From assembly GCA_011321815.1 (NCBI GenBank), contig DROS01000040.1:124001-188000 (forward strand): DNA of 64,000 nt, written 5' to 3'. The DNA is from Gammaproteobacteria bacterium. GTDB taxonomy: Bacteria; Pseudomonadota; Gammaproteobacteria; SZUA-152. Position numbers and translations under genes: made by a program. Each line of letters starts with the position of its first letter. Positions within the stretch are counted from its first letter, which is position 1. Of the stretch, positions 1 to 64,000 are shown piece after piece. A model generated the notes under the pieces. The model was given only the letters and a program-made list of their open reading frames with translations. It was not told the origin of the DNA and ran no database searches.

Positions 1-1249
1 GGCATCAGCAACCCAGGCAAAGCTGGCGGTGGAAAACCCGCTGGATCGCATTGTCGCGGTGGTCAATGACGAGGTGATTACCGCACTGGAACTGAAAGCC
101 GAAATGGGGCTGATTAAAAAACAATTGCGCCAGCAAAATACACAGCTACCCAGTGATGCCGTACTGGAAAAACAATTGCTGGAACGCATGATCCTGCGCC
201 GCATTCAATTGCAAATGGCCAAACGTGGCAGTATCCGGGTGGATGATGACATGCTCAATCGCACACTGGAAAATATCGCCGCACAAAATCGCATGAGCCT
301 CTCACAATTTCGTACTGCCTTGCAGAGTGAAGGCATCAACTTCGAAAGCTTTCGTGAAAACATGCGTGATGAAATCACCGTGAACCGTTTGCAACAGCGC
401 CAGGTACGCAGCCGTATCGTGGTTACCCAACAGGAAATAGACAACTTTATCAATAATCAGAAATTACGTGGAGGTAAAGATAAGGAATATCATTTGGGCC
501 ACATTCTGATATCCGTACCTGAAGCGGCCAGTGCACAGGAAATAAAAGCCGCACGCGCCAAGGCAGAGAAAATTGTGCAGGATTTGCGGGCCAATGCCGA
601 TTTTACACAAACCGCTATTTCATTGTCTGATGGTCAGCAAGCATTGGAAGGTGGAGATCTTGGCTGGCGGCGTGCTGATGCCCTGCCCAGCCTGTTTGCA
701 GACTGGGTAGTGCAACAGGCGGTGGATACTGTCAGCGATGTGCTACGCAGTCCCAGCGGGTTTCATATTATTAAAATGCTTGGCATCCGTGATAACCAGC
801 CCCAGCACATGGTCACCCAGACGCATGCCCGGCATATTTTGATCAGACCTTTTGACGAAGCGGACAGTCATGAAGCACGCACAAGGCTGGAAAAGATTCG
901 TGAGCGTATTATTGCCGGTGAAGATTTTGCAGCACTGGCCAAAGCATATTCGGATGATCCGGGTTCGGGTGCCGAAGGCGGAGAATTGGGCTGGGTGAAT
1001 CCTGGTGAAATGGTGCCGAATTTTGAACAAGGTATGAATGCCCTGGCCATTGATGAACTGAGTGAACCGGTACGCAGCCGTTTTGGCTGGCATTTAATTC
1101 AAGTGCTGGAACGCCGCAAACAGGATGTCACAGAACAAATACAAAACAAAAATGCCCGTGACGCCATTCGCGCACGTAAGCTGGACCCTGCTATGCAAGC
1201 CTGGGTTCGGCGCATTCGGGATGAAGCCTTTGTTGAAAACCGTCTTTGA
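1..1249 (+). CDS. surA: Periplasmic chaperone / peptidyl-prolyl isomerase SurA (5' partial)
   Basis: Outer-membrane protein chaperone of the periplasm. The reading frame is open to the first bases of the window and no signal peptide is present, so the true start lies upstream; a GTG at 29 is only the first in-window candidate. From that GTG the protein has an N-terminal SurA chaperone region (about residues 5-150), then two parvulin-type PPIase domains, about 152-252 (YHLGHILIS onset) and 262-363 (HARHILIR onset, with GGELGWV). The first parvulin copy looks more diverged, as is usual for SurA. It is followed directly by pdxA and rsmA, the arrangement known from Escherichia coli, which supports the name. 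Confidence 0.95.
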   Translation, partial: ASATQAKLAVENPLDRIVAVVNDEVITALELKAEMGLIKKQLRQQNTQLPSDAVLEKQLLERMILRRIQLQMAKRGSIRVDDDMLNRTLENIAAQNRMSLSQFRTALQSEGINFESFRENMRDEITVNRLQQRQVRSRIVVTQQEIDNFINNQKLRGGKDKEYHLGHILISVPEAASAQEIKAARAKAEKIVQDLRANADFTQTAISLSDGQQALEGGDLGWRRADALPSLFADWVVQQAVDTVSDVLRSPSGFHIIKMLGIRDNQPQHMVTQTHARHILIRPFDEADSHEARTRLEKIRERIIAGEDFAALAKAYSDDPGSGAEGGELGWVNPGEMVPNFEQGMNALAIDELSEPVRSRFGWHLIQVLERRKQDVTEQIQNKNARDAIRARKLDPAMQAWVRRIRDEAFVENRL

Positions 1250-1267
1250 TTGTTTGTGACATTTTCC

Positions 1268-2287
1268 ATGACTGAGTCAATTCATCGTTTGGCCATTACT
1301 GCGGGAGAGCCGGCAGGTATAGGTCCGGACCTTTGTGTGCAAATAGCACAGCAAAATCATTCTTGTGAAATGGTCGTTATTGCAGATGCAAAACTGCTGG
1401 CCGCCCGTGCACAACAACTCAATCTGCCGCTGGAAATTATCCCGTTTCAGGGAAATATCCCTCACAGGAAAATCCCTCATCGTGCGGGTATATTACCGGT
1501 GTTGGATATTCCGTTGGCCGACAGTGTACAGCCTGGCCGGTTGAATAAAAAAAACTCGACAATGGTTTTAAAAACCATTGATGCCGCAATCAATGGGTGC
1601 AAAAAAAATCTGTTTGATGCCCTGATTACCGGCCCGATACACAAAGGCATTATCAACGAAGCTGGTATTGCCTTTACCGGGCACACGGAATACCTTGCGC
1701 AGCAAACGGGTGGTCATCCGGTAATGATGTTGGCCACCGAAGGTTTGCGGGTTGCGCTGGTTACAACCCATCTTCCCTTGAAAGCCGTATCAGCAGCAAT
1801 TACACGAGAAAGCCTTACACAGGTTATTGATGTTTTGGTGCAGGACTTATACTTAAAGTTAGGTATCAATAAACCAAATATTCTGGTTTGTGGCCTGAAC
1901 CCCCATGCCGGTGAAGACGGTCATCTGGGTTCGGAAGAAATCGAGGTTATTACACCCGTGTTACAAGGTTTTCGTGACCGTGGCGTGAATGTGCAAGGCC
2001 CATTGTCAGCGGATACCCTGTTTACTGCCGACACATTAAAACAGGCCGATGTTGTATTGGCCATGTATCATGATCAAGGCTTGCCGGTATTGAAACACAT
2101 GGGTTTTGGTAAAGCGGTGAACATCACTTTAGGTCTGCCGGTTATTCGTACTTCGGTTGATCATGGTACCGCACTGGCACTGGCTGGCACTGGCCAGGCC
2201 AGGGCCGATAGTTTGTCATACGCAGTATCCATAGCAGACGACATGGTTCGACATATGAAAATACAGCAGTCACAGCCTGTCGCATGA
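1268..2287 (+). CDS. pdxA: 4-hydroxythreonine-4-phosphate dehydrogenase PdxA
   Basis: NAD-dependent oxidation of 4-phosphohydroxy-L-threonine in de novo pyridoxal 5'-phosphate synthesis. The protein of about 339 residues has the N-terminal ITAGEPAGIGPD signature and the three metal-ligand histidine contexts expected for PdxA (TGHTEYL, NPHAGEDG, MYHDQG). I prefer the ATG at 1268; a TTG at 1250 directly behind the surA stop would add six residues that do not look like PdxA. The gene sits 18 bp behind surA and its stop overlaps the rsmA start (ATGA), so the three genes are probably cotranscribed. Confidence 0.96.
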   Translation: MTESIHRLAITAGEPAGIGPDLCVQIAQQNHSCEMVVIADAKLLAARAQQLNLPLEIIPFQGNIPHRKIPHRAGILPVLDIPLADSVQPGRLNKKNSTMVLKTIDAAINGCKKNLFDALITGPIHKGIINEAGIAFTGHTEYLAQQTGGHPVMMLATEGLRVALVTTHLPLKAVSAAITRESLTQVIDVLVQDLYLKLGINKPNILVCGLNPHAGEDGHLGSEEIEVITPVLQGFRDRGVNVQGPLSADTLFTADTLKQADVVLAMYHDQGLPVLKHMGFGKAVNITLGLPVIRTSVDHGTALALAGTGQARADSLSYAVSIADDMVRHMKIQQSQPVA

Positions 2288-3117
2288 ATACAGATTCCTC
2301 ATCCACAACAAAACACCGCGCCCGTAAACGTTTTGGCCAGAACTTTTTAACAGACCCTTACGTTGTTGCCGGTATTGTGGCTGCGATCAATCCGCAGCGG
2401 GATGATCATCTGGTGGAAATAGGTCCCGGTCTGGGAGTGCTGACAGAATCCTTGCTACCGTGTGTGATCAGTATGGATGCCATTGAACTGGATCGGGATA
2501 TTATTCCCAAATTACAGGAACACTGTTACGGCCGTGGCCAATTACATATTCATGAAGCCGATGCGCTGAAGTTTGATTTTGCAGATCTCGCAGGCGATGA
2601 TCGTCCTCTGCGTATTGTTGGCAACCTGCCCTACAATATTTCCACACCGTTGATGTTCCATTTACTGTCTATGCACGAACGGATTCAGGATATGCACTTC
2701 ATGTTGCAAAAAGAAGTAGTGGACAGACTGGCCGCCACCCCGGGAGGTAAAGACTACGGCCGTCTGAGCGTGATGATGCAATATTATTGCCGAGTGGAAT
2801 CATTGATGAAAGTGCCGCCGGAGGCCTTTTCACCTCCTCCCAAAGTGAACTCTGCGGTGGTGCGTTTAGTGCCTTACAGTAAGCCACCTGTGGATGTTGT
2901 GGACATTAATCTGCTGGAAAAACTGGTTACCCAGGCTTTTTCTCAACGACGTAAGACTTTGCGTAATACACTTAAACCGCTGATGAATGCAGAACAGATC
3001 GAAGCGCAAGGCGTTGATCCCCGGCGCCGGGCAGAAACGTTGAGTCTGGGCGAGTTTGCCAGGCTAACTAACTTTGTCAGTGCGAATACAGCAACAAAAC
3101 AAGGCAAAGCAAATTGA
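2284..3117 (+). CDS. rsmA: 16S rRNA (adenine1518/1519-N6)-dimethyltransferase RsmA (KsgA)
   Basis: Dimethylates two adjacent adenines in the 3' hairpin of 16S rRNA late in 30S assembly, using S-adenosylmethionine. Length 277 aa is normal. Visible signatures are the N-terminal RKRFGQNFL, the SAM-binding motif I (VEIGPGLGVLT), and the catalytic NLPYNIS motif. The C-terminal region with FSQRRKTLRN is also typical. The start ATG overlaps the pdxA stop, and its own stop overlaps the TTG start of the next gene (TTGA), so translation is likely coupled along the whole group. The usual apaG-apaH neighbours are absent here. Confidence 0.97.
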   Translation: MNTDSSSTTKHRARKRFGQNFLTDPYVVAGIVAAINPQRDDHLVEIGPGLGVLTESLLPCVISMDAIELDRDIIPKLQEHCYGRGQLHIHEADALKFDFADLAGDDRPLRIVGNLPYNISTPLMFHLLSMHERIQDMHFMLQKEVVDRLAATPGGKDYGRLSVMMQYYCRVESLMKVPPEAFSPPPKVNSAVVRLVPYSKPPVDVVDINLLEKLVTQAFSQRRKTLRNTLKPLMNAEQIEAQGVDPRRRAETLSLGEFARLTNFVSANTATKQGKAN

Positions 3118-3887
3118 CCGTGGGCTTTGGTGTTGGTGCGCTGCTGGAACAGATTATCGGGCCACCGGGCGGGTTCATTTTTCTTGCCCTGCTCGGGCTG
3201 ATATTAATGCGCCATCATCGGCGTGCAGGCTTCTACATGACGGCAAGCGGCCTGGGCTTGTTATATATTGCCAGTCTGCCGTTGACCGCCGATATTTTAT
3301 TATCGGGGCTGGAACCGGAAACCGCACTTTCTGAAAAAACCTTGTTGCCTGATGATAAACCTCCGCAGGCCATTGTGATTCTGAGTGCAGGCCGTCGTTA
3401 TCATGCGCCGGAATTTGCAGGGGATGCACCCGATGCCTTTGCATTGGAACGAATTCGTTATGGCGTATGGCTGGCGCGACGCACTTTGTTACCCATACTG
3501 GTCTCGGGTGGATTGGGGGCAGAACAGTCGCCAGCCGAAGCCGAGTTGATAAAACAGCTTATTGAAAGTGAATATGCCTTGCCTGTGCGCTGGATTGAAA
3601 CACAAAGCCGCACCACTTATGAAAATGCGCAATATTCCGCAAAAATATTAAAAGCCGAAGGTATTGACTCTATTTATCTTGTTACCCATGCCAGACATAT
3701 AAAACGCAGCGTGCAATCGTTTGAAAAATTTGGTTTGACTGTTGTTCCTGCACCCACGGTGTTTATTGGCAAGGATCAGCGTGATTTGACGTTGCGGCAT
3801 TTTTTGCCCAGTGCCAGATCACTGAATCTTACAGCCCAGGTTTTTCACGAATGGGTGGGTATGCTGTGGTATGCCATGCGCTATTAG
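3114..3887 (+). CDS. ElyC/SanA/YdcF family (DUF218) membrane protein
   Basis: A 257-aa protein with two hydrophobic N-terminal segments (about residues 15-32 and 40-60) followed by a DUF218 domain: AIVILSAGRRY, then LVSGG, a TTYENA segment and VTHARHIKRS. This organisation matches ElyC of E. coli, a membrane protein involved in envelope biogenesis and undecaprenyl-phosphate-linked peptidoglycan assembly; the precise role here is inferred. The start is a TTG that overlaps the rsmA stop, and no better start lies downstream without losing the first membrane segment. It replaces the apaGH genes that follow rsmA in enterics. Confidence 0.8.
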   Translation: MTVGFGVGALLEQIIGPPGGFIFLALLGLILMRHHRRAGFYMTASGLGLLYIASLPLTADILLSGLEPETALSEKTLLPDDKPPQAIVILSAGRRYHAPEFAGDAPDAFALERIRYGVWLARRTLLPILVSGGLGAEQSPAEAELIKQLIESEYALPVRWIETQSRTTYENAQYSAKILKAEGIDSIYLVTHARHIKRSVQSFEKFGLTVVPAPTVFIGKDQRDLTLRHFLPSARSLNLTAQVFHEWVGMLWYAMRY

Positions 3888-3945
3888 TCACGCTGCTTTC
3901 GCTTTGGACACAGATGCGGCGTGCACCAAAGGCAGGCGTTTGCGC

Positions 3946-3970
3946 CACGCGAAATGCGTGAGTTTTTAAT
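3946..3970 (+). terminator. Probable intrinsic terminator after the surA-pdxA-rsmA group
   Basis: CACGC-GAAAT-GCGTG hairpin followed by AGTTTTTAAT, placed about 60 bp beyond the DUF218 gene and before the convergent gmhA. The stem is short (5 bp), so strength is uncertain. Confidence 0.45.
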
Positions 3971-3992
3971 TTCTGTTTACAAACGGCAAAAG

Positions 3993-4589
3993 CTATTCGG
4001 CAGCCAAGGTCCGTTCAATCAATGCACACACAATATGCCCTATGGTGATGTGCGCTTCCTGAATGCGCGCAGTGTTGTTTGAGGGCACTTTCAGGCAGAT
4101 ATCACATAAGGCTTCCAGTTTGCCGCCGGACTGCCCGGTCATACCCACCACAACCAGGCCGCGTGCTTTGGCAACTTTTGCCACTGCCACCACATTGGCT
4201 GAGTTGCCGGAGGTGGATAATCCGAAAAATACATCCCCTTTTTTGGCAAACGCCTGTAGCTGACGGGAAAATACAGCTTCATAGCCATAGTCATTGGAAA
4301 GCGCAGTGAGTTGCGAAGCGTTGGTGGTGAGTGCCATGGCGGGCAGCCCATCACGCTCCAGTTCAAAACGGCCGACCAGTTCAGCAGCAATGTGCTGGGC
4401 ATCAGAAGCACTGCCACCGTTACCGGCTAACAGCAATTTGTTATTTCCACGCAATGCATTGATACAAAATTGTGCTACGCCGGCAATACGGGCGAGCATG
4501 TCTGTGTCCATTATCAGGCGCTGTTTGACGTCAATAGAGTCCTGTAACAGGGCTTTGATGGTGGTGGTTTCTCCCCCGGCGTCAGTCAT
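3993..4589 (-). CDS. gmhA: Sedoheptulose 7-phosphate isomerase GmhA
   Basis: First step of ADP-heptose synthesis for the LPS inner core: sedoheptulose 7-phosphate to D-glycero-D-manno-heptose 7-phosphate, in the cytoplasm. The 198-aa protein is a single SIS domain with the phosphate-binding GNGGSASDAQH motif, LSTSGNSANV, and a C-terminal TARIQEAHITIGH with the conserved glutamate and histidine. Spacing and motifs fit GmhA better than the related DnaA-binding DiaA, which lacks the metal-site histidine. The gene is on its own and convergent with the preceding group. Its product would feed the heptosyltransferase-like enzyme encoded near 31-32 kb. Confidence 0.88.
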   Translation of the reverse strand: MTDAGGETTTIKALLQDSIDVKQRLIMDTDMLARIAGVAQFCINALRGNNKLLLAGNGGSASDAQHIAAELVGRFELERDGLPAMALTTNASQLTALSNDYGYEAVFSRQLQAFAKKGDVFFGLSTSGNSANVVAVAKVAKARGLVVVGMTGQSGGKLEALCDICLKVPSNNTARIQEAHITIGHIVCALIERTLAAE

Positions 4590-4923
4590 TTATTTTACCT
4601 CAGGCAAAATGTACGAGGAGCTGCTGTCGCTCCAACAAAGGCTGGGCATGATATCACTTGTAATAATAAGGTTATAAGTCGTCATATCGGGTTTTTGTCA
4701 TCCGGGGTGAGAACGGCTAAGGTGCAGAGAAACAGGGTAGGTTCAACTGATTAACCTGGAATGATAGCATAGGCGAAAAGGGTTACAGGTATCCACTGCT
4801 GGGAGTGCAGCGATCCGGTGTTGCATCTCGGCCGGGCCTATGCCGGTAACAACCAGCTTGGTACACTTTTGCTCTTTGAACAGTTTTTTTGCCGCTGCCC
4901 ATACAGGATATGTGTTACTCATT
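4590..4923. other. Intergenic region between divergent gmhA and ankyrin lipoprotein gene
   Basis: About 330 bp without a convincing gene. An open frame upstream of the ankyrin gene (from 4840) has no coding character and adds 28 residues in front of a clear lipoprotein signal, so I treat it as leader. No strong promoter match or terminator could be identified by eye. Confidence 0.5.
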
Positions 4924-5484
4924 ATGAAAACTCCCGCTCACTTTACCTCCTGGTGCATACGGTTTCTATTGTTCGCCGTTGTAGGTGGTTTGCTGCTTGC
5001 CTGTGATGGTAATACCGAATTAATGAAACGTACCCTGGATGGTGATCCCTCTGCGGTTCAAGCCGAACTGGCCAATGGGGCCCTGGTCGATGAGCGCAAC
5101 AATTTTGGCTGGACGGCGCTTATGCACGCCGCCCGTCGGGACCAGACAGACACCATGATGGTACTCATTGATGCTGGTGCTGACGTTAATGCGCAAGATA
5201 ACGACGGTTGGACACCGCTGATGCGTGCCACCGCCAAAGGCAATGTGGCTGCGGTACGGTTACTTTTACAGCACAAAGCCGATATTGAGATGGCCGATCA
5301 AAATGGCTGGACGCCGTTATTATGGGCAAGCAACCGTGGTTACAGCAATATACTCGAACTCTTGCTCGCCAATGGCGCAAACGTCAACGCAAAAAGCAAG
5401 GATGGGCGTACAGCGATTTACCTTGCGCGCAACGAAGGACACAATGAAATTCTGGATATGTTACAAAAAGCTGGCGCAAAATAA
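4924..5484 (+). CDS. Ankyrin-repeat lipoprotein
   Basis: An approximately 186-aa protein. The chosen ATG at 4924 gives a typical lipoprotein signal peptide ending in LLAC (Cys27). The rest is four to five ankyrin repeats (for example GWTALMHAARRD, GWTPLMRATAKGN, GWTPLLWASNRGY and GRTAIYLARNEGH), each followed by a VLIDAGADVN-type helix. Ankyrin repeats bind partner proteins and have no catalysis of their own. The protein is predicted to be membrane-anchored and facing the periplasm. It lies 58 bp upstream of a triheme cytochrome lipoprotein, and a second ankyrin lipoprotein lies on the other side of that gene. Confidence 0.85.
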   Translation: MKTPAHFTSWCIRFLLFAVVGGLLLACDGNTELMKRTLDGDPSAVQAELANGALVDERNNFGWTALMHAARRDQTDTMMVLIDAGADVNAQDNDGWTPLMRATAKGNVAAVRLLLQHKADIEMADQNGWTPLLWASNRGYSNILELLLANGANVNAKSKDGRTAIYLARNEGHNEILDMLQKAGAK

Positions 5485-5542
5485 CGCGGTTTAACACAAT
5501 AAAAAAACAGCTCGCGGTCTGAGCAGGAGAGGTAGCAACACG

Positions 5543-6220
5543 ATGACTCGTGGATTGATTATATTACTCTTTGCATCCGGGGTGTTAATGTATCTTCTTA
5601 CCGCCTGTACACCCAGTTCAAACTCGACCACGCGCAGTGCCCGATATGTGGTGGAAGGTGGCGTGAGTGAAGGTAAGCGCTGGCGGGATGATCGTCATTT
5701 TGCCGTTGAGGTGGAAACCGAAGCGCTGGCAACTGATGGCATACACGACCCCGACAGCGATGCCATCAGTGCCTTACAAGATCCTGCTGAAGCACTTAGT
5801 GCCTTTCCGCTGGGCCGTCGGGGTGATGTCGATTGGGTCAAGGCTCTGGACTTGGGTATTATCGAGCCGCGTGCTGACTTGCTGGGAAAAACTGAAATGA
5901 CGGTGCTGGATCTGGATATCATGTTCAAAAACACAGGCCAGATGCCTTGGGTAAAATTCCCGCACATCGCACACACCAAATGGCTGGCCTGCTCCAATTG
6001 TCATCCGGCGATATTCATTGAAAAAAAGGGGGCCAACAAACTTTCCATGGATGGCATTCTGGCGGGTGAATATTGTGGTCGTTGCCACGACAAAGTCGCC
6101 TTTTCCCTATGGACTTGCGAACGTTGCCACAACACTCCCCACGAAGGTACCCCAAAGCGCTGGATTGAATTAATGGGTGTGAGGCCTGGATCAAACGCTG
6201 CCGGTGATGGCAACGAATAA
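5543..6220 (+). CDS. Triheme c-type cytochrome lipoprotein (cytochrome c7-like)
   Basis: A 225-aa protein with a lipoprotein signal (lipobox LTAC, Cys22). It has a linker of about 110 residues, then three CxxCH haem sites at residues 150-154, 178-182 and 192-196. The spacing, together with the upstream VKFPHIAHTKW segment carrying candidate axial histidines, fits the c(7)-type triheme domain family. A role as a periplasmic or membrane-anchored electron carrier is inferred; no partner oxidoreductase is encoded next to it. A good ribosome site (GGAGAGG) precedes the ATG. The gene is codirectional with the upstream ankyrin lipoprotein and convergent with the downstream one. Confidence 0.85.
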   Translation: MTRGLIILLFASGVLMYLLTACTPSSNSTTRSARYVVEGGVSEGKRWRDDRHFAVEVETEALATDGIHDPDSDAISALQDPAEALSAFPLGRRGDVDWVKALDLGIIEPRADLLGKTEMTVLDLDIMFKNTGQMPWVKFPHIAHTKWLACSNCHPAIFIEKKGANKLSMDGILAGEYCGRCHDKVAFSLWTCERCHNTPHEGTPKRWIELMGVRPGSNAAGDGNE

Positions 6221-6260
6221 CCGTTGCTGTTCGGGTGTGCTGCTCAATTCCGGGCGACTC

Positions 6261-7022
6261 TTAGCGTGCCCCAGCCAGCAATGCAGCCACTTTATCGCTG
6301 CCTTTATCTCTCGCGACACTGAGGGCGGTCTGGCCGTCCTCATCCCGCGCTGCCGGGTCAGCACCTTGTGCCAATAATACTTTGGCCACCTCGGGTCGGT
6401 CAAAGGCCGCAGCGGCCATTAATGGGGTACGTTGTTTTAGTCCTCGGCCATTGACATCAATGCCCGCTTCTACCATAAGGTTTACAATATCGGCATGTCC
6501 CAGTCCGGCACCTAGCATCAGTAGCTCTTCGCCGTCGCGCTTGTCCAGGGCAGACACTTCACTCTGTTGCAAATTGTCCAACAGCAGCTGCACCGTTTCC
6601 AAGTGGCCAAAATAAACTGCATTAACCAATGGTGCGCCGCCGCTGTCGTCGCGCACCTGCGCGTTGGCGCCATTGTCTAACAGCAGTTTTACCACTTCAT
6701 GGTGCCCGGCAGTTGCGGCAACGATTAACGCCGTCGTACCATAATTGTCTGCGGCATTCACATCGGCACCCTGTTCAATTAGCCAGCGCACTACCTCTTG
6801 ATGATTTTCAGAGGCGGCAAACATCAAGGCATTTTTACCTTTATTGCTGCGTTCATTAACATTGGCGCCACGTTGCGCGGCAGCCTGTACATACTCCAAA
6901 TTGCCATCTTTGGCGGCGTTCATTATTTCAGAGGTGTATTCACGCGAACAGGCGCTGAGAAGAGACACAACGCTTAATGCCACAATGCACAACATTACAC
7001 GCTTTATCCATCGGTTATTCAT
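6261..7022 (-). CDS. Ankyrin-repeat lipoprotein
   Basis: A 253-aa lipoprotein (lipobox LSAC, Cys25) followed by six or so ankyrin repeats, such as GKNALMFAASENH, GTTALIVAATAGH, GGAPLVNAVYFGH, QRTPLMAAAAFDR and GQTALSVARDKG. The ATG at 7022 is preceded by an AAGG ribosome site; a longer upstream frame adds 17 residues that would bury the signal peptide. It lies 51 bp downstream of rho on the same strand, so it may be reached by readthrough. It shares architecture but not close sequence with the ankyrin lipoprotein at 4924-5484. Confidence 0.85.
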   Translation of the reverse strand: MNNRWIKRVMLCIVALSVVSLLSACSREYTSEIMNAAKDGNLEYVQAAAQRGANVNERSNKGKNALMFAASENHQEVVRWLIEQGADVNAADNYGTTALIVAATAGHHEVVKLLLDNGANAQVRDDSGGAPLVNAVYFGHLETVQLLLDNLQQSEVSALDKRDGEELLMLGAGLGHADIVNLMVEAGIDVNGRGLKQRTPLMAAAAFDRPEVAKVLLAQGADPAARDEDGQTALSVARDKGSDKVAALLAGAR

Positions 7023-7073
7023 TACTTGAACCTTCGAAAACATTAACCGGAAATACAGAACAGGGCGAGTCAT

Positions 7074-8330
7074 TCAGCGCTTCATTGACGCATAAAATTC
7101 GGTATTCACCTTCGTATCTTTCAGGCGATCCAGTAAAAACTCAATGGCCGCCAGCTCGTCCATGGGGTGCAATAGTTTGCGCAAAATCCAGATTTTCTGC
7201 AACTCATCGGGCTTGGTAAGACGTTCCTCGCGGCGCGTGCCGGAACGGTTGATATCAATGGCGGGATAAATACGTTTTTCGGCAATACGTCTGTCCAGGT
7301 GTACTTCCATGTTGCCGGTACCTTTAAATTCTTCATAAATCACATCGTCCATGCGCGATCCGGTGTCCACCAAAGCGGTTGCCAGGATGGTGAGGCTGCC
7401 ACCTTCTTCGATGTTGCGTGCGGCACCAAAAAAACGTTTGGGACGATGCAGAGCGTTGGCATCCACACCACCGGTCAGCACTTTGCCGGAAGAGGGGATC
7501 ACTGTGTTGTAGGCGCGTGCCAGGCGCGTAATGGAATCCAGCAGAATAACCACGTCTTTTTTGTGTTCCACCAGGCGTTTGGCTTTTTCGATGACCATTT
7601 CTGCCACTTGCACATGGCGGCTGGCGGGCTCATCGAAGGTGCTGGACACCACTTCGCCGCGTACCGAACGCGCCATTTCCGTGACTTCTTCCGGACGCTC
7701 GTCAATGAGCAGTACGATGAGAATGCATTCAGGATGATTGGCCGCGATGCTTTGGGCAATGTACTGCAACATCATGGTCTTGCCCGATTTGGGCGGGGAG
7801 ACAATCAGCCCGCGCTGACCTTTACCGACAGGCGAAGCCATGTCGATAACACGTGCGGTCAAGTCCTCTGTGCTGCCATTGCCTATTTCCAGGGTTAGGC
7901 GCTCATTGGCAAACAACGGCGTAAGATTTTCAAAGGGCACTTTGTTTTTTGCATTTTCCGGCCGGTCAAAGTTGATTTCACCCACTTTGAGCAGCGCAAA
8001 ATACCGTTCACCATCCTTTGGTGGGCGGATTTTGCCGGAAATGGTGTCACCGGTGCGTAAACTGAAGCGCCGAATCTGGCTGGGTGACACATAAATATCA
8101 TCGGGTCCGGCCAGATACGAGCTGTCTGCTGATCTTAAAAATCCGAATCCATCCTGCAATATTTCCAGTACACCATCACCGTAAATATCTTCGCCATTTT
8201 TGGCGTGGGCTTTGAGCAACGCAAAAATGATGTCTTGTTTACGGGCCCGGGCCATGCCTTCCACGCCGGTACTGCGGGCAAGCTCGGTAAGTTCAGAAGC
8301 GGTTTTTTGTTTCAGTTCGGTCAGGTTCAT
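7074..8330 (-). CDS. rho: Transcription termination factor Rho
   Basis: Hexameric RNA-dependent ATPase that releases RNA polymerase. The 418-aa protein starts MNLTELK as in E. coli; a second ATG two codons upstream (8336) is equally possible. The N-terminal domain shows [13 protein letters not shown]. The RNA-binding cold-shock fold contains DGFGFLRS and SPSQIRRF. Walker A is PPKSGKT, the Q-loop region includes [19 protein letters not shown], and the R-loop segment is [20 protein letters not shown]. Together these are close to canonical. A 370-bp region separates it from trxA, consistent with the long leaders known for rho genes. Confidence 0.98.
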
Positions 8331-8702
8331 AGGCATAGGATCACTGGAATAGTTTAAGGAATAGAATTTGGGGGACTCACCAGCGCCATGGTTTGGCGTC
8401 TGGCATGTTCAGAATCTGAAATTCTGTGCAACAAACAAATGGGTAATGAAAAGAGTGCTCTAAAAAGGAATTATTAAAGGAACTTTGTTTTTAAGGACTT
8501 ACCAGGAAATCAGTTTGTTTACTTAAGTTTAGCTTATTTTACGCGGAAAGAAGACTGGGGCACGGCGCGAAGCAAACACTTTGAGACATTGGTTTTGTGC
8601 TAACCTACCACGAAGACCGGAAGCCGTCCAGTCCGCTGTCTGATATAAACCGGCCACCTTCCGTTGAAAGGCAACCGGCAAAACCGCAATCAGTCCGGTA
8701 AA
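8331..8702 (-). other. rho leader / trxA-rho intergenic region
   Basis: About 370 bp with no gene. On the minus strand, just after trxA, an imperfect hairpin is visible at about 8647-8678 (arms CCGG..CCTT and AAGG..CCGG), followed by a short T run. It could end trxA transcripts or act in a rho leader. No other clear structure was seen. Confidence 0.4.
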
Positions 8703-9029
8703 TCAAACATTGCTGTCAATAAACGCCGTCAATTGTGACTTGGATACGGCGCCTACCTTGGTAGCTTCCACATTTCCGCCCTTGAACAACATCAGAGTGG
8801 GAATGCCACGGATGCCATATTTGGGCGGCGTACCGGGGTTTTCGTCAATATTCAGTTTCGCAATCTTGATTTTGTCTTTATATTCTTCAGCAATTTCATC
8901 AAGAATTGGCGCGATCATTTTGCAAGGGCCGCACCAATCAGCCCAATAATCGACTAGCACCGGACCTTCCGCTTTCACAACTTCATCTTCAAAAGAATCG
9001 TCTGTGAGATAAACGATGTTTCCACTCAC
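8703..9029 (-). CDS. trxA: Thioredoxin 1
   Basis: Cytoplasmic disulfide reductase. The 108-aa protein has the classical WCGPCK active site (Cys33, Cys36), the cis-proline loop GIRGIPT and the C-terminal [10 protein letters not shown]. The start codon is GTG at 9029, set by a perfect GGAGG ribosome site with 7-nt spacing. It is divergent from rhlB and upstream of rho, the arrangement of E. coli and many gammaproteobacteria. Confidence 0.98.
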
Positions 9030-9202
9030 TGATAGGCCTCCATCAGGGATTTAACCTGTGTAGTTGTTATGTGTCATTAGTTGTTTGCTGTGTGGCCTGA
9101 TTCACACACCAAGTATTAGTTACAGCTTGATAGCCCATTTCAGCCTAATCGCCCACATATTTCAAGCACAATATCGCCACATTCCTGTTATTCTTTACGG
9201 CC

Positions 9203-10486
9203 ATGACCGATACACATACCACAAACACCGCTTTTCGTGATCTGAAACTTGCTGAACCCCTGCTACAAGGCGTAGAAGCCGCGGGCTTTTCCCATTGCAC
9301 ACCGATACAGGCACAAACTCTGCCGTTGGCGTTGAATGGGCAGGATATTTTAGGTCAGGCACAAACCGGCACCGGCAAAACGGCTGCATTTTTACTCGCT
9401 GTGCTGCATCGTTTGCTTACTGTTCCTGTTAATCCTCAACGAAAAAAGAATCAGCCCCGCGCCATTATCATTGCCCCGACACGTGAGCTGGCGGTACAGA
9501 TTCATAAAGACGCTTTGCCTCTGGCGAAAGGTTGCGACATGCGGCTGCGTGTAGTTTACGGCGGTTCCGGTTACGAGCAGCAGCGTAACGACATTGGAGA
9601 GGGGGTGGATATTCTTATCGGTACGCCCGGGCGGCTCATCGATTATTTCAAACAACATGTTTATGACCTCAAGGAAATTCAGGCGATGGTGCTGGACGAG
9701 GCTGATCGCATGTTTGACCTGGGTTTCATCAAAGATATTCGCTACATGCTACGCCGCATGCCGCTGCCCACCGAACGCCTCACCATGTGTTTTTCCGCCA
9801 CCCTGCCACTACGTGTCACCGAGCTGGCCTATGAGCACATGAACAATGCTGTCACGGTGAGGGTCGAAACGAACAAGGTTACTGCCGACAAAGTGGAGGA
9901 AATCGTTTACGGGCCTTCCAACGACGAAAAAATTCCGCTGCTTATCGGTCTGCTCCGCCACATGGACCCGGCCCGCACGATTATTTTTGTAAACACCAAG
10001 CGCGCAGCGGAAAAAATCTGGGGTTTTCTGGAAAGCAACGGCTTCAAATCTGCGCTGCTTTCCGGTGATGTGCCGCAGAAAAAACGCCTGCGTTTGCTGG
10101 ACGAATTTCAGAAAGGTGAGCTGGCCATTATGGTGGCTACCGACGTGGCGGCCCGTGGGCTACATATCCCTGATGTCAGTCATGTGATTAATTACGATTT
10201 GCCACAGGACAGCGAAGATTATGTGCATCGTGTTGGTCGTACCGCGCGTGCGGGCGCCAGCGGCGATGCCATCAGTTTCGCCTGTGAGGATTATGCTTTT
10301 TCGCTGGCCGATATCCAGGAGTTCATTGGTTACGAAATTCCACGGGGCCGGATCAGTAGCGAGCTGATTGCCACTGATCTGACGCCTCCGGTTCGTATCG
10401 AGCGTAAATCCCGGCCCCACGGCGGTGGACAACGTTCCGGCGGAAAAAAACGCTCAGCTGGCCGAAGACATTCACGTAATCGTTGA
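9203..10486 (+). CDS. rhlB: DEAD-box ATP-dependent RNA helicase RhlB
   Basis: ATP-dependent RNA unwinding helicase, in related bacteria a component of the RNA degradosome bound by RNase E. The 427-aa protein shows the Q motif (FSHCTPIQAQ), Walker A AQTGTGKT (residues 53-60), PTRELA, DEAD (165-168), SAT (198-200), and the C-terminal HRVGRTARAG helicase motif VI. The last 30 residues are Gly/Arg/Lys-rich, as in RhlB tails. Its position opposite trxA and near rho distinguishes RhlB from other DEAD-box paralogues. A putative dyad (GTGTG-N8-CACAC) lies in the trxA-rhlB intergenic space. Confidence 0.94.
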   Translation: MTDTHTTNTAFRDLKLAEPLLQGVEAAGFSHCTPIQAQTLPLALNGQDILGQAQTGTGKTAAFLLAVLHRLLTVPVNPQRKKNQPRAIIIAPTRELAVQIHKDALPLAKGCDMRLRVVYGGSGYEQQRNDIGEGVDILIGTPGRLIDYFKQHVYDLKEIQAMVLDEADRMFDLGFIKDIRYMLRRMPLPTERLTMCFSATLPLRVTELAYEHMNNAVTVRVETNKVTADKVEEIVYGPSNDEKIPLLIGLLRHMDPARTIIFVNTKRAAEKIWGFLESNGFKSALLSGDVPQKKRLRLLDEFQKGELAIMVATDVAARGLHIPDVSHVINYDLPQDSEDYVHRVGRTARAGASGDAISFACEDYAFSLADIQEFIGYEIPRGRISSELIATDLTPPVRIERKSRPHGGGQRSGGKKRSAGRRHSRNR

Positions 10487-10518
10487 ACTTAGGGGCGCGC
10501 GTTTTTGTGTTGTTTGCG

Positions 10519-10665
10519 TTTACACAGCTTGATCGTTCCGGTCCATCAGATCAGTTGCCAGCCTGTCCAGATCATTTTCATTGTTAATGGGCTGCAATCA
10601 CTGTGCGAATGCGTTCGGCAATTTCCAGCGCGGCCGCATCGGAGGCATTGACCAACAGTCGTTTT
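10519..10665 (-). pseudogene. Possible relic of a GGDEF-domain gene
   Basis: Minus-strand reading just beyond the HDOD gene gives two short stretches with coding character, separated by a stop. One contains LLVNASDAAALEIAERIR, like the helix following the GGDEF motif. The other contains LATDLMDRNDQAV, like the C-terminal LxxRADxAL helix of diguanylate cyclases. The roughly 45 residues normally between them are missing. This is a by-eye resemblance only and could be coincidence. Confidence 0.25.
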
Positions 10666-12088
10666 AGGCCACTAACTGCCTTGCCATGGTATCCAGTTCT
10701 TCACGGCTTTCCACGGTGCATTCCAGTACTTTGGCCACCTGTTCAGTATTGAGACCGATGCTGTCCAGCAGGTCTGCGGGTAATTCATCACTTTCGGCAT
10801 CCCCCATATCCAGCCCTTTGAGCAGCCGGTCGGCCAATATCACGACATGCACGTAATTGGCGTGCAGTCCGTCGTATGCCGGGTTGTGATGTTCCTGCTG
10901 TGCAACAATGATCTCTTTTGGCATGTTCCAGGCTTCCATCAGCCAGGCACCCATTTCCATATGCGTGCTACCAATCAAACGCTTTTCCAGCTCAACAACA
11001 GGCGTTTCCGGCTCTTTGTCTATGGCACGCTGTAACACCATGAATTCTTTTGGAAACAAATGACCCAGCAACAGAAAGCCGAAATTATGTAACAGGCCGG
11101 CCAGATACGCTGTGCCTGGACGTGGCCGTTTTTCACGCGGCACTTTGTTGCACAGTGCCTGGGTCAGCGCGGCGCTGTACGTTGCGTTGTGCCAAAAAGC
11201 GTTAAGGCCCAAAGGGCCTTCCGGTGGTACCTTAAAAGGTCGTGCAGCTGCCACACCAAGAGAGATATTCATGACCATGTCATAACCCAGTACACGGGAA
11301 ATGGCTTGGCGCACCGAAGCCACTTTGCCTTGATAAGCATAAAACGGTGACTGTGCATAACGCACAATCTGCGCTGACAGGCTGGGGTCTTTTTCGACCA
11401 GCTTGGCCAGGTCTTCGGCATGGGCATAGGGATTGGCATTGAGCTGGATAATTTTTTGTGCCAGCGTCGGCATGGCTGGTAACTGTGTAATGCGCTCGAC
11501 ACGTTGGCGCATGCTGGTTACCGGCGGCGCTATATCAACTTCTTCCACATCAGTCTCCTTTTCAGCCTGTCTGGTTTCTGCTTTTTGCTTCGCATCCTGC
11601 TGCGCTGCGCGCTGTTCCGAGATTTGTGAAAATGTATTGCCGTACCAAGCGTTGCTGTGCAGCAATTGAAAATCCTGTCCGGTGATGCGCACCAGTTCCC
11701 CGGCATTGCCTGAGGCCACATACACAAAATCCTGATCCAGCAATGAATCATCAATCACTGTTTCAAAATTGTAGGCCTCACCCAGTGCCGGTAAAATGCC
11801 CGGTGAGCAACCGGCAAACACGCCACGGTAATCACGTTCTTCCGCGGGGACAAGTTTGCGGTGCAGCTGGCGGTTCAATGCATCCAGTTTCAGTCGATGG
11901 GTGATGGGTAATATCGCCATTATCATGCCGCTGATGTCTTTCAAAATCATCGCCCGTGCAACCCGAAACGGCGAAATACCGCCGGTATCCCCTTGCCACC
12001 TGCCCTGTGCATCTACCGGGCAATGGATAATGGAATACTGCACATCCTGTTTGTCGAGGTAACGTCGAACGGTGATCGAAGTAGACAT
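10664..12088 (-). CDS. YbaK-like / HDOD domain fusion protein
   Basis: A 474-aa protein. Residues 1-160 resemble the YbaK/aminoacyl-tRNA deacylase fold (RARMI-type ILKDISGMIMAILP, LVPAEERDY, GCSPGILPALGE and FVYVASGNAGELVRI). A charged linker (about 165-205) leads to an HDOD domain (ITQLPAMPTLAQKI, EKDPSLSAQIVRYAQSPFY, LLHNFGFLLLGHLF). HDOD domains are degenerate HD-type modules used in bacterial signalling; no intact HD phosphodiesterase signature is visible. Whether the YbaK part is catalytic or only binds a ligand is unknown. The gene follows the LVIVD lipoprotein gene on the same strand but is separated from it by a terminator. Confidence 0.8.
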   Translation of the reverse strand: MSTSITVRRYLDKQDVQYSIIHCPVDAQGRWQGDTGGISPFRVARAMILKDISGMIMAILPITHRLKLDALNRQLHRKLVPAEERDYRGVFAGCSPGILPALGEAYNFETVIDDSLLDQDFVYVASGNAGELVRITGQDFQLLHSNAWYGNTFSQISEQRAAQQDAKQKAETRQAEKETDVEEVDIAPPVTSMRQRVERITQLPAMPTLAQKIIQLNANPYAHAEDLAKLVEKDPSLSAQIVRYAQSPFYAYQGKVASVRQAISRVLGYDMVMNISLGVAAARPFKVPPEGPLGLNAFWHNATYSAALTQALCNKVPREKRPRPGTAYLAGLLHNFGFLLLGHLFPKEFMVLQRAIDKEPETPVVELEKRLIGSTHMEMGAWLMEAWNMPKEIIVAQQEHHNPAYDGLHANYVHVVILADRLLKGLDMGDAESDELPADLLDSIGLNTEQVAKVLECTVESREELDTMARQLVA

Positions 12089-12343
12089 GTTAATCCTTTG
12101 CCGTAAACCCGGAAAAACCGTTGGATCTCAGCAATCCATGTAATTTACTGTTTTTTCCAGGCTAAATGGGTTTTGAGCAATCCCAGCAAATAACGGCCGG
12201 GATGCGGGAAAGTAAAGTATAGTCGTGATCCCGTAAAACCCTGAGCCCCTTGTCAGCAGGTGGCTTTATAAACCTCAATCACAAGCAGTTGATCAACAAT
12301 AGATGCTCGTGGAAACCCTATACTTTTGTATATTTTTTGACCA

Positions 12344-12374
12344 GATAAAAATCCCAGGACTGTGAACAGTCTGG
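12344..12374 (-). terminator. Intrinsic terminator after the LVIVD lipoprotein gene
   Basis: On the minus strand CCAGACTGT-TC-ACAGTCCTGG forms a strong stem with a one-base bulge, followed by GATTTTTAT. It lies 22 bp beyond the stop of the large lipoprotein gene. The rest of the 12089-12395 gap holds no recognisable gene. Confidence 0.75.
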
Positions 12375-12395
12375 CAAAATATGTTTTGGTTTTTT

Positions 12396-15300
12396 TCAAG
12401 GCGCCGAAGGCAGGTTGGTTAATGCTTCTGCAGGGGCTTTGAGGGGGGTCTTTAGCATTTGCCGAAAGGCATCCAGTGTGACGTTTTTCTTTCCCGGGGC
12501 GGCGAATTGCAGTGTGAGTGCATTGGGTAACAGTTGGCGCTGACCGGTTGGTCCCACCGCCAACAGGTGGTAATCACCCCGTGGCAAGCTGGCGGGAATC
12601 TGTACAGACAATTCTTTTTCGTTTTTTGCTGTGACGGTCAATGTCGGCAACAGCGTTACGGAGGCCAGCCTTGTCTCTCCGGCCAAAAAAGCCGCATCAC
12701 GGGCAATTGCGAACCGGGTATGATTGCCTGTGGCCGGGTAGAGTGTCGTCAGTCGGGGTGATTCCGGTTGGCGAATATCCACGACCTGAAGTCCGGCGCG
12801 CGGCCCCAGCAAATAAAGTGATTTTCCGGCTATTTGCAGGTCTGTGATGGTGTCGCTGCTGATGTACTGTCCGAGCACATTCAGCGCCTGCGAAGTTTGT
12901 CGCCACAAGCTGACCGTTCCGGCCTGGGTTGCTGCAACCACCAAATCATTCTGTGCCCGCACGGTGACAAAGTCACCGGACACAGCGAACTTCCGGCTCA
13001 AATGACCATCTTCGCTCACCTCCCACCCTGACAGGCCGGCATCGGTTACCAGCCACAACATCTGTTTGTGCAGCCACATGTCCCGTACTGCCACGTTATA
13101 ATCCGCCACCTCCACGGGTTGCTGCGGGTTACTCGCGTCTACCACCAGTAAACCTGCCTGATTGTCAGCGATGTATAAATAACCGTTGGCAGCGGCCACG
13201 GCTGTGGCTGCACCAGCGGTATCCACACGACCTGTTTGGCGTGCGTAAAACGGACTGCGGATGTCAACAATCACCACCCCGTCTTCGCCTGCGGCAACAT
13301 AGGCCCGTTCTCCCTCGATCCAGAGCCCCTGTGCTTGATCATCGACATCCAGCCCGGTGACCCAGATGGGATTGAGCGGGTTTTTGATATCATATACCTG
13401 TAACCCTCCGATGCCGCTGGCGGCATATAAATAGCCACCCTTGCTGCGCAGTTGCTGCAAAGTACCGCGTGCCTGATAACGATCGACGTAGGTTGGCCAT
13501 GAGGGCTGGCCCACGTCCACTATTTTAATGCCCCCCCACCAATCCAGCACGTAGGCATAGCCGTCTTTGACTTTCACACCCCAGGCGGCACCGTCGGTAT
13601 CAAAGCTGCCGATAATGCGCGGCACGATGGAATTCCGTGTATCCACAATCTGTAAACCGGCCTCCCAGCTGGCAACGTAAACCAGCCCGTCACCCAGCTC
13701 AAGGCCACGGGCATTGCCAGGAATGGGTGTATGGCCGATGACGCTGGCCTTCCGGGGATTGCGGACATCCAGCGTGTACAGCCCTTTGTCGAAAAAGGCC
13801 ACGTAGGCGCGGCCATCCTGTAAGGCTACGGCCTCTGCCTGGCCACCGGGATTGAATTGGGCAAAGGGTTCGGGGCTGCTGGAGTCACTGACATCAAATA
13901 TCAGCAGTCCTGCACGATCATCGGCAACAAAAGCCACGTCATCCACAACGTCTATATCCCAGGCCTTGCCCGGTGTATCGTAGCCTCCCAACCGTTGCGG
14001 GTGCTTGATATCACTGAGATCAATAATGTGAAATCCACCACGATGATCGGCCAGATATAATGTCGTGCCCACCAGCTTCATGGTATAGGCCAGCCCCAGT
14101 CTGGCCATGGCTTCGGGCGGTAATTCGGCAGTCCAACGTGGATGGTATGGGTCTTCGATGTTGATGATCTGTAAACCCCGGTCATCATCACCCACCAGCG
14201 CATAATTGCCCAGCAATGCCACGCCTTTGCTCGATCCTGGCGTGTGATAGTTGGAGAGATAACGCAGCTGACGCGGATTGCTGATATCGTACAAGTGCAA
14301 GCCGGAAAACCAGTCGGCCACGTAAAGAATATTCTCGTTATTTCCCGTGCCAAAGACACCTCGACGGCTGCCACCGAGATTCAGTCCCTCAGACGAAATG
14401 GCGCCATCGCCTCCGCCCAGCATCATTACCCGTTGCAGACCATTTTCTGTGGCCAGCAAAGCGACATCATCTTGCAGGGTGCTGAGTATTATGGGCGCAT
14501 CTGTATGGAAGGCTGCGTCACTGCCGGGCAGCTCGGGATTGCCCAGGCTCAGTTGTAGCACGCCGCCATTGTGCAGAACCAGTAAAACGTTTTTATTGTC
14601 AGTGGACTCTTTATCTGTTGAAAAGCCACGAATTGCGCCGCGTTTGTTGAAGCTGCCGCGCCACTGTAAAACATCCGGCTCGCTGATATCGAATAACACC
14701 AAACCACCGCGCCCATCGGCGACCAGGGCCAGTTGACCCTGTAATTGCACATCACTGGAAATACCAGAAGTGGTCCGGGTATCTTTGAGCAATGCCTGCT
14801 CGCCGCTGATATCCAGCACCGCAATACCCTCTGTGTTTACAGTCCACAGATGTTGGTCGCGCACAACAAAAGCAGTAGCTGCCACAGGCAACAACCATTG
14901 CCGGTCAAGCCGGGGCGGAGTGGTGGCGGTAAATATCCAGCGTTGCAATTGTGTTGTGCCTGTGCCGGCATCCAATAACAAATAGATATTTCGGGCATCT
15001 GCCTGTACATCCAGCAATTTGCCCGGCGATGTCAGCGTTGCCCGTATTATGGGTGCGGTAGGCCGTGACACATCCCACCATTGCAAATTACCGTTGGCCA
15101 GCACTGCCAGCAATTGTTGGTTGACGATATGTAATTGTGTTGCCGGAGCGATGAGGGTGAGTTGCCGCAGAGTGCGGGCGCGATCAGTTTGCGGCGGGAA
15201 ATCCACGATGAACAATTGCCGGTCGGCTGTGGCCAGATAGGTCCGCGAACCACTTGTAGTCATGCTTTGTGGCGCCGCAGGCAGAGCCAGTTGATGAGTA

Positions 15301-15536
15301 ACATATGGCCCGGCAGGCATTAATACCAGCTGTGCGTCAGGTGCCCACTGTTCAACCTGTACGGTAACGTGAGCCGTTTTGCCTTGTTGTAAAACACTGG
15401 GGGCAAGCGCTGTGATACGGGAATCAACGGGGGTGGTTGTGCAACCTGTCAGCAATATGAGGGCAAACAGACATAGCACAGTCACCACAACGATGACCCT
15501 CCGTTGAGGCGGATTTGTCCTTCTGGAAAGATGCAT
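12396..15536 (-). CDS. Very large LVIVD-repeat (beta-propeller) lipoprotein
   Basis: A 1046-aa protein with a lipoprotein signal (lipobox LLTGC, Cys32). After about 70 residues that may form a small beta domain, the chain is almost entirely made of 40-45-residue units of the LVIVD type. Each has the form hydrophobic-YVAD..GLxIVDIS-NPxxP (for example ADWFSGLHLYDISNPRQL, DDRGLQIINIEDPYHP, ASWEAGLQIVDTRNS, AGEDGVVIVDIRSPFY). I can pick out eleven clear copies in the central and C-terminal part and more degenerate ones near the N-terminus, enough for two consecutive propellers. The last 90 residues are again non-repetitive. LVIVD proteins are mostly extracytoplasmic and of unknown function. It follows a small lipoprotein gene with a 9-bp gap, so the two are likely one operon. 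Confidence 0.8.
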   Translation of the reverse strand: MHLSRRTNPPQRRVIVVVTVLCLFALILLTGCTTTPVDSRITALAPSVLQQGKTAHVTVQVEQWAPDAQLVLMPAGPYVTHQLALPAAPQSMTTSGSRTYLATADRQLFIVDFPPQTDRARTLRQLTLIAPATQLHIVNQQLLAVLANGNLQWWDVSRPTAPIIRATLTSPGKLLDVQADARNIYLLLDAGTGTTQLQRWIFTATTPPRLDRQWLLPVAATAFVVRDQHLWTVNTEGIAVLDISGEQALLKDTRTTSGISSDVQLQGQLALVADGRGGLVLFDISEPDVLQWRGSFNKRGAIRGFSTDKESTDNKNVLLVLHNGGVLQLSLGNPELPGSDAAFHTDAPIILSTLQDDVALLATENGLQRVMMLGGGDGAISSEGLNLGGSRRGVFGTGNNENILYVADWFSGLHLYDISNPRQLRYLSNYHTPGSSKGVALLGNYALVGDDDRGLQIINIEDPYHPRWTAELPPEAMARLGLAYTMKLVGTTLYLADHRGGFHIIDLSDIKHPQRLGGYDTPGKAWDIDVVDDVAFVADDRAGLLIFDVSDSSSPEPFAQFNPGGQAEAVALQDGRAYVAFFDKGLYTLDVRNPRKASVIGHTPIPGNARGLELGDGLVYVASWEAGLQIVDTRNSIVPRIIGSFDTDGAAWGVKVKDGYAYVLDWWGGIKIVDVGQPSWPTYVDRYQARGTLQQLRSKGGYLYAASGIGGLQVYDIKNPLNPIWVTGLDVDDQAQGLWIEGERAYVAAGEDGVVIVDIRSPFYARQTGRVDTAGAATAVAAANGYLYIADNQAGLLVVDASNPQQPVEVADYNVAVRDMWLHKQMLWLVTDAGLSGWEVSEDGHLSRKFAVSGDFVTVRAQNDLVVAATQAGTVSLWRQTSQALNVLGQYISSDTITDLQIAGKSLYLLGPRAGLQVVDIRQPESPRLTTLYPATGNHTRFAIARDAAFLAGETRLASVTLLPTLTVTAKNEKELSVQIPASLPRGDYHLLAVGPTGQRQLLPNALTLQFAAPGKKNVTLDAFRQMLKTPLKAPAEALTNLPSAP

Positions 15537-15545
15537 TATCGGTGT

Positions 15546-16187
15546 TTATTTCGCCCTGCGCAGGTTTTCCTGCTTGTAGAGACTCTCCGGCAGTGCAGGA
15601 GTCAGATCTTTAACCGCGCTGGCGGGTGGCATATCCACCTCGGTAAGTTCATCAATGGGTGCGCTGCGCGCGGCACCGGAGGCATGGGTGTTACCAAAAC
15701 GGCCCAGGCCCGGCACGATCAACTGTTTGGCTTCATTTAAACTCACTGGTTGGGGTTCGTAAAATACGCCCCGGAATTCCTCGTCAATTTGACGCACATA
15801 AATAAAATATGTTTTGCCCGCGATAAACTTGTAGACCCGTGAACGCCATACATCCACCGCTGAGTCCTGACCCGCGAACAATGTTTTGGAGTAAACTTTC
15901 AGTACTCCCTTGCTGGGTTTAATGTATAACAAGGTATAGGTGCCCTCATCCTGAGTCAGCAATGTTTTTCCCTGAAATTCAATACGCACCGGACGGTCCG
16001 CCATATCCTTGCTTTTATAAGCTTTGGGGCGAATAAAATAGACAGCGGCCAGCTGCGCTTTTGCTTCCTCTGTTATTTTACCGGTTACGACTTCAGGATG
16101 TTTGCTATTGACTGTTGTGCAAGCCGCCAACAACACCGTACTGAGCATTGCCACGCAAGCCCCGATCCACCGGCTGTTATTACTCAT
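15546..16187 (-). CDS. Small lipoprotein, DUF2846-like
   Basis: A 213-aa protein with lipobox LAAC (Cys23). The core (AAVYFIRPKAYK..., a strand-rich region with GTYTLLYIKPSKGVLKVYSK and GKTYFIYVRQ) resembles DUF2846 lipoproteins, which are uncharacterised. The C-terminal 60 residues are proline/alanine-rich and probably disordered. It is 9 bp upstream of the giant LVIVD lipoprotein gene, which suggests the two are partners at the envelope. Family assignment is by general resemblance only. Confidence 0.65.
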   Translation of the reverse strand: MSNNSRWIGACVAMLSTVLLAACTTVNSKHPEVVTGKITEEAKAQLAAVYFIRPKAYKSKDMADRPVRIEFQGKTLLTQDEGTYTLLYIKPSKGVLKVYSKTLFAGQDSAVDVWRSRVYKFIAGKTYFIYVRQIDEEFRGVFYEPQPVSLNEAKQLIVPGLGRFGNTHASGAARSAPIDELTEVDMPPASAVKDLTPALPESLYKQENLRRAK

Positions 16188-16351
16188 TTCTGTCCCCCTT
16201 CACTGTTGCTGGGCTGATCATCGCCACGGATATATTTCAGCCGGCAAACCGCATTGTCCCAAAATTAAACAAAAATCTCTTCAGCATATCCGAACCTGAA
16301 GTCACCAACATGTTAATCCATCTTTCGGGTGATTGGCTGCGGAGTCCAGGC

Positions 16352-17389
16352 TCAGGGCGCCGGGTTAGGCTGACCCTGATGAATGGCTTCGATGCCCTCA
16401 ATTATGTCGGCGCTCAAATCCAGCTTCACGCTGGCCAGATTACTCTGCAATTGCGCCATGCTGGTAGCGCCAATAATATTGCTGGTCAAAAATGGCCGGC
16501 TGTTGACATACGCCAGGGCCATTTGAGCCGGGTCCAATCCATGTTCATGGGCCAGCGCCACGTAGGCCTTTGTTGCAGCCACTGCCTGAACATTAGAATA
16601 CCGCGAAAAGCGTTCGTAAAGAGTAATGCGTGCATTGGCAGGCTGCGGGTCCTGTAGATACTTGCCGCTCAGCACCCCGAAACCCAGCGGCGAATAAGCC
16701 AGCAGGCCACACTCTTCCCGGTGTGCTATTTCGGCCAGCCCTATCTCAAAACTGCGATTGAGCAAACTGTACGGATTTTGTACGCTGACTACACGTGGCA
16801 AACCATATTGTTCGGCCAGTCGCAAAAACTCCATGACCCCCCAGGGGGTTTCGTTGGACAAACCGATGTGGCGGATTTTACCGGCTTGCACCAGGTCTGC
16901 CAGCACCCGCAAAGTTTCCCCGATGGATACACTATGCTCCGGCGTATGAGTGTAACCCAGCTCACCAAAAAAATTGGTGCTGCGGTCCGGCCAGTGCAAT
17001 TGATACAAATCAAGATAATCTGTTTGCAGGCGTTTAAGACTGCCGTGCAAAGCCTGCTCGATATTGGCGCGATCAAGGCAAGCCTGACCATTACGTATAT
17101 AATCCAGCCAATCTGCCCGTCCCACCACTTTGCTGGCCAGTACAATATCATCACGCCGGCCACGGCGTCTAAGCCAATTACCAATGTATTGCTCAGTGAG
17201 CGTATAGGTCTCTGTTTTTGGTGGTACCGGGTATAATTCAGCAGTGTCGACAAAATTGACTCCGGCTGCCAGCGCCGCATCCAGCTGCGCATGCGCCTCA
17301 GCCTCGGTGTTTTGCTCACCCCAGGTCATGGTGCCCAGGCACAGCACACTGACTTCGATATTTGTGCGGCCCAGTTTCCGGTATTCCAT
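16352..17389 (-). CDS. tas: Tas-like NADP(H)-dependent aldo/keto reductase
   Basis: A 345-aa cytoplasmic aldo/keto reductase. The start at 17389 gives MEYRKLGRTNIEVS, aligned with the beginning of E. coli Tas; an upstream frame adds 22 non-homologous residues. Recognisable segments are LGTMTWGEQNTEAEAHAQLD, DTAELYP (with the catalytic Asp/Tyr pair), LQTDYLDLYQLHWPDRSTNFFGELGY, IQNPYSLLNRSFE-type substrate loop and the NADP site GATSMAQL. The physiological substrate is unknown. It is monocistronic, downstream of the class V aminotransferase with a 243-bp gap. Confidence 0.9.
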   Translation of the reverse strand: MEYRKLGRTNIEVSVLCLGTMTWGEQNTEAEAHAQLDAALAAGVNFVDTAELYPVPPKTETYTLTEQYIGNWLRRRGRRDDIVLASKVVGRADWLDYIRNGQACLDRANIEQALHGSLKRLQTDYLDLYQLHWPDRSTNFFGELGYTHTPEHSVSIGETLRVLADLVQAGKIRHIGLSNETPWGVMEFLRLAEQYGLPRVVSVQNPYSLLNRSFEIGLAEIAHREECGLLAYSPLGFGVLSGKYLQDPQPANARITLYERFSRYSNVQAVAATKAYVALAHEHGLDPAQMALAYVNSRPFLTSNIIGATSMAQLQSNLASVKLDLSADIIEGIEAIHQGQPNPAP

Positions 17390-17463
17390 CTTGTGCCCTG
17401 TTGCGGTTGTTAAAACGTGGCGGGCATCATACCGCCACTTTTGCCTGGGCAACAAATAAGGAG

Positions 17464-17500
17464 CGTGCGCGGAATAATTTGTACAATTATGGTACGCACG
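17464..17500. promoter_or_regulatory. Imperfect dyad upstream of tas
   Basis: Arms CGTGCG and CGCACG flank an AT-rich near-palindrome centred on TTGTACAA, about 75 bp upstream of the tas start. It could be an operator or part of a hairpin. No regulator can be named. Confidence 0.3.
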
Positions 17501-17632
17501 TTCCTGCGCAGGCAGGCGTAATTATCCGCAAATTTTATTAAATAATTATGCCCACCGGCTTACATCCGGTTTTGCCCAGCACAGGCAAAACCCGTGCTTT
17601 GGGTGGGCCCGGGCTGGGTTTTGTCAGCGGAT

Positions 17633-18823
17633 TCAGTCAATGGCAGCCTGTGCAGCGGCTACAGCCGCTCCGCTTTCAATGGGTGCACCCATGTCGGTAA
17701 GTACGGTATCCAGTGCACCCAGACAGAACATGACATTTTTGGCGCTGGCAGCATGCCCCATGAGGCCGATGCGCCAAACCTTGCCCGCCAGTGCGCCCAG
17801 ACCTGCGCCAATTTCCAGATTAAAATCATGCAGCAAGCGCCCACGTACAGCCGCTTCGTCCACGCCATCGGGAATGGTCACAGCATTGAGCTGTGGCAGG
17901 CGTGCCGCTTCGGGCACCACAAACGACAACCCCATGGCCTCGATACCGGCACGCAGAGCCCGATGATGCGATTGATGCCGGGCCCAGGCATTTTCCAGTC
18001 CCTCTTCCTGCAAAATCACCAGCGCTTCATGCAACCCGTAAAGCCCGTTAACCGGTGCAGTGTGGTGGTAAGCACGCTTGGTACCCGCACCCCAGTAACC
18101 CATCACCAGGTTCAGATCGAGGAACCAGCTTTGCACGGCTGTTTTGCGGTTTTTAATACGCTCCACAGCGGCTGAGCTGAAGCTCACTGGTGACAGGCCT
18201 GGTGTGCAGGACAGACATTTTTGCGTGCCCGAATAAATGGCATCAATACCCCACTCGTCGACTTTGATGGGTGTGCCTCCCAGCGAAGTTACAGCGTCCA
18301 CGATGGTCAGGCAATCATGGGCATGGGCGATTTTTACCAGTGCTGCTGCATCCGATTGAGCGCCTGTGGAGGTTTCGGCATGTACAAAAGCCACAGTGCT
18401 GGCCTCAGGATGGGCCTTGAGCGCTTCTTCCAGTTTGTTGGGGTCCACCGGCATACCCCATTCGTCTTCCACCATTACGGCTGTGGCGCCAATGCGTTCC
18501 ACGTTTTCTTTCATGCGTCCGCCAAACACGCCATTCTGGCAGACGATGACGGTATCGCCAGGCTCTACCAGATTCACAAAACAGGTTTCCATGCCTGCCG
18601 AACCCGGGGCCGAAACAGGAATGGTCAGCTCGTTTTTGGTCTGAAAAGCGTATTGCAACAGTGTTTTCATTTCATCCATCAGTCCTACAAACCTGGGGTC
18701 CAGGTGGCCGATGGTGGAACGTGCCATGGCATTCAAAATGCGTGGATGTACGTCCGAAGGGCCAGGGCCCATAAGGGTGCGCACAGGGGGAATGAATGTG
18801 GAAATGGTTTTGTCTGTAGTCAT
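17633..18823 (-). CDS. Class V aminotransferase (serine/alanine-glyoxylate aminotransferase family)
   Basis: A 396-aa PLP enzyme expected to transaminate glyoxylate to glycine using alanine or serine. The family is recognised from LMGPGPSDVHPRILNAM near the N-terminus, SAPGSAGMETCFVNL, VDAVTSLGGTPIKVDEWGID and the PLP-lysine context SGTQKCLSCTPGLSP. Further on come the YHHTAPVNGLYGLHEAL substrate segment and WRIGLMGH. The start ATG at 18823 removes a 62-residue upstream extension without homology. It lies 101 bp downstream of glcF on the same strand, so glycolate oxidation and glyoxylate-to-glycine conversion are probably expressed together. Confidence 0.9.
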   Translation of the reverse strand: MTTDKTISTFIPPVRTLMGPGPSDVHPRILNAMARSTIGHLDPRFVGLMDEMKTLLQYAFQTKNELTIPVSAPGSAGMETCFVNLVEPGDTVIVCQNGVFGGRMKENVERIGATAVMVEDEWGMPVDPNKLEEALKAHPEASTVAFVHAETSTGAQSDAAALVKIAHAHDCLTIVDAVTSLGGTPIKVDEWGIDAIYSGTQKCLSCTPGLSPVSFSSAAVERIKNRKTAVQSWFLDLNLVMGYWGAGTKRAYHHTAPVNGLYGLHEALVILQEEGLENAWARHQSHHRALRAGIEAMGLSFVVPEAARLPQLNAVTIPDGVDEAAVRGRLLHDFNLEIGAGLGALAGKVWRIGLMGHAASAKNVMFCLGALDTVLTDMGAPIESGAAVAAAQAAID

Positions 18824-18924
18824 CTCATCAAGTCTCTTTAATTCATGGAATATTAAGGTGTGCTTGCAAGACCTCGCATGCCGCAATACGCACCCCGGTT
18901 TAAATTGTTGACAAATTTTATAGG

Positions 18925-20166
18925 TTATTGGGGTGCCAGGCAATCGGCGAGTAACTCGACCCAGTGTTTTATGGGCACATTGGCGCCCTGCCGTAAATGC
19001 AACAGGCAACCAATATTGGCGCTGGCAATCACTGCCGGTGAGCCGGCTTGCAAGGCAGCCAGTTTATTGGCCTGTAATTGCTCGGACAACATGGGCTGAA
19101 AAATAGAATATGTGCCCGCAGCACCGCAGCATAAATGGCTGTCTTTCACTGTCACCAGTTCAAATTCACATCGGGCCAGAATATGTTCCACCACGCCGGT
19201 AAGGCGCTGGCCATGCTGCAAGGTACAAGGGGCGTGGAACGCGATGCGTGCTTGCGGTTCAAGCACCGATATAACGTCGGCCACGGGCTCGGCGGCAAGC
19301 AATTCCGAGACATCTTTTACCAGTCCGGAAATTTTTGCTGCCTTTTCTGCGTAGTGCTTGTCGAACCGCAAATAGTGAGCATAGTCCTTTACCTGCAAAC
19401 CACAGGCGCTGGCGGTACTGACAATGGCTTCAATCCGGTTATGGGAATGTTCGTCCAGATAGGGCCACCAGGCATCAATATTGCGGCGCATAAATGCCGC
19501 GGCACTTTCTGCGCTGGACAAATGCTGATTCAAGGCGCCACAGCAGCCGCCCGCAGCTGCCCGCAGGGTGCTGATGCCCAGACTGTCCAGCACCCGCGCA
19601 GTGGCCAGGTTGATTTCCGGGGCGGCCACTGACTGCACACAGCCATCCAGTAACAGCACTCGCCGTGCATGTCGTGCTATGGGCCACTGGCCCACCGCAG
19701 CTGCCCGTGGTGGAATGGCCTTGCGCAGCATTCCAGGCAACAAAAATGCGACCTTGCGTGCCATGCCTGCGCCAACAGCAAAACGTTTTGGGAAGGGCAC
19801 CAACTGTAAAAGAAGCCAGCGTAGCAGGCGTTCGGGTAATGGTCGTTTGATCAGACTTTCGACATGTTCACGTCCAATATCCAACAAACGGCTGTATTCA
19901 ACGCCGGAAGGACAAGTCGTTTCACAGTTGCGGCAAGTGAGGCAGCGATCCAGGTGCTCGCGTGCAATTTCACCGTCGGTTTGTCCTTCCAGCAACTGTT
20001 TGATGAGATAAATACGCCCGCGTGGACCATCCAGTTCATCATTTTGCAATTGATATGTGGGACAGGTGGCATTGCAAAAACCGCAATGCACGCAGCGCCG
20101 TAAAATGTTATTGGCTTCCTGGCCCTGCCCAGTGGACAAAAATTCAACAGGTAACTGAGTCTGCAT
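18925..20166 (-). CDS. glcF: Glycolate oxidase iron-sulfur subunit GlcF
   Basis: Electron-transfer subunit of the membrane-associated glycolate dehydrogenase GlcDEF. The 413-aa protein carries two 4Fe-4S ferredoxin motifs near the N-terminus (CVHCGFCNATCP and CLTCRNCETTCP). It also has two CCG domains with GGCCGAL and LCCGAAG, the heterodisulfide-reductase-type arrangement. Its start directly abuts the glcE stop codon, implying translational coupling. Confidence 0.95.
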   Translation of the reverse strand: MQTQLPVEFLSTGQGQEANNILRRCVHCGFCNATCPTYQLQNDELDGPRGRIYLIKQLLEGQTDGEIAREHLDRCLTCRNCETTCPSGVEYSRLLDIGREHVESLIKRPLPERLLRWLLLQLVPFPKRFAVGAGMARKVAFLLPGMLRKAIPPRAAAVGQWPIARHARRVLLLDGCVQSVAAPEINLATARVLDSLGISTLRAAAGGCCGALNQHLSSAESAAAFMRRNIDAWWPYLDEHSHNRIEAIVSTASACGLQVKDYAHYLRFDKHYAEKAAKISGLVKDVSELLAAEPVADVISVLEPQARIAFHAPCTLQHGQRLTGVVEHILARCEFELVTVKDSHLCCGAAGTYSIFQPMLSEQLQANKLAALQAGSPAVIASANIGCLLHLRQGANVPIKHWVELLADCLAPQ

Positions 20167-21291
20167 TTACAGACCCTCGTACAGGCGGCCAGGGTTCAAA
20201 ATCCCTTCAGGATCGAAGGCCGTTTTTATCTGCCGGTGCATTTTGATCAGTGCAGGACTTAGTGGCGCGAGTGTTGCGCCTTCCTGGTCAAACAGTGTGG
20301 CGTGTCCCCCCATTTTTTGTGCAGCCGCCTGTACTGTGTCAGCGCCAGCATCGGTTTTTAGCCAACGTTGCGCGCCGCCCCAGTCCAGGAGACATTCACC
20401 TGGCAATGTTTCGGTAAATACGGGCGTGGCCGGTGGCACCGACAAGCGCCACAGCCTATTTGCATCGGTAAAAAAGGGCAGCCGACGTTCGCGCAAGTCC
20501 TGCCAGAATGCGTCAGCCTGCCCATCGCCATTTTTCTTTTCGGTTACGGAAAGAGTCTGTTGTTCTTTTTGAAGCTGTTTTTGAATAAAGGTCACCGCAG
20601 CCATTATGGTTTCTTCCGTGCCAGACAAGCGCAAATACAATTGCGCGGTTTGTTGGGGTGTTGCGGGCAAATGACAGGCTGCTGTCAAAGGCAGAGCGAA
20701 ATTTGCCAGTTGTGTCATCACCGCGATAGCTGTTCCGGTATCCATGTCCATGATCAGTGTGTGCTCACAAACCGGTCGTGGCAGTACCTTCAGTGATATT
20801 TCCAGCAACACACCCAGAGTACCCTGTGCACCCACCATCAGGCGTGACGCGTCATAGCCAGCGACATTTTTCATTACCCGGCCACCAAAGCTGAGTATCT
20901 CGCCGCGGCCATTGATTATCCGTGCGCCTAAGGTGAAATCACGGGCGGCACCGGCATACGGACGACGCGGGCCTGACAAGCCACAGGCGATAGTGCCGCC
21001 CAGGGTCGCATCTTTTCCTAAATAGGGTGGTTCAAAGGGCAACATCTGCCCGGATTCAGCGAGCACAGACTCCAGCGTTTGCAGTGAAGTGCCAGCCCGC
21101 GCGGTGATCACCAGTTCGGTGGGGGTATAGTCCACGATGCCACAGTGTTTCGTTACTTCCAGGGGCTGCGCCGACACCGCACGACCGGACGATAATTTGC
21201 TGCCACTGCCGGTAATGCGCAATGGTTGTTTCCCGGCAAAAGCCTGCTGTACCTGTGCGGCCAGTTCCTGCGCGATATTCTGTTGTATCAA
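20167..21291 (-). CDS. glcE: Glycolate oxidase FAD-binding subunit GlcE
   Basis: FAD-binding PCMH-type subunit of glycolate dehydrogenase. The 374-aa protein shows GSGSKLSSG near the N-terminus, LGGTIACGLSGPRRPYAG, FGGRVMKNVAGYDASRLMVGAQGTLG in the FAD domain, and LHR-type C-terminal DPEGILNPGRLY. The start is a TTG at 21291 that overlaps the stop (TTGA) of a leftover glcD-like 3' end. That is the coupling expected if a glcD gene once ended exactly there. The present full-length glcD ends 293 bp further upstream. Confidence 0.93.
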   Translation of the reverse strand: MIQQNIAQELAAQVQQAFAGKQPLRITGSGSKLSSGRAVSAQPLEVTKHCGIVDYTPTELVITARAGTSLQTLESVLAESGQMLPFEPPYLGKDATLGGTIACGLSGPRRPYAGAARDFTLGARIINGRGEILSFGGRVMKNVAGYDASRLMVGAQGTLGVLLEISLKVLPRPVCEHTLIMDMDTGTAIAVMTQLANFALPLTAACHLPATPQQTAQLYLRLSGTEETIMAAVTFIQKQLQKEQQTLSVTEKKNGDGQADAFWQDLRERRLPFFTDANRLWRLSVPPATPVFTETLPGECLLDWGGAQRWLKTDAGADTVQAAAQKMGGHATLFDQEGATLAPLSPALIKMHRQIKTAFDPEGILNPGRLYEGL

Positions 21292-21366
21292 AACTGCTCC
21301 AGCTCAGGGAAAGACATTTTGCCGTGATGTACATGCGTGGTAGCGAATGCGGCGCAACGATGTAAA
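21288..21366 (-). pseudogene. Second, diverged 3' end of glcD
   Basis: Minus-strand translation gives a tail of the form LHRCAAFATTHVHHGKM followed by SFPELEQF and a stop. The end of the intact GlcD is LHRCAEFGAMHVHHGEV followed by PFPELERF. The DNA of the two copies (here and 21584-21665) is clearly alignable over about 75 bp but with many substitutions. No upstream part of glcD is present at this copy. Its stop overlaps the glcE start. Confidence 0.85.
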
Positions 21367-21378
21367 GAAAGTAGGTCC

Positions 21379-21468
21379 AAAATACCCGCACGCATCTAAC
21401 GGTATATTATGTTTCTTTTGGTTGAGTTTATCTTTTTCTTCGTCCCATTTATATAACATGCCCGCCAT
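21379..21468 (-). pseudogene. Truncated BrnT-like (DUF497) toxin fragment
   Basis: From the ATG at 21468 the frame reads about 30 residues containing YKWDEEKDKLNQKKH, like the start of BrnT toxins (WDExKxxxNxxKH). It then runs out of similarity at the junction with the glcD tail remnant. The remaining two thirds of a toxin and any BrnA antitoxin are absent, so it is a fragment, not a functional module. Confidence 0.5.
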
Positions 21469-21479
21469 CAGTCTTTTCC

Positions 21480-21584
21480 TCATAACGGAACAAAGCCACA
21501 CACGACCACAACATCACCCACGGGCAATACCTGAAGTTGAACGGGCTTCAATCCAAAATCATACGCAACGTATGTCTGTGCCAT
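21480..21584 (-). CDS. Small ORF of 34 codons coupled to glcD stop
   Basis: Starts at an ATG overlapping the glcD stop (TAATG) and encodes a 34-aa hydrophobic peptide ending VVVVCGFVPL. It is followed 12 bp later by the BrnT-like fragment. I do not recognise it; it may be the remnant of the inserted segment rather than a real gene. Confidence 0.25.
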   Translation of the reverse strand: MAQTYVAYDFGLKPVQLQVLPVGDVVVVCGFVPL

Positions 21585-23059
21585 TAAAACCGCTCCAGCT
21601 CAGGGAAGGGTACTTCGCCGTGATGCACATGCATGGCGCCAAATTCAGCACAACGATGCAGAGTCGGTATTGCCTTGCCGGGATTCAGCAGACCCGCAGG
21701 GTCAAATGCCGCTTTCAGTGCATGCATTTGCTGTAACGTTGCCGATGAGAACTGGTGACACATTTGATTGATTTTTTCCACACCGACGCCGTGTTCACCG
21801 GTAATAGTGCCGCCTGCCGCCACACATAGATCCAGAATTCTGCCGCCCATTTCTTCGGTGCGCTCCAGCTCACCGGGACGGTTGGCATCGAATAGAATCA
21901 GTGGATGCAAATTGCCGTCACCGGCATGAAATACATTGGCCACCGGTAAACTGTATTCTTCAGACAGGGCGGTTATGCCCGCCAGTACTTTAGGTAGCTG
22001 GTGACGGGGAATGGTGCCATCCATGCAGTAATAGTCAGGCGAAATACGACCCACGGCCGGAAACGCCGCTTTACGGCCTTTCCAGAATTTTTCACGCTCA
22101 GCGGCGCTGGCCGCCACACGTACTTCAGTAGCCCCGCAGTCCTGCAAGACGGTTTTCACCTGTTCCACCTGCGTCACGACTTCCTGCTGGCCGCCATCCA
22201 GTTCGCACAGCAAAATTGCTGCCGCATCTTTGGGGTAACCGGCCTGGGCAAAGGCCTCGGCAGCACGTATCGCCGGGTTATCCATCATTTCCAGACCGGC
22301 GGGAATAATCCCCGCAGCAATGATTTTGCCCACGGCGTCACCGGCGTTCGCCACATCATCAAAGGCTGCCAGCAATACCTGTACGGCTTCGGGCCTGGGC
22401 AGCAGTTTGACGGTGATTTCCACAATCACCCCCAGCATGCCTTCCGAGCCGGAGAGCAGCGCCAGCAAATCAAAACCGGGGGTGTCCAGCGCATCACTGC
22501 CAATGGTGAGTCGTTCCCCTTCCATGGTGACTATTTCCAGTTTGAGAATATTGTGCACGGTGAGTCCGTATTTGAGGCAATGTACCCCCCCGGCATTTTC
22601 TGCCACATTGCCGCCGATGGAACAGGCAATTTGTGATGAAGGGTCCGGTGCGTAATACAGGTTATGCGCCGCCACAGCCTCAGAGATGGCCAGATTACGC
22701 ACGCCTGGTTGAACGCGGGCACAACGGTTTTGCAAATCGATGCCGAGAATCCGGTTAAATTTGGCCAGACTCAGCAATACGCCATCTGCCAACGGCAAGG
22801 CGCCGCCGGACAGCCCTGTGCCCGCACCGCGTGCAACCACGGGCACCTTGTGTTCACTGCAAATACGCAGTACCCGCTGCACCTGTTCCACGGTTTCCGG
22901 CAACACCACCAGTAACGGCAGTTGCCGATAGACCGACAGGCCATCGCATTCGTAGGGGCGGCGTTCTTCTTCGCGGGATAATACGGATTCAACGGCCAAA
23001 AACTGGCGAAACAACGTGGCCAGCTGATCTGCCGGCACGCTCTGAGACTCGGTTTGCAT
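21584..23059 (-). CDS. glcD: Glycolate oxidase catalytic subunit GlcD
   Basis: FAD-linked subunit that oxidises glycolate (and D-lactate) to glyoxylate. The 491-aa protein begins at the ATG at 23059 with a GGGAG ribosome site; a longer TTG reading adds seven residues. FAD-binding PCMH motifs are VVARGAGTGLSGGALPL, SSQIACSIGGNVAENAGG and LSGSEGMLGVIVEITVKLLP. The C-terminal FAD-linked oxidase domain ends with VFHAGDGNLHPLILFD, GGTITGEHGVG and FDPAGLLNPGK. It heads the minus-strand group glcD-glcE-glcF-aminotransferase, interrupted by the 290-bp segment described separately. Confidence 0.95.
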   Translation of the reverse strand: MQTESQSVPADQLATLFRQFLAVESVLSREEERRPYECDGLSVYRQLPLLVVLPETVEQVQRVLRICSEHKVPVVARGAGTGLSGGALPLADGVLLSLAKFNRILGIDLQNRCARVQPGVRNLAISEAVAAHNLYYAPDPSSQIACSIGGNVAENAGGVHCLKYGLTVHNILKLEIVTMEGERLTIGSDALDTPGFDLLALLSGSEGMLGVIVEITVKLLPRPEAVQVLLAAFDDVANAGDAVGKIIAAGIIPAGLEMMDNPAIRAAEAFAQAGYPKDAAAILLCELDGGQQEVVTQVEQVKTVLQDCGATEVRVAASAAEREKFWKGRKAAFPAVGRISPDYYCMDGTIPRHQLPKVLAGITALSEEYSLPVANVFHAGDGNLHPLILFDANRPGELERTEEMGGRILDLCVAAGGTITGEHGVGVEKINQMCHQFSSATLQQMHALKAAFDPAGLLNPGKAIPTLHRCAEFGAMHVHHGEVPFPELERF

Positions 23060-23208
23060 ATATCTCCCGGAGGAATTCAAGAATTATGCGGTCAGTATAC
23101 GTTTGGGGATTTTATGGCTTCAACCCGATTTTTTATGGGTCTACTGTCTGCCGGCAATCAAGTCCGGACGGTTGTCTGAGAACAGAGAGCTTCCGGGTGC
23201 ATGGCATA

Positions 23209-24843
23209 TCAGGCGTATTGTGCTTTCTCATTAAAATATTCAAAACACCGGCTTAGGCCTTCCACGCGCTCGGGAGTCATATCAATAAAATGCAGGCCAC
23301 ATTGCAACTGTCTGTCCGCCGGTTGCTGCCAAACCACCTCAGCACGCAAAGCCACCGGGCGCTGCGCCTCATACTCGGCAAGATTTTCGTGGGGCAGGAA
23401 AATTTCCAGGTCGATGGGCTCTTTGGTATCAAGTTCATGTTTAATGCGCAGTTTCATGCCGGACAGACTCAGGTCATTGCAAATGCTTTCAAACTGAGCA
23501 CCATTTTGCCAAAACCGTACGCGCAATTGGTGCGCCAAGCGGGGTAATGCCCGATGTTCATCGCTGATTTGCACCGTATGCACAACTTTGTTGTAGGTAA
23601 ATTGCGACAAAACCTGGCGCAGTTTTTCTGTTACGCGGTGAAGGTCGTCACTCACATTGGCGGTGTTTTCCACCTTGAGGGCCGTTTGCTGCACGCTTTC
23701 AAACAGGCCTGCGAGCCGAATCTGTAACATCTGCAACTGATTCAACTGTGTCGCGCTCACATCATCAATTTTCTGATTGGCATCGGCTACGCTGGAAATA
23801 TCATGGGCGATACGCTCAATAACGGCACCGGCCTCGCGGGCCCGTCCCTGGCTGCCGTTCACGCGATCCGCCACCGTCTCCATGGATTCAGCCACCTGAC
23901 TCACCTGGCCATTGATCTTGTTAATGATGTCAGTGATTTTACTGGTGGATTCTGTGGTGCGTGTGGCCAGATCACGCACCTCATCTGCGACCACGGCAAA
24001 ACCACGCCCTGAATCACCGGCGCGCGCGGCCTCGATAGCCGCATTCAATGCCAGCAGGTTCGTTTGCTCAGCGATGCCGCGAATGGTGCCGATAATGTCG
24101 TAAATTTGCTGGGCGGCGTCTTTTAATTCTGCCACTTGATTGGATGCATGAGTCACATCCGCCACGGTTTCATCCATGCCTGCAACGTTGTCTCCAACAT
24201 AAGCAATGCCTTCCTGTGCACCCTGATTGGCAACTGTTGCGCGCTCAATGGCTTCCCGTGCCATCTGCTGCACGGACTCCGCCACCTCGATCAGTACAGT
24301 GGCATCCTGGGTCATTCCCTCGGTAACGGCATTTTCTGACTGGCTTACTTCGCTGATTTCATGGGAGATGGTGGCCACCTGATAAGCCGATTGCTCCATC
24401 TGTGCGCTGGTGCTGTCAATGCTGTGCACGATATCGGTCAGCCCGCCGAGCATGGTATTAAAACTGCCCGCCAGTACACCAATTTCATCATTGGCGGTGA
24501 ATTCCACCTTTTGGGTTAAGTCGCCTTTCTCAAGATTTTTTGCGATTTTGCACAGTGACTCAATGGGCGCGGCAAAACGTTTGGTCAAAATGAAAATCGC
24601 CAAAAACAGAACAGCCAATTCAAGCACAGGCTGCCACAAAACACGGGTGAAGTAAGCCGCAAGGTGGGCGTCCAGTTGGGCAATGGTACCCGGTGCCGCA
24701 CCACCCTGGCGGACAATTTCAGCCAATTGCATCAATTGCTGATAACTGTTCCAGTGCACAGAAACCACAGCTACCACAGTGACCAGAAAAAAACCGATTT
24801 GGAGCTTCCAGCGCATGCGCAGGGTAGAAAACCAGTGTGTCAT
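23209..24843 (-). CDS. Methyl-accepting chemotaxis protein with C-terminal PilZ domain
   Basis: A 544-aa chemoreceptor-like protein. Two membrane segments (about residues 13-30 and 70-88) enclose only about 40 residues, too small for a classical ligand-binding domain. A HAMP region follows, then the signalling hairpin with the conserved tip [18 protein letters not shown]. After the coiled coil, residues about 430-544 form a PilZ domain with RALPR (RxxxR) and NDLSLSG (DxSxxG), the residues that bind cyclic di-GMP. The chosen start (24843) gives [13 protein letters not shown]. No che genes lie nearby. The fusion suggests that receptor output depends on cyclic di-GMP, perhaps for pilus-based motility. 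Confidence 0.88.
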
Positions 24844-24906
24844 CAAATGAATCCCTGTTATCCAAAATCCACACGTGCCGTAGCAACGGGCACGCACCTG
24901 CCCTAC

Positions 24907-25120
24907 CTAGTGTCGTGTCCCATATAAAACGCAGATATAGACAAGCCAAATTTGAAGTACCGGAAGAAAGTCCTTGGCTCGCCCTTTGGGAAGCCCCTCA
25001 AAGCACGAGTGCGGCGTTGCAGACCTTGGGAAGGTAGCCGACATTCCCTGCGGTCTGCGTCTTGCACTCGTGCTTTGAGGCGCTTTCTATATCCACGTTT
25101 TATATGGGACACTACACTAG
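24907..25120. mobile_element. MITE-like element (214 bp, CTAG-flanked)
   Basis: Bounded by CTAG at both ends. Terminal inverted repeats are TGTCGTGTCCCATATAAAACG on the left and its near-perfect complement on the right (one mismatch near the tip). Inside, a second perfect inverted pair CCTCAAAGCACGAGTGC / GCACTCGTGCTTTGAGG and a GCAGACC / GGTCTGC pair allow the right two thirds to fold into one long hairpin. No transposase is encoded. Ends within CTAG/TA are typical of IS630/Tc1-type insertion, which is the suggested origin. Confidence 0.8.
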
Positions 25121-25185
25121 CGGCAACGTAATCAGGAAACTGAAATATCAGGAAAACTGTTGAGGAGCGCTATTCCGGGCAGGTA

Positions 25186-25650
25186 TCAACCGGCGCCAAG
25201 CCGTGCCTGCACCCGCAGCTTGGATTGAATAAATTCATGGTGGGGCACATACAATAAATCACTGAGCCGGCGCAGCAAATGTTCTTCGTATTTTTCCATT
25301 TCGGCATCTGCGTAGGCGACTTCCCACAACATTTCCACCACCTGCGCTTTTTGTGCCTTTGAAAAATTTTTATTAATCAAAGAGGTAAATTGGTGGTAAC
25401 AGGTGGCGTTGGCAACCTCCAGTTCCGCCAGGCGAATCAGTTCTGCTGTTTTTTCTTCGTCGATGTTGAAAGCCTTGCGAATTGCCCGCGCCACAGCGGC
25501 TTGTTCCTCGGCGTTCACTTCGCCATCGGCCCGTGTCATTTCCACCAGCAAGGCCGCAGTGGCCAGCTGCAAACGATCCTGGCTGACTGTCTCGCTGTTC
25601 GCCGGTGGTGAGAGATGTTTTTCAAAAAACTGTTTGAAGTGTTCGATCAT
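25186..25650 (-). CDS. TerB-like protein
   Basis: A 154-aa cytoplasmic helical protein. DRLQLATAALLVEMTRADGEVNAEEQAAV and the second half EVAYADAEMEKYEEHLLRRLSDLL are the two acidic-loop repeats of the TerB/COG4103 family, with the DGE and DAE metal-type loops. Function is unknown in most members. The ATG at 25650 is chosen because the 100-residue upstream extension runs antisense through the divergent DsrE-like gene. Confidence 0.82.
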   Translation of the reverse strand: MIEHFKQFFEKHLSPPANSETVSQDRLQLATAALLVEMTRADGEVNAEEQAAVARAIRKAFNIDEEKTAELIRLAELEVANATCYHQFTSLINKNFSKAQKAQVVEMLWEVAYADAEMEKYEEHLLRRLSDLLYVPHHEFIQSKLRVQARLGAG

Positions 25651-25767
25651 GATTTGCTGAGCACCCGTGGTTGTTTTCCAAAGCTTTCCGGTGCAAATTA
25701 CCGTAAACAGGAACACAATGCCAAACCAGACTGTTGTTGTGCAAGCGATTAACCCGGAGCCCCACAT

Positions 25768-26262
25768 ATGCACCGTTTTATTTTTCTCAGTATTCTCCTG
25801 TTTTCCCTGAGCGCCAATACTCAGGCTGGCAACCAGCAAAAAGTTGAACAATTGCTTGCACAAAAAAATGCCCCCTTTGGCGTTGTGTTTGAAATCGTCG
25901 AAGGCAACGATAATGCTTTGCAATGGGCTATTCCGGCAGTTAACCAATACATCAGACAATTACGGGAGCGTTTTCCCGATATCGGCCTTGCAGTGGTTTC
26001 CCATGGTCGTGAGCAGTTTGGCCTCATGAAAGACCGGCAAAAAGAAAACGCCCAGGTGCATACTGCTGTGCAATCCCTGGTGGCCAGCGATGTGCCCGTG
26101 CACGTTTGTGGCACTCACGCCTCATGGCGGGGTAAAACGGCGGCTGATTTTCCGGACTATGTGGATGTTACCCCGGCGGGACCAACAGAAATCCGCAATT
26201 ACGAAGCCATGGGCTATGTACTCATCGAAATTGAAAACCCCAATGGACCCGGCTTGAAATGA
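25768..26262 (+). CDS. Secreted DsrE-family protein
   Basis: A 164-aa protein with a cleavable signal peptide (about residues 1-20, ending ANTQA) and a DsrE/DsrF-like fold (GVVFEIVEGNDNALQWAIPAVNQYIRQL..., then VPVHVCGTHASWRGKTAADFP). The single conserved-looking cysteine in VHVCGTH may correspond to the sulfur-carrying cysteine of DsrE-type proteins; that role is inferred. Periplasmic DsrE homologues are uncharacterised. A GGAG ribosome site precedes the ATG. It is divergent from the TerB-like gene. Confidence 0.75.
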   Translation: MHRFIFLSILLFSLSANTQAGNQQKVEQLLAQKNAPFGVVFEIVEGNDNALQWAIPAVNQYIRQLRERFPDIGLAVVSHGREQFGLMKDRQKENAQVHTAVQSLVASDVPVHVCGTHASWRGKTAADFPDYVDVTPAGPTEIRNYEAMGYVLIEIENPNGPGLK

Positions 26263-26285
26263 AAGATGTTGTAATACAGAATAAA

Positions 26286-26318
26286 TTCTGAAAATTCTCG
26301 TCAGAAGAAATTTTTCGG
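26286..26318 (+). terminator. Possible terminator after the DsrE-like gene
   Basis: TTCTGA-N9-TCAGAA hairpin followed by GAAATTTTTCGG, 24 bp beyond the stop. The stem is only 6 bp and AT-rich. Confidence 0.35.
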
Positions 26319-26439
26319 TTTTCAGGCGGCCCATATTACACCCGCAGGCATCCAGTTTGGCCAATCTTCATAACCATAAGTGCCGGACCCGGCAGTCCCG
26401 GCACAGAGGCAACCATTTTCAGTCGTCAGCCATTATCGC

Positions 26440-27441
26440 GTGAATTCCGTCAAACATCACAAATCAAACGAGGGTTTCCGCCCCAGCGCTTTTCTGCATC
26501 CCCGTTACTGGCTTACCTGGCTGGGTTTGGGGGCTTTATGGCTGCTGAGCCGCCTGCCGTTCACTTTGCAAATGCGTCTGGGGTCGCTGCTGGGGATGCT
26601 GATGTATCATCTGGCCCGTCGCCGCCGTCACATCACCCGCTGCAATATCGGCCTGTGTTTTCCTGAACTGGACTCCGCTGCGCAACAGATGTTGATTCGC
26701 AAAACGTTTCGTTCGGCGGGTATCAGCCTGATGGAAACCGGTCTTGCCTGGTGGGGCAGAGATAAAGTACTGGCCAGACGGGTGCAGGTCGAGGGGTTGG
26801 AACATTTGCAGCGGGCCACCGCCCTGGGCAAAGGCGTGCTGCTGCTGGGAGCTCATTTCACCAGTCTGGAAATCAGTGGCCGCCTGTTGGCCCGCTTCCA
26901 CCCGTGCGCCGCGATGTACCGCAAGCATGACAATCCCTTGTTCGAGGCCATTATCAAGCATTCGCGGGAAACCCACCTGGATAAAATTATCTCACGCAGG
27001 GATATGCGTGGAATGGTCCGGGCACTGCGGGAGGGAACCGTTGTATGGTATGCCACGGACCAGGACTTCGGCCCCCGCAACAGTGTTTTTGCCCCTTTTT
27101 TTGGGATACAGACCGCATCATTGGTGATGACGTCCAAGCTGGCCAGACTGTCTGGTGCGCCCGTGGTGCCTTTTTTCTCTCAGCGTCTTGATGACGACAG
27201 TGGTTACAAACTGATTTTGTTGCCCGCGTTAACGGATTTTCCCAGTGGCGATGATGTGGCCGATGCTGCCCGCATTAATGCCATCATTGAGCGGCAGGTA
27301 CGCAAGGTGCCGGACCAGTACTTGTGGTTGCACCGTCGCTTTAAAACCCGCCCTGAGGGTGAGTCCGGCCTGTACAGTTGGGCCGATAAAAAACGGACCC
27401 GTGATCGTGACCGCCAACGTCGTGAAGAAACGCTGCCATGA
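26440..27441 (+). CDS. lpxL: Kdo2-lipid IVA lauroyltransferase-like acyltransferase LpxL/HtrB
   Basis: Late acyltransferase of lipid A biosynthesis at the inner membrane. The sequence follows E. coli LpxL closely: LHPRYWLTWLGLGALWLL (membrane segment), the HFTSLE catalytic HX4E motif, YRKHDNPL, GTVVWYATDQDFGPRNSVFAPFFG, and the C-terminal YLWLHRRFKTRPEG. No ATG fits. I place the start at GTG 26440, which puts LHPRYW about 19 residues in; an in-frame GTG at 26380 is possible and neither has a good ribosome site. The stop overlaps the waaA start (ATGA). Confidence 0.93.
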   Translation: MNSVKHHKSNEGFRPSAFLHPRYWLTWLGLGALWLLSRLPFTLQMRLGSLLGMLMYHLARRRRHITRCNIGLCFPELDSAAQQMLIRKTFRSAGISLMETGLAWWGRDKVLARRVQVEGLEHLQRATALGKGVLLLGAHFTSLEISGRLLARFHPCAAMYRKHDNPLFEAIIKHSRETHLDKIISRRDMRGMVRALREGTVVWYATDQDFGPRNSVFAPFFGIQTASLVMTSKLARLSGAPVVPFFSQRLDDDSGYKLILLPALTDFPSGDDVADAARINAIIERQVRKVPDQYLWLHRRFKTRPEGESGLYSWADKKRTRDRDRQRREETLP

Positions 27442-28691
27442 GCAAAGGATTGTTTCGTTATCGTCTGTTACTGCGTCTGCTTGCGCCATTCATCCTGATT
27501 TTTAATGCCTGGCAGGCCACACGGGCCGGAGACTGGCGTTTGTTCCGTCAACGACTCGGCACCTGCTTGCCACGGCGTACTGACGGTCCGTTATGGTTGC
27601 ATGCTGCCTCGGTGGGTGAACTCATTGCCGCCCAACCATTAATAGCGGCCCTGCGGGCACGCTTTCCTCTCATTCCCATAGTCGTCACCACCATTACTCC
27701 CACGGGTGCAGCACTTGCGCAACAACGCCTGCCGGCAGATGTGCAACATGTTTATTTGCCCATGGACTGGCCTGGTGCAACACAACGATTCCTGGGCGCT
27801 GTAAAGCCCCGTGCGGCATTGATCATGGAAACAGAACTGTGGCCCAATTTATTTGAAAACATCGCCCAACAGAATATCCCGTTGATTATTGTCAATGGCC
27901 GGTTATCTTTACGCAGCTATAATGCTGCAAATTGGATAAAAAGACTTTATGCAATTACGTTAAAAAAAGTTGATGCAATTCTGGCCCGTTCAACAAACGA
28001 TATGGAGGCCTATATACAGTTAGGTGCGCCTGTTGAAAAAGTACATTTGCTTGGCAATATCAAATGGGCCGGCAGCGCCAGCGTGGCGGAAATAAAAGCG
28101 GTTGATCTTGGCCGTCCGTACGTGCTTGCTGCGTCTACACACGATGATGAAGAATGGCAGCTCGCGCGTGCCTGGGAAAAAACCGCCCAACAAACGCAGG
28201 ACCGGCTGCTGGTTATTGCCCCACGTCATCCTCAACGCCGGGATGACATCCTCAAGCAACTTGCAGGTAAAACTGTTGCTGTACGCAGTCGCGCTGATGT
28301 TGTCACTGCTGACACTCAGGTCTATCTTGCTGATACATTGGGTGAGCTGGAAAGTTTTATGCTTGGTGCAGACTGCATATTTATGGGGGGTTCACTCGTC
28401 CCTCGTGGTGGCCACAATATTTTAGAGCCTGCACGGTTGGGCAAGCCCATTATCTTTGGGCCGCACATGACAAATTTTGTCGAAGAAGCACAATTGTTAT
28501 TGCAGGCTGGTGGTGCAAAACAGGCAATGGATGCGCAGGCAGTATGTGAGGTGTTAGGCAGCTGGCTGATGCACCCGCAAACCGCTTCTGTTTTTGGTGA
28601 AAAAGCAAAACAGATATTAGTGAAACAGAATTCTGTGCTGGAAGATTATCTGCAAGCGATTGTTGAGATTTGTGGGTTAAATCAAAGTTAA
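27438..28691 (+). CDS. waaA: 3-deoxy-D-manno-octulosonic acid (Kdo) transferase WaaA
   Basis: Transfers Kdo from CMP-Kdo to the lipid A precursor; inner-membrane-associated GT30 enzyme. The 417-aa protein shows WLHAASVGE with the catalytic glutamate, METELWPNLF, NGRLSLRSY, LGNIKWAG, and the C-terminal FMGGSLVPRGGHNILEPARLGKPIIFGPHM nucleotide-sugar site. It overlaps lpxL by 4 bp, so late acylation and Kdo transfer are coexpressed. The Kdo kinase gene kdkA is 1.9 kb away. Confidence 0.97.
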   Translation: MSKGLFRYRLLLRLLAPFILIFNAWQATRAGDWRLFRQRLGTCLPRRTDGPLWLHAASVGELIAAQPLIAALRARFPLIPIVVTTITPTGAALAQQRLPADVQHVYLPMDWPGATQRFLGAVKPRAALIMETELWPNLFENIAQQNIPLIIVNGRLSLRSYNAANWIKRLYAITLKKVDAILARSTNDMEAYIQLGAPVEKVHLLGNIKWAGSASVAEIKAVDLGRPYVLAASTHDDEEWQLARAWEKTAQQTQDRLLVIAPRHPQRRDDILKQLAGKTVAVRSRADVVTADTQVYLADTLGELESFMLGADCIFMGGSLVPRGGHNILEPARLGKPIIFGPHMTNFVEEAQLLLQAGGAKQAMDAQAVCEVLGSWLMHPQTASVFGEKAKQILVKQNSVLEDYLQAIVEICGLNQS

Positions 28692-28712
28692 CCCGTTGAG
28701 TCCACAGTACAT

Positions 28713-28740
28713 GGCCAAGCTGTCTTTCGACAGCCCGGCC
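28713..28740. terminator. Hairpin between convergent waaA and peroxidase genes
   Basis: GGCCAAGCTGTC-TTTC-GACAGCCCGGCC folds into a strong stem with small internal mismatches. No T run follows on either strand, so intrinsic termination is uncertain, but its place between two convergent genes suggests a 3'-end structure. Confidence 0.4.
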
Positions 28741-28761
28741 CTGTATGCATGGTAAACGAGA

Positions 28762-29805
28762 CTATTTTTCCAGCAACGTGCGGTTAGGTGTTGGCGGCAG
28801 ACGTGGCATGGTGATTGCCGGGAACTCACCAGTGAGGCCGTTGAGGAAGGCGACAATGTCGGAAACCTCGGAGTTTGTCAGCACTTTGTTGAGTTGGCTT
28901 TTGGCCATCACCCGTACGGCCTCGTCCAGAGTCGGTACTGAACCGTTATGAAAATATGGTGCAGTGAGTGCCACGTTACGCAAGGAGGGGACCCGCCACA
29001 TATGTTTGTCGGCATCGTTATGGGTTACCTCATGTCGGCCCAGGTCAGCCTTCAGGTCATATTGCTTGTCGTATTTACTGGGGAAAGTGGGAAACTTTTG
29101 ATAAAAGCCCTGGCCTACAGGCAAGCTGGCCGGGCCGGCGTAGTTGGGGCCGGTGTGGCAGCCGGTGCAGCCCACTTTTTCCACCAATTCCATGCCGCGT
29201 TTGCCCGCAGCGGAAAGGGCGGATTTGTCACCTTTCAGGTAGCGGTCCACTGCTGAATTGGGCGTGATCAGTGTGCGCTCAAAAGCGGCAATGGCCTTGG
29301 CCACATTGTCATAAGTAAGCGGATCCTTGCCGCCAAACACGCTTTTGAATTGGGTGACATAACCAGGAATCTGTTGCAGACGTTTAACGACCGCCTCTTT
29401 ACTGGGCATGCCCATTTCCACGTCGGCAAGGATCGGTCCCTTGGCCTGGTCCTCCAGACTGGCGGCACGGCCGTCCCAGAACTGGGCGGAAAGAAAGGCG
29501 GCATTCCATACGGTAGGCGCTGAACGGCCACCACGTTTGTCAAACACACCGACGGACACCGGACGGTTGTCGGTGCCATTGGCCATGACACTGTGGCAGG
29601 AGTGACAGGATACGGTGCCATTTACCGATAGGCGTTGATCAAAGAACAATTGCTTGCCCAGTTCCACTTTGGCGGGAGTAGTGGGGTTATCGGCCGGGGC
29701 CGGGGCGACTTCGGGGAGCACCTCAAAAGCTGAAGCCGTTATGGACAACGCAGCCAGGGCAATGCCGGAACAAACCGGTAATATGGGTTTCAACAACACT
29801 TTCAC
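28762..29805 (-). CDS. Periplasmic dihaem cytochrome c peroxidase
   Basis: Reduces hydrogen peroxide to water with electrons from small c-type cytochromes. The 347-aa precursor has a signal peptide (cleavage after about ASA, residue 26), haem site 1 CHSCH (67-71) and haem site 2 CTGCH (213-217). Family segments are GKQLFFDQRLS, SAPTVWNAAF, FWDGRAASLEDQAKGP and WRVPSLRNVALTAPYFHNG. It is one of the CcpA/MauG-type enzymes; within the superfamily it looks like a standard peroxidase. It is isolated, convergent with waaA. Confidence 0.93.
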   Translation of the reverse strand: MKVLLKPILPVCSGIALAALSITASAFEVLPEVAPAPADNPTTPAKVELGKQLFFDQRLSVNGTVSCHSCHSVMANGTDNRPVSVGVFDKRGGRSAPTVWNAAFLSAQFWDGRAASLEDQAKGPILADVEMGMPSKEAVVKRLQQIPGYVTQFKSVFGGKDPLTYDNVAKAIAAFERTLITPNSAVDRYLKGDKSALSAAGKRGMELVEKVGCTGCHTGPNYAGPASLPVGQGFYQKFPTFPSKYDKQYDLKADLGRHEVTHNDADKHMWRVPSLRNVALTAPYFHNGSVPTLDEAVRVMAKSQLNKVLTNSEVSDIVAFLNGLTGEFPAITMPRLPPTPNRTLLEK

Positions 29806-29989
29806 AACAATCTCCTCTTGTGTTTAATGATGGGGTTACGACATTCTCGCCCCCATTTTAGACTGGGTCCATATTCTACATGAGAGATTTAGATTATGTC
29901 TAATCGTATTTGTGTCGGTGTGCCTGTCAGTTTGCTTTCCCGGCAGGGCGGAATGCACAAATTCTTTCGTGTACATTCCGGAGTTATTT

Positions 29990-30397
29990 TCAGTCTTCCA
30001 AATGATATTTACGTTTCTCGCCATCAATTTTGTGCAGGACTGCCTGCGTCGCGATCATTTTGTTATTGCCGGGGATAACCATGAAATCCATATCAACGGT
30101 ATTGCCTTTGGCATCGGCGAAGTCGGCACAGCTCACATAAAAATCCCCTTTTTTGACGATACCATCATGCAGTTCGACCAGTTTCAGGTTGTGTACTTTA
30201 TTGGTGATGGCGTCATAGAACTTAAAACTGCCGTCCACCGTGCGTTGTTGAATCAGTTCATTCATGGCGTTCTGAATATTTGCGCGCAGATCGCCTTTGA
30301 TAGAAGGGTCATTGGCCGCCATGGCGGTTACGCTGAGCAAAAACAGGCTGAGACCAAAAACCTGGAGCGGGCGTGTAATGTTGCTGGATACAATCAT
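29990..30397 (-). CDS. Hypothetical secreted protein
   Basis: A 135-aa protein with a signal peptide (hydrophobic LQVFGLSLFLLSVTAMA, cleavage near residue 28). The ATG at 30397 has a clear AAGGAA ribosome site; an upstream extension lacks one. The mature part is a small mixed fold with DGSFKFYDAITNKVHNL and a single cysteine in FYVSCADF. I do not recognise a family. It is upstream of, and codirectional with, the cytochrome c peroxidase, 184 bp away. Confidence 0.75.
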   Translation of the reverse strand: MIVSSNITRPLQVFGLSLFLLSVTAMAANDPSIKGDLRANIQNAMNELIQQRTVDGSFKFYDAITNKVHNLKLVELHDGIVKKGDFYVSCADFADAKGNTVDMDFMVIPGNNKMIATQAVLHKIDGEKRKYHLED

Positions 30398-30546
30398 TGG
30401 GATATTCCTTTTGTTGGCCAGCTGGATGTCGCCGACGTGTTTGTCAAATAAACATGCTTCAGTTTCAGTGACGAACGACAAGGGTGTTTGATTGCAGGCA
30501 AACGGATGTTATTAACCCGACAACAACAGGGGGGCTTCAGGTTAAA

Positions 30547-31260
30547 TCAGGTTTCCCAACCCCGCATGAGTTGTTGCCAGTCAGCATCGGTAAAATGGAA
30601 GGTCCCACGCAAGGTCAACAGTTTGTCCAGCGAGCGCCGTAAACGTGTCAGGTTGGCCTGTTGCCAGTCACGGGCGGGTGGGCGGATGTCCCCTTTGTCG
30701 AAATCCACAAGCCACACGACATCATTGGTGTCCAATAGAATGTTATGGGCGTTAAGATCGGCGTGATAAACCCCGGCATCGTGGAAACGACGAATGCACT
30801 GGCCGATAGCGTGCCAGTGTTTTTTGAATAGCACGGGGCCGCCACTCAGAATCTGGCTTAACGAACGTGTATTCGCCAGTTTTTGCATTATGAGATCGGC
30901 CCGGTAAAACAGCCCATGGGTAACCACTTGCGCGGCGACGGGTTGCGGTACAGGCAGGCCTTGTACGGCGAGATTTGCCAATAAATGCCATTCACGCCAG
31001 GCGCGTGTTTGTGACAGAGTGCCGCGCAAATAACGGTCACCCAATAACCGTGCAAGTCCACCGCGCTGATAATGACGTAATACACAGGGCTTGCCATACA
31101 GGTCAATGAAGTGTGTGGTGCCTCGCCCCTCGGCACTGCCTTGCACAAGTCCTGCCCGCTGTAATGCGGATGGATCAAACATCATGGGTTCTGCATCACT
31201 TAATTGATCGGCATCGTACAGAACGTGCTGCGCCCCATCGTGCTTTTCGGTAGGATTCAT
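30547..31260 (-). CDS. kdkA: Kdo kinase KdkA (LPS inner-core kinase)
   Basis: Phosphorylates Kdo in the inner core of LPS. The 237-aa protein has a minimal protein-kinase-like fold: VLRHYQRGG with the ATP-binding lysine/arginine region, RAWREWHLL, the catalytic HADLNAHNILLD loop (His166-Asp168) and the metal-binding DFDKG (186-190). The length and LNAHN motif fit KdkA rather than WaaP. Its start is only 29 bp from the start of the divergent GT9 gene, so the two share a promoter region. Confidence 0.93.
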   Translation of the reverse strand: MNPTEKHDGAQHVLYDADQLSDAEPMMFDPSALQRAGLVQGSAEGRGTTHFIDLYGKPCVLRHYQRGGLARLLGDRYLRGTLSQTRAWREWHLLANLAVQGLPVPQPVAAQVVTHGLFYRADLIMQKLANTRSLSQILSGGPVLFKKHWHAIGQCIRRFHDAGVYHADLNAHNILLDTNDVVWLVDFDKGDIRPPARDWQQANLTRLRRSLDKLLTLRGTFHFTDADWQQLMRGWET

Positions 31261-31289
31261 TCAATTCACTCTAACGCTGAAGAAGTAAG

Positions 31290-32402
31290 ATGCCACTGCC
31301 CGCCCACACTTTGCCTTTTACCACTGCACCTGACAGTTTGTGCATTCTGCGCCTTTCTGCGGTGGGCGACATCTGTCACACCGTGCCGGTAGTGCGCAGC
31401 ATTCAGCGCCAGTGGCCGACGACACGCATTACCTGGGTTATCGGCAAACTTGAGGCCAGCCTGGTGGGTGACCTGCCAGATGTTGAGTTTATCATCTTTG
31501 ACAAGGGGCGCGGTTGGCGCGCCTATGCAGAATTGTGGAAAGCGTTGCGGCAGCGGCTCAAGGGTCAACACTTCGATGTCCTGTTGCAAATGCAGATTTC
31601 CATTCGTTCCAGTATTGCCAGTCTGTTGATTCCTGCCGATATCAAACTTGGTTTTGACAAGGCCCGCGCCAAAGACTGCCAATGGCTGTTCACTAACGCG
31701 CGCATTGCAGAAAAACCGCGCCAGCATGTGATGGACGGCCTGTTTGGTTTTGCTTCGACCATTGGCGTCACTGATCTCGCTTTACACTGGGATATTCCCA
31801 TTCCTGTTGAAGCGCAGGATTTTGTGCAAGCCCGGTTGCCTGGCGACAGGCCGCTGTTGGCCATCAGTCCCTGTTCCAGCAATCGCGCCCGCAACTGGCG
31901 CAACTGGCGTGCCGAAGGCTACGCACAGGTTGCCGACTATGTTATGGAAAAGTACGGTATGCAGGTTGTGCTTACGGGTGGTCCCAGCAAACTGGAAAAA
32001 GATTACGGCGAAAAAATCAGCGCGTTGTGCAAAGACAAACCCACCAACCTTATCGGTCAGACGGATCTGAAACAGCTGCTCGCCATCATTCAACGTGCCA
32101 GCGTACTCATTTCTCCGGATTCCGGTCCCGCGCATATGGCTACCGCTGTGGGTACGCCGGTGATCGGATTGTATGTCACTTCCAATCCGGAGCGCACCGG
32201 GCCGTATTTGAGCCAGCAATGGGTGGTTAACAAATACCCGGAGGCATTACAGGCGGAAGAAGGCAAGATGGTTGATAATGTAGCGTGGGGACAGCGGGTG
32301 CGCAGTGCGGAGGCTATGGCACGGATATCGGTGGACGATGTCACTGAAAAACTGGATCAGTTGTTAGGGACTGAACGGACACGGCAAAACGGACAGTCAT
32401 GA
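31290..32402 (+). CDS. GT9 heptosyltransferase-like glycosyltransferase
   Basis: A 370-aa ADP-heptose:LPS heptosyltransferase family (GT9) enzyme, predicted to add a core sugar from the cytoplasmic face of the inner membrane. Visible are the N-terminal ILRLSAVGDICHTVPVV, GFDKARAKD, ISPCSSNRARNWRNW in the nucleotide-sugar region, LTGGPSKLE and SVLISPDSGPAHMATAVGTPVIGLY with the conserved D-S-G-P-x-H motif. It may correspond functionally to WaaC, but acceptor specificity cannot be read from the sequence. Its stop overlaps the next gene by 4 bp. Confidence 0.87.
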   Translation: MPLPAHTLPFTTAPDSLCILRLSAVGDICHTVPVVRSIQRQWPTTRITWVIGKLEASLVGDLPDVEFIIFDKGRGWRAYAELWKALRQRLKGQHFDVLLQMQISIRSSIASLLIPADIKLGFDKARAKDCQWLFTNARIAEKPRQHVMDGLFGFASTIGVTDLALHWDIPIPVEAQDFVQARLPGDRPLLAISPCSSNRARNWRNWRAEGYAQVADYVMEKYGMQVVLTGGPSKLEKDYGEKISALCKDKPTNLIGQTDLKQLLAIIQRASVLISPDSGPAHMATAVGTPVIGLYVTSNPERTGPYLSQQWVVNKYPEALQAEEGKMVDNVAWGQRVRSAEAMARISVDDVTEKLDQLLGTERTRQNGQS

Positions 32403-33520
32403 CTAGCCATATTCTTTTTGATGTTCACCACCTTTATTACCTGCCGCAGTTTTTGCCGGTATACAGGGTATTGCAGTCACGTGGTATTTCCTGTGAGTTT
32501 GTGGTGTATCGCAACAGGGAATTACAAGCTGTGCTGGACAAGGCTGTGACGGATGAGGACCTGCCGGTACATTGGGTGGATTCCGTGGAGGATGCACGTG
32601 ATTATTATCAGGCCCGGCGGGCATCATGGCTGATCCTCGGTAACAGTTTCAAATACCTGGATGATCTGCCTGCCGTCACGCGCACCGCACTCATTAATCA
32701 CGGGGCCGGCGTTAAAGGAGCTGGGCATGATGCCAGCATGTGTCGCGTGACGGTACGTTTTGCCGAGGGGCCGTACCAGCGTCGGCAACTGCAAAAACAT
32801 TATCCGCAGGGTACTTATGTCGATGTGGGTTTTTCCAAACTGGACCCATTATTCTCACCTGAGGTTTTGCCAGGACCCAATTCCGATAGTAAAACCCCTG
32901 CTCTGAACCTGATCGCCTGCGGCCTTGATCCCGCCAAACCCACTTTACTTTATGCGCCCACTTTTTATCCCAGTTCCATCGAGTGCATGTCCGACCGTTG
33001 GCCTGACGAATTTGCAGACTACAATTTACTGGTAAAGCCGCATTTTTTCACTTATACCAAGCGCCGTTATAAGGCGCAGCGTCGCAAGCTGGAAATCTGG
33101 CGCAGCGCCAACAATGTGGCTATCGCCGATGTCAGCGATTACAACCTGCTGCCTTTCATGGCCATCGCTGACCTGTTGATCAGCGATGCTTCCACTGCCC
33201 TGTTTGAGTTTGCCGCATTGAACAAACCGGTAGTTTGGTGTGAATTTCTCAAGCTGCGCTGGAGTTACCGCGGCCCGTTTCGTTATCGCTATGCCCGTCG
33301 CATGGATCAGGACATCCTGCGGTATGCCGATATCGCTGTGCATGCCCGGCGCTATAAGGATTTATTGGCCCATGTGCAATCCGAACTTGCCGACCCCGGC
33401 CGGCATCAGCCACAACGTCAAAGTCATACCCGGGAGCTGATGGGAGTAACCGATGGCCAGGTATCGCAGCGTATTGTGGATTATCTGTTGGAAGGCAAAC
33501 GTCCGGATACCGCTGACTAA
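32399..33520 (+). CDS. CDP-glycerol glycerophosphotransferase-like protein 1
   Basis: A 373-aa protein with the TagB/TagF-type fold. The N-terminal Rossmann half begins ILFDVHHLYYLPQFLPVY. The C-terminal donor half has PTLLYAPTFYP, LLVKPHFFTYTKRRY and the hallmark IADLLISDASTALFEFAALNKPVVW. This family uses CDP-glycerol or CDP-ribitol to transfer polyol phosphates onto acceptors. Here the only CDP-alcohol enzyme nearby is the predicted CDP-inositol synthase at 34871. It overlaps the GT9 gene by 4 bp (ATGA), so it is probably in the LPS-core operon. Confidence 0.8.
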   Translation: MTSHILFDVHHLYYLPQFLPVYRVLQSRGISCEFVVYRNRELQAVLDKAVTDEDLPVHWVDSVEDARDYYQARRASWLILGNSFKYLDDLPAVTRTALINHGAGVKGAGHDASMCRVTVRFAEGPYQRRQLQKHYPQGTYVDVGFSKLDPLFSPEVLPGPNSDSKTPALNLIACGLDPAKPTLLYAPTFYPSSIECMSDRWPDEFADYNLLVKPHFFTYTKRRYKAQRRKLEIWRSANNVAIADVSDYNLLPFMAIADLLISDASTALFEFAALNKPVVWCEFLKLRWSYRGPFRYRYARRMDQDILRYADIAVHARRYKDLLAHVQSELADPGRHQPQRQSHTRELMGVTDGQVSQRIVDYLLEGKRPDTAD

Positions 33521-33662
33521 GAAATGTGCATGAAACAATTTACACATGCTGACCCCGTTTTTTCATATTTCGGCTTTACAATTTTTACACGTTATCCCCG
33601 GCGCCTTCCCGTAGTGTGGCTTACTGTTTGCGCCCAGACAGCGAACTGGCGATAATGCCTCT

Positions 33663-33708
33663 TTTTGCCGAGCTTCATTAATATCAGTCCCCTCTCTTGT
33701 CGGCAAAA
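33663..33708. promoter_or_regulatory. Inverted repeat upstream of ino1
   Basis: TTTTGCCGA and TCGGCAAAA, perfect 9-bp arms separated by 28 bp, end 28 bp before the ino1 ATG. This could be a two-site operator or a leader hairpin. The rest of the 216-bp gap (33521-33736) shows no gene; a GGAG ribosome site precedes ino1. Confidence 0.45.
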
Positions 33709-33736
33709 TGACAAATGACGCCTGCTGGAGCAATAA

Positions 33737-34840
33737 ATGAACAAAATCAAAGTAGCCATCGTTGGCATCGGGAACTGTGCCAGCTCGCTGATACAAGGGA
33801 TCGAGTATTACCGTGACAAGACCGAGGCAGATGCCACCGGTCTGATGTATTGGAACATCGGTGGCTACACACCTTCGGACGTGGAAATCGTCGCTGCTTT
33901 TGACGTGGATGCCCGCAAGGTGGGCAAAGACGCATCCGAGGCTATCTTCGCCAAACCCAATTGCACCACCGTTTTTTGTGAAAACATTCCGCCCACTGGC
34001 GCCATCGTGCAAATGGGCTGTGTGCTGGATGGTATTGCCGACCACATGGACGAGCACCCCGAAGCCAACACCTTTAAACTCGCCGATGCGCCCGAGTCCA
34101 GCCAGCAGGACATCGTCGGCATACTCAAGCAGTCCGGTGCCGAAGTGTTGATGAGTTATCTGCCGGTGGGTTCTGAAGAAGCTGCGCGTTTTTATGCCGA
34201 GTGCGCATTACAGGCTGGTGTCGCACTGGTGAACAATATGCCGGTATTCATCGTCAGTGATCCTGCCTGGGCCAAACGCTTTGAAGAAAAGAACATTCCC
34301 ATTATTGGTGACGACATCAAGGCGCAACTGGGCGCCACCATTACTCACCGTACGTTGACGGACCTGTTTGAAAAACGCGGTGTGGCCATCGACCACATGT
34401 ACCAGATCAATACCGGCGGCAACACGGATTTTTTGAACATGCTCAACCGTTGCCGGCTGGCCTCCAAAAAAACCTCCAAAACGGAGGCCGTGCACTCGGT
34501 CATGAGCGAACGCATGGACGACTGCGACATTCACGTCGGCCCCAGCGACTACATTCCATGGCTAAAAGACAACAAAGTATGTTTTTTGCGCATGGAAGGC
34601 CGACTGTTTGGTGATGTGCCCATGAACATCGAGATCCGCCTGTCGGTGGAAGACTCGCCCAATTCCGCCGGCGTCGCCATCGACGCCATCCGTTGTTGCA
34701 GGGTGGCGCTGGATCGCGGCCAGGGCGGTATCCTGCATTCACCCTCCGCCTACCTGATGAAGCACCCGCCGACGCAGTACACCGACGATGAGGCGCACCG
34801 GATGGTCAAGGCCTTTGTTGCCGGCGAACGCGACGACTAA
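33737..34840 (+). CDS. ino1: Inositol-3-phosphate synthase (actinobacterial/archaeal type)
   Basis: NAD-dependent isomerisation of glucose 6-phosphate to 1L-myo-inositol 1-phosphate (inositol 3-phosphate). The 367-aa protein matches the short prokaryotic form. The NAD-binding site is VAIVGIGNCASSLIQGIEYY. Further segments are VSYLPVG-like MSYLPVGSEEAARFYAECA, GDDIKAQLGATITHRTL with the catalytic lysine region, NTGGNTDFLNML, KTEAV and EDSPNSAGVAIDAIR. Line by line it resembles Mycobacterium Ino1, an unusual affinity for a gammaproteobacterium. It is followed 30 bp later by the predicted inositol-phosphate cytidylyltransferase. Confidence 0.92.
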   Translation: MNKIKVAIVGIGNCASSLIQGIEYYRDKTEADATGLMYWNIGGYTPSDVEIVAAFDVDARKVGKDASEAIFAKPNCTTVFCENIPPTGAIVQMGCVLDGIADHMDEHPEANTFKLADAPESSQQDIVGILKQSGAEVLMSYLPVGSEEAARFYAECALQAGVALVNNMPVFIVSDPAWAKRFEEKNIPIIGDDIKAQLGATITHRTLTDLFEKRGVAIDHMYQINTGGNTDFLNMLNRCRLASKKTSKTEAVHSVMSERMDDCDIHVGPSDYIPWLKDNKVCFLRMEGRLFGDVPMNIEIRLSVEDSPNSAGVAIDAIRCCRVALDRGQGGILHSPSAYLMKHPPTQYTDDEAHRMVKAFVAGERDD

Positions 34841-34870
34841 TCACACCCGTAACCATGCCGGCAATCACCC

Positions 34871-35632
34871 ATGAAAAATTGTACTGACACCTGTCTGATC
34901 ATCGCTGCGGGCATGGGTACCCGCATGGCTCACCGCAGTGATTCCAAACCACTGCTGGAAGTGGAAGGTTATGCGTTGATCGAACGTGTAATCATGACGG
35001 CGAACGATGCTGGATTGACGCGCTTTGTCATTGTTACCGGTCATCACGGTGAACAGCTGCAACATTTTTTGCACGAAGTTGCGGACAGCGTCGGTGTGGA
35101 TATTCAGTTTGTGCAAAACAATGAATGGACACGCGCCAATGGCCTGTCCGTGTATTGCGCACACGTGAAGCTGAACAAGCCGTTTTTCCTGCTGATGTCC
35201 GACCATCTGTTTGATCCGCAAATTATCCGCAGCATGAATCAGCAGCGTCCACCGCAAGGCGGTTTGCTGCTGGGCGTGGATGGTAACCTGGACAATCCAA
35301 TGATCGACCTTGCTGATGTCACCAAGGTACACAGCGACAACGGACATATTCGCCACATCGGCAAACAGCTTACGGGCTATGATGCCTTCGATACCGGTAT
35401 CTTTCTCTGCACCCCCGGCCTGTTCGATGCGCTGCAAATCAGCATGGCGAAGGGTGATGACTCCCTGTCTGGCGGTGTGTACCAGTTGGCTGAAAAAGGC
35501 CTGGCTCATGTGCACGACATCGAAGGCCGTTTCTGGCTGGATGTTGATGACGAAGCCGCTTACCAAAAAGCCTCTGCCGTACTGCAAGCCGGCAATCTCC
35601 CGGTTAACATTGTCGCTGCTGCCGAAACCTAA
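34871..35632 (+). CDS. Probable CTP:inositol-1-phosphate cytidylyltransferase (stand-alone)
   Basis: A 253-aa sugar/alditol-phosphate nucleotidyltransferase: AAGMGTRM (residues 12-19), KPLLEV (26-31), NEWTRANGLSVYCA (84 on), MSDH (109-112), and a GVDGN region. The NG-S and MSDH segments look like the cytidylyltransferase domain of the bifunctional IPCT/DIPPS enzymes of Archaeoglobus and Thermotoga, which make CDP-inositol. The membrane CDP-alcohol phosphotransferase domain of those enzymes is absent. The neighbour ino1 supplies the expected substrate. Specificity is inferred; a related cytidylyltransferase for another polyol phosphate is the alternative. Confidence 0.75.
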   Translation: MKNCTDTCLIIAAGMGTRMAHRSDSKPLLEVEGYALIERVIMTANDAGLTRFVIVTGHHGEQLQHFLHEVADSVGVDIQFVQNNEWTRANGLSVYCAHVKLNKPFFLLMSDHLFDPQIIRSMNQQRPPQGGLLLGVDGNLDNPMIDLADVTKVHSDNGHIRHIGKQLTGYDAFDTGIFLCTPGLFDALQISMAKGDDSLSGGVYQLAEKGLAHVHDIEGRFWLDVDDEAAYQKASAVLQAGNLPVNIVAAAET

Positions 35633-35670
35633 CGGCAAGTTGCGGTTCGATTGTAAAGAAACCCGCTAAA

Positions 35671-36729
35671 ATGGTTCCCGCATATTATCTTTTCAAGCTT
35701 CCCTACACGTTGGTCTGGCACATTAAACGCCGGTTGGGAAAAACAGAAGATGTGGTGTTGTATTGCGCCAACATTCTGGATTATCAAATCTTTGCGCCTG
35801 TTCAAAAATATTTAAAACCACTGCCCGTGGTTGCTAAAAACCGCAAGGCCCAGCAGGAGCTGGCAAACATCGGTGTAACGGCCACACAGCTTCCCTGTTT
35901 CCCCAAAGGCGTGATCATGTGTCGGCAGGCGGCCTATCGTTTTCCTGCGACAAGCATTAAAAAAATAGGTATGCGCCACGGCGCTTATCATTTCAAACCT
36001 TTTGCCAATGCAGACAGCTACAATCTGCTGGACCGTTTTTTCATGACCAGCAGCACCGAAGTCAAACAGGCAGAGGATGCCGGCATCCTCTGTGGCGTGG
36101 CTGTTGGTTATCCTAAACTGGACCCGGCCTTTGATGGCAGTATTGATGCGAGCGCGTTAACCACTATTCGCCAAAAACTCAAACTCGACGCCAACAAAAA
36201 AACGCTGCTGTTCACCGCCACCTGGGACAACTCCGGGCTTTCCGCTGTCAGTCAGTGGGCCCATAAACTTGCACCACTGGTGCAACGTTACAATGTGCTG
36301 GTTACGGTACACCCCTGGACAGACAGCAGGCATATCAACAATATTTGTCACACACCCGGCGTTCATTATCTGGGTAGCCGCGATATTCTTCCCCACATCA
36401 TGATTGCCGACGTTTGTATCGGTGATGCCAGCTCCATTCTTGCCGAGTGTTGTGCGTTGGATAAACCCATGATCACTTTTAAAATGCCGGAAGGAAAACG
36501 TACGGTACCCCATGTGCATAAAATGATTCGTGAATTCAGTCTGCAAATTGAGCATGTTCATGAACTCGGTGGAGCAATCAAACAATGTCTTGCCGCGCCC
36601 AACGCCAAGCAGGCCCAGCGGGCTGAAGCTAACCGTATTATGTTTGATCAGCTGGATGGTCTTGCTGGCAGGCGTGCCGCCAACGAAATCATTACCCTTT
36701 TTCCGCAGCTGAAAAAAGACAATATCTGA
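35671..36729 (+). CDS. CDP-glycerol glycerophosphotransferase-like protein 2
   Basis: A 352-aa protein of the TagB/TagF-like superfamily. It has RHGAYHFKPFANAD (acceptor-side motif), VGYPKLDP, KTLLFTATWDNSG, VLVTVHPWTDS and the donor-site segment IADVCIGDASSILAECCALDKPMITF. No membrane segment is evident, although the N-terminal 20 residues are amphipathic and basic, suiting association with the inner face of the membrane. It lies 38 bp after the cytidylyltransferase and shares a base with the next gene (stop/start overlap), so the genes are cotranscribed. Confidence 0.78.
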   Translation: MVPAYYLFKLPYTLVWHIKRRLGKTEDVVLYCANILDYQIFAPVQKYLKPLPVVAKNRKAQQELANIGVTATQLPCFPKGVIMCRQAAYRFPATSIKKIGMRHGAYHFKPFANADSYNLLDRFFMTSSTEVKQAEDAGILCGVAVGYPKLDPAFDGSIDASALTTIRQKLKLDANKKTLLFTATWDNSGLSAVSQWAHKLAPLVQRYNVLVTVHPWTDSRHINNICHTPGVHYLGSRDILPHIMIADVCIGDASSILAECCALDKPMITFKMPEGKRTVPHVHKMIREFSLQIEHVHELGGAIKQCLAAPNAKQAQRAEANRIMFDQLDGLAGRRAANEIITLFPQLKKDNI

Positions 36730-37766
36730 TGCGTTATCTGCTTTTTGTCAGCAAGCTTTATGGGTACGCCATTGTCCGGCCAGTACAAGCAGCCATCCGT
36801 GCACGTGGTGATGAAGTGGCATGGTTTATTCATGGCGTCAGTAGCGAGCATTTGCGGGATGATGAGCGACAGTTACACACTGTGGAAGAGGTCATGAACT
36901 ATCAGCCCGACGCAGTATTCGTTGCCAGTAACTGGGTGCCGTATTTTTTCCCCGGCGCCAAAGTACAACTGTTCCATGGTTTCAATGCCGAAAAGCGCGA
37001 TGAGCATGTGGGCCACTTTCGTATTCGCGGCGATTTTGATTTGTACTGCACACAGGGTCCCAGCACCACGGTTAAATTTCAGCAGCTGGCCCGGAAATTC
37101 GGGTATTTTCATGCAGAGGAAACCGGCTGGCCCAAAGTTGACCCATTGTTTCAAAATGACAGGCAAACCGGTTTACGCGAGCAATTGGGAATTGATAAAC
37201 CTATCGTACTTTATACTTCTACGTTCAGTCGCCGTCTCACCGCTGCACCACGGCTGCACCCCACCATTGCGCAACTGGCCAAAGAGGGCCGTTGGCACTG
37301 GCTGGTGAATCTGCATCCCAAAATGGACCCGCTCATCGTGGATAACTATAAGGCGTTGGAAGGGGAAAACCTTGATTTTATTGATACCGACAATATCATT
37401 CCCTTGCTCAAAGCTGCGGATGTAATGGTGTCGGATACTTCGTCCGTGGTATTTGAATTCATGTTGCAGGACAAACCCGTGGTCACTTGCCGCCATCGTA
37501 ACCCGGGATTGCATCTGTTAAATATTCAGGAAGCCAATGAACTGGAAAATGCCATTGATACTGCACTTACCCATCCTTCCCAGTTGATGAGCGAAGCACG
37601 CAAATACGCCGACTGGCTGCACCCTTATCGAGACGGACGGTCCAGTGAGCGCGTGCTGGATATTACAGAGACATTTTTAGCCAACGATTACGGAAAATTG
37701 AAACGAAAGCCATTAAATTTGCGCAAACGAATTTCTGTGCGGAAGAAATTAAAGTACTGGCGGTAA
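36729..37766 (+). CDS. CDP-glycerol glycerophosphotransferase-like protein 3
   Basis: A 345-aa TagB/TagF-like protein: VQLFHGFNAEKRDEH (acceptor motif with the catalytic histidine region), TGWPKVDPLF, KPIVLYTSTFSR, HWLVNLHPKMDPL and AADVMVSDTSSVVFEFMLQDKPVVT. Its C-terminus is strongly basic (KRKPLNLRKRISVRKKLKYWR-like, positions 325-345), which could bind membrane phospholipid. Motif wording differs from proteins 1 and 2, so the three are diverged paralogues likely acting on successive acceptors. It ends convergently with the sensor kinase gene; a 6-bp hairpin CGGGCG/CGCCCG lies at 37771-37804. Confidence 0.8.
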   Translation: MRYLLFVSKLYGYAIVRPVQAAIRARGDEVAWFIHGVSSEHLRDDERQLHTVEEVMNYQPDAVFVASNWVPYFFPGAKVQLFHGFNAEKRDEHVGHFRIRGDFDLYCTQGPSTTVKFQQLARKFGYFHAEETGWPKVDPLFQNDRQTGLREQLGIDKPIVLYTSTFSRRLTAAPRLHPTIAQLAKEGRWHWLVNLHPKMDPLIVDNYKALEGENLDFIDTDNIIPLLKAADVMVSDTSSVVFEFMLQDKPVVTCRHRNPGLHLLNIQEANELENAIDTALTHPSQLMSEARKYADWLHPYRDGRSSERVLDITETFLANDYGKLKRKPLNLRKRISVRKKLKYWR

Positions 37767-37807
37767 TAAGCGGGCGAACAATATTATGTTGTGTATAGCG
37801 CCCGGAT

Positions 37808-39211
37808 TTATGAAACATTCCCGGCCTGGGTAACACGCGGAATCTGACAAATCACTTTGAGTCCGGGGTGGTTGTCGGAAAGTACAAGTGTGGCCGAATG
37901 CAATGCCATTACGGCATTAACAAGACTCAGGCCCAACCCGTTGCCGGGTGTGCTGCGAGTCTGGTCAAGCCGTACAAAACGCTCCAGTACATGGCTTTTA
38001 TGCTCGGATGGGATGCCGGGCCCATCATCACATACTTCCAGTTGGGCATATTGGTTTTCTTTTTTCAGTATCAATGAAATATGCCCGCCACCGGGTGTGT
38101 ATTTGATGGCATTTTCCAACAGATTGCTAAGGGATTGGCCAATAAGTTCGTTTTCACCTTTGATAAAAATGTTATCCGCGATGGACAGGTCCATTTTCAG
38201 GTTCTGGGTTTCTGCCTGATCTTGATATAAGTGGCCAATTTTTTCACAAAGTGAAGATAGATCAAAAATTTCCCAATTCCCTCTTTGTGTGCGTGCTTCA
38301 GCCTGGGAAATTTTCAGCAATGAAGAAAATATGCGTAACAAATCATCGGTGTCGGCAATCGTTTGTGATATGACATTTTGGTATTCGGTATTGTCGCGTC
38401 TTTCCAACAGACTTACTTCAAGACGGTTTTTTATGCGGTTAAGTGGTTTTCGTAAATCGTGTGCGATGTTATCACTGACTTGTTTCATGCCCAGCATGAG
38501 TTGCTGGATTCGTTCGAGCATGGAGTTGAGATGTTTTGCCAGGCCGTCAAATTCATCATTGTGAGCGCCAAGTGGTACACGTTGGTCAAGATTGCCATCC
38601 ATTATTTCCCTGGCTGTGACACTGATTCTGTCGATACGTTTTACTATTGACAGTGCAATCAACAAGCCCATTGAAACAGCCATCAACAGTGTCAGGAAAA
38701 AAATAAGTAAAATAATGCTGAGGCTGAAAGATCTTAATGTATTGGCCTGTTCAATATTTTCTGCAACCAGCAGCCTTTGTCCACCGGGCAGATGCACGCC
38801 GACCATTGGCCAATAACCATCATCATCTTTAATGCGGCCCGGAATGAGATTGTCTTCAATGATAATGTTTCGTACTTTACCATCGGCAACAAACCCTGTT
38901 GGCCATTGCAGCAGGCTGCCAGCCATGGGAGCACCCTCTGCCGAAACCAATAGAAAATAACGCTGTTCATCCATGGGCTGGTTGCTCCATGCCTGGATGG
39001 TACGTTGTAATTCAGGTAAACCCTCGTTACGTTCCAGAGTTTGCAGATCGTGAATTTCCTGTTCGAGACTGGCTACTATCTGGATGTCAATGTACTGACT
39101 CACCGACCAATAGAGTGTACCGAGCGCTGCACCAACAAGTAATGCGAACAATAATATGTAACGAAAGCTTAAGCGAACCGCGCTGGTCTGTAACAGTCTA
39201 TGGAGATTCAC
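37808..39211 (-). CDS. Sensor histidine kinase
   Basis: A 467-aa membrane sensor. Membrane segments lie at about residues 17-37 and 163-190, enclosing a 125-residue periplasmic sensor. HAMP follows (about 190-243). The dimerisation/phosphoacceptor box is SDNIAHDLRKPLNRI (His251), and the ATPase domain has NLLENAIKYTPGGG, CDDGPGIP and GNGLGLSLV. It overlaps the response regulator gene by 14 bp. The location between a surface-polymer cluster and an LtaS-like gene suggests envelope-related control, which is inferred. Confidence 0.93.
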   Translation of the reverse strand: MNLHRLLQTSAVRLSFRYILLFALLVGAALGTLYWSVSQYIDIQIVASLEQEIHDLQTLERNEGLPELQRTIQAWSNQPMDEQRYFLLVSAEGAPMAGSLLQWPTGFVADGKVRNIIIEDNLIPGRIKDDDGYWPMVGVHLPGGQRLLVAENIEQANTLRSFSLSIILLIFFLTLLMAVSMGLLIALSIVKRIDRISVTAREIMDGNLDQRVPLGAHNDEFDGLAKHLNSMLERIQQLMLGMKQVSDNIAHDLRKPLNRIKNRLEVSLLERRDNTEYQNVISQTIADTDDLLRIFSSLLKISQAEARTQRGNWEIFDLSSLCEKIGHLYQDQAETQNLKMDLSIADNIFIKGENELIGQSLSNLLENAIKYTPGGGHISLILKKENQYAQLEVCDDGPGIPSEHKSHVLERFVRLDQTRSTPGNGLGLSLVNAVMALHSATLVLSDNHPGLKVICQIPRVTQAGNVS

Positions 39212-39875
39212 TGAGACAGTATCCTATACCATGCACTGTGTGCAGCAGTGGCCTGTTAAAGCCCTTGTCGATTTTGCTGCGGAGGCGTGATATTTGCGTA
39301 TGCACCACATTGGTTTCCGGATTAAAATGAAGTCCCCAAACCTGTTCCAGTAACATGTTATGGGTAAGTGTTTGCCCGGCATGACGAAGTAAAAATTCCA
39401 GCAACAGTAGCTCCCTCGGTTGTAAGTGCAAGGTTTTTCCATCACGTGTCACTTTCCTTGTTTGCAGATTCAGCTCCAGACCGGCCAGAGTCAAAGTGCT
39501 TGTATGGGCAGCCTGTTGGCTTCTGCGTGTCAGTGATTCAAGGCGAGCTTCCAGCTCTTTAAATGCGCAGGGTTTTATCAGGTAATCATCACCACCAGAG
39601 CGAAGTCCTTCGACGCAGTCATCAACTTCACCCAGGGCGCTTAAGATAAGAACCGGCGTAATTTTGCCTGCGTCACGCAAAGCCCGTACCAGTGAAAGGC
39701 CATCCCGCTTGGGTAGCATGCGGTCGATAATCAGAACATCATAATGATTATCAAGCGCCAGTTTCAAGCCTAAAGCGCCATCTGCTGCATAATCCACTCG
39801 ATGCTGATGTTCGCGCAATCCCCGTATCAGGTGGGCGGCAGCTTCGTGATCGTCTTCGACTAATAAAATATACAT
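39198..39875 (-). CDS. OmpR/PhoB-family response regulator
   Basis: A 225-aa two-domain regulator. The receiver has the acidic pair EDD (7-9), phosphoacceptor Asp51 in IIDRMLP and Lys101 in LIKP. The winged-helix DNA-binding domain runs about residues 125-222 (LQPRELLLLEFLLRHAGQ, NVVHTQISRLRSKID, HTVHGIGYCL). It is the first gene of a two-gene minus-strand operon with the sensor kinase. The upstream 278 bp is shared with the divergent LtaS-like gene, making that gene a plausible target. Confidence 0.94.
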   Translation of the reverse strand: MYILLVEDDHEAAAHLIRGLREHQHRVDYAADGALGLKLALDNHYDVLIIDRMLPKRDGLSLVRALRDAGKITPVLILSALGEVDDCVEGLRSGGDDYLIKPCAFKELEARLESLTRRSQQAAHTSTLTLAGLELNLQTRKVTRDGKTLHLQPRELLLLEFLLRHAGQTLTHNMLLEQVWGLHFNPETNVVHTQISRLRSKIDKGFNRPLLHTVHGIGYCLSESP

Positions 39876-40153
39876 ATAATCCCTATGCGGTGATTAAACC
39901 TTTCCAGATGGAAAGAAACATTGCCTTGCTTTTTTGTATTCTACATCTTCTGCGCCAGTAAAATGCTTTTCAGTGAGTGTTTCCCGTACGTTTTTATTTC
40001 CACAATATGGCCAACATAATTTGGGTATGGCTTGCCAGATAGTAAGAGAGATTTGCAGTGGGTCATTGATAAAATTCAATGGTGCATGGGAAAGCGTTTG
40101 AGCTTTTCCCGTGGTTCTTTCTGCCTCCAAAATGTTGATATTCGATATTATCC
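39876..40153. other. Divergent intergenic region, response regulator / LtaS-like gene
   Basis: About 280 bp without a supported gene. A hairpin GGGAAAGC-GTTTGA-GCTTTTCCC is visible at 40088-40110, 44 bp before the LtaS-like start, without a following T run. It may be a leader structure or operator. No convincing promoter consensus was found by eye. Confidence 0.4.
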
Positions 40154-42094
40154 ATGTACCAACGCCTGTTTATTGCTGGCCCATTGGCTCCTGTTGTCGT
40201 ATTCGCAGGTTTTTCCATAATTGTTTTTTTGCTGAGTCGGCTGACTTTGCTTTTTCTCTATTGGGACCGGGTAAGCAAGGTCGATGATTTCTGGTTGATC
40301 CTGCCCATCGGGCTGAGGATGGATGTGGTGTTTTTATCCATGCTGGTATTAATTCCTTCTATGGTTTTGCTGCTACTTCCATCACGGCTGATACGTTTTT
40401 GTGCGCCGGTGTTTTCAGGGCTGTTTACCTTTCTGGCCGCCGCCATTGTTTACATGGAGGTGGCAACCATTCCTTTTATGGCGCAATACGACAGCAGGCC
40501 AAACCGGATTTTTGTCGACTATCTGGTTTACCCCCGGGAAGTGTTTGGTACAATCTGGGCGGATTACAAGCTGGATATTTTTATTGCGGCCATTCTTGTT
40601 GGCATAACATTGTTTTTTGCCTGGCGTGTCAGTTATCGGCTTTGTCGTGATCACAGATCGTGGTCAATAATAAAACGGTTTATCATCCTGCCATTGGTGG
40701 TGCTGGTGCTTGTTTTGGGTGGGCGTTCCAGCCTGGGTGTACGCCCAGCCAATATCAGCACGGCAGCATTTTCAAATAATCATCTGGCAAATCAGCTTGC
40801 GTTAAATTCTGCTTATTCCGCAGCCTATGCTGTGTATCGTCTGGGTAATGAAGCTGATCCCAAAGATTTTTATGGCAAAATGAACGAGCAGGAAGTCATC
40901 CAAAGAGTACGTAAACACAGCTTGATTCCGCCGGAGAATTTTACGGACTCCGCAATACCAACATTGCATGATCAGTCACCCACAGTGAAACGTGAGCGAC
41001 CATACAATCTGGTGATATTTTTACAAGAGAGTCTGGGGGCGGAGTTTGTAGGCAGCCTTGGTGGGCGTCCGCTCACACCAAACCTGGATGCGTTAGGTAA
41101 AAAAGGCATGTGGTTGACCCAGTTGTATTCTACAGGCACACGCACGGTGCGGGGAATCGAGGCAACAGTGGCCGGATTTCCACCATCACCCAGCCGTTCT
41201 GTGGTAACGCTGGATTTGGCCCAACATAACTTTTTTACCATTGCGGCATTATTGCGGCGCCAAGGCTTTCTGACCGAATTTATTTACGGCGGCGCCCGGC
41301 ACTTTGACAATATGGCCGGCTTTTTTCTCGGTAACGGATTTGAACATACCATTACGGAAAAAGATTTTATCAATCCTGTTTTTCACGGTACCTGGGGGGT
41401 GTCAGATGAAGATTTGGTACGGCGTGCCAATCAACAATTTGTTTCCCATGGGAACAAACCGTTTTTTGCGCTGATGCTAAGTACGTCAAATCATGCACCC
41501 TTTGAATACCCTGCGGGTCGCATTGAGTTATACGAGCAACCGCCTGATACCGCCAACAACGCCATGAAATATGCTGATTATGCGATTGGGGAATTCTTTC
41601 GCTTGGCAGAGAAAGAGGCTTACTTTAAAAATACAATTTTTCTGGTGGTGGCGGATCACAATACCCGTGTTTATGGTGCTGATCTGGTGCCGATTAATAA
41701 ATTCCATATCCCCGGTATGATTTTGGGGCCGGGCGTGCAGGCTGGGTCTTATAATAAATTGGCAAGTCAGCTTGATTTGCTTCCAACATTACTCAATTTA
41801 ATGGGGGTTGAGTCCCGGAATCCCATGATTGGTCGGGATTTATTGGCAATGGATGAAAAAGAGCCGGGGCATGCCATTATGCAATATGGCAACACCCATG
41901 CTTTTCGTATTGCCGATGATGTGATTATTCAGCAGCCGTATAAAAACCCCCAGCAATTTATTTATCGTGACGGGCGCTTGAAGCCTGTGCCGTTAAACAA
42001 AGAATTTGCACGGGACGCTTTGGCGCATGTTTTGTTGCCATCGCTACTTTATCGTGAACAGAAATACCGTTTGCCTGCCGTGAAAGCACATTGA
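40154..42094 (+). CDS. LtaS-like membrane sulfatase/phosphotransferase
   Basis: A 646-aa polytopic protein. Five hydrophobic segments occupy the first about 200 residues. A large extracytoplasmic alkaline-phosphatase-superfamily domain follows: LVIFLQESLGAEFVGSLGG (metal-binding Glu), LYSTGTRTVRGIEA (likely nucleophile Thr), FALMLSTSNHAPFEYP and VVADHNTRVYG (metal ligands Asp-His). This is the lipoteichoic-acid-synthase family, which moves glycerol phosphate from phosphatidylglycerol. In Gram-negatives, relatives decorate periplasmic glucans or LPS with phospho-substituents. Substrate here is unknown. It is divergent from a two-component system. Confidence 0.87.
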   Translation: MYQRLFIAGPLAPVVVFAGFSIIVFLLSRLTLLFLYWDRVSKVDDFWLILPIGLRMDVVFLSMLVLIPSMVLLLLPSRLIRFCAPVFSGLFTFLAAAIVYMEVATIPFMAQYDSRPNRIFVDYLVYPREVFGTIWADYKLDIFIAAILVGITLFFAWRVSYRLCRDHRSWSIIKRFIILPLVVLVLVLGGRSSLGVRPANISTAAFSNNHLANQLALNSAYSAAYAVYRLGNEADPKDFYGKMNEQEVIQRVRKHSLIPPENFTDSAIPTLHDQSPTVKRERPYNLVIFLQESLGAEFVGSLGGRPLTPNLDALGKKGMWLTQLYSTGTRTVRGIEATVAGFPPSPSRSVVTLDLAQHNFFTIAALLRRQGFLTEFIYGGARHFDNMAGFFLGNGFEHTITEKDFINPVFHGTWGVSDEDLVRRANQQFVSHGNKPFFALMLSTSNHAPFEYPAGRIELYEQPPDTANNAMKYADYAIGEFFRLAEKEAYFKNTIFLVVADHNTRVYGADLVPINKFHIPGMILGPGVQAGSYNKLASQLDLLPTLLNLMGVESRNPMIGRDLLAMDEKEPGHAIMQYGNTHAFRIADDVIIQQPYKNPQQFIYRDGRLKPVPLNKEFARDALAHVLLPSLLYREQKYRLPAVKAH

Positions 42095-42181
42095 ATCTCA
42101 AGCGGGGAAGTGTTTTGTGCACGTTCCTTGTGGATTTTTGGTGGTTGACAGGAAGTATGTGGGTTTAAGGGGGCTCTCAAT

Positions 42182-44248
42182 TTATTCGTTGTTACCCAAT
42201 CGCTTCATCCGCCGTAATGTCCACAATGCGGCATATTTATTAAATGCCCCCTGGGCATAAGTCACGGCCACCACAAATCCCACGGGTCCATCCAAAAAGC
42301 CCAGGCGTAAAAAATAAATCAAAATAAAATTCCACAATGAGCGCAATGCAGCAACGGGCAATCCTCCACCCCACTTGCCCTCAGCAAACCGTTTCTGCCC
42401 ACCCAGCCAGGCATACTTGGCGCTTTTTTGCAGGGCGTGCCCGTAGTCGCGGTGAGTGTAGTGATACAAGCGGCCTTCGAGTGTGCCTTTCTTGCCTGGG
42501 GCCAGCACCACGTGTTCGTGTACCTGTGCATCGGTGAAACGTGCGCCCTCGCGCTTGAACAAGCGTCGTGGAGAGCGGGCGCTGCGGCCAAAATCCATGC
42601 GATGTCCATAAAGCATGACAGCCCAAGGGGTGCGGTAACCGACGCACTCGGGGTTATCCGTTAATGCAGCATCAATATCATGGCGTAATTCGGGGGAGAC
42701 GCGCTCGTCGGCATCAATAGAAAGCACCCAGTCACAGCGGGCCTTTTCCAAGGCGCGCTGCTTTTGCGGGCCGTAACCGGGCCAATCGGTTTCAAATACC
42801 TTGTCGGTATATTGCCGGGCAATGTCCACAGTGTTATCGGAGGAGCCGCTGTCCAGCACGATAATTTCATCTGCCCAGTTGGCAACGGATTGCAGGCAGG
42901 ATTCAATGCGGTCAGCCTCATCCTGGGCGATGATGGTCACCGACAGGCTTTGTCTGCGTTTAACAGGCTCACTGCGTGCCGTGCGTGATTGTGCGTGAAT
43001 TGCCGCGAAAATCACTGCCAGATAAAAGGCAAAGAAGCTTACCGGGCGTACCCGTTCCAGAATTGCCTCGGAAAAACCGAAACTCATATAGGCAATAATC
43101 AATAACAAGCCAGCCAGGGCAAGGCGTTGTGCATCAACGGTTTTTCCCCGGCGGATAATGTCGCGCAATAATTTTGCCGGCACCAAAAACAATAACAAAA
43201 TAGCAATGAAGGCTAATGAGCCTCCATTGGCCATGGCGGAAAAAAACTGATTGTGTGGATGACCAAAAATAGCGGCAAACGGTTGTCGCAGTCCCTGATC
43301 CACCAATGCCTGTGCTTCTGCCTTATAGTTGCCCCAGCCAATGCCAATAAATGGGTGCGCCAGATAAATTTGCCAGGATGCCTTCCACATCTCCAGGCGT
43401 ATACTCGAAGAATTTCTTGCTTGCGCATCAGCATTCTCCGTTTTCTCATATTGGCTGATTTCGTTCAGCGCCTGATTGACACGTGTTGCCACGCCGGTGG
43501 CGGGAATGAGATAGCTTGCGCCAAGCAGCAGACAAAATATTATGCTTCCCGCAACGAGTTGCCAGCGCGCCATACGGGTCCATGCATACCAAAACATAAC
43601 GACTAACAAAAAAGGAATGGCGACCCAGCCGCCTCGTGATTGCGACAGTATGCTCGCCAGCAATCCGGCAACAGCTGCAAGCATGGGCAGTACAACTTGC
43701 CATCGTGACCGTGCTTTAAACCAGCCGGCACCGGCCAGCGCCATACAGCCCATAATCAAGGCCACATCGCCAAAAATAATGGGATTGGTAATTCCCTTTG
43801 CTCGTGGGTATTGCAGGCTGCCCAGCACTTGGTACGCAGCTACCCCCGCAGCAATAATGGCACCGGCCACCAATCCGTACCAGAGGGCAGCAAGGCTCAC
43901 TCCAACATGGCGTAAAAATACATACACAGGAATAACCAGTAACAGGCGTGCAAACTTGCTGAGTTTTTTAATGCCACCGTCGTCGATACCGCCCAGCAAG
44001 GTGACCAGCAATGCCGCCAGAAAAAAGAAACTTACGGCAAAATAAAGCAGTTTTTCTTCGCGGGTTGCCTGGTTGTTGCCTCGTTGTTGGTAAGCAACGC
44101 CAAACCCGGCCAGTGCCAGCAGCCCAAGGCCAAGACCATCGGCGGGCCGCAGCACCAGGATGAGCACAGGAAACAGAAACACCACAGCAACAGCGAAACT
44201 GTGTGTCATTTTGGAGGGCGTTGCCCGGGTTGAGATGTCGTCAGTCAA
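42182..44248 (-). CDS. O-antigen ligase (WaaL-like) fused to GT2 core glycosyltransferase
   Basis: A 688-aa two-domain protein. Residues about 15-420 are a polytopic O-antigen ligase/polymerase domain with SQSRGG and GHPHNQFFS, the conserved arginine and His-Pro-His-Asn of WaaL-type proteins. Residues about 434-688 are a GT2 glycosyltransferase with VTIIAQDEADRIESCLQSV, IIVLDSGSSDNT and LSIDADERV (DxD at 512-514), close to WaaE/KdtX core glucosyltransferases. The frame is continuous through the linker. The start is TTG (44248) or ATG (44209), neither with a good ribosome site. Last gene of a minus-strand series from glnE. Confidence 0.85.
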   Translation of the reverse strand: MTDDISTRATPSKMTHSFAVAVVFLFPVLILVLRPADGLGLGLLALAGFGVAYQQRGNNQATREEKLLYFAVSFFFLAALLVTLLGGIDDGGIKKLSKFARLLLVIPVYVFLRHVGVSLAALWYGLVAGAIIAAGVAAYQVLGSLQYPRAKGITNPIIFGDVALIMGCMALAGAGWFKARSRWQVVLPMLAAVAGLLASILSQSRGGWVAIPFLLVVMFWYAWTRMARWQLVAGSIIFCLLLGASYLIPATGVATRVNQALNEISQYEKTENADAQARNSSSIRLEMWKASWQIYLAHPFIGIGWGNYKAEAQALVDQGLRQPFAAIFGHPHNQFFSAMANGGSLAFIAILLLFLVPAKLLRDIIRRGKTVDAQRLALAGLLLIIAYMSFGFSEAILERVRPVSFFAFYLAVIFAAIHAQSRTARSEPVKRRQSLSVTIIAQDEADRIESCLQSVANWADEIIVLDSGSSDNTVDIARQYTDKVFETDWPGYGPQKQRALEKARCDWVLSIDADERVSPELRHDIDAALTDNPECVGYRTPWAVMLYGHRMDFGRSARSPRRLFKREGARFTDAQVHEHVVLAPGKKGTLEGRLYHYTHRDYGHALQKSAKYAWLGGQKRFAEGKWGGGLPVAALRSLWNFILIYFLRLGFLDGPVGFVVAVTYAQGAFNKYAALWTLRRMKRLGNNE

Positions 44249-44306
44249 TTAGTGTGGCCACGAAGAGCAAAAATGGACGGACATACCGCGCTCAGAATAA
44301 AATATC

Positions 44307-44507
44307 TCAGTCTTTCAGGGTGTAATCTGCGCCACAATACGGGCACTTGGCTTTGCCGGTTTTTTCGATGGGCAGATAGACTTTGGGGTGCGAATTCCAC
44401 AAGCTCATGCCGTCCATGGGGCAGTGTAATGGCAAGTCTGCGTGGCTCACTTCGTAGTGATTTTCCGCATTGGGCTGAATTTCAGCGCTGTTTTGTGTTT
44501 GACTCAT
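44307..44507 (-). CDS. CHCC-type zinc-finger domain protein
   Basis: A 66-aa protein ending in a zinc-finger module of the zf-CHCC type: HCPMDGMSLWNSHPKVYLP, then CPYCGADYTL. Cysteine and histidine ligands are present. Small stand-alone members occur next to ilvE and LPS-core genes in many gammaproteobacteria; function is unknown. It lies 36 bp downstream of ilvE. Confidence 0.85.
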   Translation of the reverse strand: MSQTQNSAEIQPNAENHYEVSHADLPLHCPMDGMSLWNSHPKVYLPIEKTGKAKCPYCGADYTLKD

Positions 44508-44543
44508 ATTTCTTTCCCTTTCTCGGCAGATTTACTGAGGCGC

Positions 44544-45470
44544 TCATTCTGCTGATGTTAACCAATCCTGATGATCCGGGTGCCGACCGTGCACTACATC
44601 AAAATACAGTGTTTGTAATTTTTCTGTGACCGGTCCACGCCCACCATTGCCGATTTCACGGCGATCCAGTTCACGAATCGGTGTGACTTCTGCGGCGGTT
44701 CCGGTAAAAAAGGCTTCATCGGCGACATATACCTCATCGCGGGTAATGCGTTTTTCGCGCACTTCGTAGCCCAGCTCGGCGGCCAGAATCAAAATCGTTT
44801 CACGGGTGATACCTTCCAGTGCGGAGGTCAGTTCCGGCGTATAAATCACCCCGTTACGCACCATGAAAAAATTCTCGCCACTGCCTTCGGCCACAAAACC
44901 GTCTACGTCCAGCAGCAGGGCTTCGTCATAACCGTCCGCCATGGCTTCCTGTAAGGCCATGATGGAGTTGATGTAATTGCCGTTAGATTTGGCTTTGCAC
45001 ATGGTCACATTCACATGATGCCGGGTAAAGGATGAGGTCTTGATACGAATGCCCTTTTCCATGCCTTCGGCACCCAGATATGATCCCCATTCCCATGCGG
45101 CAACCACGACGTGGGTTTGCAAATTGTCGGCGCGCAGGCCCATGCCTTCGGAGCCGTAAAAACACATGGGGCGCAGATAACCGCTATCGAGTTTGTTTTC
45201 CCGCACGACAGTGCGTTGTGCTTCGTTTAATGTTTCTTTATCAAAAGGCAGGCTCATACCCAGAATCTTCGCCGAACGAAACAGGCGGCCGGTATGTTCC
45301 TGCAAGCGAAAAATGGCCGGGCCTTTGCTGTCGGTATTGTAGGCGCGTACGCCTTCAAATACACCCATGCCGTAATGCAGGGTGTGGGTAAGTACATGTA
45401 CTTTGGCGTCACGCCAGGGCACCAGTTCACCATCTAACCAGATGACGCCATCGCGATCATCCATCGACAT
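44544..45470 (-). CDS. ilvE: Branched-chain amino acid aminotransferase IlvE
   Basis: PLP enzyme for the last step of valine, leucine and isoleucine synthesis. The 308-aa protein shows FEGVRAYNT, CKAKSNGNYINSIMA with the PLP lysine region, VDGFVAEGSGENFFMVRNG, SALEGITRETIL and FFTGTAAEVTPIRELD. The start ATG has an AGGAG site. It is 73 bp downstream of glnE and upstream of the zinc-finger and ligase genes, a conserved glnE-ilvE-LPS linkage seen also in Pseudomonas. Confidence 0.96.
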   Translation of the reverse strand: MSMDDRDGVIWLDGELVPWRDAKVHVLTHTLHYGMGVFEGVRAYNTDSKGPAIFRLQEHTGRLFRSAKILGMSLPFDKETLNEAQRTVVRENKLDSGYLRPMCFYGSEGMGLRADNLQTHVVVAAWEWGSYLGAEGMEKGIRIKTSSFTRHHVNVTMCKAKSNGNYINSIMALQEAMADGYDEALLLDVDGFVAEGSGENFFMVRNGVIYTPELTSALEGITRETILILAAELGYEVREKRITRDEVYVADEAFFTGTAAEVTPIRELDRREIGNGGRGPVTEKLQTLYFDVVHGRHPDHQDWLTSAE

Positions 45471-45543
45471 ACTGCTTTCTCCTGTTCTTTTTCATTTGTT
45501 TCTGTTTATGTCCATTCATTTTAAAAATATGCGTCTGATCTGA

Positions 45544-48468
45544 TTAGTTGGCGGTTCCTAACCATTCGCGCCAAATACGTTGCACGGTGCGGCGTTCTGT
45601 TGCAAACCGTCTGTCTGTTACCACAGCACGCAATTCCTGCAAGGCGAGCCGGTGTATTTCGGCCCGGTAAAGCCGATAAATATCAGCCAGATGATGTGCG
45701 TCTGCTGGCACCATCAGTGTTTGTCTGGCGAAACCGTCCAGTATGCGGATGTTGTCCGTAAATTCGCTCAACGCGGGGCAATGACGCGCCCAATTCAAAA
45801 CCCCGAATTGAACCATAAATTCGATATCAGCGATACCGCCACTGCCCTGTTTGAGATCAAATTCTCCCTCGCGTGCATGGTTCCGTGATTCACGCATGCG
45901 TTCGCGCATGTCGATGATGTCTTTTTTGAGTTGGGCAGTATCCCGTGGAAGTGCGAGTATCTCCCTGCGCAAATGGTCGAAGGCCTGTTTCAGCGGCAAG
46001 TCACCGGCGACCACTCGTGCCCGCACCAGTGCCTGATGTTCCCAGGTCCACGCCTTGTTGCGTTGATATTCGGCAAAACTGGTCAGGCTGGTGACCAGCA
46101 GGCCAGATGCGCCGCTGGGACGCAGGCGCATGTCGGTTTCGTAAAGCGTGCCCGCCGGGGTATGGGTGGTGAGGATGTGAATAATGCGCTGCCCCAGGCG
46201 AGCATAAAATACACTGTCAGTTATGGGCTTGGAGCCGTCGGTGAGCGCCATTTGATTTTCAGCCTGATGCACAAACACCAGATCCAGGTCCGAACCGTAA
46301 CCCAGTTCGATGCCACCGAGCTTGCCGTAGGCGACAATGGCAAAGCCTTTATCATTCTTTTTCGGGTTAGCCACACAAGCCGGGCGACCGTGGCGCGCCA
46401 GCAGGTATTTCCATGCCAGTTCCAGTGCCGCTTGCAATATCAGTTCGGCGATGGTGGTCAATTGATCGCTCACTTGCATAAGTGGCACGGCATCCATTAC
46501 ATCCGCTGCTGCAATGCGCAACACGCTCACCTGTTTGAATTGCCGCAGGCTGTCCATGGCCTGCTCCAGATCCTCAGCAGGTATCTGTGTAAGCCGGCGT
46601 TGCAGATCAGCCGCCAGCTCAGTGCGGTCTGGTGGTTGGTAGAGGCTGCGGGGGTCAAGCAATTCATCCAGCAAAAGAGGATGATGCGCCAGTTGCTGTG
46701 CGATCCAGGGGCTGGCCGCACACAGGCGCACCAACTGCGACAATGCCATGGGGTGCTCACTCAACAAGGCCAGATAGGCGCTGCGCCGGGCTATCGCTTC
46801 CACCAGCGCCAGCAAACGCTGCAATACGATATGCGGTGAATCGGCTCGGGGTTCCAGTGTGACTATGGCGCTTAACAGCAGTGGCATCAGCCGGTCCATG
46901 CGCAGTCGGCCAGTGCGTGACAGGGAATGGTAGCTGCGTGCTGATTTAAGTGTCTGCAAGCGTGCCCAGCTGGCGGCGGGCTGATCATAACCTGCTTGTT
47001 GTAACAGGGCGACGGCTTCATCCTCGTCCGGGTTACCCAGCCAGAGTGTGCTCAAGCCTGAATTGTCTGTTTCAGCATGGTGTGTTTGTGGCGACTCAAA
47101 CACCTGTTCAAAATGGTTGTGCACCCGGGCCATATGGCCGCGCAGCACGGGCAGAAATTCGTCCCAGTGGTCAAAACCCATGGCAAAAGCGAGGCGTTGC
47201 TGGCCTGTGCTGTCAGCCGGCAACTGGTGTGTCTGTTGGTCCTGATATTCCTGCAAGCGGTGTTCGGTATTGCGCAGGAATTTGTAAGCCGCCAGCAATT
47301 GGTCCACCACATAACCCGGCAGGTGCTGCTGTTCTTTTAGCCAAATCAACACACCCTGAATATCGCGTCGCTGCAAGGCCGGTTCACGGCCACCGCGTAC
47401 CAACTGAAAGGCCTGGCCGATAAATTCCACTTCACGGATACCGCCCGCACCCAATTTGACGTGGTTGGCCATACCCTTGCGCCGCACTTCGGCAGCAACC
47501 ATTTTTTTCATTTCACGCAATGCCGCGAAGGCGCCGTAATCCAGATAACGCCGAAATACGAAGGGCTGCAAAATGGCCAACAATTGTTCGCCTGCCACTG
47601 CGTCGCCTGTCACAACACGTGCCTTGATCAGCGCATAACGCTCCCAGTCCCGCCCATGGGCCTGGTAATAATTCTCCAGCGCGGCAAAACTGCAAGCCAG
47701 TGCGCCGCTTTGACCGAAAGGCCGCAGGCGCATATCAACCCGAAAGACAAAACCATCGGCGGTGTTTTCATCCAGTGCACGCACCAGTTGCTGGCCGAGG
47801 CGGGTGAAAAATTGCTCATTACTTACACTGCGGGAGGCTCCCTCGGTTGTGTTGCCGGCCTCGGGATAAACAAAGATCAAGTCCACATCAGAAGAAAAAT
47901 TCAGCTCGCATGCCCCCAGCTTGCCCATGCCTAATACCAGCAGGTGCTGCGGTTCACCATCCGGATTTTGTGGTTTACCCCATTCCGCGATCAGTGCATT
48001 TTGCAGCCATTCCAGTGCGCCTTGAATACAGGCATCAGCCAGGGCGGAAACATCGTTCATGGTTTCATCGAGGTGGGCTTGGCTGTCATTGTGAGCAATA
48101 TCCCGCCAAGCGATGCGTAGCATCTCGCGTTGGCGTACATGTCGCAGTTGCCGGGTCAAAGATTCAACATCAGCCACATCCTGTAAGGCCGCCTGTACGT
48201 GTTGCTCCATTTCACCTGCGGCATAGCGGCGGTGCAGGTCACCACTATGCAGTAAATCCGATAACAGCAAGGGTTGACGTATGCAGCGTTGGGCGACAAA
48301 TTCGCTACAGGCCCAGACACGGCACAATTCGCTGAGCAGCCTGTCATTCCAAATCGGAGGGGTGATTTCTGCCGCCGCCATTGCCGCTGCAAAATCAACC
48401 CACTGGTATTGCACTGTATCCTGCAAAATCACGGGCAATGTCGTCAGCGCAGTAGTAAGATGGGGCAT
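45544..48468 (-). CDS. glnE: Bifunctional glutamine synthetase adenylyltransferase/deadenylase GlnE
   Basis: Controls glutamine synthetase by adding and removing AMP. The ATG at 48468 gives 974 residues, close to the usual length; a 126-codon upstream extension is out of place because it runs antisense through the pilU promoter and start. Both nucleotidyltransferase cores are visible: GMGKLGACELNFSSDVDLIFVYPE in the N-terminal deadenylylation half and AYGKLGGIELGYGSDLDLVFVH in the C-terminal adenylylation half. Each is followed by helical GlnD-like PII-response regions (GAGGIREVEFIGQ, GSGGIADIEFMVQ). Confidence 0.96.
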   Translation of the reverse strand: MPHLTTALTTLPVILQDTVQYQWVDFAAAMAAAEITPPIWNDRLLSELCRVWACSEFVAQRCIRQPLLLSDLLHSGDLHRRYAAGEMEQHVQAALQDVADVESLTRQLRHVRQREMLRIAWRDIAHNDSQAHLDETMNDVSALADACIQGALEWLQNALIAEWGKPQNPDGEPQHLLVLGMGKLGACELNFSSDVDLIFVYPEAGNTTEGASRSVSNEQFFTRLGQQLVRALDENTADGFVFRVDMRLRPFGQSGALACSFAALENYYQAHGRDWERYALIKARVVTGDAVAGEQLLAILQPFVFRRYLDYGAFAALREMKKMVAAEVRRKGMANHVKLGAGGIREVEFIGQAFQLVRGGREPALQRRDIQGVLIWLKEQQHLPGYVVDQLLAAYKFLRNTEHRLQEYQDQQTHQLPADSTGQQRLAFAMGFDHWDEFLPVLRGHMARVHNHFEQVFESPQTHHAETDNSGLSTLWLGNPDEDEAVALLQQAGYDQPAASWARLQTLKSARSYHSLSRTGRLRMDRLMPLLLSAIVTLEPRADSPHIVLQRLLALVEAIARRSAYLALLSEHPMALSQLVRLCAASPWIAQQLAHHPLLLDELLDPRSLYQPPDRTELAADLQRRLTQIPAEDLEQAMDSLRQFKQVSVLRIAAADVMDAVPLMQVSDQLTTIAELILQAALELAWKYLLARHGRPACVANPKKNDKGFAIVAYGKLGGIELGYGSDLDLVFVHQAENQMALTDGSKPITDSVFYARLGQRIIHILTTHTPAGTLYETDMRLRPSGASGLLVTSLTSFAEYQRNKAWTWEHQALVRARVVAGDLPLKQAFDHLRREILALPRDTAQLKKDIIDMRERMRESRNHAREGEFDLKQGSGGIADIEFMVQFGVLNWARHCPALSEFTDNIRILDGFARQTLMVPADAHHLADIYRLYRAEIHRLALQELRAVVTDRRFATERRTVQRIWREWLGTAN

Positions 48469-48546
48469 GTTGTGGGGCGTTTTTGTCACAGCAAATCTCT
48501 CATCTACTCTAGCAGGAAGGTTAAAGGATGACCTTGTGTAACCGAT

Positions 48547-48582
48547 ATCAAATAGCAATCCAGTATCAAACAACAATCCAGT
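48547..48582. repeat. Two-copy 18-bp tandem repeat
   Basis: ATCAAATAGCAATCCAGT followed directly by ATCAAACAACAATCCAGT (two mismatches), between the divergent glnE and pilU starts. Probably a small slippage duplication; it could double a regulator site for pilU. Confidence 0.7.
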
Positions 48583-48627
48583 GTACTTTAATTGCGCTGC
48601 GCCAATGCCTTTCGGAGCGGGACGCCA

Positions 48628-49791
48628 ATGGAAATATCTGATTACCTCAAACTCATGGCCAAGTATGAGGCCTCCGATCTGTATTTCACAGTCGGCGCAC
48701 CGGTGAGCGCCAAAATTCACGGCATTCTCAAACCGTTGGAAAAAACCACGCTCCCTGCTGGTCGCGTCAAGGCGTTGGCCTATGAATTGTTGAATGAAGA
48801 GCAGATTGCCCAGTTCGAACTGAAGCCGGAAATGAATCTGGCGCATTCATTGCCTGGCGTCGGCCGTTTTCGGGTTAACGTGTTCAAGCAGCGCAACCAG
48901 GCAGCGATGGTGATCCGCCACATCAAGACCGAGATTCCCAGTGCGCAGGAACTGGGGTTGCCCCCCATTCTGCAAAAAATTATTATGCAAAAGCGCGGGT
49001 TGGTGCTCTTCATCGGTGGCACCGGGTCAGGCAAGTCCACCTCATTAGCAGCGTTGATTGATGCCCGCAATGCCAATACCGCCGGGCATATTATCACCAT
49101 TGAAGACCCCATCGAATTTATCCATCATCACAAAAAATCCATCGTCAACCAGCGTGAAGTGGGGCTGGATACGGACTGCTATGAAGATGCGCTGAAAAAC
49201 ACCTTGCGCCAGGCTCCGGATGTGATTCTCATCGGTGAGGTGCGTGACCGTGAAACCATGGAGCATTGCATTGCCTTCGCTGAAACCGGACATCTGGCGA
49301 TTTCCACCTTGCACGCCAATAATTCCAATCAGGCGCTGGACCGCATTATCAATTTTTTCCCGGAAGACCGGCGCAATCAGCTGCTCATGGATTTGTCGCT
49401 CAATGTGCGCGCGTTTATTTCCCAGCGCCTGATTCCCACTCTGGATGGCAAGCGTGCTGTGGCAGTGGAGGTTATGTTGGGTACACCACTGATCCAGGAT
49501 TTGATCCTCAAGGGTGATATTCACGGCATTCGTGACATCATGGAAAAATCCACCAACCTGGGCATGCAGACCTTCGATCAGGCCATTTTCAAACTTTACA
49601 AGGATGGCGTGATCAGCATTGAAGAAGCGTTGCGCAATGCCGATTCGCAAAATAATTTACGCTTGAAAATCAGCTTGTCGGAAGGCTCTGTGACGGTGGA
49701 TGAAAATATGAAAATCGAGGTTGACCCAGATGATGTCAACGCCGTGGCAGGCAGCAAAGGCGGGCTGAATCTGACGATAGAGCCCAGGTAG
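48628..49791 (+). CDS. pilU: PilT-like type IV pilus ATPase PilU
   Basis: Hexameric ATPase that assists PilT in pilus retraction. From the ATG at 48628 (GGAG site) the protein has 387 residues. Motifs are Walker A GGTGSGKST (130-138), the Asp box ITIEDPIEFIH, Walker B LRQAPDVILIGEVRDRETM and the His box GHLAISTLHANN. The N-terminal MEISDYLKLM, the HHHK segment after the Asp box and the C-terminal acidic tail fit PilU rather than PilT. No pilT is adjacent; pilMNOPQ starts 2.9 kb away. Confidence 0.9.
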   Translation: MEISDYLKLMAKYEASDLYFTVGAPVSAKIHGILKPLEKTTLPAGRVKALAYELLNEEQIAQFELKPEMNLAHSLPGVGRFRVNVFKQRNQAAMVIRHIKTEIPSAQELGLPPILQKIIMQKRGLVLFIGGTGSGKSTSLAALIDARNANTAGHIITIEDPIEFIHHHKKSIVNQREVGLDTDCYEDALKNTLRQAPDVILIGEVRDRETMEHCIAFAETGHLAISTLHANNSNQALDRIINFFPEDRRNQLLMDLSLNVRAFISQRLIPTLDGKRAVAVEVMLGTPLIQDLILKGDIHGIRDIMEKSTNLGMQTFDQAIFKLYKDGVISIEEALRNADSQNNLRLKISLSEGSVTVDENMKIEVDPDDVNAVAGSKGGLNLTIEPR

Positions 49792-49877
49792 TATAGTTGT
49801 CCCCTCTGCGCCGCAGTACAAACGCCAAGGGACGCGCACGTCATCATCCTAAATTTCAAATTATGGCGTGCGGGTTC

Positions 49878-52379
49878 CTAAAATAACTCTTCCGGCACAC
49901 CACCGCCGTTGTCCTGTGTGGTTGGGACTGTTGCACCGCCGTTAGTCGTCGTTGCTGCGGCGTCTTCTGCCCGTTGCTGCGGGACATTTTCCGAACGGAA
50001 GGTTTCAAAGATTCCGTTGGGGTTGTTGGCCCCGGCCAGTAATCCGGTTTTCGGGTCAATACGCACAGTAACCAGCCCCGGCGGTTGTTCCAGCGCATGT
50101 TCCGGTAAGCCCTGCAAGCCTGTGCGCATGAATTCAATCCACATGGGCAGGGCTGCACGGCCACCGGTTTCCCGTGCGCCCAGTGGTTTGGGTTTGTCGA
50201 AGCCTACCCAGGCTGTAGCCACCAGGTCCGGGGTATAACCCGAAAACCAGGCATCCTGCTGGTCATTACTGGTACCGGTTTTACCGGCCAAATCAGAGCG
50301 CCCCAAAACCTTCGCCCGTTGCCCCGTGCCCCGCTGGATTACTTCCATCATCATCGAACGCATCAGATAGGCGTTTTGTGGCGTCAGTACCCGGGGGGCA
50401 ATGTGGACGGGGAGCGCCTCCTCGCGTGTGGGTGGGCCCATAAACGGCTCCTCGGTTTCGGTGATTTCCTGTTGACGTTTGAGACGTGCTTCGCAGTTGT
50501 TGCAAGCGATAAAAGGTTCGGCACGATAGAGCACCTTACCTTTGGCATCTTCGATTTGGTCGATGAAATACGGTACGGTGCGGAATCCACCATTGGCAAA
50601 CACTGCGTAGCCACGCACGATTTCCAGCGGCGTGACCACGCCACTGCCCAGTGCCAGGGATAAATCCCGGGGCAGACGTTTTTTGTCAAAACCAAAACGA
50701 CTGGCGTAATTAATGGTGTAACCAATGCCAATGGCACGTAACAGACGAATAGATACCAGGTTGCGCGATTTAACCAGTGCCTTGCGCAAGCGAGTCGGGC
50801 CAAACACCTTGCCACTGTAATTTTCCGGACGCCAGGTAGCTTCCAGGCCTTCATCCTCAAATACCACGGGGGCATCATTGATAAGGCTGGCAGGTGTGAA
50901 GCCTTTTTCCAGAGCTGCGGAATAAAGGAAGGGTTTAAAATTGGAGCCAGGTTGACGCTCGGCCTGGGTGACACGATTAAATTTGCTGCTGGAAAAATTG
51001 AAACCACCCACCAACGCGCGGATTGCGCCGTCATGGGGGTCAAGCGATACCAGTGCGCCTTCCACTTCGGGAATTTGTGCCAGTTGCCAGCCGGCATCGG
51101 TTTTTTTTGTGGCGGGCAGTTTGGTGATGTAAATCACATCGCCCCGGGTGAGGATGTCTGCTGCCTGTTTGGGGGGGGTGCCCACGCGGCCGTTTTCCAG
51201 CACCGGTGCCGCCCAGGAGAGCCCTGGCCAATCCAGGCGCAACACGCCACGGCGTGGTTCGTAAACCACCACGGATTGCTCAGCTGTCGCCAATACCAGG
51301 GCGGGTAGCAGGCCATTGATTTCCTGCTGTGTTTTTAACAAAGGCATCCATTGCTCTTCACCGCTGTCGTCCGCCAACGTATGTTGTGCGAGTGGGCCAC
51401 GATATCCGTGTCGTCGGTCATAGGCCAGCAGAGTATTGCGTTGGGCGCGATGTGCCGCCATTTGCAAGCGGGAGCCAACGCTGGTGATAACTTTGTAACC
51501 GGCAGAATAAGCTGTGTCACCAAAGCGCTTGACCATTTCAGCACGGGTCATTTCAGCGATATAGGGGGCGGTTACTTCTTTGGAAAGGCCATGCAGGCGG
51601 GCATCATCCACTGTGGCCAGCGCTTCGTCATAGGTTGCGTCATCGATAAAGCCCAAATCATGCATGCGGCCCAGCACATAGTTGCGTCGCAGTAACGCCC
51701 TGGCTGGGTTAATGACAGGGTTGTAGCGAGATGGGGCCTTGGGCAGGCCTGCAACCATCGCCAGTTGTGCCACGCTTAACTTGTCGACAGGGACGCCATA
51801 ATAAACCTGTGCCGCTGCGCCCACGCCATAGGCGCGATTACCCAGATAAATTTTGTTGAGATAAAGCGTGAGGATATCTTCTTTGCTCAGCTCGTTCTCA
51901 ATTTTAAGCGCCAGCATAATTTCGTTGAGTTTGCGCAGATAGGTTTTTTCACGACTCAGAAAAAAATTGCGCGCCACCTGCATAGTAATGGTGCTGCCAC
52001 CCTGGCCTTTTTCTCCGGTGCGCAACAAATGAAGAACGGCCCGCAGCAGGCCTTGATAGTCCACGCCTGGATGCACAAAGAAGCGGTCATCTTCCGCCGC
52101 CAGCACCGCTTGTACCATGCGCTTCGGTATTTCTTCGTATTTGAGTGGAGCCCGTTTTTTTTCACCAAATTCTGCAATCAACCCTCCGTCACGAGAGTAA
52201 ACTCGCAGTGGTACCTGAAATTGCATATCTTGCAAGCTTTGCGTTGAAGGTAAACCGGGTACAATAAACGCGTAAAGACCTACCAGTATCAAGGTGGTCA
52301 AAAAAACACCAACTCCGCCAAGGTAAAGCAACCAGCGTTTTTGGAATTTGGGTTTTTGGAATTTAAAAGTAGGCATCAA
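49878..52379 (-). CDS. mrcA: Penicillin-binding protein 1A (bifunctional peptidoglycan synthase)
   Basis: Inner-membrane class A PBP. The 833-aa protein has an N-terminal anchor (residues 19-41). The GT51 domain has EDDRFF (catalytic Glu96), GGSTITMQVARNFFLSREKT and KIYLGNRAYGV. An OB-like insert follows. The transpeptidase domain has PGSNFKPFLY (SxxK), KSRN and GKTGTSNDQQDAWF. The C-terminal 40 residues are low-complexity (Thr, Ala, Gly). It is divergent from pilM, the same arrangement as in Pseudomonas, with 289 bp between them. Confidence 0.95.
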   Translation of the reverse strand: MMPTFKFQKPKFQKRWLLYLGGVGVFLTTLILVGLYAFIVPGLPSTQSLQDMQFQVPLRVYSRDGGLIAEFGEKKRAPLKYEEIPKRMVQAVLAAEDDRFFVHPGVDYQGLLRAVLHLLRTGEKGQGGSTITMQVARNFFLSREKTYLRKLNEIMLALKIENELSKEDILTLYLNKIYLGNRAYGVGAAAQVYYGVPVDKLSVAQLAMVAGLPKAPSRYNPVINPARALLRRNYVLGRMHDLGFIDDATYDEALATVDDARLHGLSKEVTAPYIAEMTRAEMVKRFGDTAYSAGYKVITSVGSRLQMAAHRAQRNTLLAYDRRHGYRGPLAQHTLADDSGEEQWMPLLKTQQEINGLLPALVLATAEQSVVVYEPRRGVLRLDWPGLSWAAPVLENGRVGTPPKQAADILTRGDVIYITKLPATKKTDAGWQLAQIPEVEGALVSLDPHDGAIRALVGGFNFSSSKFNRVTQAERQPGSNFKPFLYSAALEKGFTPASLINDAPVVFEDEGLEATWRPENYSGKVFGPTRLRKALVKSRNLVSIRLLRAIGIGYTINYASRFGFDKKRLPRDLSLALGSGVVTPLEIVRGYAVFANGGFRTVPYFIDQIEDAKGKVLYRAEPFIACNNCEARLKRQQEITETEEPFMGPPTREEALPVHIAPRVLTPQNAYLMRSMMMEVIQRGTGQRAKVLGRSDLAGKTGTSNDQQDAWFSGYTPDLVATAWVGFDKPKPLGARETGGRAALPMWIEFMRTGLQGLPEHALEQPPGLVTVRIDPKTGLLAGANNPNGIFETFRSENVPQQRAEDAAATTTNGGATVPTTQDNGGGVPEELF

Positions 52380-52461
52380 AACAAAAATTTTGTGATAGTG
52401 TTCATGGATATTGACAAAGGCAGAGTATAAAACTTCTAATTAGATCAACCCAATACTAGTA

Positions 52462-52575
52462 CCCTTTTAATGTGATAGATTAGGCTCCGGTCAGCCAGTC
52501 AGTATTTATAGCCATTATTTGGGTGCGGTGCCTAACTATAAAAATGCTGAACCGTAATTTATCACATTAAAAGGG
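52462..52575. repeat. 114-bp segment bounded by perfect 16-bp inverted repeats
   Basis: CCCTTTTAATGTGATA at 52462-52477 and its exact complement at 52560-52575, extended by further imperfect pairing inward (TTAGGC / GCCTAA). It lies between the divergent PBP1A and pilM genes. It could be a small palindromic repeat element or a cruciform-forming regulatory segment; no transposase and no target duplication were seen. Confidence 0.65.
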
Positions 52576-52611
52576 CCTGATTTTTCTGATGCAATTTTTA
52601 ATCTGTAGTAA

Positions 52612-53739
<1,128 letters not shown>

Positions 53740-54300
53740 ATGCCGCATATTAATTTACTTCCCTGGCGTGAAGAGGAACGGCGCGAAAAGCAACGGCAAT
53801 TTATCAACATTGCGGCGGGCGCGGCCATTGTGATGCTGGGCATTATTGTCCTGGTGCACCTGCGTATGAGCGCTGTCATCGACGATCAGAATAACCGCAA
53901 TCAGTTTTTGCAGGGGCAGATTAGCCAGGTTGACAAAGAAATCGCGGAAATCAAAACGCTTGAAAAAGAAAAGGCCGCCCTGCTGGCACGTATGAAGGTT
54001 ATTCAGGAACTGCAAAGCAGCCGGCCGGAAATCGTGCATATTTTTGACGAACTTGCCAAAACCATACCTGATAATGTTTTTTTGTTGTCGACATCCCGCA
54101 AGGGCCGCGAAATCAATCTCACGGGTGTTGCAGATTCCAACGATTATGTTTCCGAGTTTATGCGCAATCTGGATAGCTCCCCCTGGCTGGCCAATCCGAG
54201 GCTGACGGTTATCAAGTCGGATAAAAAAGAATATCCAGGGGCAAGCTGGTTTCAGCTTACCGTTTCACAAAAAAACAGAACAAAGAAGGCTGACAAATGA
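53740..54300 (+). CDS. pilN: Type IV pilus assembly protein PilN
   Basis: A 186-aa bitopic membrane protein: short cytoplasmic N-terminus INLLPWREEERREKQ (the PilM-binding motif), one membrane segment (about 24-44), a coiled coil and a small periplasmic ferredoxin-like domain. It dimerises with PilO and links PilM to the outer-membrane secretin through PilP. Its end overlaps the pilO start by 4 bp. Confidence 0.95.
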   Translation: MPHINLLPWREEERREKQRQFINIAAGAAIVMLGIIVLVHLRMSAVIDDQNNRNQFLQGQISQVDKEIAEIKTLEKEKAALLARMKVIQELQSSRPEIVHIFDELAKTIPDNVFLLSTSRKGREINLTGVADSNDYVSEFMRNLDSSPWLANPRLTVIKSDKKEYPGASWFQLTVSQKNRTKKADK

Positions 54301-54932
54301 ATCTGTCTGACCTGAACAATCTCAACCTTGATCCCAACAATATTGGCAGTTGGCCGCTGGCTGCCAGGGTAATTGTTATTGTCTTGCTTTGTTTTGCCTT
54401 ATTGTTTGCTGGTTATTACCTGGATACCAGTGATCAGCTGCTTGAGCTGGAGACAGCACGCGCCAAGGAAAGCAGCCTAAAGCAGGAATTTGAAACAAAG
54501 CAGGCCAAAGCGGCCAACCTCGGTGCTTACCAGGAACAAATGAAAGAAATGCAGCGTTCTTTTGGTGCCCTGCTACAGCAACTGCCGGGCAAAACTGAAG
54601 TTGCGGGGCTTCTTGTGGATATCTCGCGTGTTGGTATTCTCAGCGGGTTGGAATTTGAACTGTTCAAGCCCGAAGCCGAAAAGCCCAAAGAGTTTTATGC
54701 CGAGCTGCCCATAAAAATCCGGGTTAAAGGTAATTATCATCAGTTTGGCAATTTTGCCAGTGGTACAGCTGCATTGCCGCGCATTGTCACTCTGCACAAT
54801 TTATCCATCACCTCGAAAGGCAAAAAGGACGGGGATGGCCGTATGATAATGGAGGCTACCGCAAAAACTTACCGCTACCTCGAAAAAGACAATACCGCCA
54901 ACAAAAAACGCAAGCGGCGGGGTAAAAAATAA
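54297..54932 (+). CDS. pilO: Type IV pilus assembly protein PilO
   Basis: A 211-aa protein with a cytoplasmic N-terminus rich in N-L-D repeats, one membrane segment (about 22-42), a coiled coil and a periplasmic domain containing KPEAEKPKEFYAELPIKIRVKGNYHQFG, the PilO signature. The C-terminus is very basic (KKRKRRGKK). It overlaps pilN and pilP by a few bases, so pilMNOP are translationally coupled. Confidence 0.95.
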   Translation: MNLSDLNNLNLDPNNIGSWPLAARVIVIVLLCFALLFAGYYLDTSDQLLELETARAKESSLKQEFETKQAKAANLGAYQEQMKEMQRSFGALLQQLPGKTEVAGLLVDISRVGILSGLEFELFKPEAEKPKEFYAELPIKIRVKGNYHQFGNFASGTAALPRIVTLHNLSITSKGKKDGDGRMIMEATAKTYRYLEKDNTANKKRKRRGKK

Positions 54933-55471
54933 TGCATAAGCTCAAACGTAAACGTTCGCGTATCGGCAGCATTCTGTTTGCCCTGTTTCTGTCTGTTGGG
55001 CTAACAGCCTGTGGTGGCGAAGAAAATGTTGATTTACAGACCTATGTAAGCGAAGTCAAAGCCCGGCAAAAGAGCCGCATCCCTCCCCTGCCCAAGCCGC
55101 AGACTTTTGAAGTGTTTACTTACAATGATGCGGGTCTGAGGGACCCCTTTGTGCCCACTGTGGAAATTCTGGCCGCCGCAGAATCAGACAACGGATTGAA
55201 GCCTGATATGGACAGGGAGCGCGATGTGCTGGAACAATACACTGTTGGCAGCCTGAAAATGATGGGCATTCTGGAAAAAAACAATCGCCGTTGGGCATTG
55301 GTCCGGGCAAGTGATGGCACGTTGCATCGCACTACCCTGGGCCGGCATCTTGGCAAAAATAATGGTGAAATCGTGAGCATCACGGAAAATCAACTTGAAT
55401 TAAAGGAAATCGTTCCGGATGGGCTGGGGGGGTGGATGGAACGTATGACTACCCTGGCCGTCGGTGAATGA
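54932..55471 (+). CDS. pilP: Type IV pilus assembly lipoprotein PilP
   Basis: A 179-aa inner-membrane lipoprotein (lipobox LTAC, Cys27) with an unstructured region (LQTYVSEVKARQKSRIPPLP). A beta-sandwich domain follows (GLRDPFVPT; LEQYTVGSLKMMGILEKNNRRWALV). It bridges PilN/PilO and the secretin PilQ. Confidence 0.95.
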   Translation: MHKLKRKRSRIGSILFALFLSVGLTACGGEENVDLQTYVSEVKARQKSRIPPLPKPQTFEVFTYNDAGLRDPFVPTVEILAAAESDNGLKPDMDRERDVLEQYTVGSLKMMGILEKNNRRWALVRASDGTLHRTTLGRHLGKNNGEIVSITENQLELKEIVPDGLGGWMERMTTLAVGE

Positions 55472-55491
55472 TGCCAACGAGGATTTAGTAC

Positions 55492-58119
55492 ATGGGCATT
55501 TTTAATCAGTTATTTGGGGCAAACGCTATGTGCGCAAGCGGGTACAAAACAATGAAAACAACACGCTGCTTAAGTTTATTTTTACTCTCGGGCATACTTG
55601 CATTGTTTGCAGTGATGGCGACTGCTGCCGATGAGCCCGCCGTTTCGCTTGATTTCATTGATTTCAAAAAATTGTCAAACGATGCGGTTGAAATCCGCAT
55701 AGCGTTGTCTGCTGATGCGCCACAACCAACAGACTTTACGTCTGAGAACCCGGCGAAGATTTCCCTGGACTTGCCGGGCGTCAGCAATAATCTGCCTTGG
55801 AGCCTGCCGCTGCCTGTGGGCATTGGCGTGACCAAAAACGTTAAAGCTGTACAGGCAAAAGGGCGAACCCGTGTCGTCGTCAATGTTGACAAGCTGGTTA
55901 CTTACGAATTACGCACGGAGGGCAAAAATATATTCCTGACTGTGGGGGAAAATGTTCCTGCCGAGCAAGTTGCAGTGACTGCGCCTGAACCTGAGCCGGC
56001 ACCTGTTGCGCCACAACCAGTCAGCAAACCAACCCCCATTAAACGTGCTGCCGGCAATGGCGCAACCACTAGCCTGAAAAACATTTCTTTCACCTCATTG
56101 CCGGGCGACAGTGTGCAGATACGGTTGAGCTTTTCAGGCCCGGCGAAGGAGCCAGGGAACTTTACCATCAATAATCCTGCGCGTATTGTTCTGGATTTCC
56201 CCAAAACCGGCAGCAAGCTGGGTTGGAAAAACAAAAACATCGGCATTGGTTTTGCCAAAAGTATCACCGCCGTTGAGGCTGGTGACCGCACACGTATTAT
56301 CCTGAATCTTGTGCAGCTTATTCCCTTTGAGAGTGAAGTCTCCGGTAACAATGTCATTGTGACGTTGGCGGGCAGTCGCACCGCACAAATTGCACCGGCG
56401 GCGGTCAGCAACAAAGCTACAAGTACGGCGTTAGCGGCAACAGCGGGCCTGCATCGCATCAATAATATTGATTTCCGCCGTGGCAAAAATGGCGAGGGCA
56501 AAATTATCGTCGGTCTTTCCGACAACAACACCCCTATCAGTACTGGCGAATCCGGCAACCAGATTTTTGTCGAATTTGGTGATACAGGCCTGCCTAAAAA
56601 CCTGCAACAACGCCTGGACGTGATCGATTTTGCGACCCCTGTACAGTACATTGATACCACTCAATCAGGTGATCGTGTCCGTCTTGCGATTACGCCGACA
56701 GGAAATTATGAATATCTGGCTTACCACTCTGGTAACAGCTATACCATTGAAGTAAAGGAAATTCCCAAAGAAAAGGTGGCGGCTGCCAGAAAAGATCAAT
56801 TTGGTTATACCGGTGAACGGCTCTCGTTGAATTTCCAGGACATTGAAGTCCGTGCGGTGCTGCAACTGATAGCTGACTTCACCAACCTGAACATGGTGAC
56901 CAGTGACTCTGTGCAGGGCAATCTCACGCTACGCTTGAAAAATGTGCCATGGGACCAGGCCCTCGATCTTATTTTGAAAACCAAAGGTCTGGCCATGCGT
57001 AAAGCCGGCAACGTCATCATGGTTGCCCCGGCGCAGGAAATTGCCGCCCAGGAAAAACTGGAGCTGGAGGCCAATAAACAGATTGAAGAGCTGGCCCCCA
57101 TCAAAACCGAGATCATTCAAATCAATTTTGCCAAGGCGCAGGATATTGCCACTATTTTATCCGCAGAAGGTGGCACGTTATCTGAGCGCGGAAATGCCAC
57201 GATAGATCAGCGTACCAATACACTACTGTTGTCTGATACCGCTGATCGCCTGGACAGTGCCCGGGAACTTATCGCTACTCTCGATATTCCCATCCGGCAG
57301 GTGATGATTGAGTCGCGTATTGTGATAGCCGATGATGACTTTGCCAAAGACCTCGGTGTGCGGTTTGGCGTAACATCCGTTAATGACCGAAATGGCGATT
57401 TAATCTTTGGCTCAGGCACATTGAACGCAACAGATAATATGGCAGGTTCTGCATTGGATAATCTTGCCAACAACACGCCCAATGCGCCTTATCCTGTTGA
57501 AATTCCCATGGGGGCTGGCGGTATTCCCCAGCGTATGAATGTGAACATGCCGGTGAGTGGTAGCAATGCCGGACGTATTGCACTTTCCATACTTGGGGCC
57601 AATACGTTGCTGGATCTGGAGCTTTCTGCCTTACAGCTTGAGTCTCGGGGTGAGGTGGTTTCCAACCCGCGTGTCATCACCGCCAATCAGAAAGAGGCGC
57701 TTATTGAACAGGGTACTGAAATACCTTACCAGCGTGCAGCCTCCAGTGGCGCCACTGCGGTATCATTCAAAAAGGCCGTTTTGAGTCTGAAAGTTACGCC
57801 GCAGATTACCCCTGATGATCGTATTATTCTCGATCTCAAGGTTAACAAAGACAGTGTTGGCGTGCTTTTCGCCGGTGTGCCCAGTATTGATACCAAGGAA
57901 ATTGAGACCCAGGTGCTGATGAATAATGGCGAAACAGTGGTGCTGGGCGGTGTGTACGAGCAAGTCGTACGTAATGAGCGGGACAGTGTTCCTTTCCTTG
58001 GCGACCTGCCCTTTATTGGTGCCTTGTTCCGTACCACGCGGGAGCGTAATGAGAAATCGGAACTGCTTATCTTTGTCACACCCAAAATACTCAAGGATCA
58101 ATTTGCGGTAAAACCCTGA
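55492..58119 (+). CDS. pilQ: Type IV pilus secretin PilQ
   Basis: Outer-membrane channel for the pilus. There are two clear AMIN domains (about residues 50-160 and 190-300) and a third AMIN-like segment (about 320-425) that bind peptidoglycan. Then come secretin N-domains (VRAVLQLIADFTNLNMV, IDQRTNTLLLSDTADRL) and the secretin core (VISNP-type VVSNPRVITANQKEALIEQGTEIPY, VLGGVYE, PFLGDLPFIGALFR). The ATG at 55492 has a GAGGA ribosome site; an ATG at 55552 would give a more standard signal peptide but a poor site. The usual downstream aroK-aroB genes are missing. Confidence 0.94.
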   Translation: MGIFNQLFGANAMCASGYKTMKTTRCLSLFLLSGILALFAVMATAADEPAVSLDFIDFKKLSNDAVEIRIALSADAPQPTDFTSENPAKISLDLPGVSNNLPWSLPLPVGIGVTKNVKAVQAKGRTRVVVNVDKLVTYELRTEGKNIFLTVGENVPAEQVAVTAPEPEPAPVAPQPVSKPTPIKRAAGNGATTSLKNISFTSLPGDSVQIRLSFSGPAKEPGNFTINNPARIVLDFPKTGSKLGWKNKNIGIGFAKSITAVEAGDRTRIILNLVQLIPFESEVSGNNVIVTLAGSRTAQIAPAAVSNKATSTALAATAGLHRINNIDFRRGKNGEGKIIVGLSDNNTPISTGESGNQIFVEFGDTGLPKNLQQRLDVIDFATPVQYIDTTQSGDRVRLAITPTGNYEYLAYHSGNSYTIEVKEIPKEKVAAARKDQFGYTGERLSLNFQDIEVRAVLQLIADFTNLNMVTSDSVQGNLTLRLKNVPWDQALDLILKTKGLAMRKAGNVIMVAPAQEIAAQEKLELEANKQIEELAPIKTEIIQINFAKAQDIATILSAEGGTLSERGNATIDQRTNTLLLSDTADRLDSARELIATLDIPIRQVMIESRIVIADDDFAKDLGVRFGVTSVNDRNGDLIFGSGTLNATDNMAGSALDNLANNTPNAPYPVEIPMGAGGIPQRMNVNMPVSGSNAGRIALSILGANTLLDLELSALQLESRGEVVSNPRVITANQKEALIEQGTEIPYQRAASSGATAVSFKKAVLSLKVTPQITPDDRIILDLKVNKDSVGVLFAGVPSIDTKEIETQVLMNNGETVVLGGVYEQVVRNERDSVPFLGDLPFIGALFRTTRERNEKSELLIFVTPKILKDQFAVKP

Positions 58120-58150
58120 TTGCACAGAAAGGCTATATCTGGTCAATTGT

Positions 58151-58181
58151 AACGGCACCATCTCTGGTGCCGTTTTGTTTT
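58151..58181 (+). terminator. Strong intrinsic terminator after pilQ
   Basis: AACGGCACCA-TCTC-TGGTGCCGTT perfect 10-bp stem followed by TTGTTTT, 32 bp beyond the pilQ stop. Confidence 0.92.
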
Positions 58182-58232
58182 GCAGTGAAAAAAGCTGGCT
58201 GAATGGGTTTTGAAAAGATAATCCTAAATTAA

Positions 58233-58427
58233 TCAGTTGAACCTACGGCGAACGCCGGTGGCGCAGAATCCAAAAAGTCTTTTATCTTCAGCACCATAGT
58301 CGTTCTTGCTGCGATTTAACTGATTGATTTGGGATATTTCGAATGAAGAATCAGGGTTAACCCTTGGTCGTGCCTTTAATTCCAACAAAGTAGCAGAACC
58401 GAAATCCGTACCTTCATGGCGGCGCAT
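58233..58427 (-). pseudogene. Remnant of a beta-barrel-like C-terminus (left copy)
   Basis: Minus-strand frame of about 64 codons, ending NDYGAEDKRLFGF...GVRRRFN-stop. The final aromatic-rich strand ending in a phenylalanine near the C-terminus looks like an outer-membrane beta-barrel terminus. There is no signal peptide or body of a gene, so it is a fragment. Confidence 0.45.
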
Positions 58428-58580
58428 AGCACAAGCGCTTTATTCCACAGTGCTTTCAAAAAATACCCGCTTAACCGATGGTCAATGCATTAGTGCGCCT
58501 GGCAGCGTTTTTCAGGTTGAGCGCCATGGGAATATAATTGGTGTTTTTGCTGATCCCACTGTAATTTTGTGCCTTTTTGA

Positions 58581-58691
58581 GATACGGGTTACTATTTTCA
58601 TCTAGGCGAGAACGGCTATGGCGCTGAAGATAAAACAATCCAAAAGTACTTTAGATTCCGTACCATAGGTGTTCGCGGTAGATTCGGCTGA
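58581..58691 (+). pseudogene. Remnant of a beta-barrel-like C-terminus (right copy)
   Basis: Plus-strand open stretch of 36 codons after a stop, containing ENGYGAEDK and ending TIGVRGRFG-stop. It shares the N-x-YGAEDK...F-x-F...GVR-x-RF pattern with the left copy, in opposite orientation. The terminal GVRGRFG resembles the last strand of porin-like proteins. No start codon or upstream domain is present. Confidence 0.45.
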
Positions 58692-58729
58692 TTAATTCAG
58701 AATTATTGTTGAAATGGAAGTTAACAATC

Positions 58730-59905
58730 ATGGCAAGTAACAACAAAAATATTCTCCATTTAGTGGAGTCCTTAAACATGGGGGGCGCGCAAAAAATCAT
58801 CTATCAGCTTGCCTCTGCGGTTAGCGAAGACGGCTGCAATCACTCCATATGCAGTCTTCTGCACAGTGGGCCGTATGAAAAAGTGATGCGTGATGAAGGT
58901 ATTGATCTGACGGTTTTAAATGCAAGGCGCAGAAGCATAATTTTATTTCCGCTGTTTGTTTATGACCTGTTTTTTTTGTTTAAGCGCCTGGTCAATATCG
59001 TTAAAAAAAAACAGGTTGATATCCTGCATGCGCACTTACCCGATAGTAGTTTGATTGCCATTGTCATTGGCTGGTTAACCAACACACCTGTTGTGCTTAC
59101 CGTCCATAATAATTTTTCTTTACCCTCAAAACGAAAAGCTCCCCTTAGGGATGCAGTGCGAACATTTGTGACTAATACGGTGTTTGGGCGCGCTGATTAT
59201 ATTATTGCTGTGGGTAATGATATCAGAGACAGCCTGCTTAAATCTTTGGGGAACAAGGTGGCAATAAAAACCGTGCATAACGGTATTGATTATCTGCGTT
59301 ATGCAAATCCTGCAAAATTTGATCCTTTTCAGTTCAGGCAATCGCTCGGTGTGAGCAATATCGCCAGGTTAGTCTCCATGGTCGGTCGTTTGGAGAAGCA
59401 AAAAGGGCATATCTACCTGATTGATGCTGTTGCGCAATTAAAAGAAAAATATCCTGATGTAGTGGTTCTTTTGGTGGGGGATGGTGAGCTTAAGGCGCAA
59501 CTTGTCGAGCAGGTTCAGCGTCAGAAGGTTGCAGGCAATATTCTGTTCTTAGGAAATCGAGATGATATTCCGGCCATTTTGGGTATCAGCGACCTGTTTG
59601 TGCTTCCTTCCATTTACGAGGGTGTCCCATTAGTGCTTCTGGAGGCCATGGCGGCGGCTTTGCCTGTGGTGGCAACCGATATTGCTGGGACGAGGGAGTT
59701 GATTGAATCGGGTGTTGACGGGGTGCTGGTTGAGGCGGAAAGCCCTGAAGATATTGCGCGGGCAATTGACAATGTGTTGTCTGATGTTGAGCAAAGCAGA
59801 AAAATGTCCGTGCTGGCCCAAACAAAGGTAAGGGAACGGTTTACTTTACAGCAGATGGTTTCTGGCACAGAAGATGTTTATAAAGAGGTATTAAATGCCA
59901 TCTAA
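58730..59905 (+). CDS. GT4 family glycosyltransferase (exopolysaccharide)
   Basis: A 391-aa retaining GT-B glycosyltransferase. N-terminal HLVESLNMGGAQKIIYQLA is the acceptor-side glycine loop; VSMVGRLEKQKGHIYLIDA begins the donor domain. LPSIYEGVPLVLLEAMAAALPVVATDIAG contains the EX7E motif. The ATG at 58730 has a GGAAG ribosome site; an in-frame TTG 24 bases upstream is unlikely. First gene of the exopolysaccharide locus; it overlaps the next gene by 11 bp. Sugar specificity cannot be told. Confidence 0.9.
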   Translation: MASNNKNILHLVESLNMGGAQKIIYQLASAVSEDGCNHSICSLLHSGPYEKVMRDEGIDLTVLNARRRSIILFPLFVYDLFFLFKRLVNIVKKKQVDILHAHLPDSSLIAIVIGWLTNTPVVLTVHNNFSLPSKRKAPLRDAVRTFVTNTVFGRADYIIAVGNDIRDSLLKSLGNKVAIKTVHNGIDYLRYANPAKFDPFQFRQSLGVSNIARLVSMVGRLEKQKGHIYLIDAVAQLKEKYPDVVVLLVGDGELKAQLVEQVQRQKVAGNILFLGNRDDIPAILGISDLFVLPSIYEGVPLVLLEAMAAALPVVATDIAGTRELIESGVDGVLVEAESPEDIARAIDNVLSDVEQSRKMSVLAQTKVRERFTLQQMVSGTEDVYKEVLNAI

Positions 59906-60977
59906 GTCATCCTTAAAAATCAGGCCATATCAAGTGACGGACAAGGCCGCTATTCTTGCCATTTATGCGAAGGTGTGGGGGAAAGAGAAGGCTCAACGCC
60001 TTGGAAAAATCTGGCCGTGGAAATACGATACCTCTTTGTTTGGAATGCGTGGTTCTGACCATTCGTTTGTTGCTGAAAAGGATGGACTGGTTATTGGCTT
60101 TGTGGGCACCATCCCCGCTATGTTTAAAATAAATGATCGTACGTGTAAAGGTTTATGGCTTGGTGATTTGATGATTGATCCTCAACATAGAGGAATTCCA
60201 GGAGTAAAGCTTTGTAAAACCATTATTTCAAATAACGAAAATAATGTGCTTATGGGGCATGCTGATTCAGGGTATTCCGGGGGCGCCATTGCCCGTAATT
60301 TATGGATGAGAATTAAAAAAACAAAAAAAGATGTCAGTTACGTCAGTAATCTTTTTAAACGCATTTCCATTCAAGGTGTTATACATGATAAATGCGGCTC
60401 AGAGTTTGTTGCCAGGTCGGTTGACTATGTGTGGTATTTCTTAAAGAAAAGGGCAGAAGACACCTCTTCGGGGCTTGTGCTGGATGATATTACGCATTTT
60501 GATATTGCTGATAAAGAGCGCATTAATGAAATAATAGCCTCTTATAAAAACATTTCTTTAAAGAATGTTGAGCATCTTAACTGGCGTTATTTCAAACGAC
60601 CGGATGTTCGCTACACTGTTTATGTTGCGCGTGAACAAAGCCATATGAAAGGTTATGTGGTTTTACGGTGTAAAAAAGATGCGGGTAAACTCAATGGCCG
60701 TATTGTGGATTTAATAGCCGCCAACGGAGATAAAAAAACAATTCGCTTTTTGATGGCGGCCTCAGAAGCTTATTTTAGAAAGCTGGGTGTCCGCCAGGCG
60801 AGAGCGTATGCCATTAAAGGCTCCTTTATTGAAAATGAACTGATGGGGTTCGGGTTTTCCAGTCATTTTGTTTCAGATCCGGTTTTCCCTCTGTTAGGCG
60901 AATACCCTGACGAAAATTTATTCGTCCATAATGCCTGGTGCGTTTCATTTTCCGATAGTGATTTTGATATGGATTAG
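59895..60977 (+). CDS. GNAT-type acyltransferase
   Basis: A 360-aa protein. Residues 8-130 form a GNAT fold (IRPYQVTDKAAILAIYAKVWG, GLVIGFVGTIPAMFKI, LWLGDLMIDPQHRGIPGVKL with the acetyl-CoA loop Q/R-x-x-G). A second, GNAT-like half follows (about 200-345). Such double-GNAT proteins in polysaccharide loci are thought to acylate a sugar or lipid-linked intermediate; the donor and acceptor here are unknown. It is embedded between two GT4 genes with overlap or near-overlap (4 bp gap), so it belongs to the operon. Confidence 0.75.
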   Translation: MPSKSSLKIRPYQVTDKAAILAIYAKVWGKEKAQRLGKIWPWKYDTSLFGMRGSDHSFVAEKDGLVIGFVGTIPAMFKINDRTCKGLWLGDLMIDPQHRGIPGVKLCKTIISNNENNVLMGHADSGYSGGAIARNLWMRIKKTKKDVSYVSNLFKRISIQGVIHDKCGSEFVARSVDYVWYFLKKRAEDTSSGLVLDDITHFDIADKERINEIIASYKNISLKNVEHLNWRYFKRPDVRYTVYVAREQSHMKGYVVLRCKKDAGKLNGRIVDLIAANGDKKTIRFLMAASEAYFRKLGVRQARAYAIKGSFIENELMGFGFSSHFVSDPVFPLLGEYPDENLFVHNAWCVSFSDSDFDMD

Positions 60978-60980
60978 TCA

Positions 60981-62120
60981 ATGTCTGATGCTGCTGTTGC
61001 AAATAGAAGCAAGATTCTTTGTGTGCTCCCGTCTATGAATGGAGGGGGCGCAGAGCGGGTGATGTTGTTGCTTTTAGCGGGACTTGATTCCAGTAAATAT
61101 CAGCCTGTTTTGGTGCTTTTCGAGAAAAAAGGTGCTTATCTTGAGGAAATACCGGCAGATATTCAGGTGCATTGCCTGGAGAAAAAAACCAAACTGGATG
61201 TGTTGCGCCTGCCTTTTCGCCTGGCTCGCCTCATCAGGCAGGAGCGACCCAGTGTGGTGTTGAGCTTTCTATGGTACGCAAATTTGATAAATGTGCTGTC
61301 ATCTTGTGTCCGTCTGCACAGTGTTCCCATTATCATATCGGTGCATAATTTTCTCAGTGCGTCACTAACTATACAAAAATACTCAGAAATAAAGCGTTTC
61401 ATTACACGGTTACTTTTTTCGCGGGCAAACGAGGTTATTTCTGTTTCCAGGGCGGCAAGCTATGATTTGGCGTCTGGCTTTAATATTCCAAAGCATAAAA
61501 TCTCGGTGATTTATAACGGCATTGATAAAGCGCATATTGCCCGGCGTAGCGGTGAACGGCCTGAACAAAATTATTTTGATGGTGAGGCCTCGGTTATTGT
61601 TGCTGTGGGACGCTTAAGCAAACAAAAAGGATTTGATGTTTTAATCCGTGCTTTTGCTGAAGTGCGCAAGAAGCATATGGTTAAGTTATTGATTTTAGGA
61701 GAAGGTGCCGAAAGATCCCGTCTTGAATCCATTGCCGTGGAACTGGGTGTTTCCGGTTATGTGAATATGCCCGGGTTTGTATCCAATCCATATGCATACA
61801 TTAAGCGTTCATCTCTGTATGTTATGTCATCGAATTTTGAAGGTTTTCCCGTGGTACTATTGGAAGTTATGGCCTGTGGGGTGCCAATAATTTCAACGGC
61901 TTGTACCTCCGGGCCAGAGGAAATACTGGAAAATGGGGTGACTGGTATTTTAGTTAATGTAGGAAATGTTGGTGAACTTAGTGGTAGTATATGCAACTTA
62001 TTGGGTGATCCTGTCAAAGCCGAGCAGTTAGCGCTAAACGCGAAGAGAAAAGTGGATGACTGGACTATTGAGAAAATGGTTGAGAATCACGAGCGACTGA
62101 TTTCAAAGTACTGTGCCTGA
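60981..62120 (+). CDS. GT4 family glycosyltransferase (exopolysaccharide)
   Basis: A 379-aa GT-B enzyme: VLPSMNGGGAERVMLLLLAGL at the N-terminus, ISVHNFLSASL, SVIYNGID, VAVGRLSKQKGFDVLIRAF and SSNFEGFPVVLLEVMACGVPIISTACTSGPEEIL with the EX7E motif. The CTSGPEEIL ending is typical of the subgroup that adds uronic acids or N-acetylhexosamines, but specificity is not decidable. Codons and base composition are visibly AT-richer than in the pil and LPS genes. Confidence 0.9.
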   Translation: MSDAAVANRSKILCVLPSMNGGGAERVMLLLLAGLDSSKYQPVLVLFEKKGAYLEEIPADIQVHCLEKKTKLDVLRLPFRLARLIRQERPSVVLSFLWYANLINVLSSCVRLHSVPIIISVHNFLSASLTIQKYSEIKRFITRLLFSRANEVISVSRAASYDLASGFNIPKHKISVIYNGIDKAHIARRSGERPEQNYFDGEASVIVAVGRLSKQKGFDVLIRAFAEVRKKHMVKLLILGEGAERSRLESIAVELGVSGYVNMPGFVSNPYAYIKRSSLYVMSSNFEGFPVVLLEVMACGVPIISTACTSGPEEILENGVTGILVNVGNVGELSGSICNLLGDPVKAEQLALNAKRKVDDWTIEKMVENHERLISKYCA

Positions 62121-62177
62121 CATGGTTGAAAATTAGAATATTAGAATTCAACAAATTTTAATAGATATGGACATCGT

Positions 62178-63200
62178 ATGGAATATACAACGGATAAGTG
62201 GTTGGTCCTGTTTCTAGTCATTAGTGCTATTTTCGTTACGGGCTGTAGCACAACCAAACACCTGAAGACGAATGCAGATGTTGCCGCCAAGGAAACAGCT
62301 TCCCCTCCTGGCATGGAAGACCTGATGTACCGCATAGGGCCGGGGGACAGTTTAGAGGCCTACTATTACAAGGATTATGCAAACACCGCAAAGTACAAGC
62401 TGGATCTCGAAGATAAAATCTTCATCAATGTGTATAACCACAAAGATTATTCCCGTGAAGCCACTGTTCTCCCTGATGGCACTATCTCTATTCCCAAGCA
62501 TGGCGTGATCCAGGCAAAAGGCCTTACAATTTCAGAGTTAGACGCTATTGTGACTGACCTGCACCGTCAGGAATTGAGCGCCCCGGAAGTTGATGTACTG
62601 ATAGTCCAGGCACAAAACCGGACTAATGAGTTTTTGGGGTCGCTGACCAGCGGAGACAACAGTGGTACGTCAAAGCAGATAAAAGTCCGAACAGATGGTG
62701 TTGCTGTGTTGCCGGTTATCGGTAGTGTTGCCCTGGGGGGGTTAACCATTGCAGAAGCCCAGCGGCTGGTCACCAGAAAATATAAAGAAGTCTTTAACAA
62801 TATCGCGGTAACCTTAAGCCTGGATAAAAGTGCTCAGCTGTATGTGGCGGTGCTTGGAGAGGTGAGAAGTCCTGGCGTTTACTCCATAACCAGCCCCATT
62901 GTGCTCCATCACGCATTGGCATTGGCTGGTGGCGGAGAGACTACCGCAGACCTTGAACAGATAGCTATTCTACGCACAGGCAGTAACGGGGAGACGGAAA
63001 CCATTTTCCTCAATGCGGACACTATAGACTCGTGGGAAAGTAATCAGCGCAATAATAATTACGTTATGGCCGGCGATATAGTGTTTGTTCCCCGCACAGG
63101 CATCGCTGATATTAACTTGTTTATCGACCAGTACGTGAGAAAAATGCTGCCTTTCACCTTTAGTATTGGCGCTTTTTGGACGCTTGGTAGCGCAAACTAA
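62178..63200 (+). CDS. Polysaccharide export lipoprotein (Wza-like)
   Basis: A 340-aa outer-membrane export protein of the OPX family. It has a lipoprotein signal (lipobox VTGC, Cys23), a Poly_export domain (YRIGPGDSLEAYYY, then VLPDGTISIPKHGVIQAKGLTISELDAIV) and SLBB-type domains (IKVRTDGVAVLPVIGSVALGGLTIAEAQ; VAVLGEVRSPGVYSI). The C-terminal hydrophobic segment could form the membrane helix of the pore. It precedes the autokinase-like and Wzz-like genes, the usual order. Confidence 0.93.
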   Translation: MEYTTDKWLVLFLVISAIFVTGCSTTKHLKTNADVAAKETASPPGMEDLMYRIGPGDSLEAYYYKDYANTAKYKLDLEDKIFINVYNHKDYSREATVLPDGTISIPKHGVIQAKGLTISELDAIVTDLHRQELSAPEVDVLIVQAQNRTNEFLGSLTSGDNSGTSKQIKVRTDGVAVLPVIGSVALGGLTIAEAQRLVTRKYKEVFNNIAVTLSLDKSAQLYVAVLGEVRSPGVYSITSPIVLHHALALAGGGETTADLEQIAILRTGSNGETETIFLNADTIDSWESNQRNNNYVMAGDIVFVPRTGIADINLFIDQYVRKMLPFTFSIGAFWTLGSAN

Positions 63201-63217
63201 TCCTGGATGGATTCGAT

Positions 63218-63826
63218 ATGAAATTTTCGAGAATTATTAAAGACTACTCGTATTTGTTGCAAGTAAGAGGTTTGAGCGAACAGCTTAATCTGGGTGCAGA
63301 TGGCAAGCCCCACAAGCTTGTTTTGGCCAGTGCCATTCAAAAAAGACACGGTGTGTCGAGCCTTGTTGAAAACCTGGCTGTTTCACTGGCGGCCAACCCG
63401 GATTGTAAAGTGCTGGTTGTTACCTGTTGTGAGTCTGATGCCGGTAACGGTTTTCTTCAGCTGACAGAGCACACGGCCATTTCTGAAATCATTGAAAATC
63501 CGGTTTTGCAGAATGTGTATGCAGTCAAATGCCTTGATAGCGGGACACTGAGCCGCTGGAGTATTTTACAGAAAAATCTTTCCGAGATATTGCAAGAATT
63601 TAACCATGTACTGATAGACGCCCCGCCACTCTCCAATGAGCCGGAGATGCTCAGAATCGTTCCTGATGTTGACTATATGTTGCTTGTTTTGAAGGCCCAT
63701 GCCGTTAAATGGCAGGTTTTGAGAAAAACCAGACAGTTGATTGAGCAGGTCGGACAAAAAAATATAGGAATAGTGTTGAACCGCAGGAAATTTTTTATTC
63801 CGGAAAAGTTATACAAATTAATCTGA
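63218..63826 (+). CDS. Degenerate tyrosine-autokinase-like protein (CpsD/Wzc cytoplasmic domain)
   Basis: A 202-aa protein homologous to the cytoplasmic kinase domain of bacterial tyrosine kinases. The catalytic motifs are changed. The Walker A position reads SAIQKRHGVSSLVENLA (38-54), without the GxGKS/T lysine. The Walker A' position reads VLVVTCCESD (65-74) instead of VLLIDxDxR. Only the Walker B strand HVLIDAPPL (130-138) survives, and there is no C-terminal tyrosine cluster. It probably does not hydrolyse ATP and may serve as a structural partner of the Wzz-like protein encoded next. Confidence 0.82.
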   Translation: MKFSRIIKDYSYLLQVRGLSEQLNLGADGKPHKLVLASAIQKRHGVSSLVENLAVSLAANPDCKVLVVTCCESDAGNGFLQLTEHTAISEIIENPVLQNVYAVKCLDSGTLSRWSILQKNLSEILQEFNHVLIDAPPLSNEPEMLRIVPDVDYMLLVLKAHAVKWQVLRKTRQLIEQVGQKNIGIVLNRRKFFIPEKLYKLI

Positions 63827-63860
63827 TTGTTAATACAAAAAAATTGGCAGCCCAATAGTC

Positions 63861-64000
63861 ATGAATACAAATGAATCAGCGCCCCGGACAGGTATTTCTG
63901 TCCGCGACATAATAAAAGTGGTTTTTAAGCAGAAGAAAATATTTATATCAATAATTGCATCCACAACAATTCTTGTGCTGCTTGGTGCATATATTTTACC
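63861..64000 (+). CDS. Wzz-like chain-length/co-polymerase protein (3' truncated by window)
   Basis: The first 46 codons are present: a short polar N-terminus containing SVRDIIKVVFKQKKIF, then a hydrophobic stretch (ISIIASTTILVLLGAYIL). This is the start and first membrane segment of chain-length determinant proteins. The gene runs beyond the window; whether it carries its own kinase domain cannot be seen. Confidence 0.65.
   Translation, partial: MNTNESAPRTGISVRDIIKVVFKQKKIFISIIASTTILVLLGAYIL

Follow-up and report, generated by a model that had tools for sequence, protein, structure and literature searches.

Restriction-modification (RM) genes have been described as inserting with long target duplications on the order of 100 bp (PMC3874152), and according to the summaries given in PMC3874152 and PMC3031569, such insertions were reported by Nobusato et al. 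2000 (Gene 259:99) and Furuta et al. 2010. Toxin-antitoxin (TA) modules are clearly mobile, and their phylogeny differs from the phylogeny of the hosts (PMC2654758). A limited literature search returned no description of long target duplications for TA modules.

A comparable arrangement is found between glcD and glcE in the window, by which is meant the whole stretch of 64,000 nucleotides that was analyzed. Very probably, this site records the insertion of a BrnT cassette with a target duplication of ~220 bp, the spread of that cassette between species, and its subsequent decay in the window lineage. Three features of insertions with long target duplications are present, namely an empty site in relatives, long and variable direct copies of the target, and an addiction-type module between them that carries no transposase or other mobility gene. 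Unlike the RM insertions, the cargo is a BrnT TA module, the target copies have diverged and one of them is an interspecies recombinant, and the window itself retains only a decayed form. The architecture would work like an RM-type long target duplication.

Two other types of systems also share features with this locus. In BrnT/BrnA type II modules (PF04365), as in the complete cassettes of two congeners, a full BrnT gene is followed directly by a small partner ORF. However, the partner in the glcDE cassette is not recognized as BrnA and has a third small ORF behind it (one other locus of the genus, described below, shows this order too), and the window keeps only ~24 toxin codons. Integrative elements at gene 3′ ends likewise leave the gene end present twice, once whole and once displaced, but no integrase is found at this site and the repeat spans a two-gene junction rather than a short core.

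Duplicated glcD tail and the remnant between its copies

All features of the locus lie on the minus strand. The intact, native glcD gene (21584..23080) is identified as GlcD by NCBIfam NF008408 with 866 bits. It is followed by the remnant of a cassette leader (21463..21583), recognized from an alignment of the three inserts known from the window and the congeners G002 and G006, and by approximately the first 24 codons of a truncated BrnT toxin gene (21391..21462). A second glcD tail, now non-coding, forms the right-hand target copy (21288..21380, with an approximate left boundary), and glcE (20167..21291) and glcF (18925-20166) complete the series. No tRNA or known RNA was found in the window.

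The initial annotation had noted that about 25 terminal codons of glcD occur a second time, in diverged form, immediately before glcE, and this is borne out. A repeat search aligned 21279-21367 with 21575-21663 over 89 nt without gaps at 76% identity. When the locus was compared with itself by blastn (L059), a match of 84 bp at 77% identity was returned with E = 1e-13, so the repeat is not due to chance. The left-hand target copy comprises the last ~140 bp of glcD, and its alignment with the second tail covers 89 bp (21575-21663). On the minus strand, that tail reads HRCAAFATTHVHHGKMSFPELEQF, compared to HRCAEFGAMHVHHGEVPFPELERF in the intact glcD, and a stop follows in each case. Between the second tail and the native tail of the same genome, 8.5 nonsynonymous differences are found in 75 bp, compared to none among the native tails of the window genome and the congeners G003, G007, and G009. 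Thus, the second tail is no longer kept as a protein. A recent tandem duplication of the glcD tail had also been denied in the initial annotation, and this judgment was right.

As had also been described, the TGA stop of the second tail (21288-21290) overlaps the TTG start of glcE (21289-21291). In the uninserted congeners glcE begins with ATG, which at 21287-21291 reads ATA in the window and in G002, so that translation probably starts at the TTG immediately before it. The first codons of glcE read IQQNIAQ in the window genome and in G002, whereas those of uninserted genomes are of the MAQDVSNDL type. Translational coupling of glcE to glcD has been lost with the insertion. The possibility that the second tail is a part of glcE itself was rejected, as uninserted glcE genes carry no such extension. 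Separately, the C-terminus of GlcE resembles an upstream part of GlcD.

The two tails are offset by 296 bp, and the stretch between them is not an ordinary spacer. It contains the short open stretch MLYKWDEEKDKLNQKKHNIPLDA, which corresponds to the start of BrnT, together with a leader that is common to the intact cassettes of the two congeners. The BrnT fragment is short and matches positions 1-24 of PF04365 with 17.5 bits, which is below the cut-off. Its ~24 codons (21391-21462, or 145391-145462 of contig C40 in the window genome) share 75% identity with residues 2-25 of the complete BrnT from G006.

Elsewhere in the window, a 214-bp non-coding unit resembling a MITE is present at 24907-25120. 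Its inverted repeats of 35 nt are 91% complementary, with a 22-nt pair further inside, and the genome holds two more near-full-length copies (94% and 84%) as well as shorter matches.

Complete cassettes, empty sites and host-gene divergence

The genomes G002 (contig JALSGT010000057.1) and G006 (WFQM01000080.1) carry an insert of ~1.2 kb exactly at the glcD/glcE junction. In both, intact glcD is followed by ~78 bp of the head of glcE, the leader, BrnT, a 70-aa ORF, a 58-aa ORF, a short spacer, a second glcD tail of ~47 codons, and then the real glcE. The BrnT protein of the inserts has 95 aa, and that of G006 matches PF04365 over positions 1-77 of 77 with 77.4 bits (cut-off 34.5). The 70-aa ORF lies directly downstream of BrnT, in the antitoxin position, and is a putative antitoxin by this placement; it matches no BrnA model, and its only hit is to RHH_7 with E = 0.02. 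A second BrnT locus of the genus (L044, in G003:C64, 1501-2163) has the same three-ORF order, with BrnT followed by an antitoxin-like ORF and a second antitoxin-like ORF that bears an ...AKNDLDAP... motif. Since this locus repeats the order of the glcDE cassette, such BrnT modules may regularly include the third ORF. The module is predicted to be an active toxin-antitoxin pair.

The insert of the window aligns with those of G002 and G006 in the leader and the first BrnT codons, and the rest is absent. Its leader has internal deletions relative to both, and the stub of the glcE head that follows glcD in the complete inserts is missing. On this alignment, the window insert is a deletion remnant of a cassette of the G002/G006 type. 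The first of its deletions has brought the glcD stop next to the leader, with the junction at ATGGCACAG. This string is also part of the leader in G002 and of the glcE head in G006, which makes a deletion through short homology likely.

Direct repeats of 223 bp (79% identity) flank the insert in G002 and of 183 bp (93%) in G006, with ~80-90 bp left in the window, and they consist of plain glcD/glcE sequence. A six-frame reading of the complete 1.2-kb inserts of G002 and G006 yielded three small ORFs only, with no transposase or integrase, and terminal inverted repeats of the insert were not obvious by eye. These observations bear on the idea that the locus is what remains of an integrase-borne island at the glcD 3′ end, with the gene end restored on one side (attL/attR). 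Such islands typically leave a duplicated gene end and a displaced tail, and two distant BrnT relatives (L067 and L068) adjoin a tyrosine recombinase-like ORF. However, the complete inserts lack an integrase and the repeat extends for ~220 bp over two genes instead of forming a short core, which leaves an island origin very improbable. The two relatives just mentioned are near-identical contigs of one MAG, in which the recombinase-like ORF is immediately followed by a BrnT of 66% identity (L067, 16-1236), and they represent a different carrier for the same toxin type.

Sampling of the site covered three occupied genomes (the window genome, G002, and G006) and three close empty ones, all of them draft MAGs in which the tails are short. 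In the empty genomes (G003, G007, and G009), which supply the relatives that the initial annotation proposed to look for, the glcD stop overlaps or abuts glcE. These three genomes uphold the view that, ancestrally, the stop of glcD overlapped the start of glcE. In a further genome, G004, the contig C276 (L040) ends at glcD codon 467, within what is a duplicated stretch in other species, and the genome yielded no ordinary glcE; an assembly break induced by a repeat would look like this. In G005, the glcE match stops at codon 63.

The explanation first offered for the two tails was that an incoming or duplicated glcD had taken the place of the resident gene, of which only the tail survived. Such a replacement would account for two diverged tails and for a second tail that is joined to glcE by an overlap of the ancestral type. 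Nevertheless, in each of the three occupied genomes the tails are separated by a BrnT cassette or by what is left of one, and the repeat in G002 and G006 includes a stub of the glcE head that replacement does not predict. Furthermore, the body of glcD has no foreign signal. Against G003, G006, G007, and G009, the pS of the intact window glcD is 0.46-0.55 compared to 0.53-0.56 for glcE, the window glcD falls inside the genus in the glcD tree, and its native tail has no amino-acid difference from uninserted relatives. Because glcD shows neither excess divergence nor a misplaced position and its tail protein is identical, there is no sign that the gene was replaced. Overall, the initial annotation was right about a real tail of no recent duplication and about the ancestral junction, but gene replacement as the origin of the second tail is very hard to sustain.

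Divergence within the cassette differs from that of its host genes. Between G002 and G006, the cassette ORFs have pS 0.19 and pN 0.022, and they are under purifying selection; the same pair has pS 0.56 in glcE and 0.57 in the 225-bp piece of glcD that could be compared. On the strength of this difference (0.19 versus 0.56-0.57), the cassette was shared between the two lineages after their host genes had split.

The second tail of G006 is a mosaic. To the left of about -67 nt from the stop, 13 informative sites are like the cassette (that is, like the second tail of G002) and two are like the host, whereas to the right of this point three are cassette-like and 28 are host-like (p = 5e-7). Five of the left-side states in this tail are found only in the two second tails of G002 and G006. 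By its pattern of sites, the tail is a recombinant with a crossover inside it, and therefore flanking homology would have been used. The mosaic fits re-entry of the cassette by homologous recombination, and it could alternatively have been produced by conversion between the genome's own two copies after vertical inheritance.

Direct repeats at other BrnT loci

A survey of 120 BrnT loci from 369 gammaproteobacterial genomes, of which 116 were usable, scored direct repeats at least 50 bp long of which there were two copies and no more, with a single copy on either side and both within 1.5 kb. Controls were 188 points obtained from these loci by a shift of 3.3 kb, and 47 loci of cold-shock genes. 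Flanking repeats were found at 18 of the 116 BrnT loci compared to six of the 188 shifted points (p = 2.5e-4, for loci that are not fully independent), and at none of the 47 cold-shock loci (p = 0.002). ParE/RelE loci, with 5/68, were indistinguishable from controls (p = 0.07). The counts for BrnT and shifted points change with the rules applied, from 18/116 versus 6/188 to 21/120 versus 6/177 or 14/116 versus 3/189.

On individual reading, several of these repeats are copies of an end of an adjacent gene. At L155, a 219-codon gene has its last 356 bp repeated beyond the insertion (4134-4489 and 5505-5860, 94% identity), a BrnT pair is inserted behind that gene in the opposite orientation, and a congener has a single tail at the corresponding gene. 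The repeat is the 3′ part of a 589-codon gene at L139 (75%), of a 980-codon gene at L137 (242 bp, 91%), and of a 491-codon gene at L223, and at L238 it is the start region of a gene. Outside the survey, in a Planctomycetota MAG (L073, DUZJ01000018.1), a different, frameshifted BrnT and a partner ORF lie between the putative 3′ end of mnmE and a putative mutS, and an 89-bp stretch of the end of mnmE, as that gene was read, is copied on the far side at 92% identity. The other counted repeats are intergenic or of unsettled nature, and the number 18 is thus an upper figure for target duplications. Several candidates were not accepted as such: the repeats of L058 are part of the region of a REP-type transposase gene, that of L047 is 40 bp long and of unsettled nature, and L190 and L204 are multi-copy arrays.

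The enrichment of repeats around BrnT suggests a recurrent insertion route. It also bears on a history in which the glcD/glcE junction was first duplicated in tandem and only later received the TA module between the copies. The same final order of parts would result, and flanking repeats do occur at six of the 188 shifted control points. Even so, this sequence of steps needs two events, none of the genomes examined has the duplication without cassette sequence, and the recurrent association of BrnT with repeats elsewhere would be left unexplained, so that a duplication preceding the insertion has very little probability.

Proposed history and its meaning

The preferred history, a BrnT insertion with a long target duplication, would begin with the entry of a three-ORF cassette of the BrnT family (type II toxin-antitoxin) at the glcD/glcE junction in a member of the genus. 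A direct target duplication of ~220 bp, made up of the last ~140 bp of glcD and the first ~78 bp of glcE, would have flanked the insertion from then on. In this arrangement, the 3′ end of glcD would stay complete and glcE would retain a start region of its own; with both genes unbroken, insertion into the operon would cost little. The cassette would then have passed between congeners by homologous recombination in the flanking glcD and glcE sequences. Most of it would have been lost to deletions in the window lineage. What remains is a piece of the leader, ~24 BrnT codons, and the glcD tail on the right-hand side, the last of which would now drift as non-coding DNA.

Insertion at the junction is well supported. 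The duplication is inferred to stem either from a long target duplication made at insertion or from the entry of a circle, in which case a circle that carries the module and a piece of glcDE from another strain would enter by a single crossover. The target copies now differ by 7-24% and have recombined. Once present, the repeats would allow excision and re-entry by homologous recombination.

A broader and more tentative proposal, which is possible but on balance doubtful, is that TA modules with long target duplications are mobile units without a transposase, for which the duplicated host sequence serves as a portable homology arm. Recombination between the copies would free a circle composed of the module and one copy. 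A single crossover at the same host gene might then take this circle into the genome of a different strain or species and restore both copies there, while the toxin would penalize loss of the module. Under this proposal, the recombinant second tail of G006 is the trace that circle re-entry would be expected to leave.

In the window itself, the finding amounts to a modest scar, and its weight grows if the survey signal holds. The case illustrates how a module may come to lie inside a metabolic operon with the genes on both sides intact. The complete cassette carries no mobility gene although TA modules are mobile, and recurring scars of this type hint at how modules that lack a transposase move. 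A long target duplication is a visible scar, and together with empty sites in relatives it allows insertions to be polarized and traced between species. The enrichment around BrnT makes a recurrent route testable, both by survey and at the bench.
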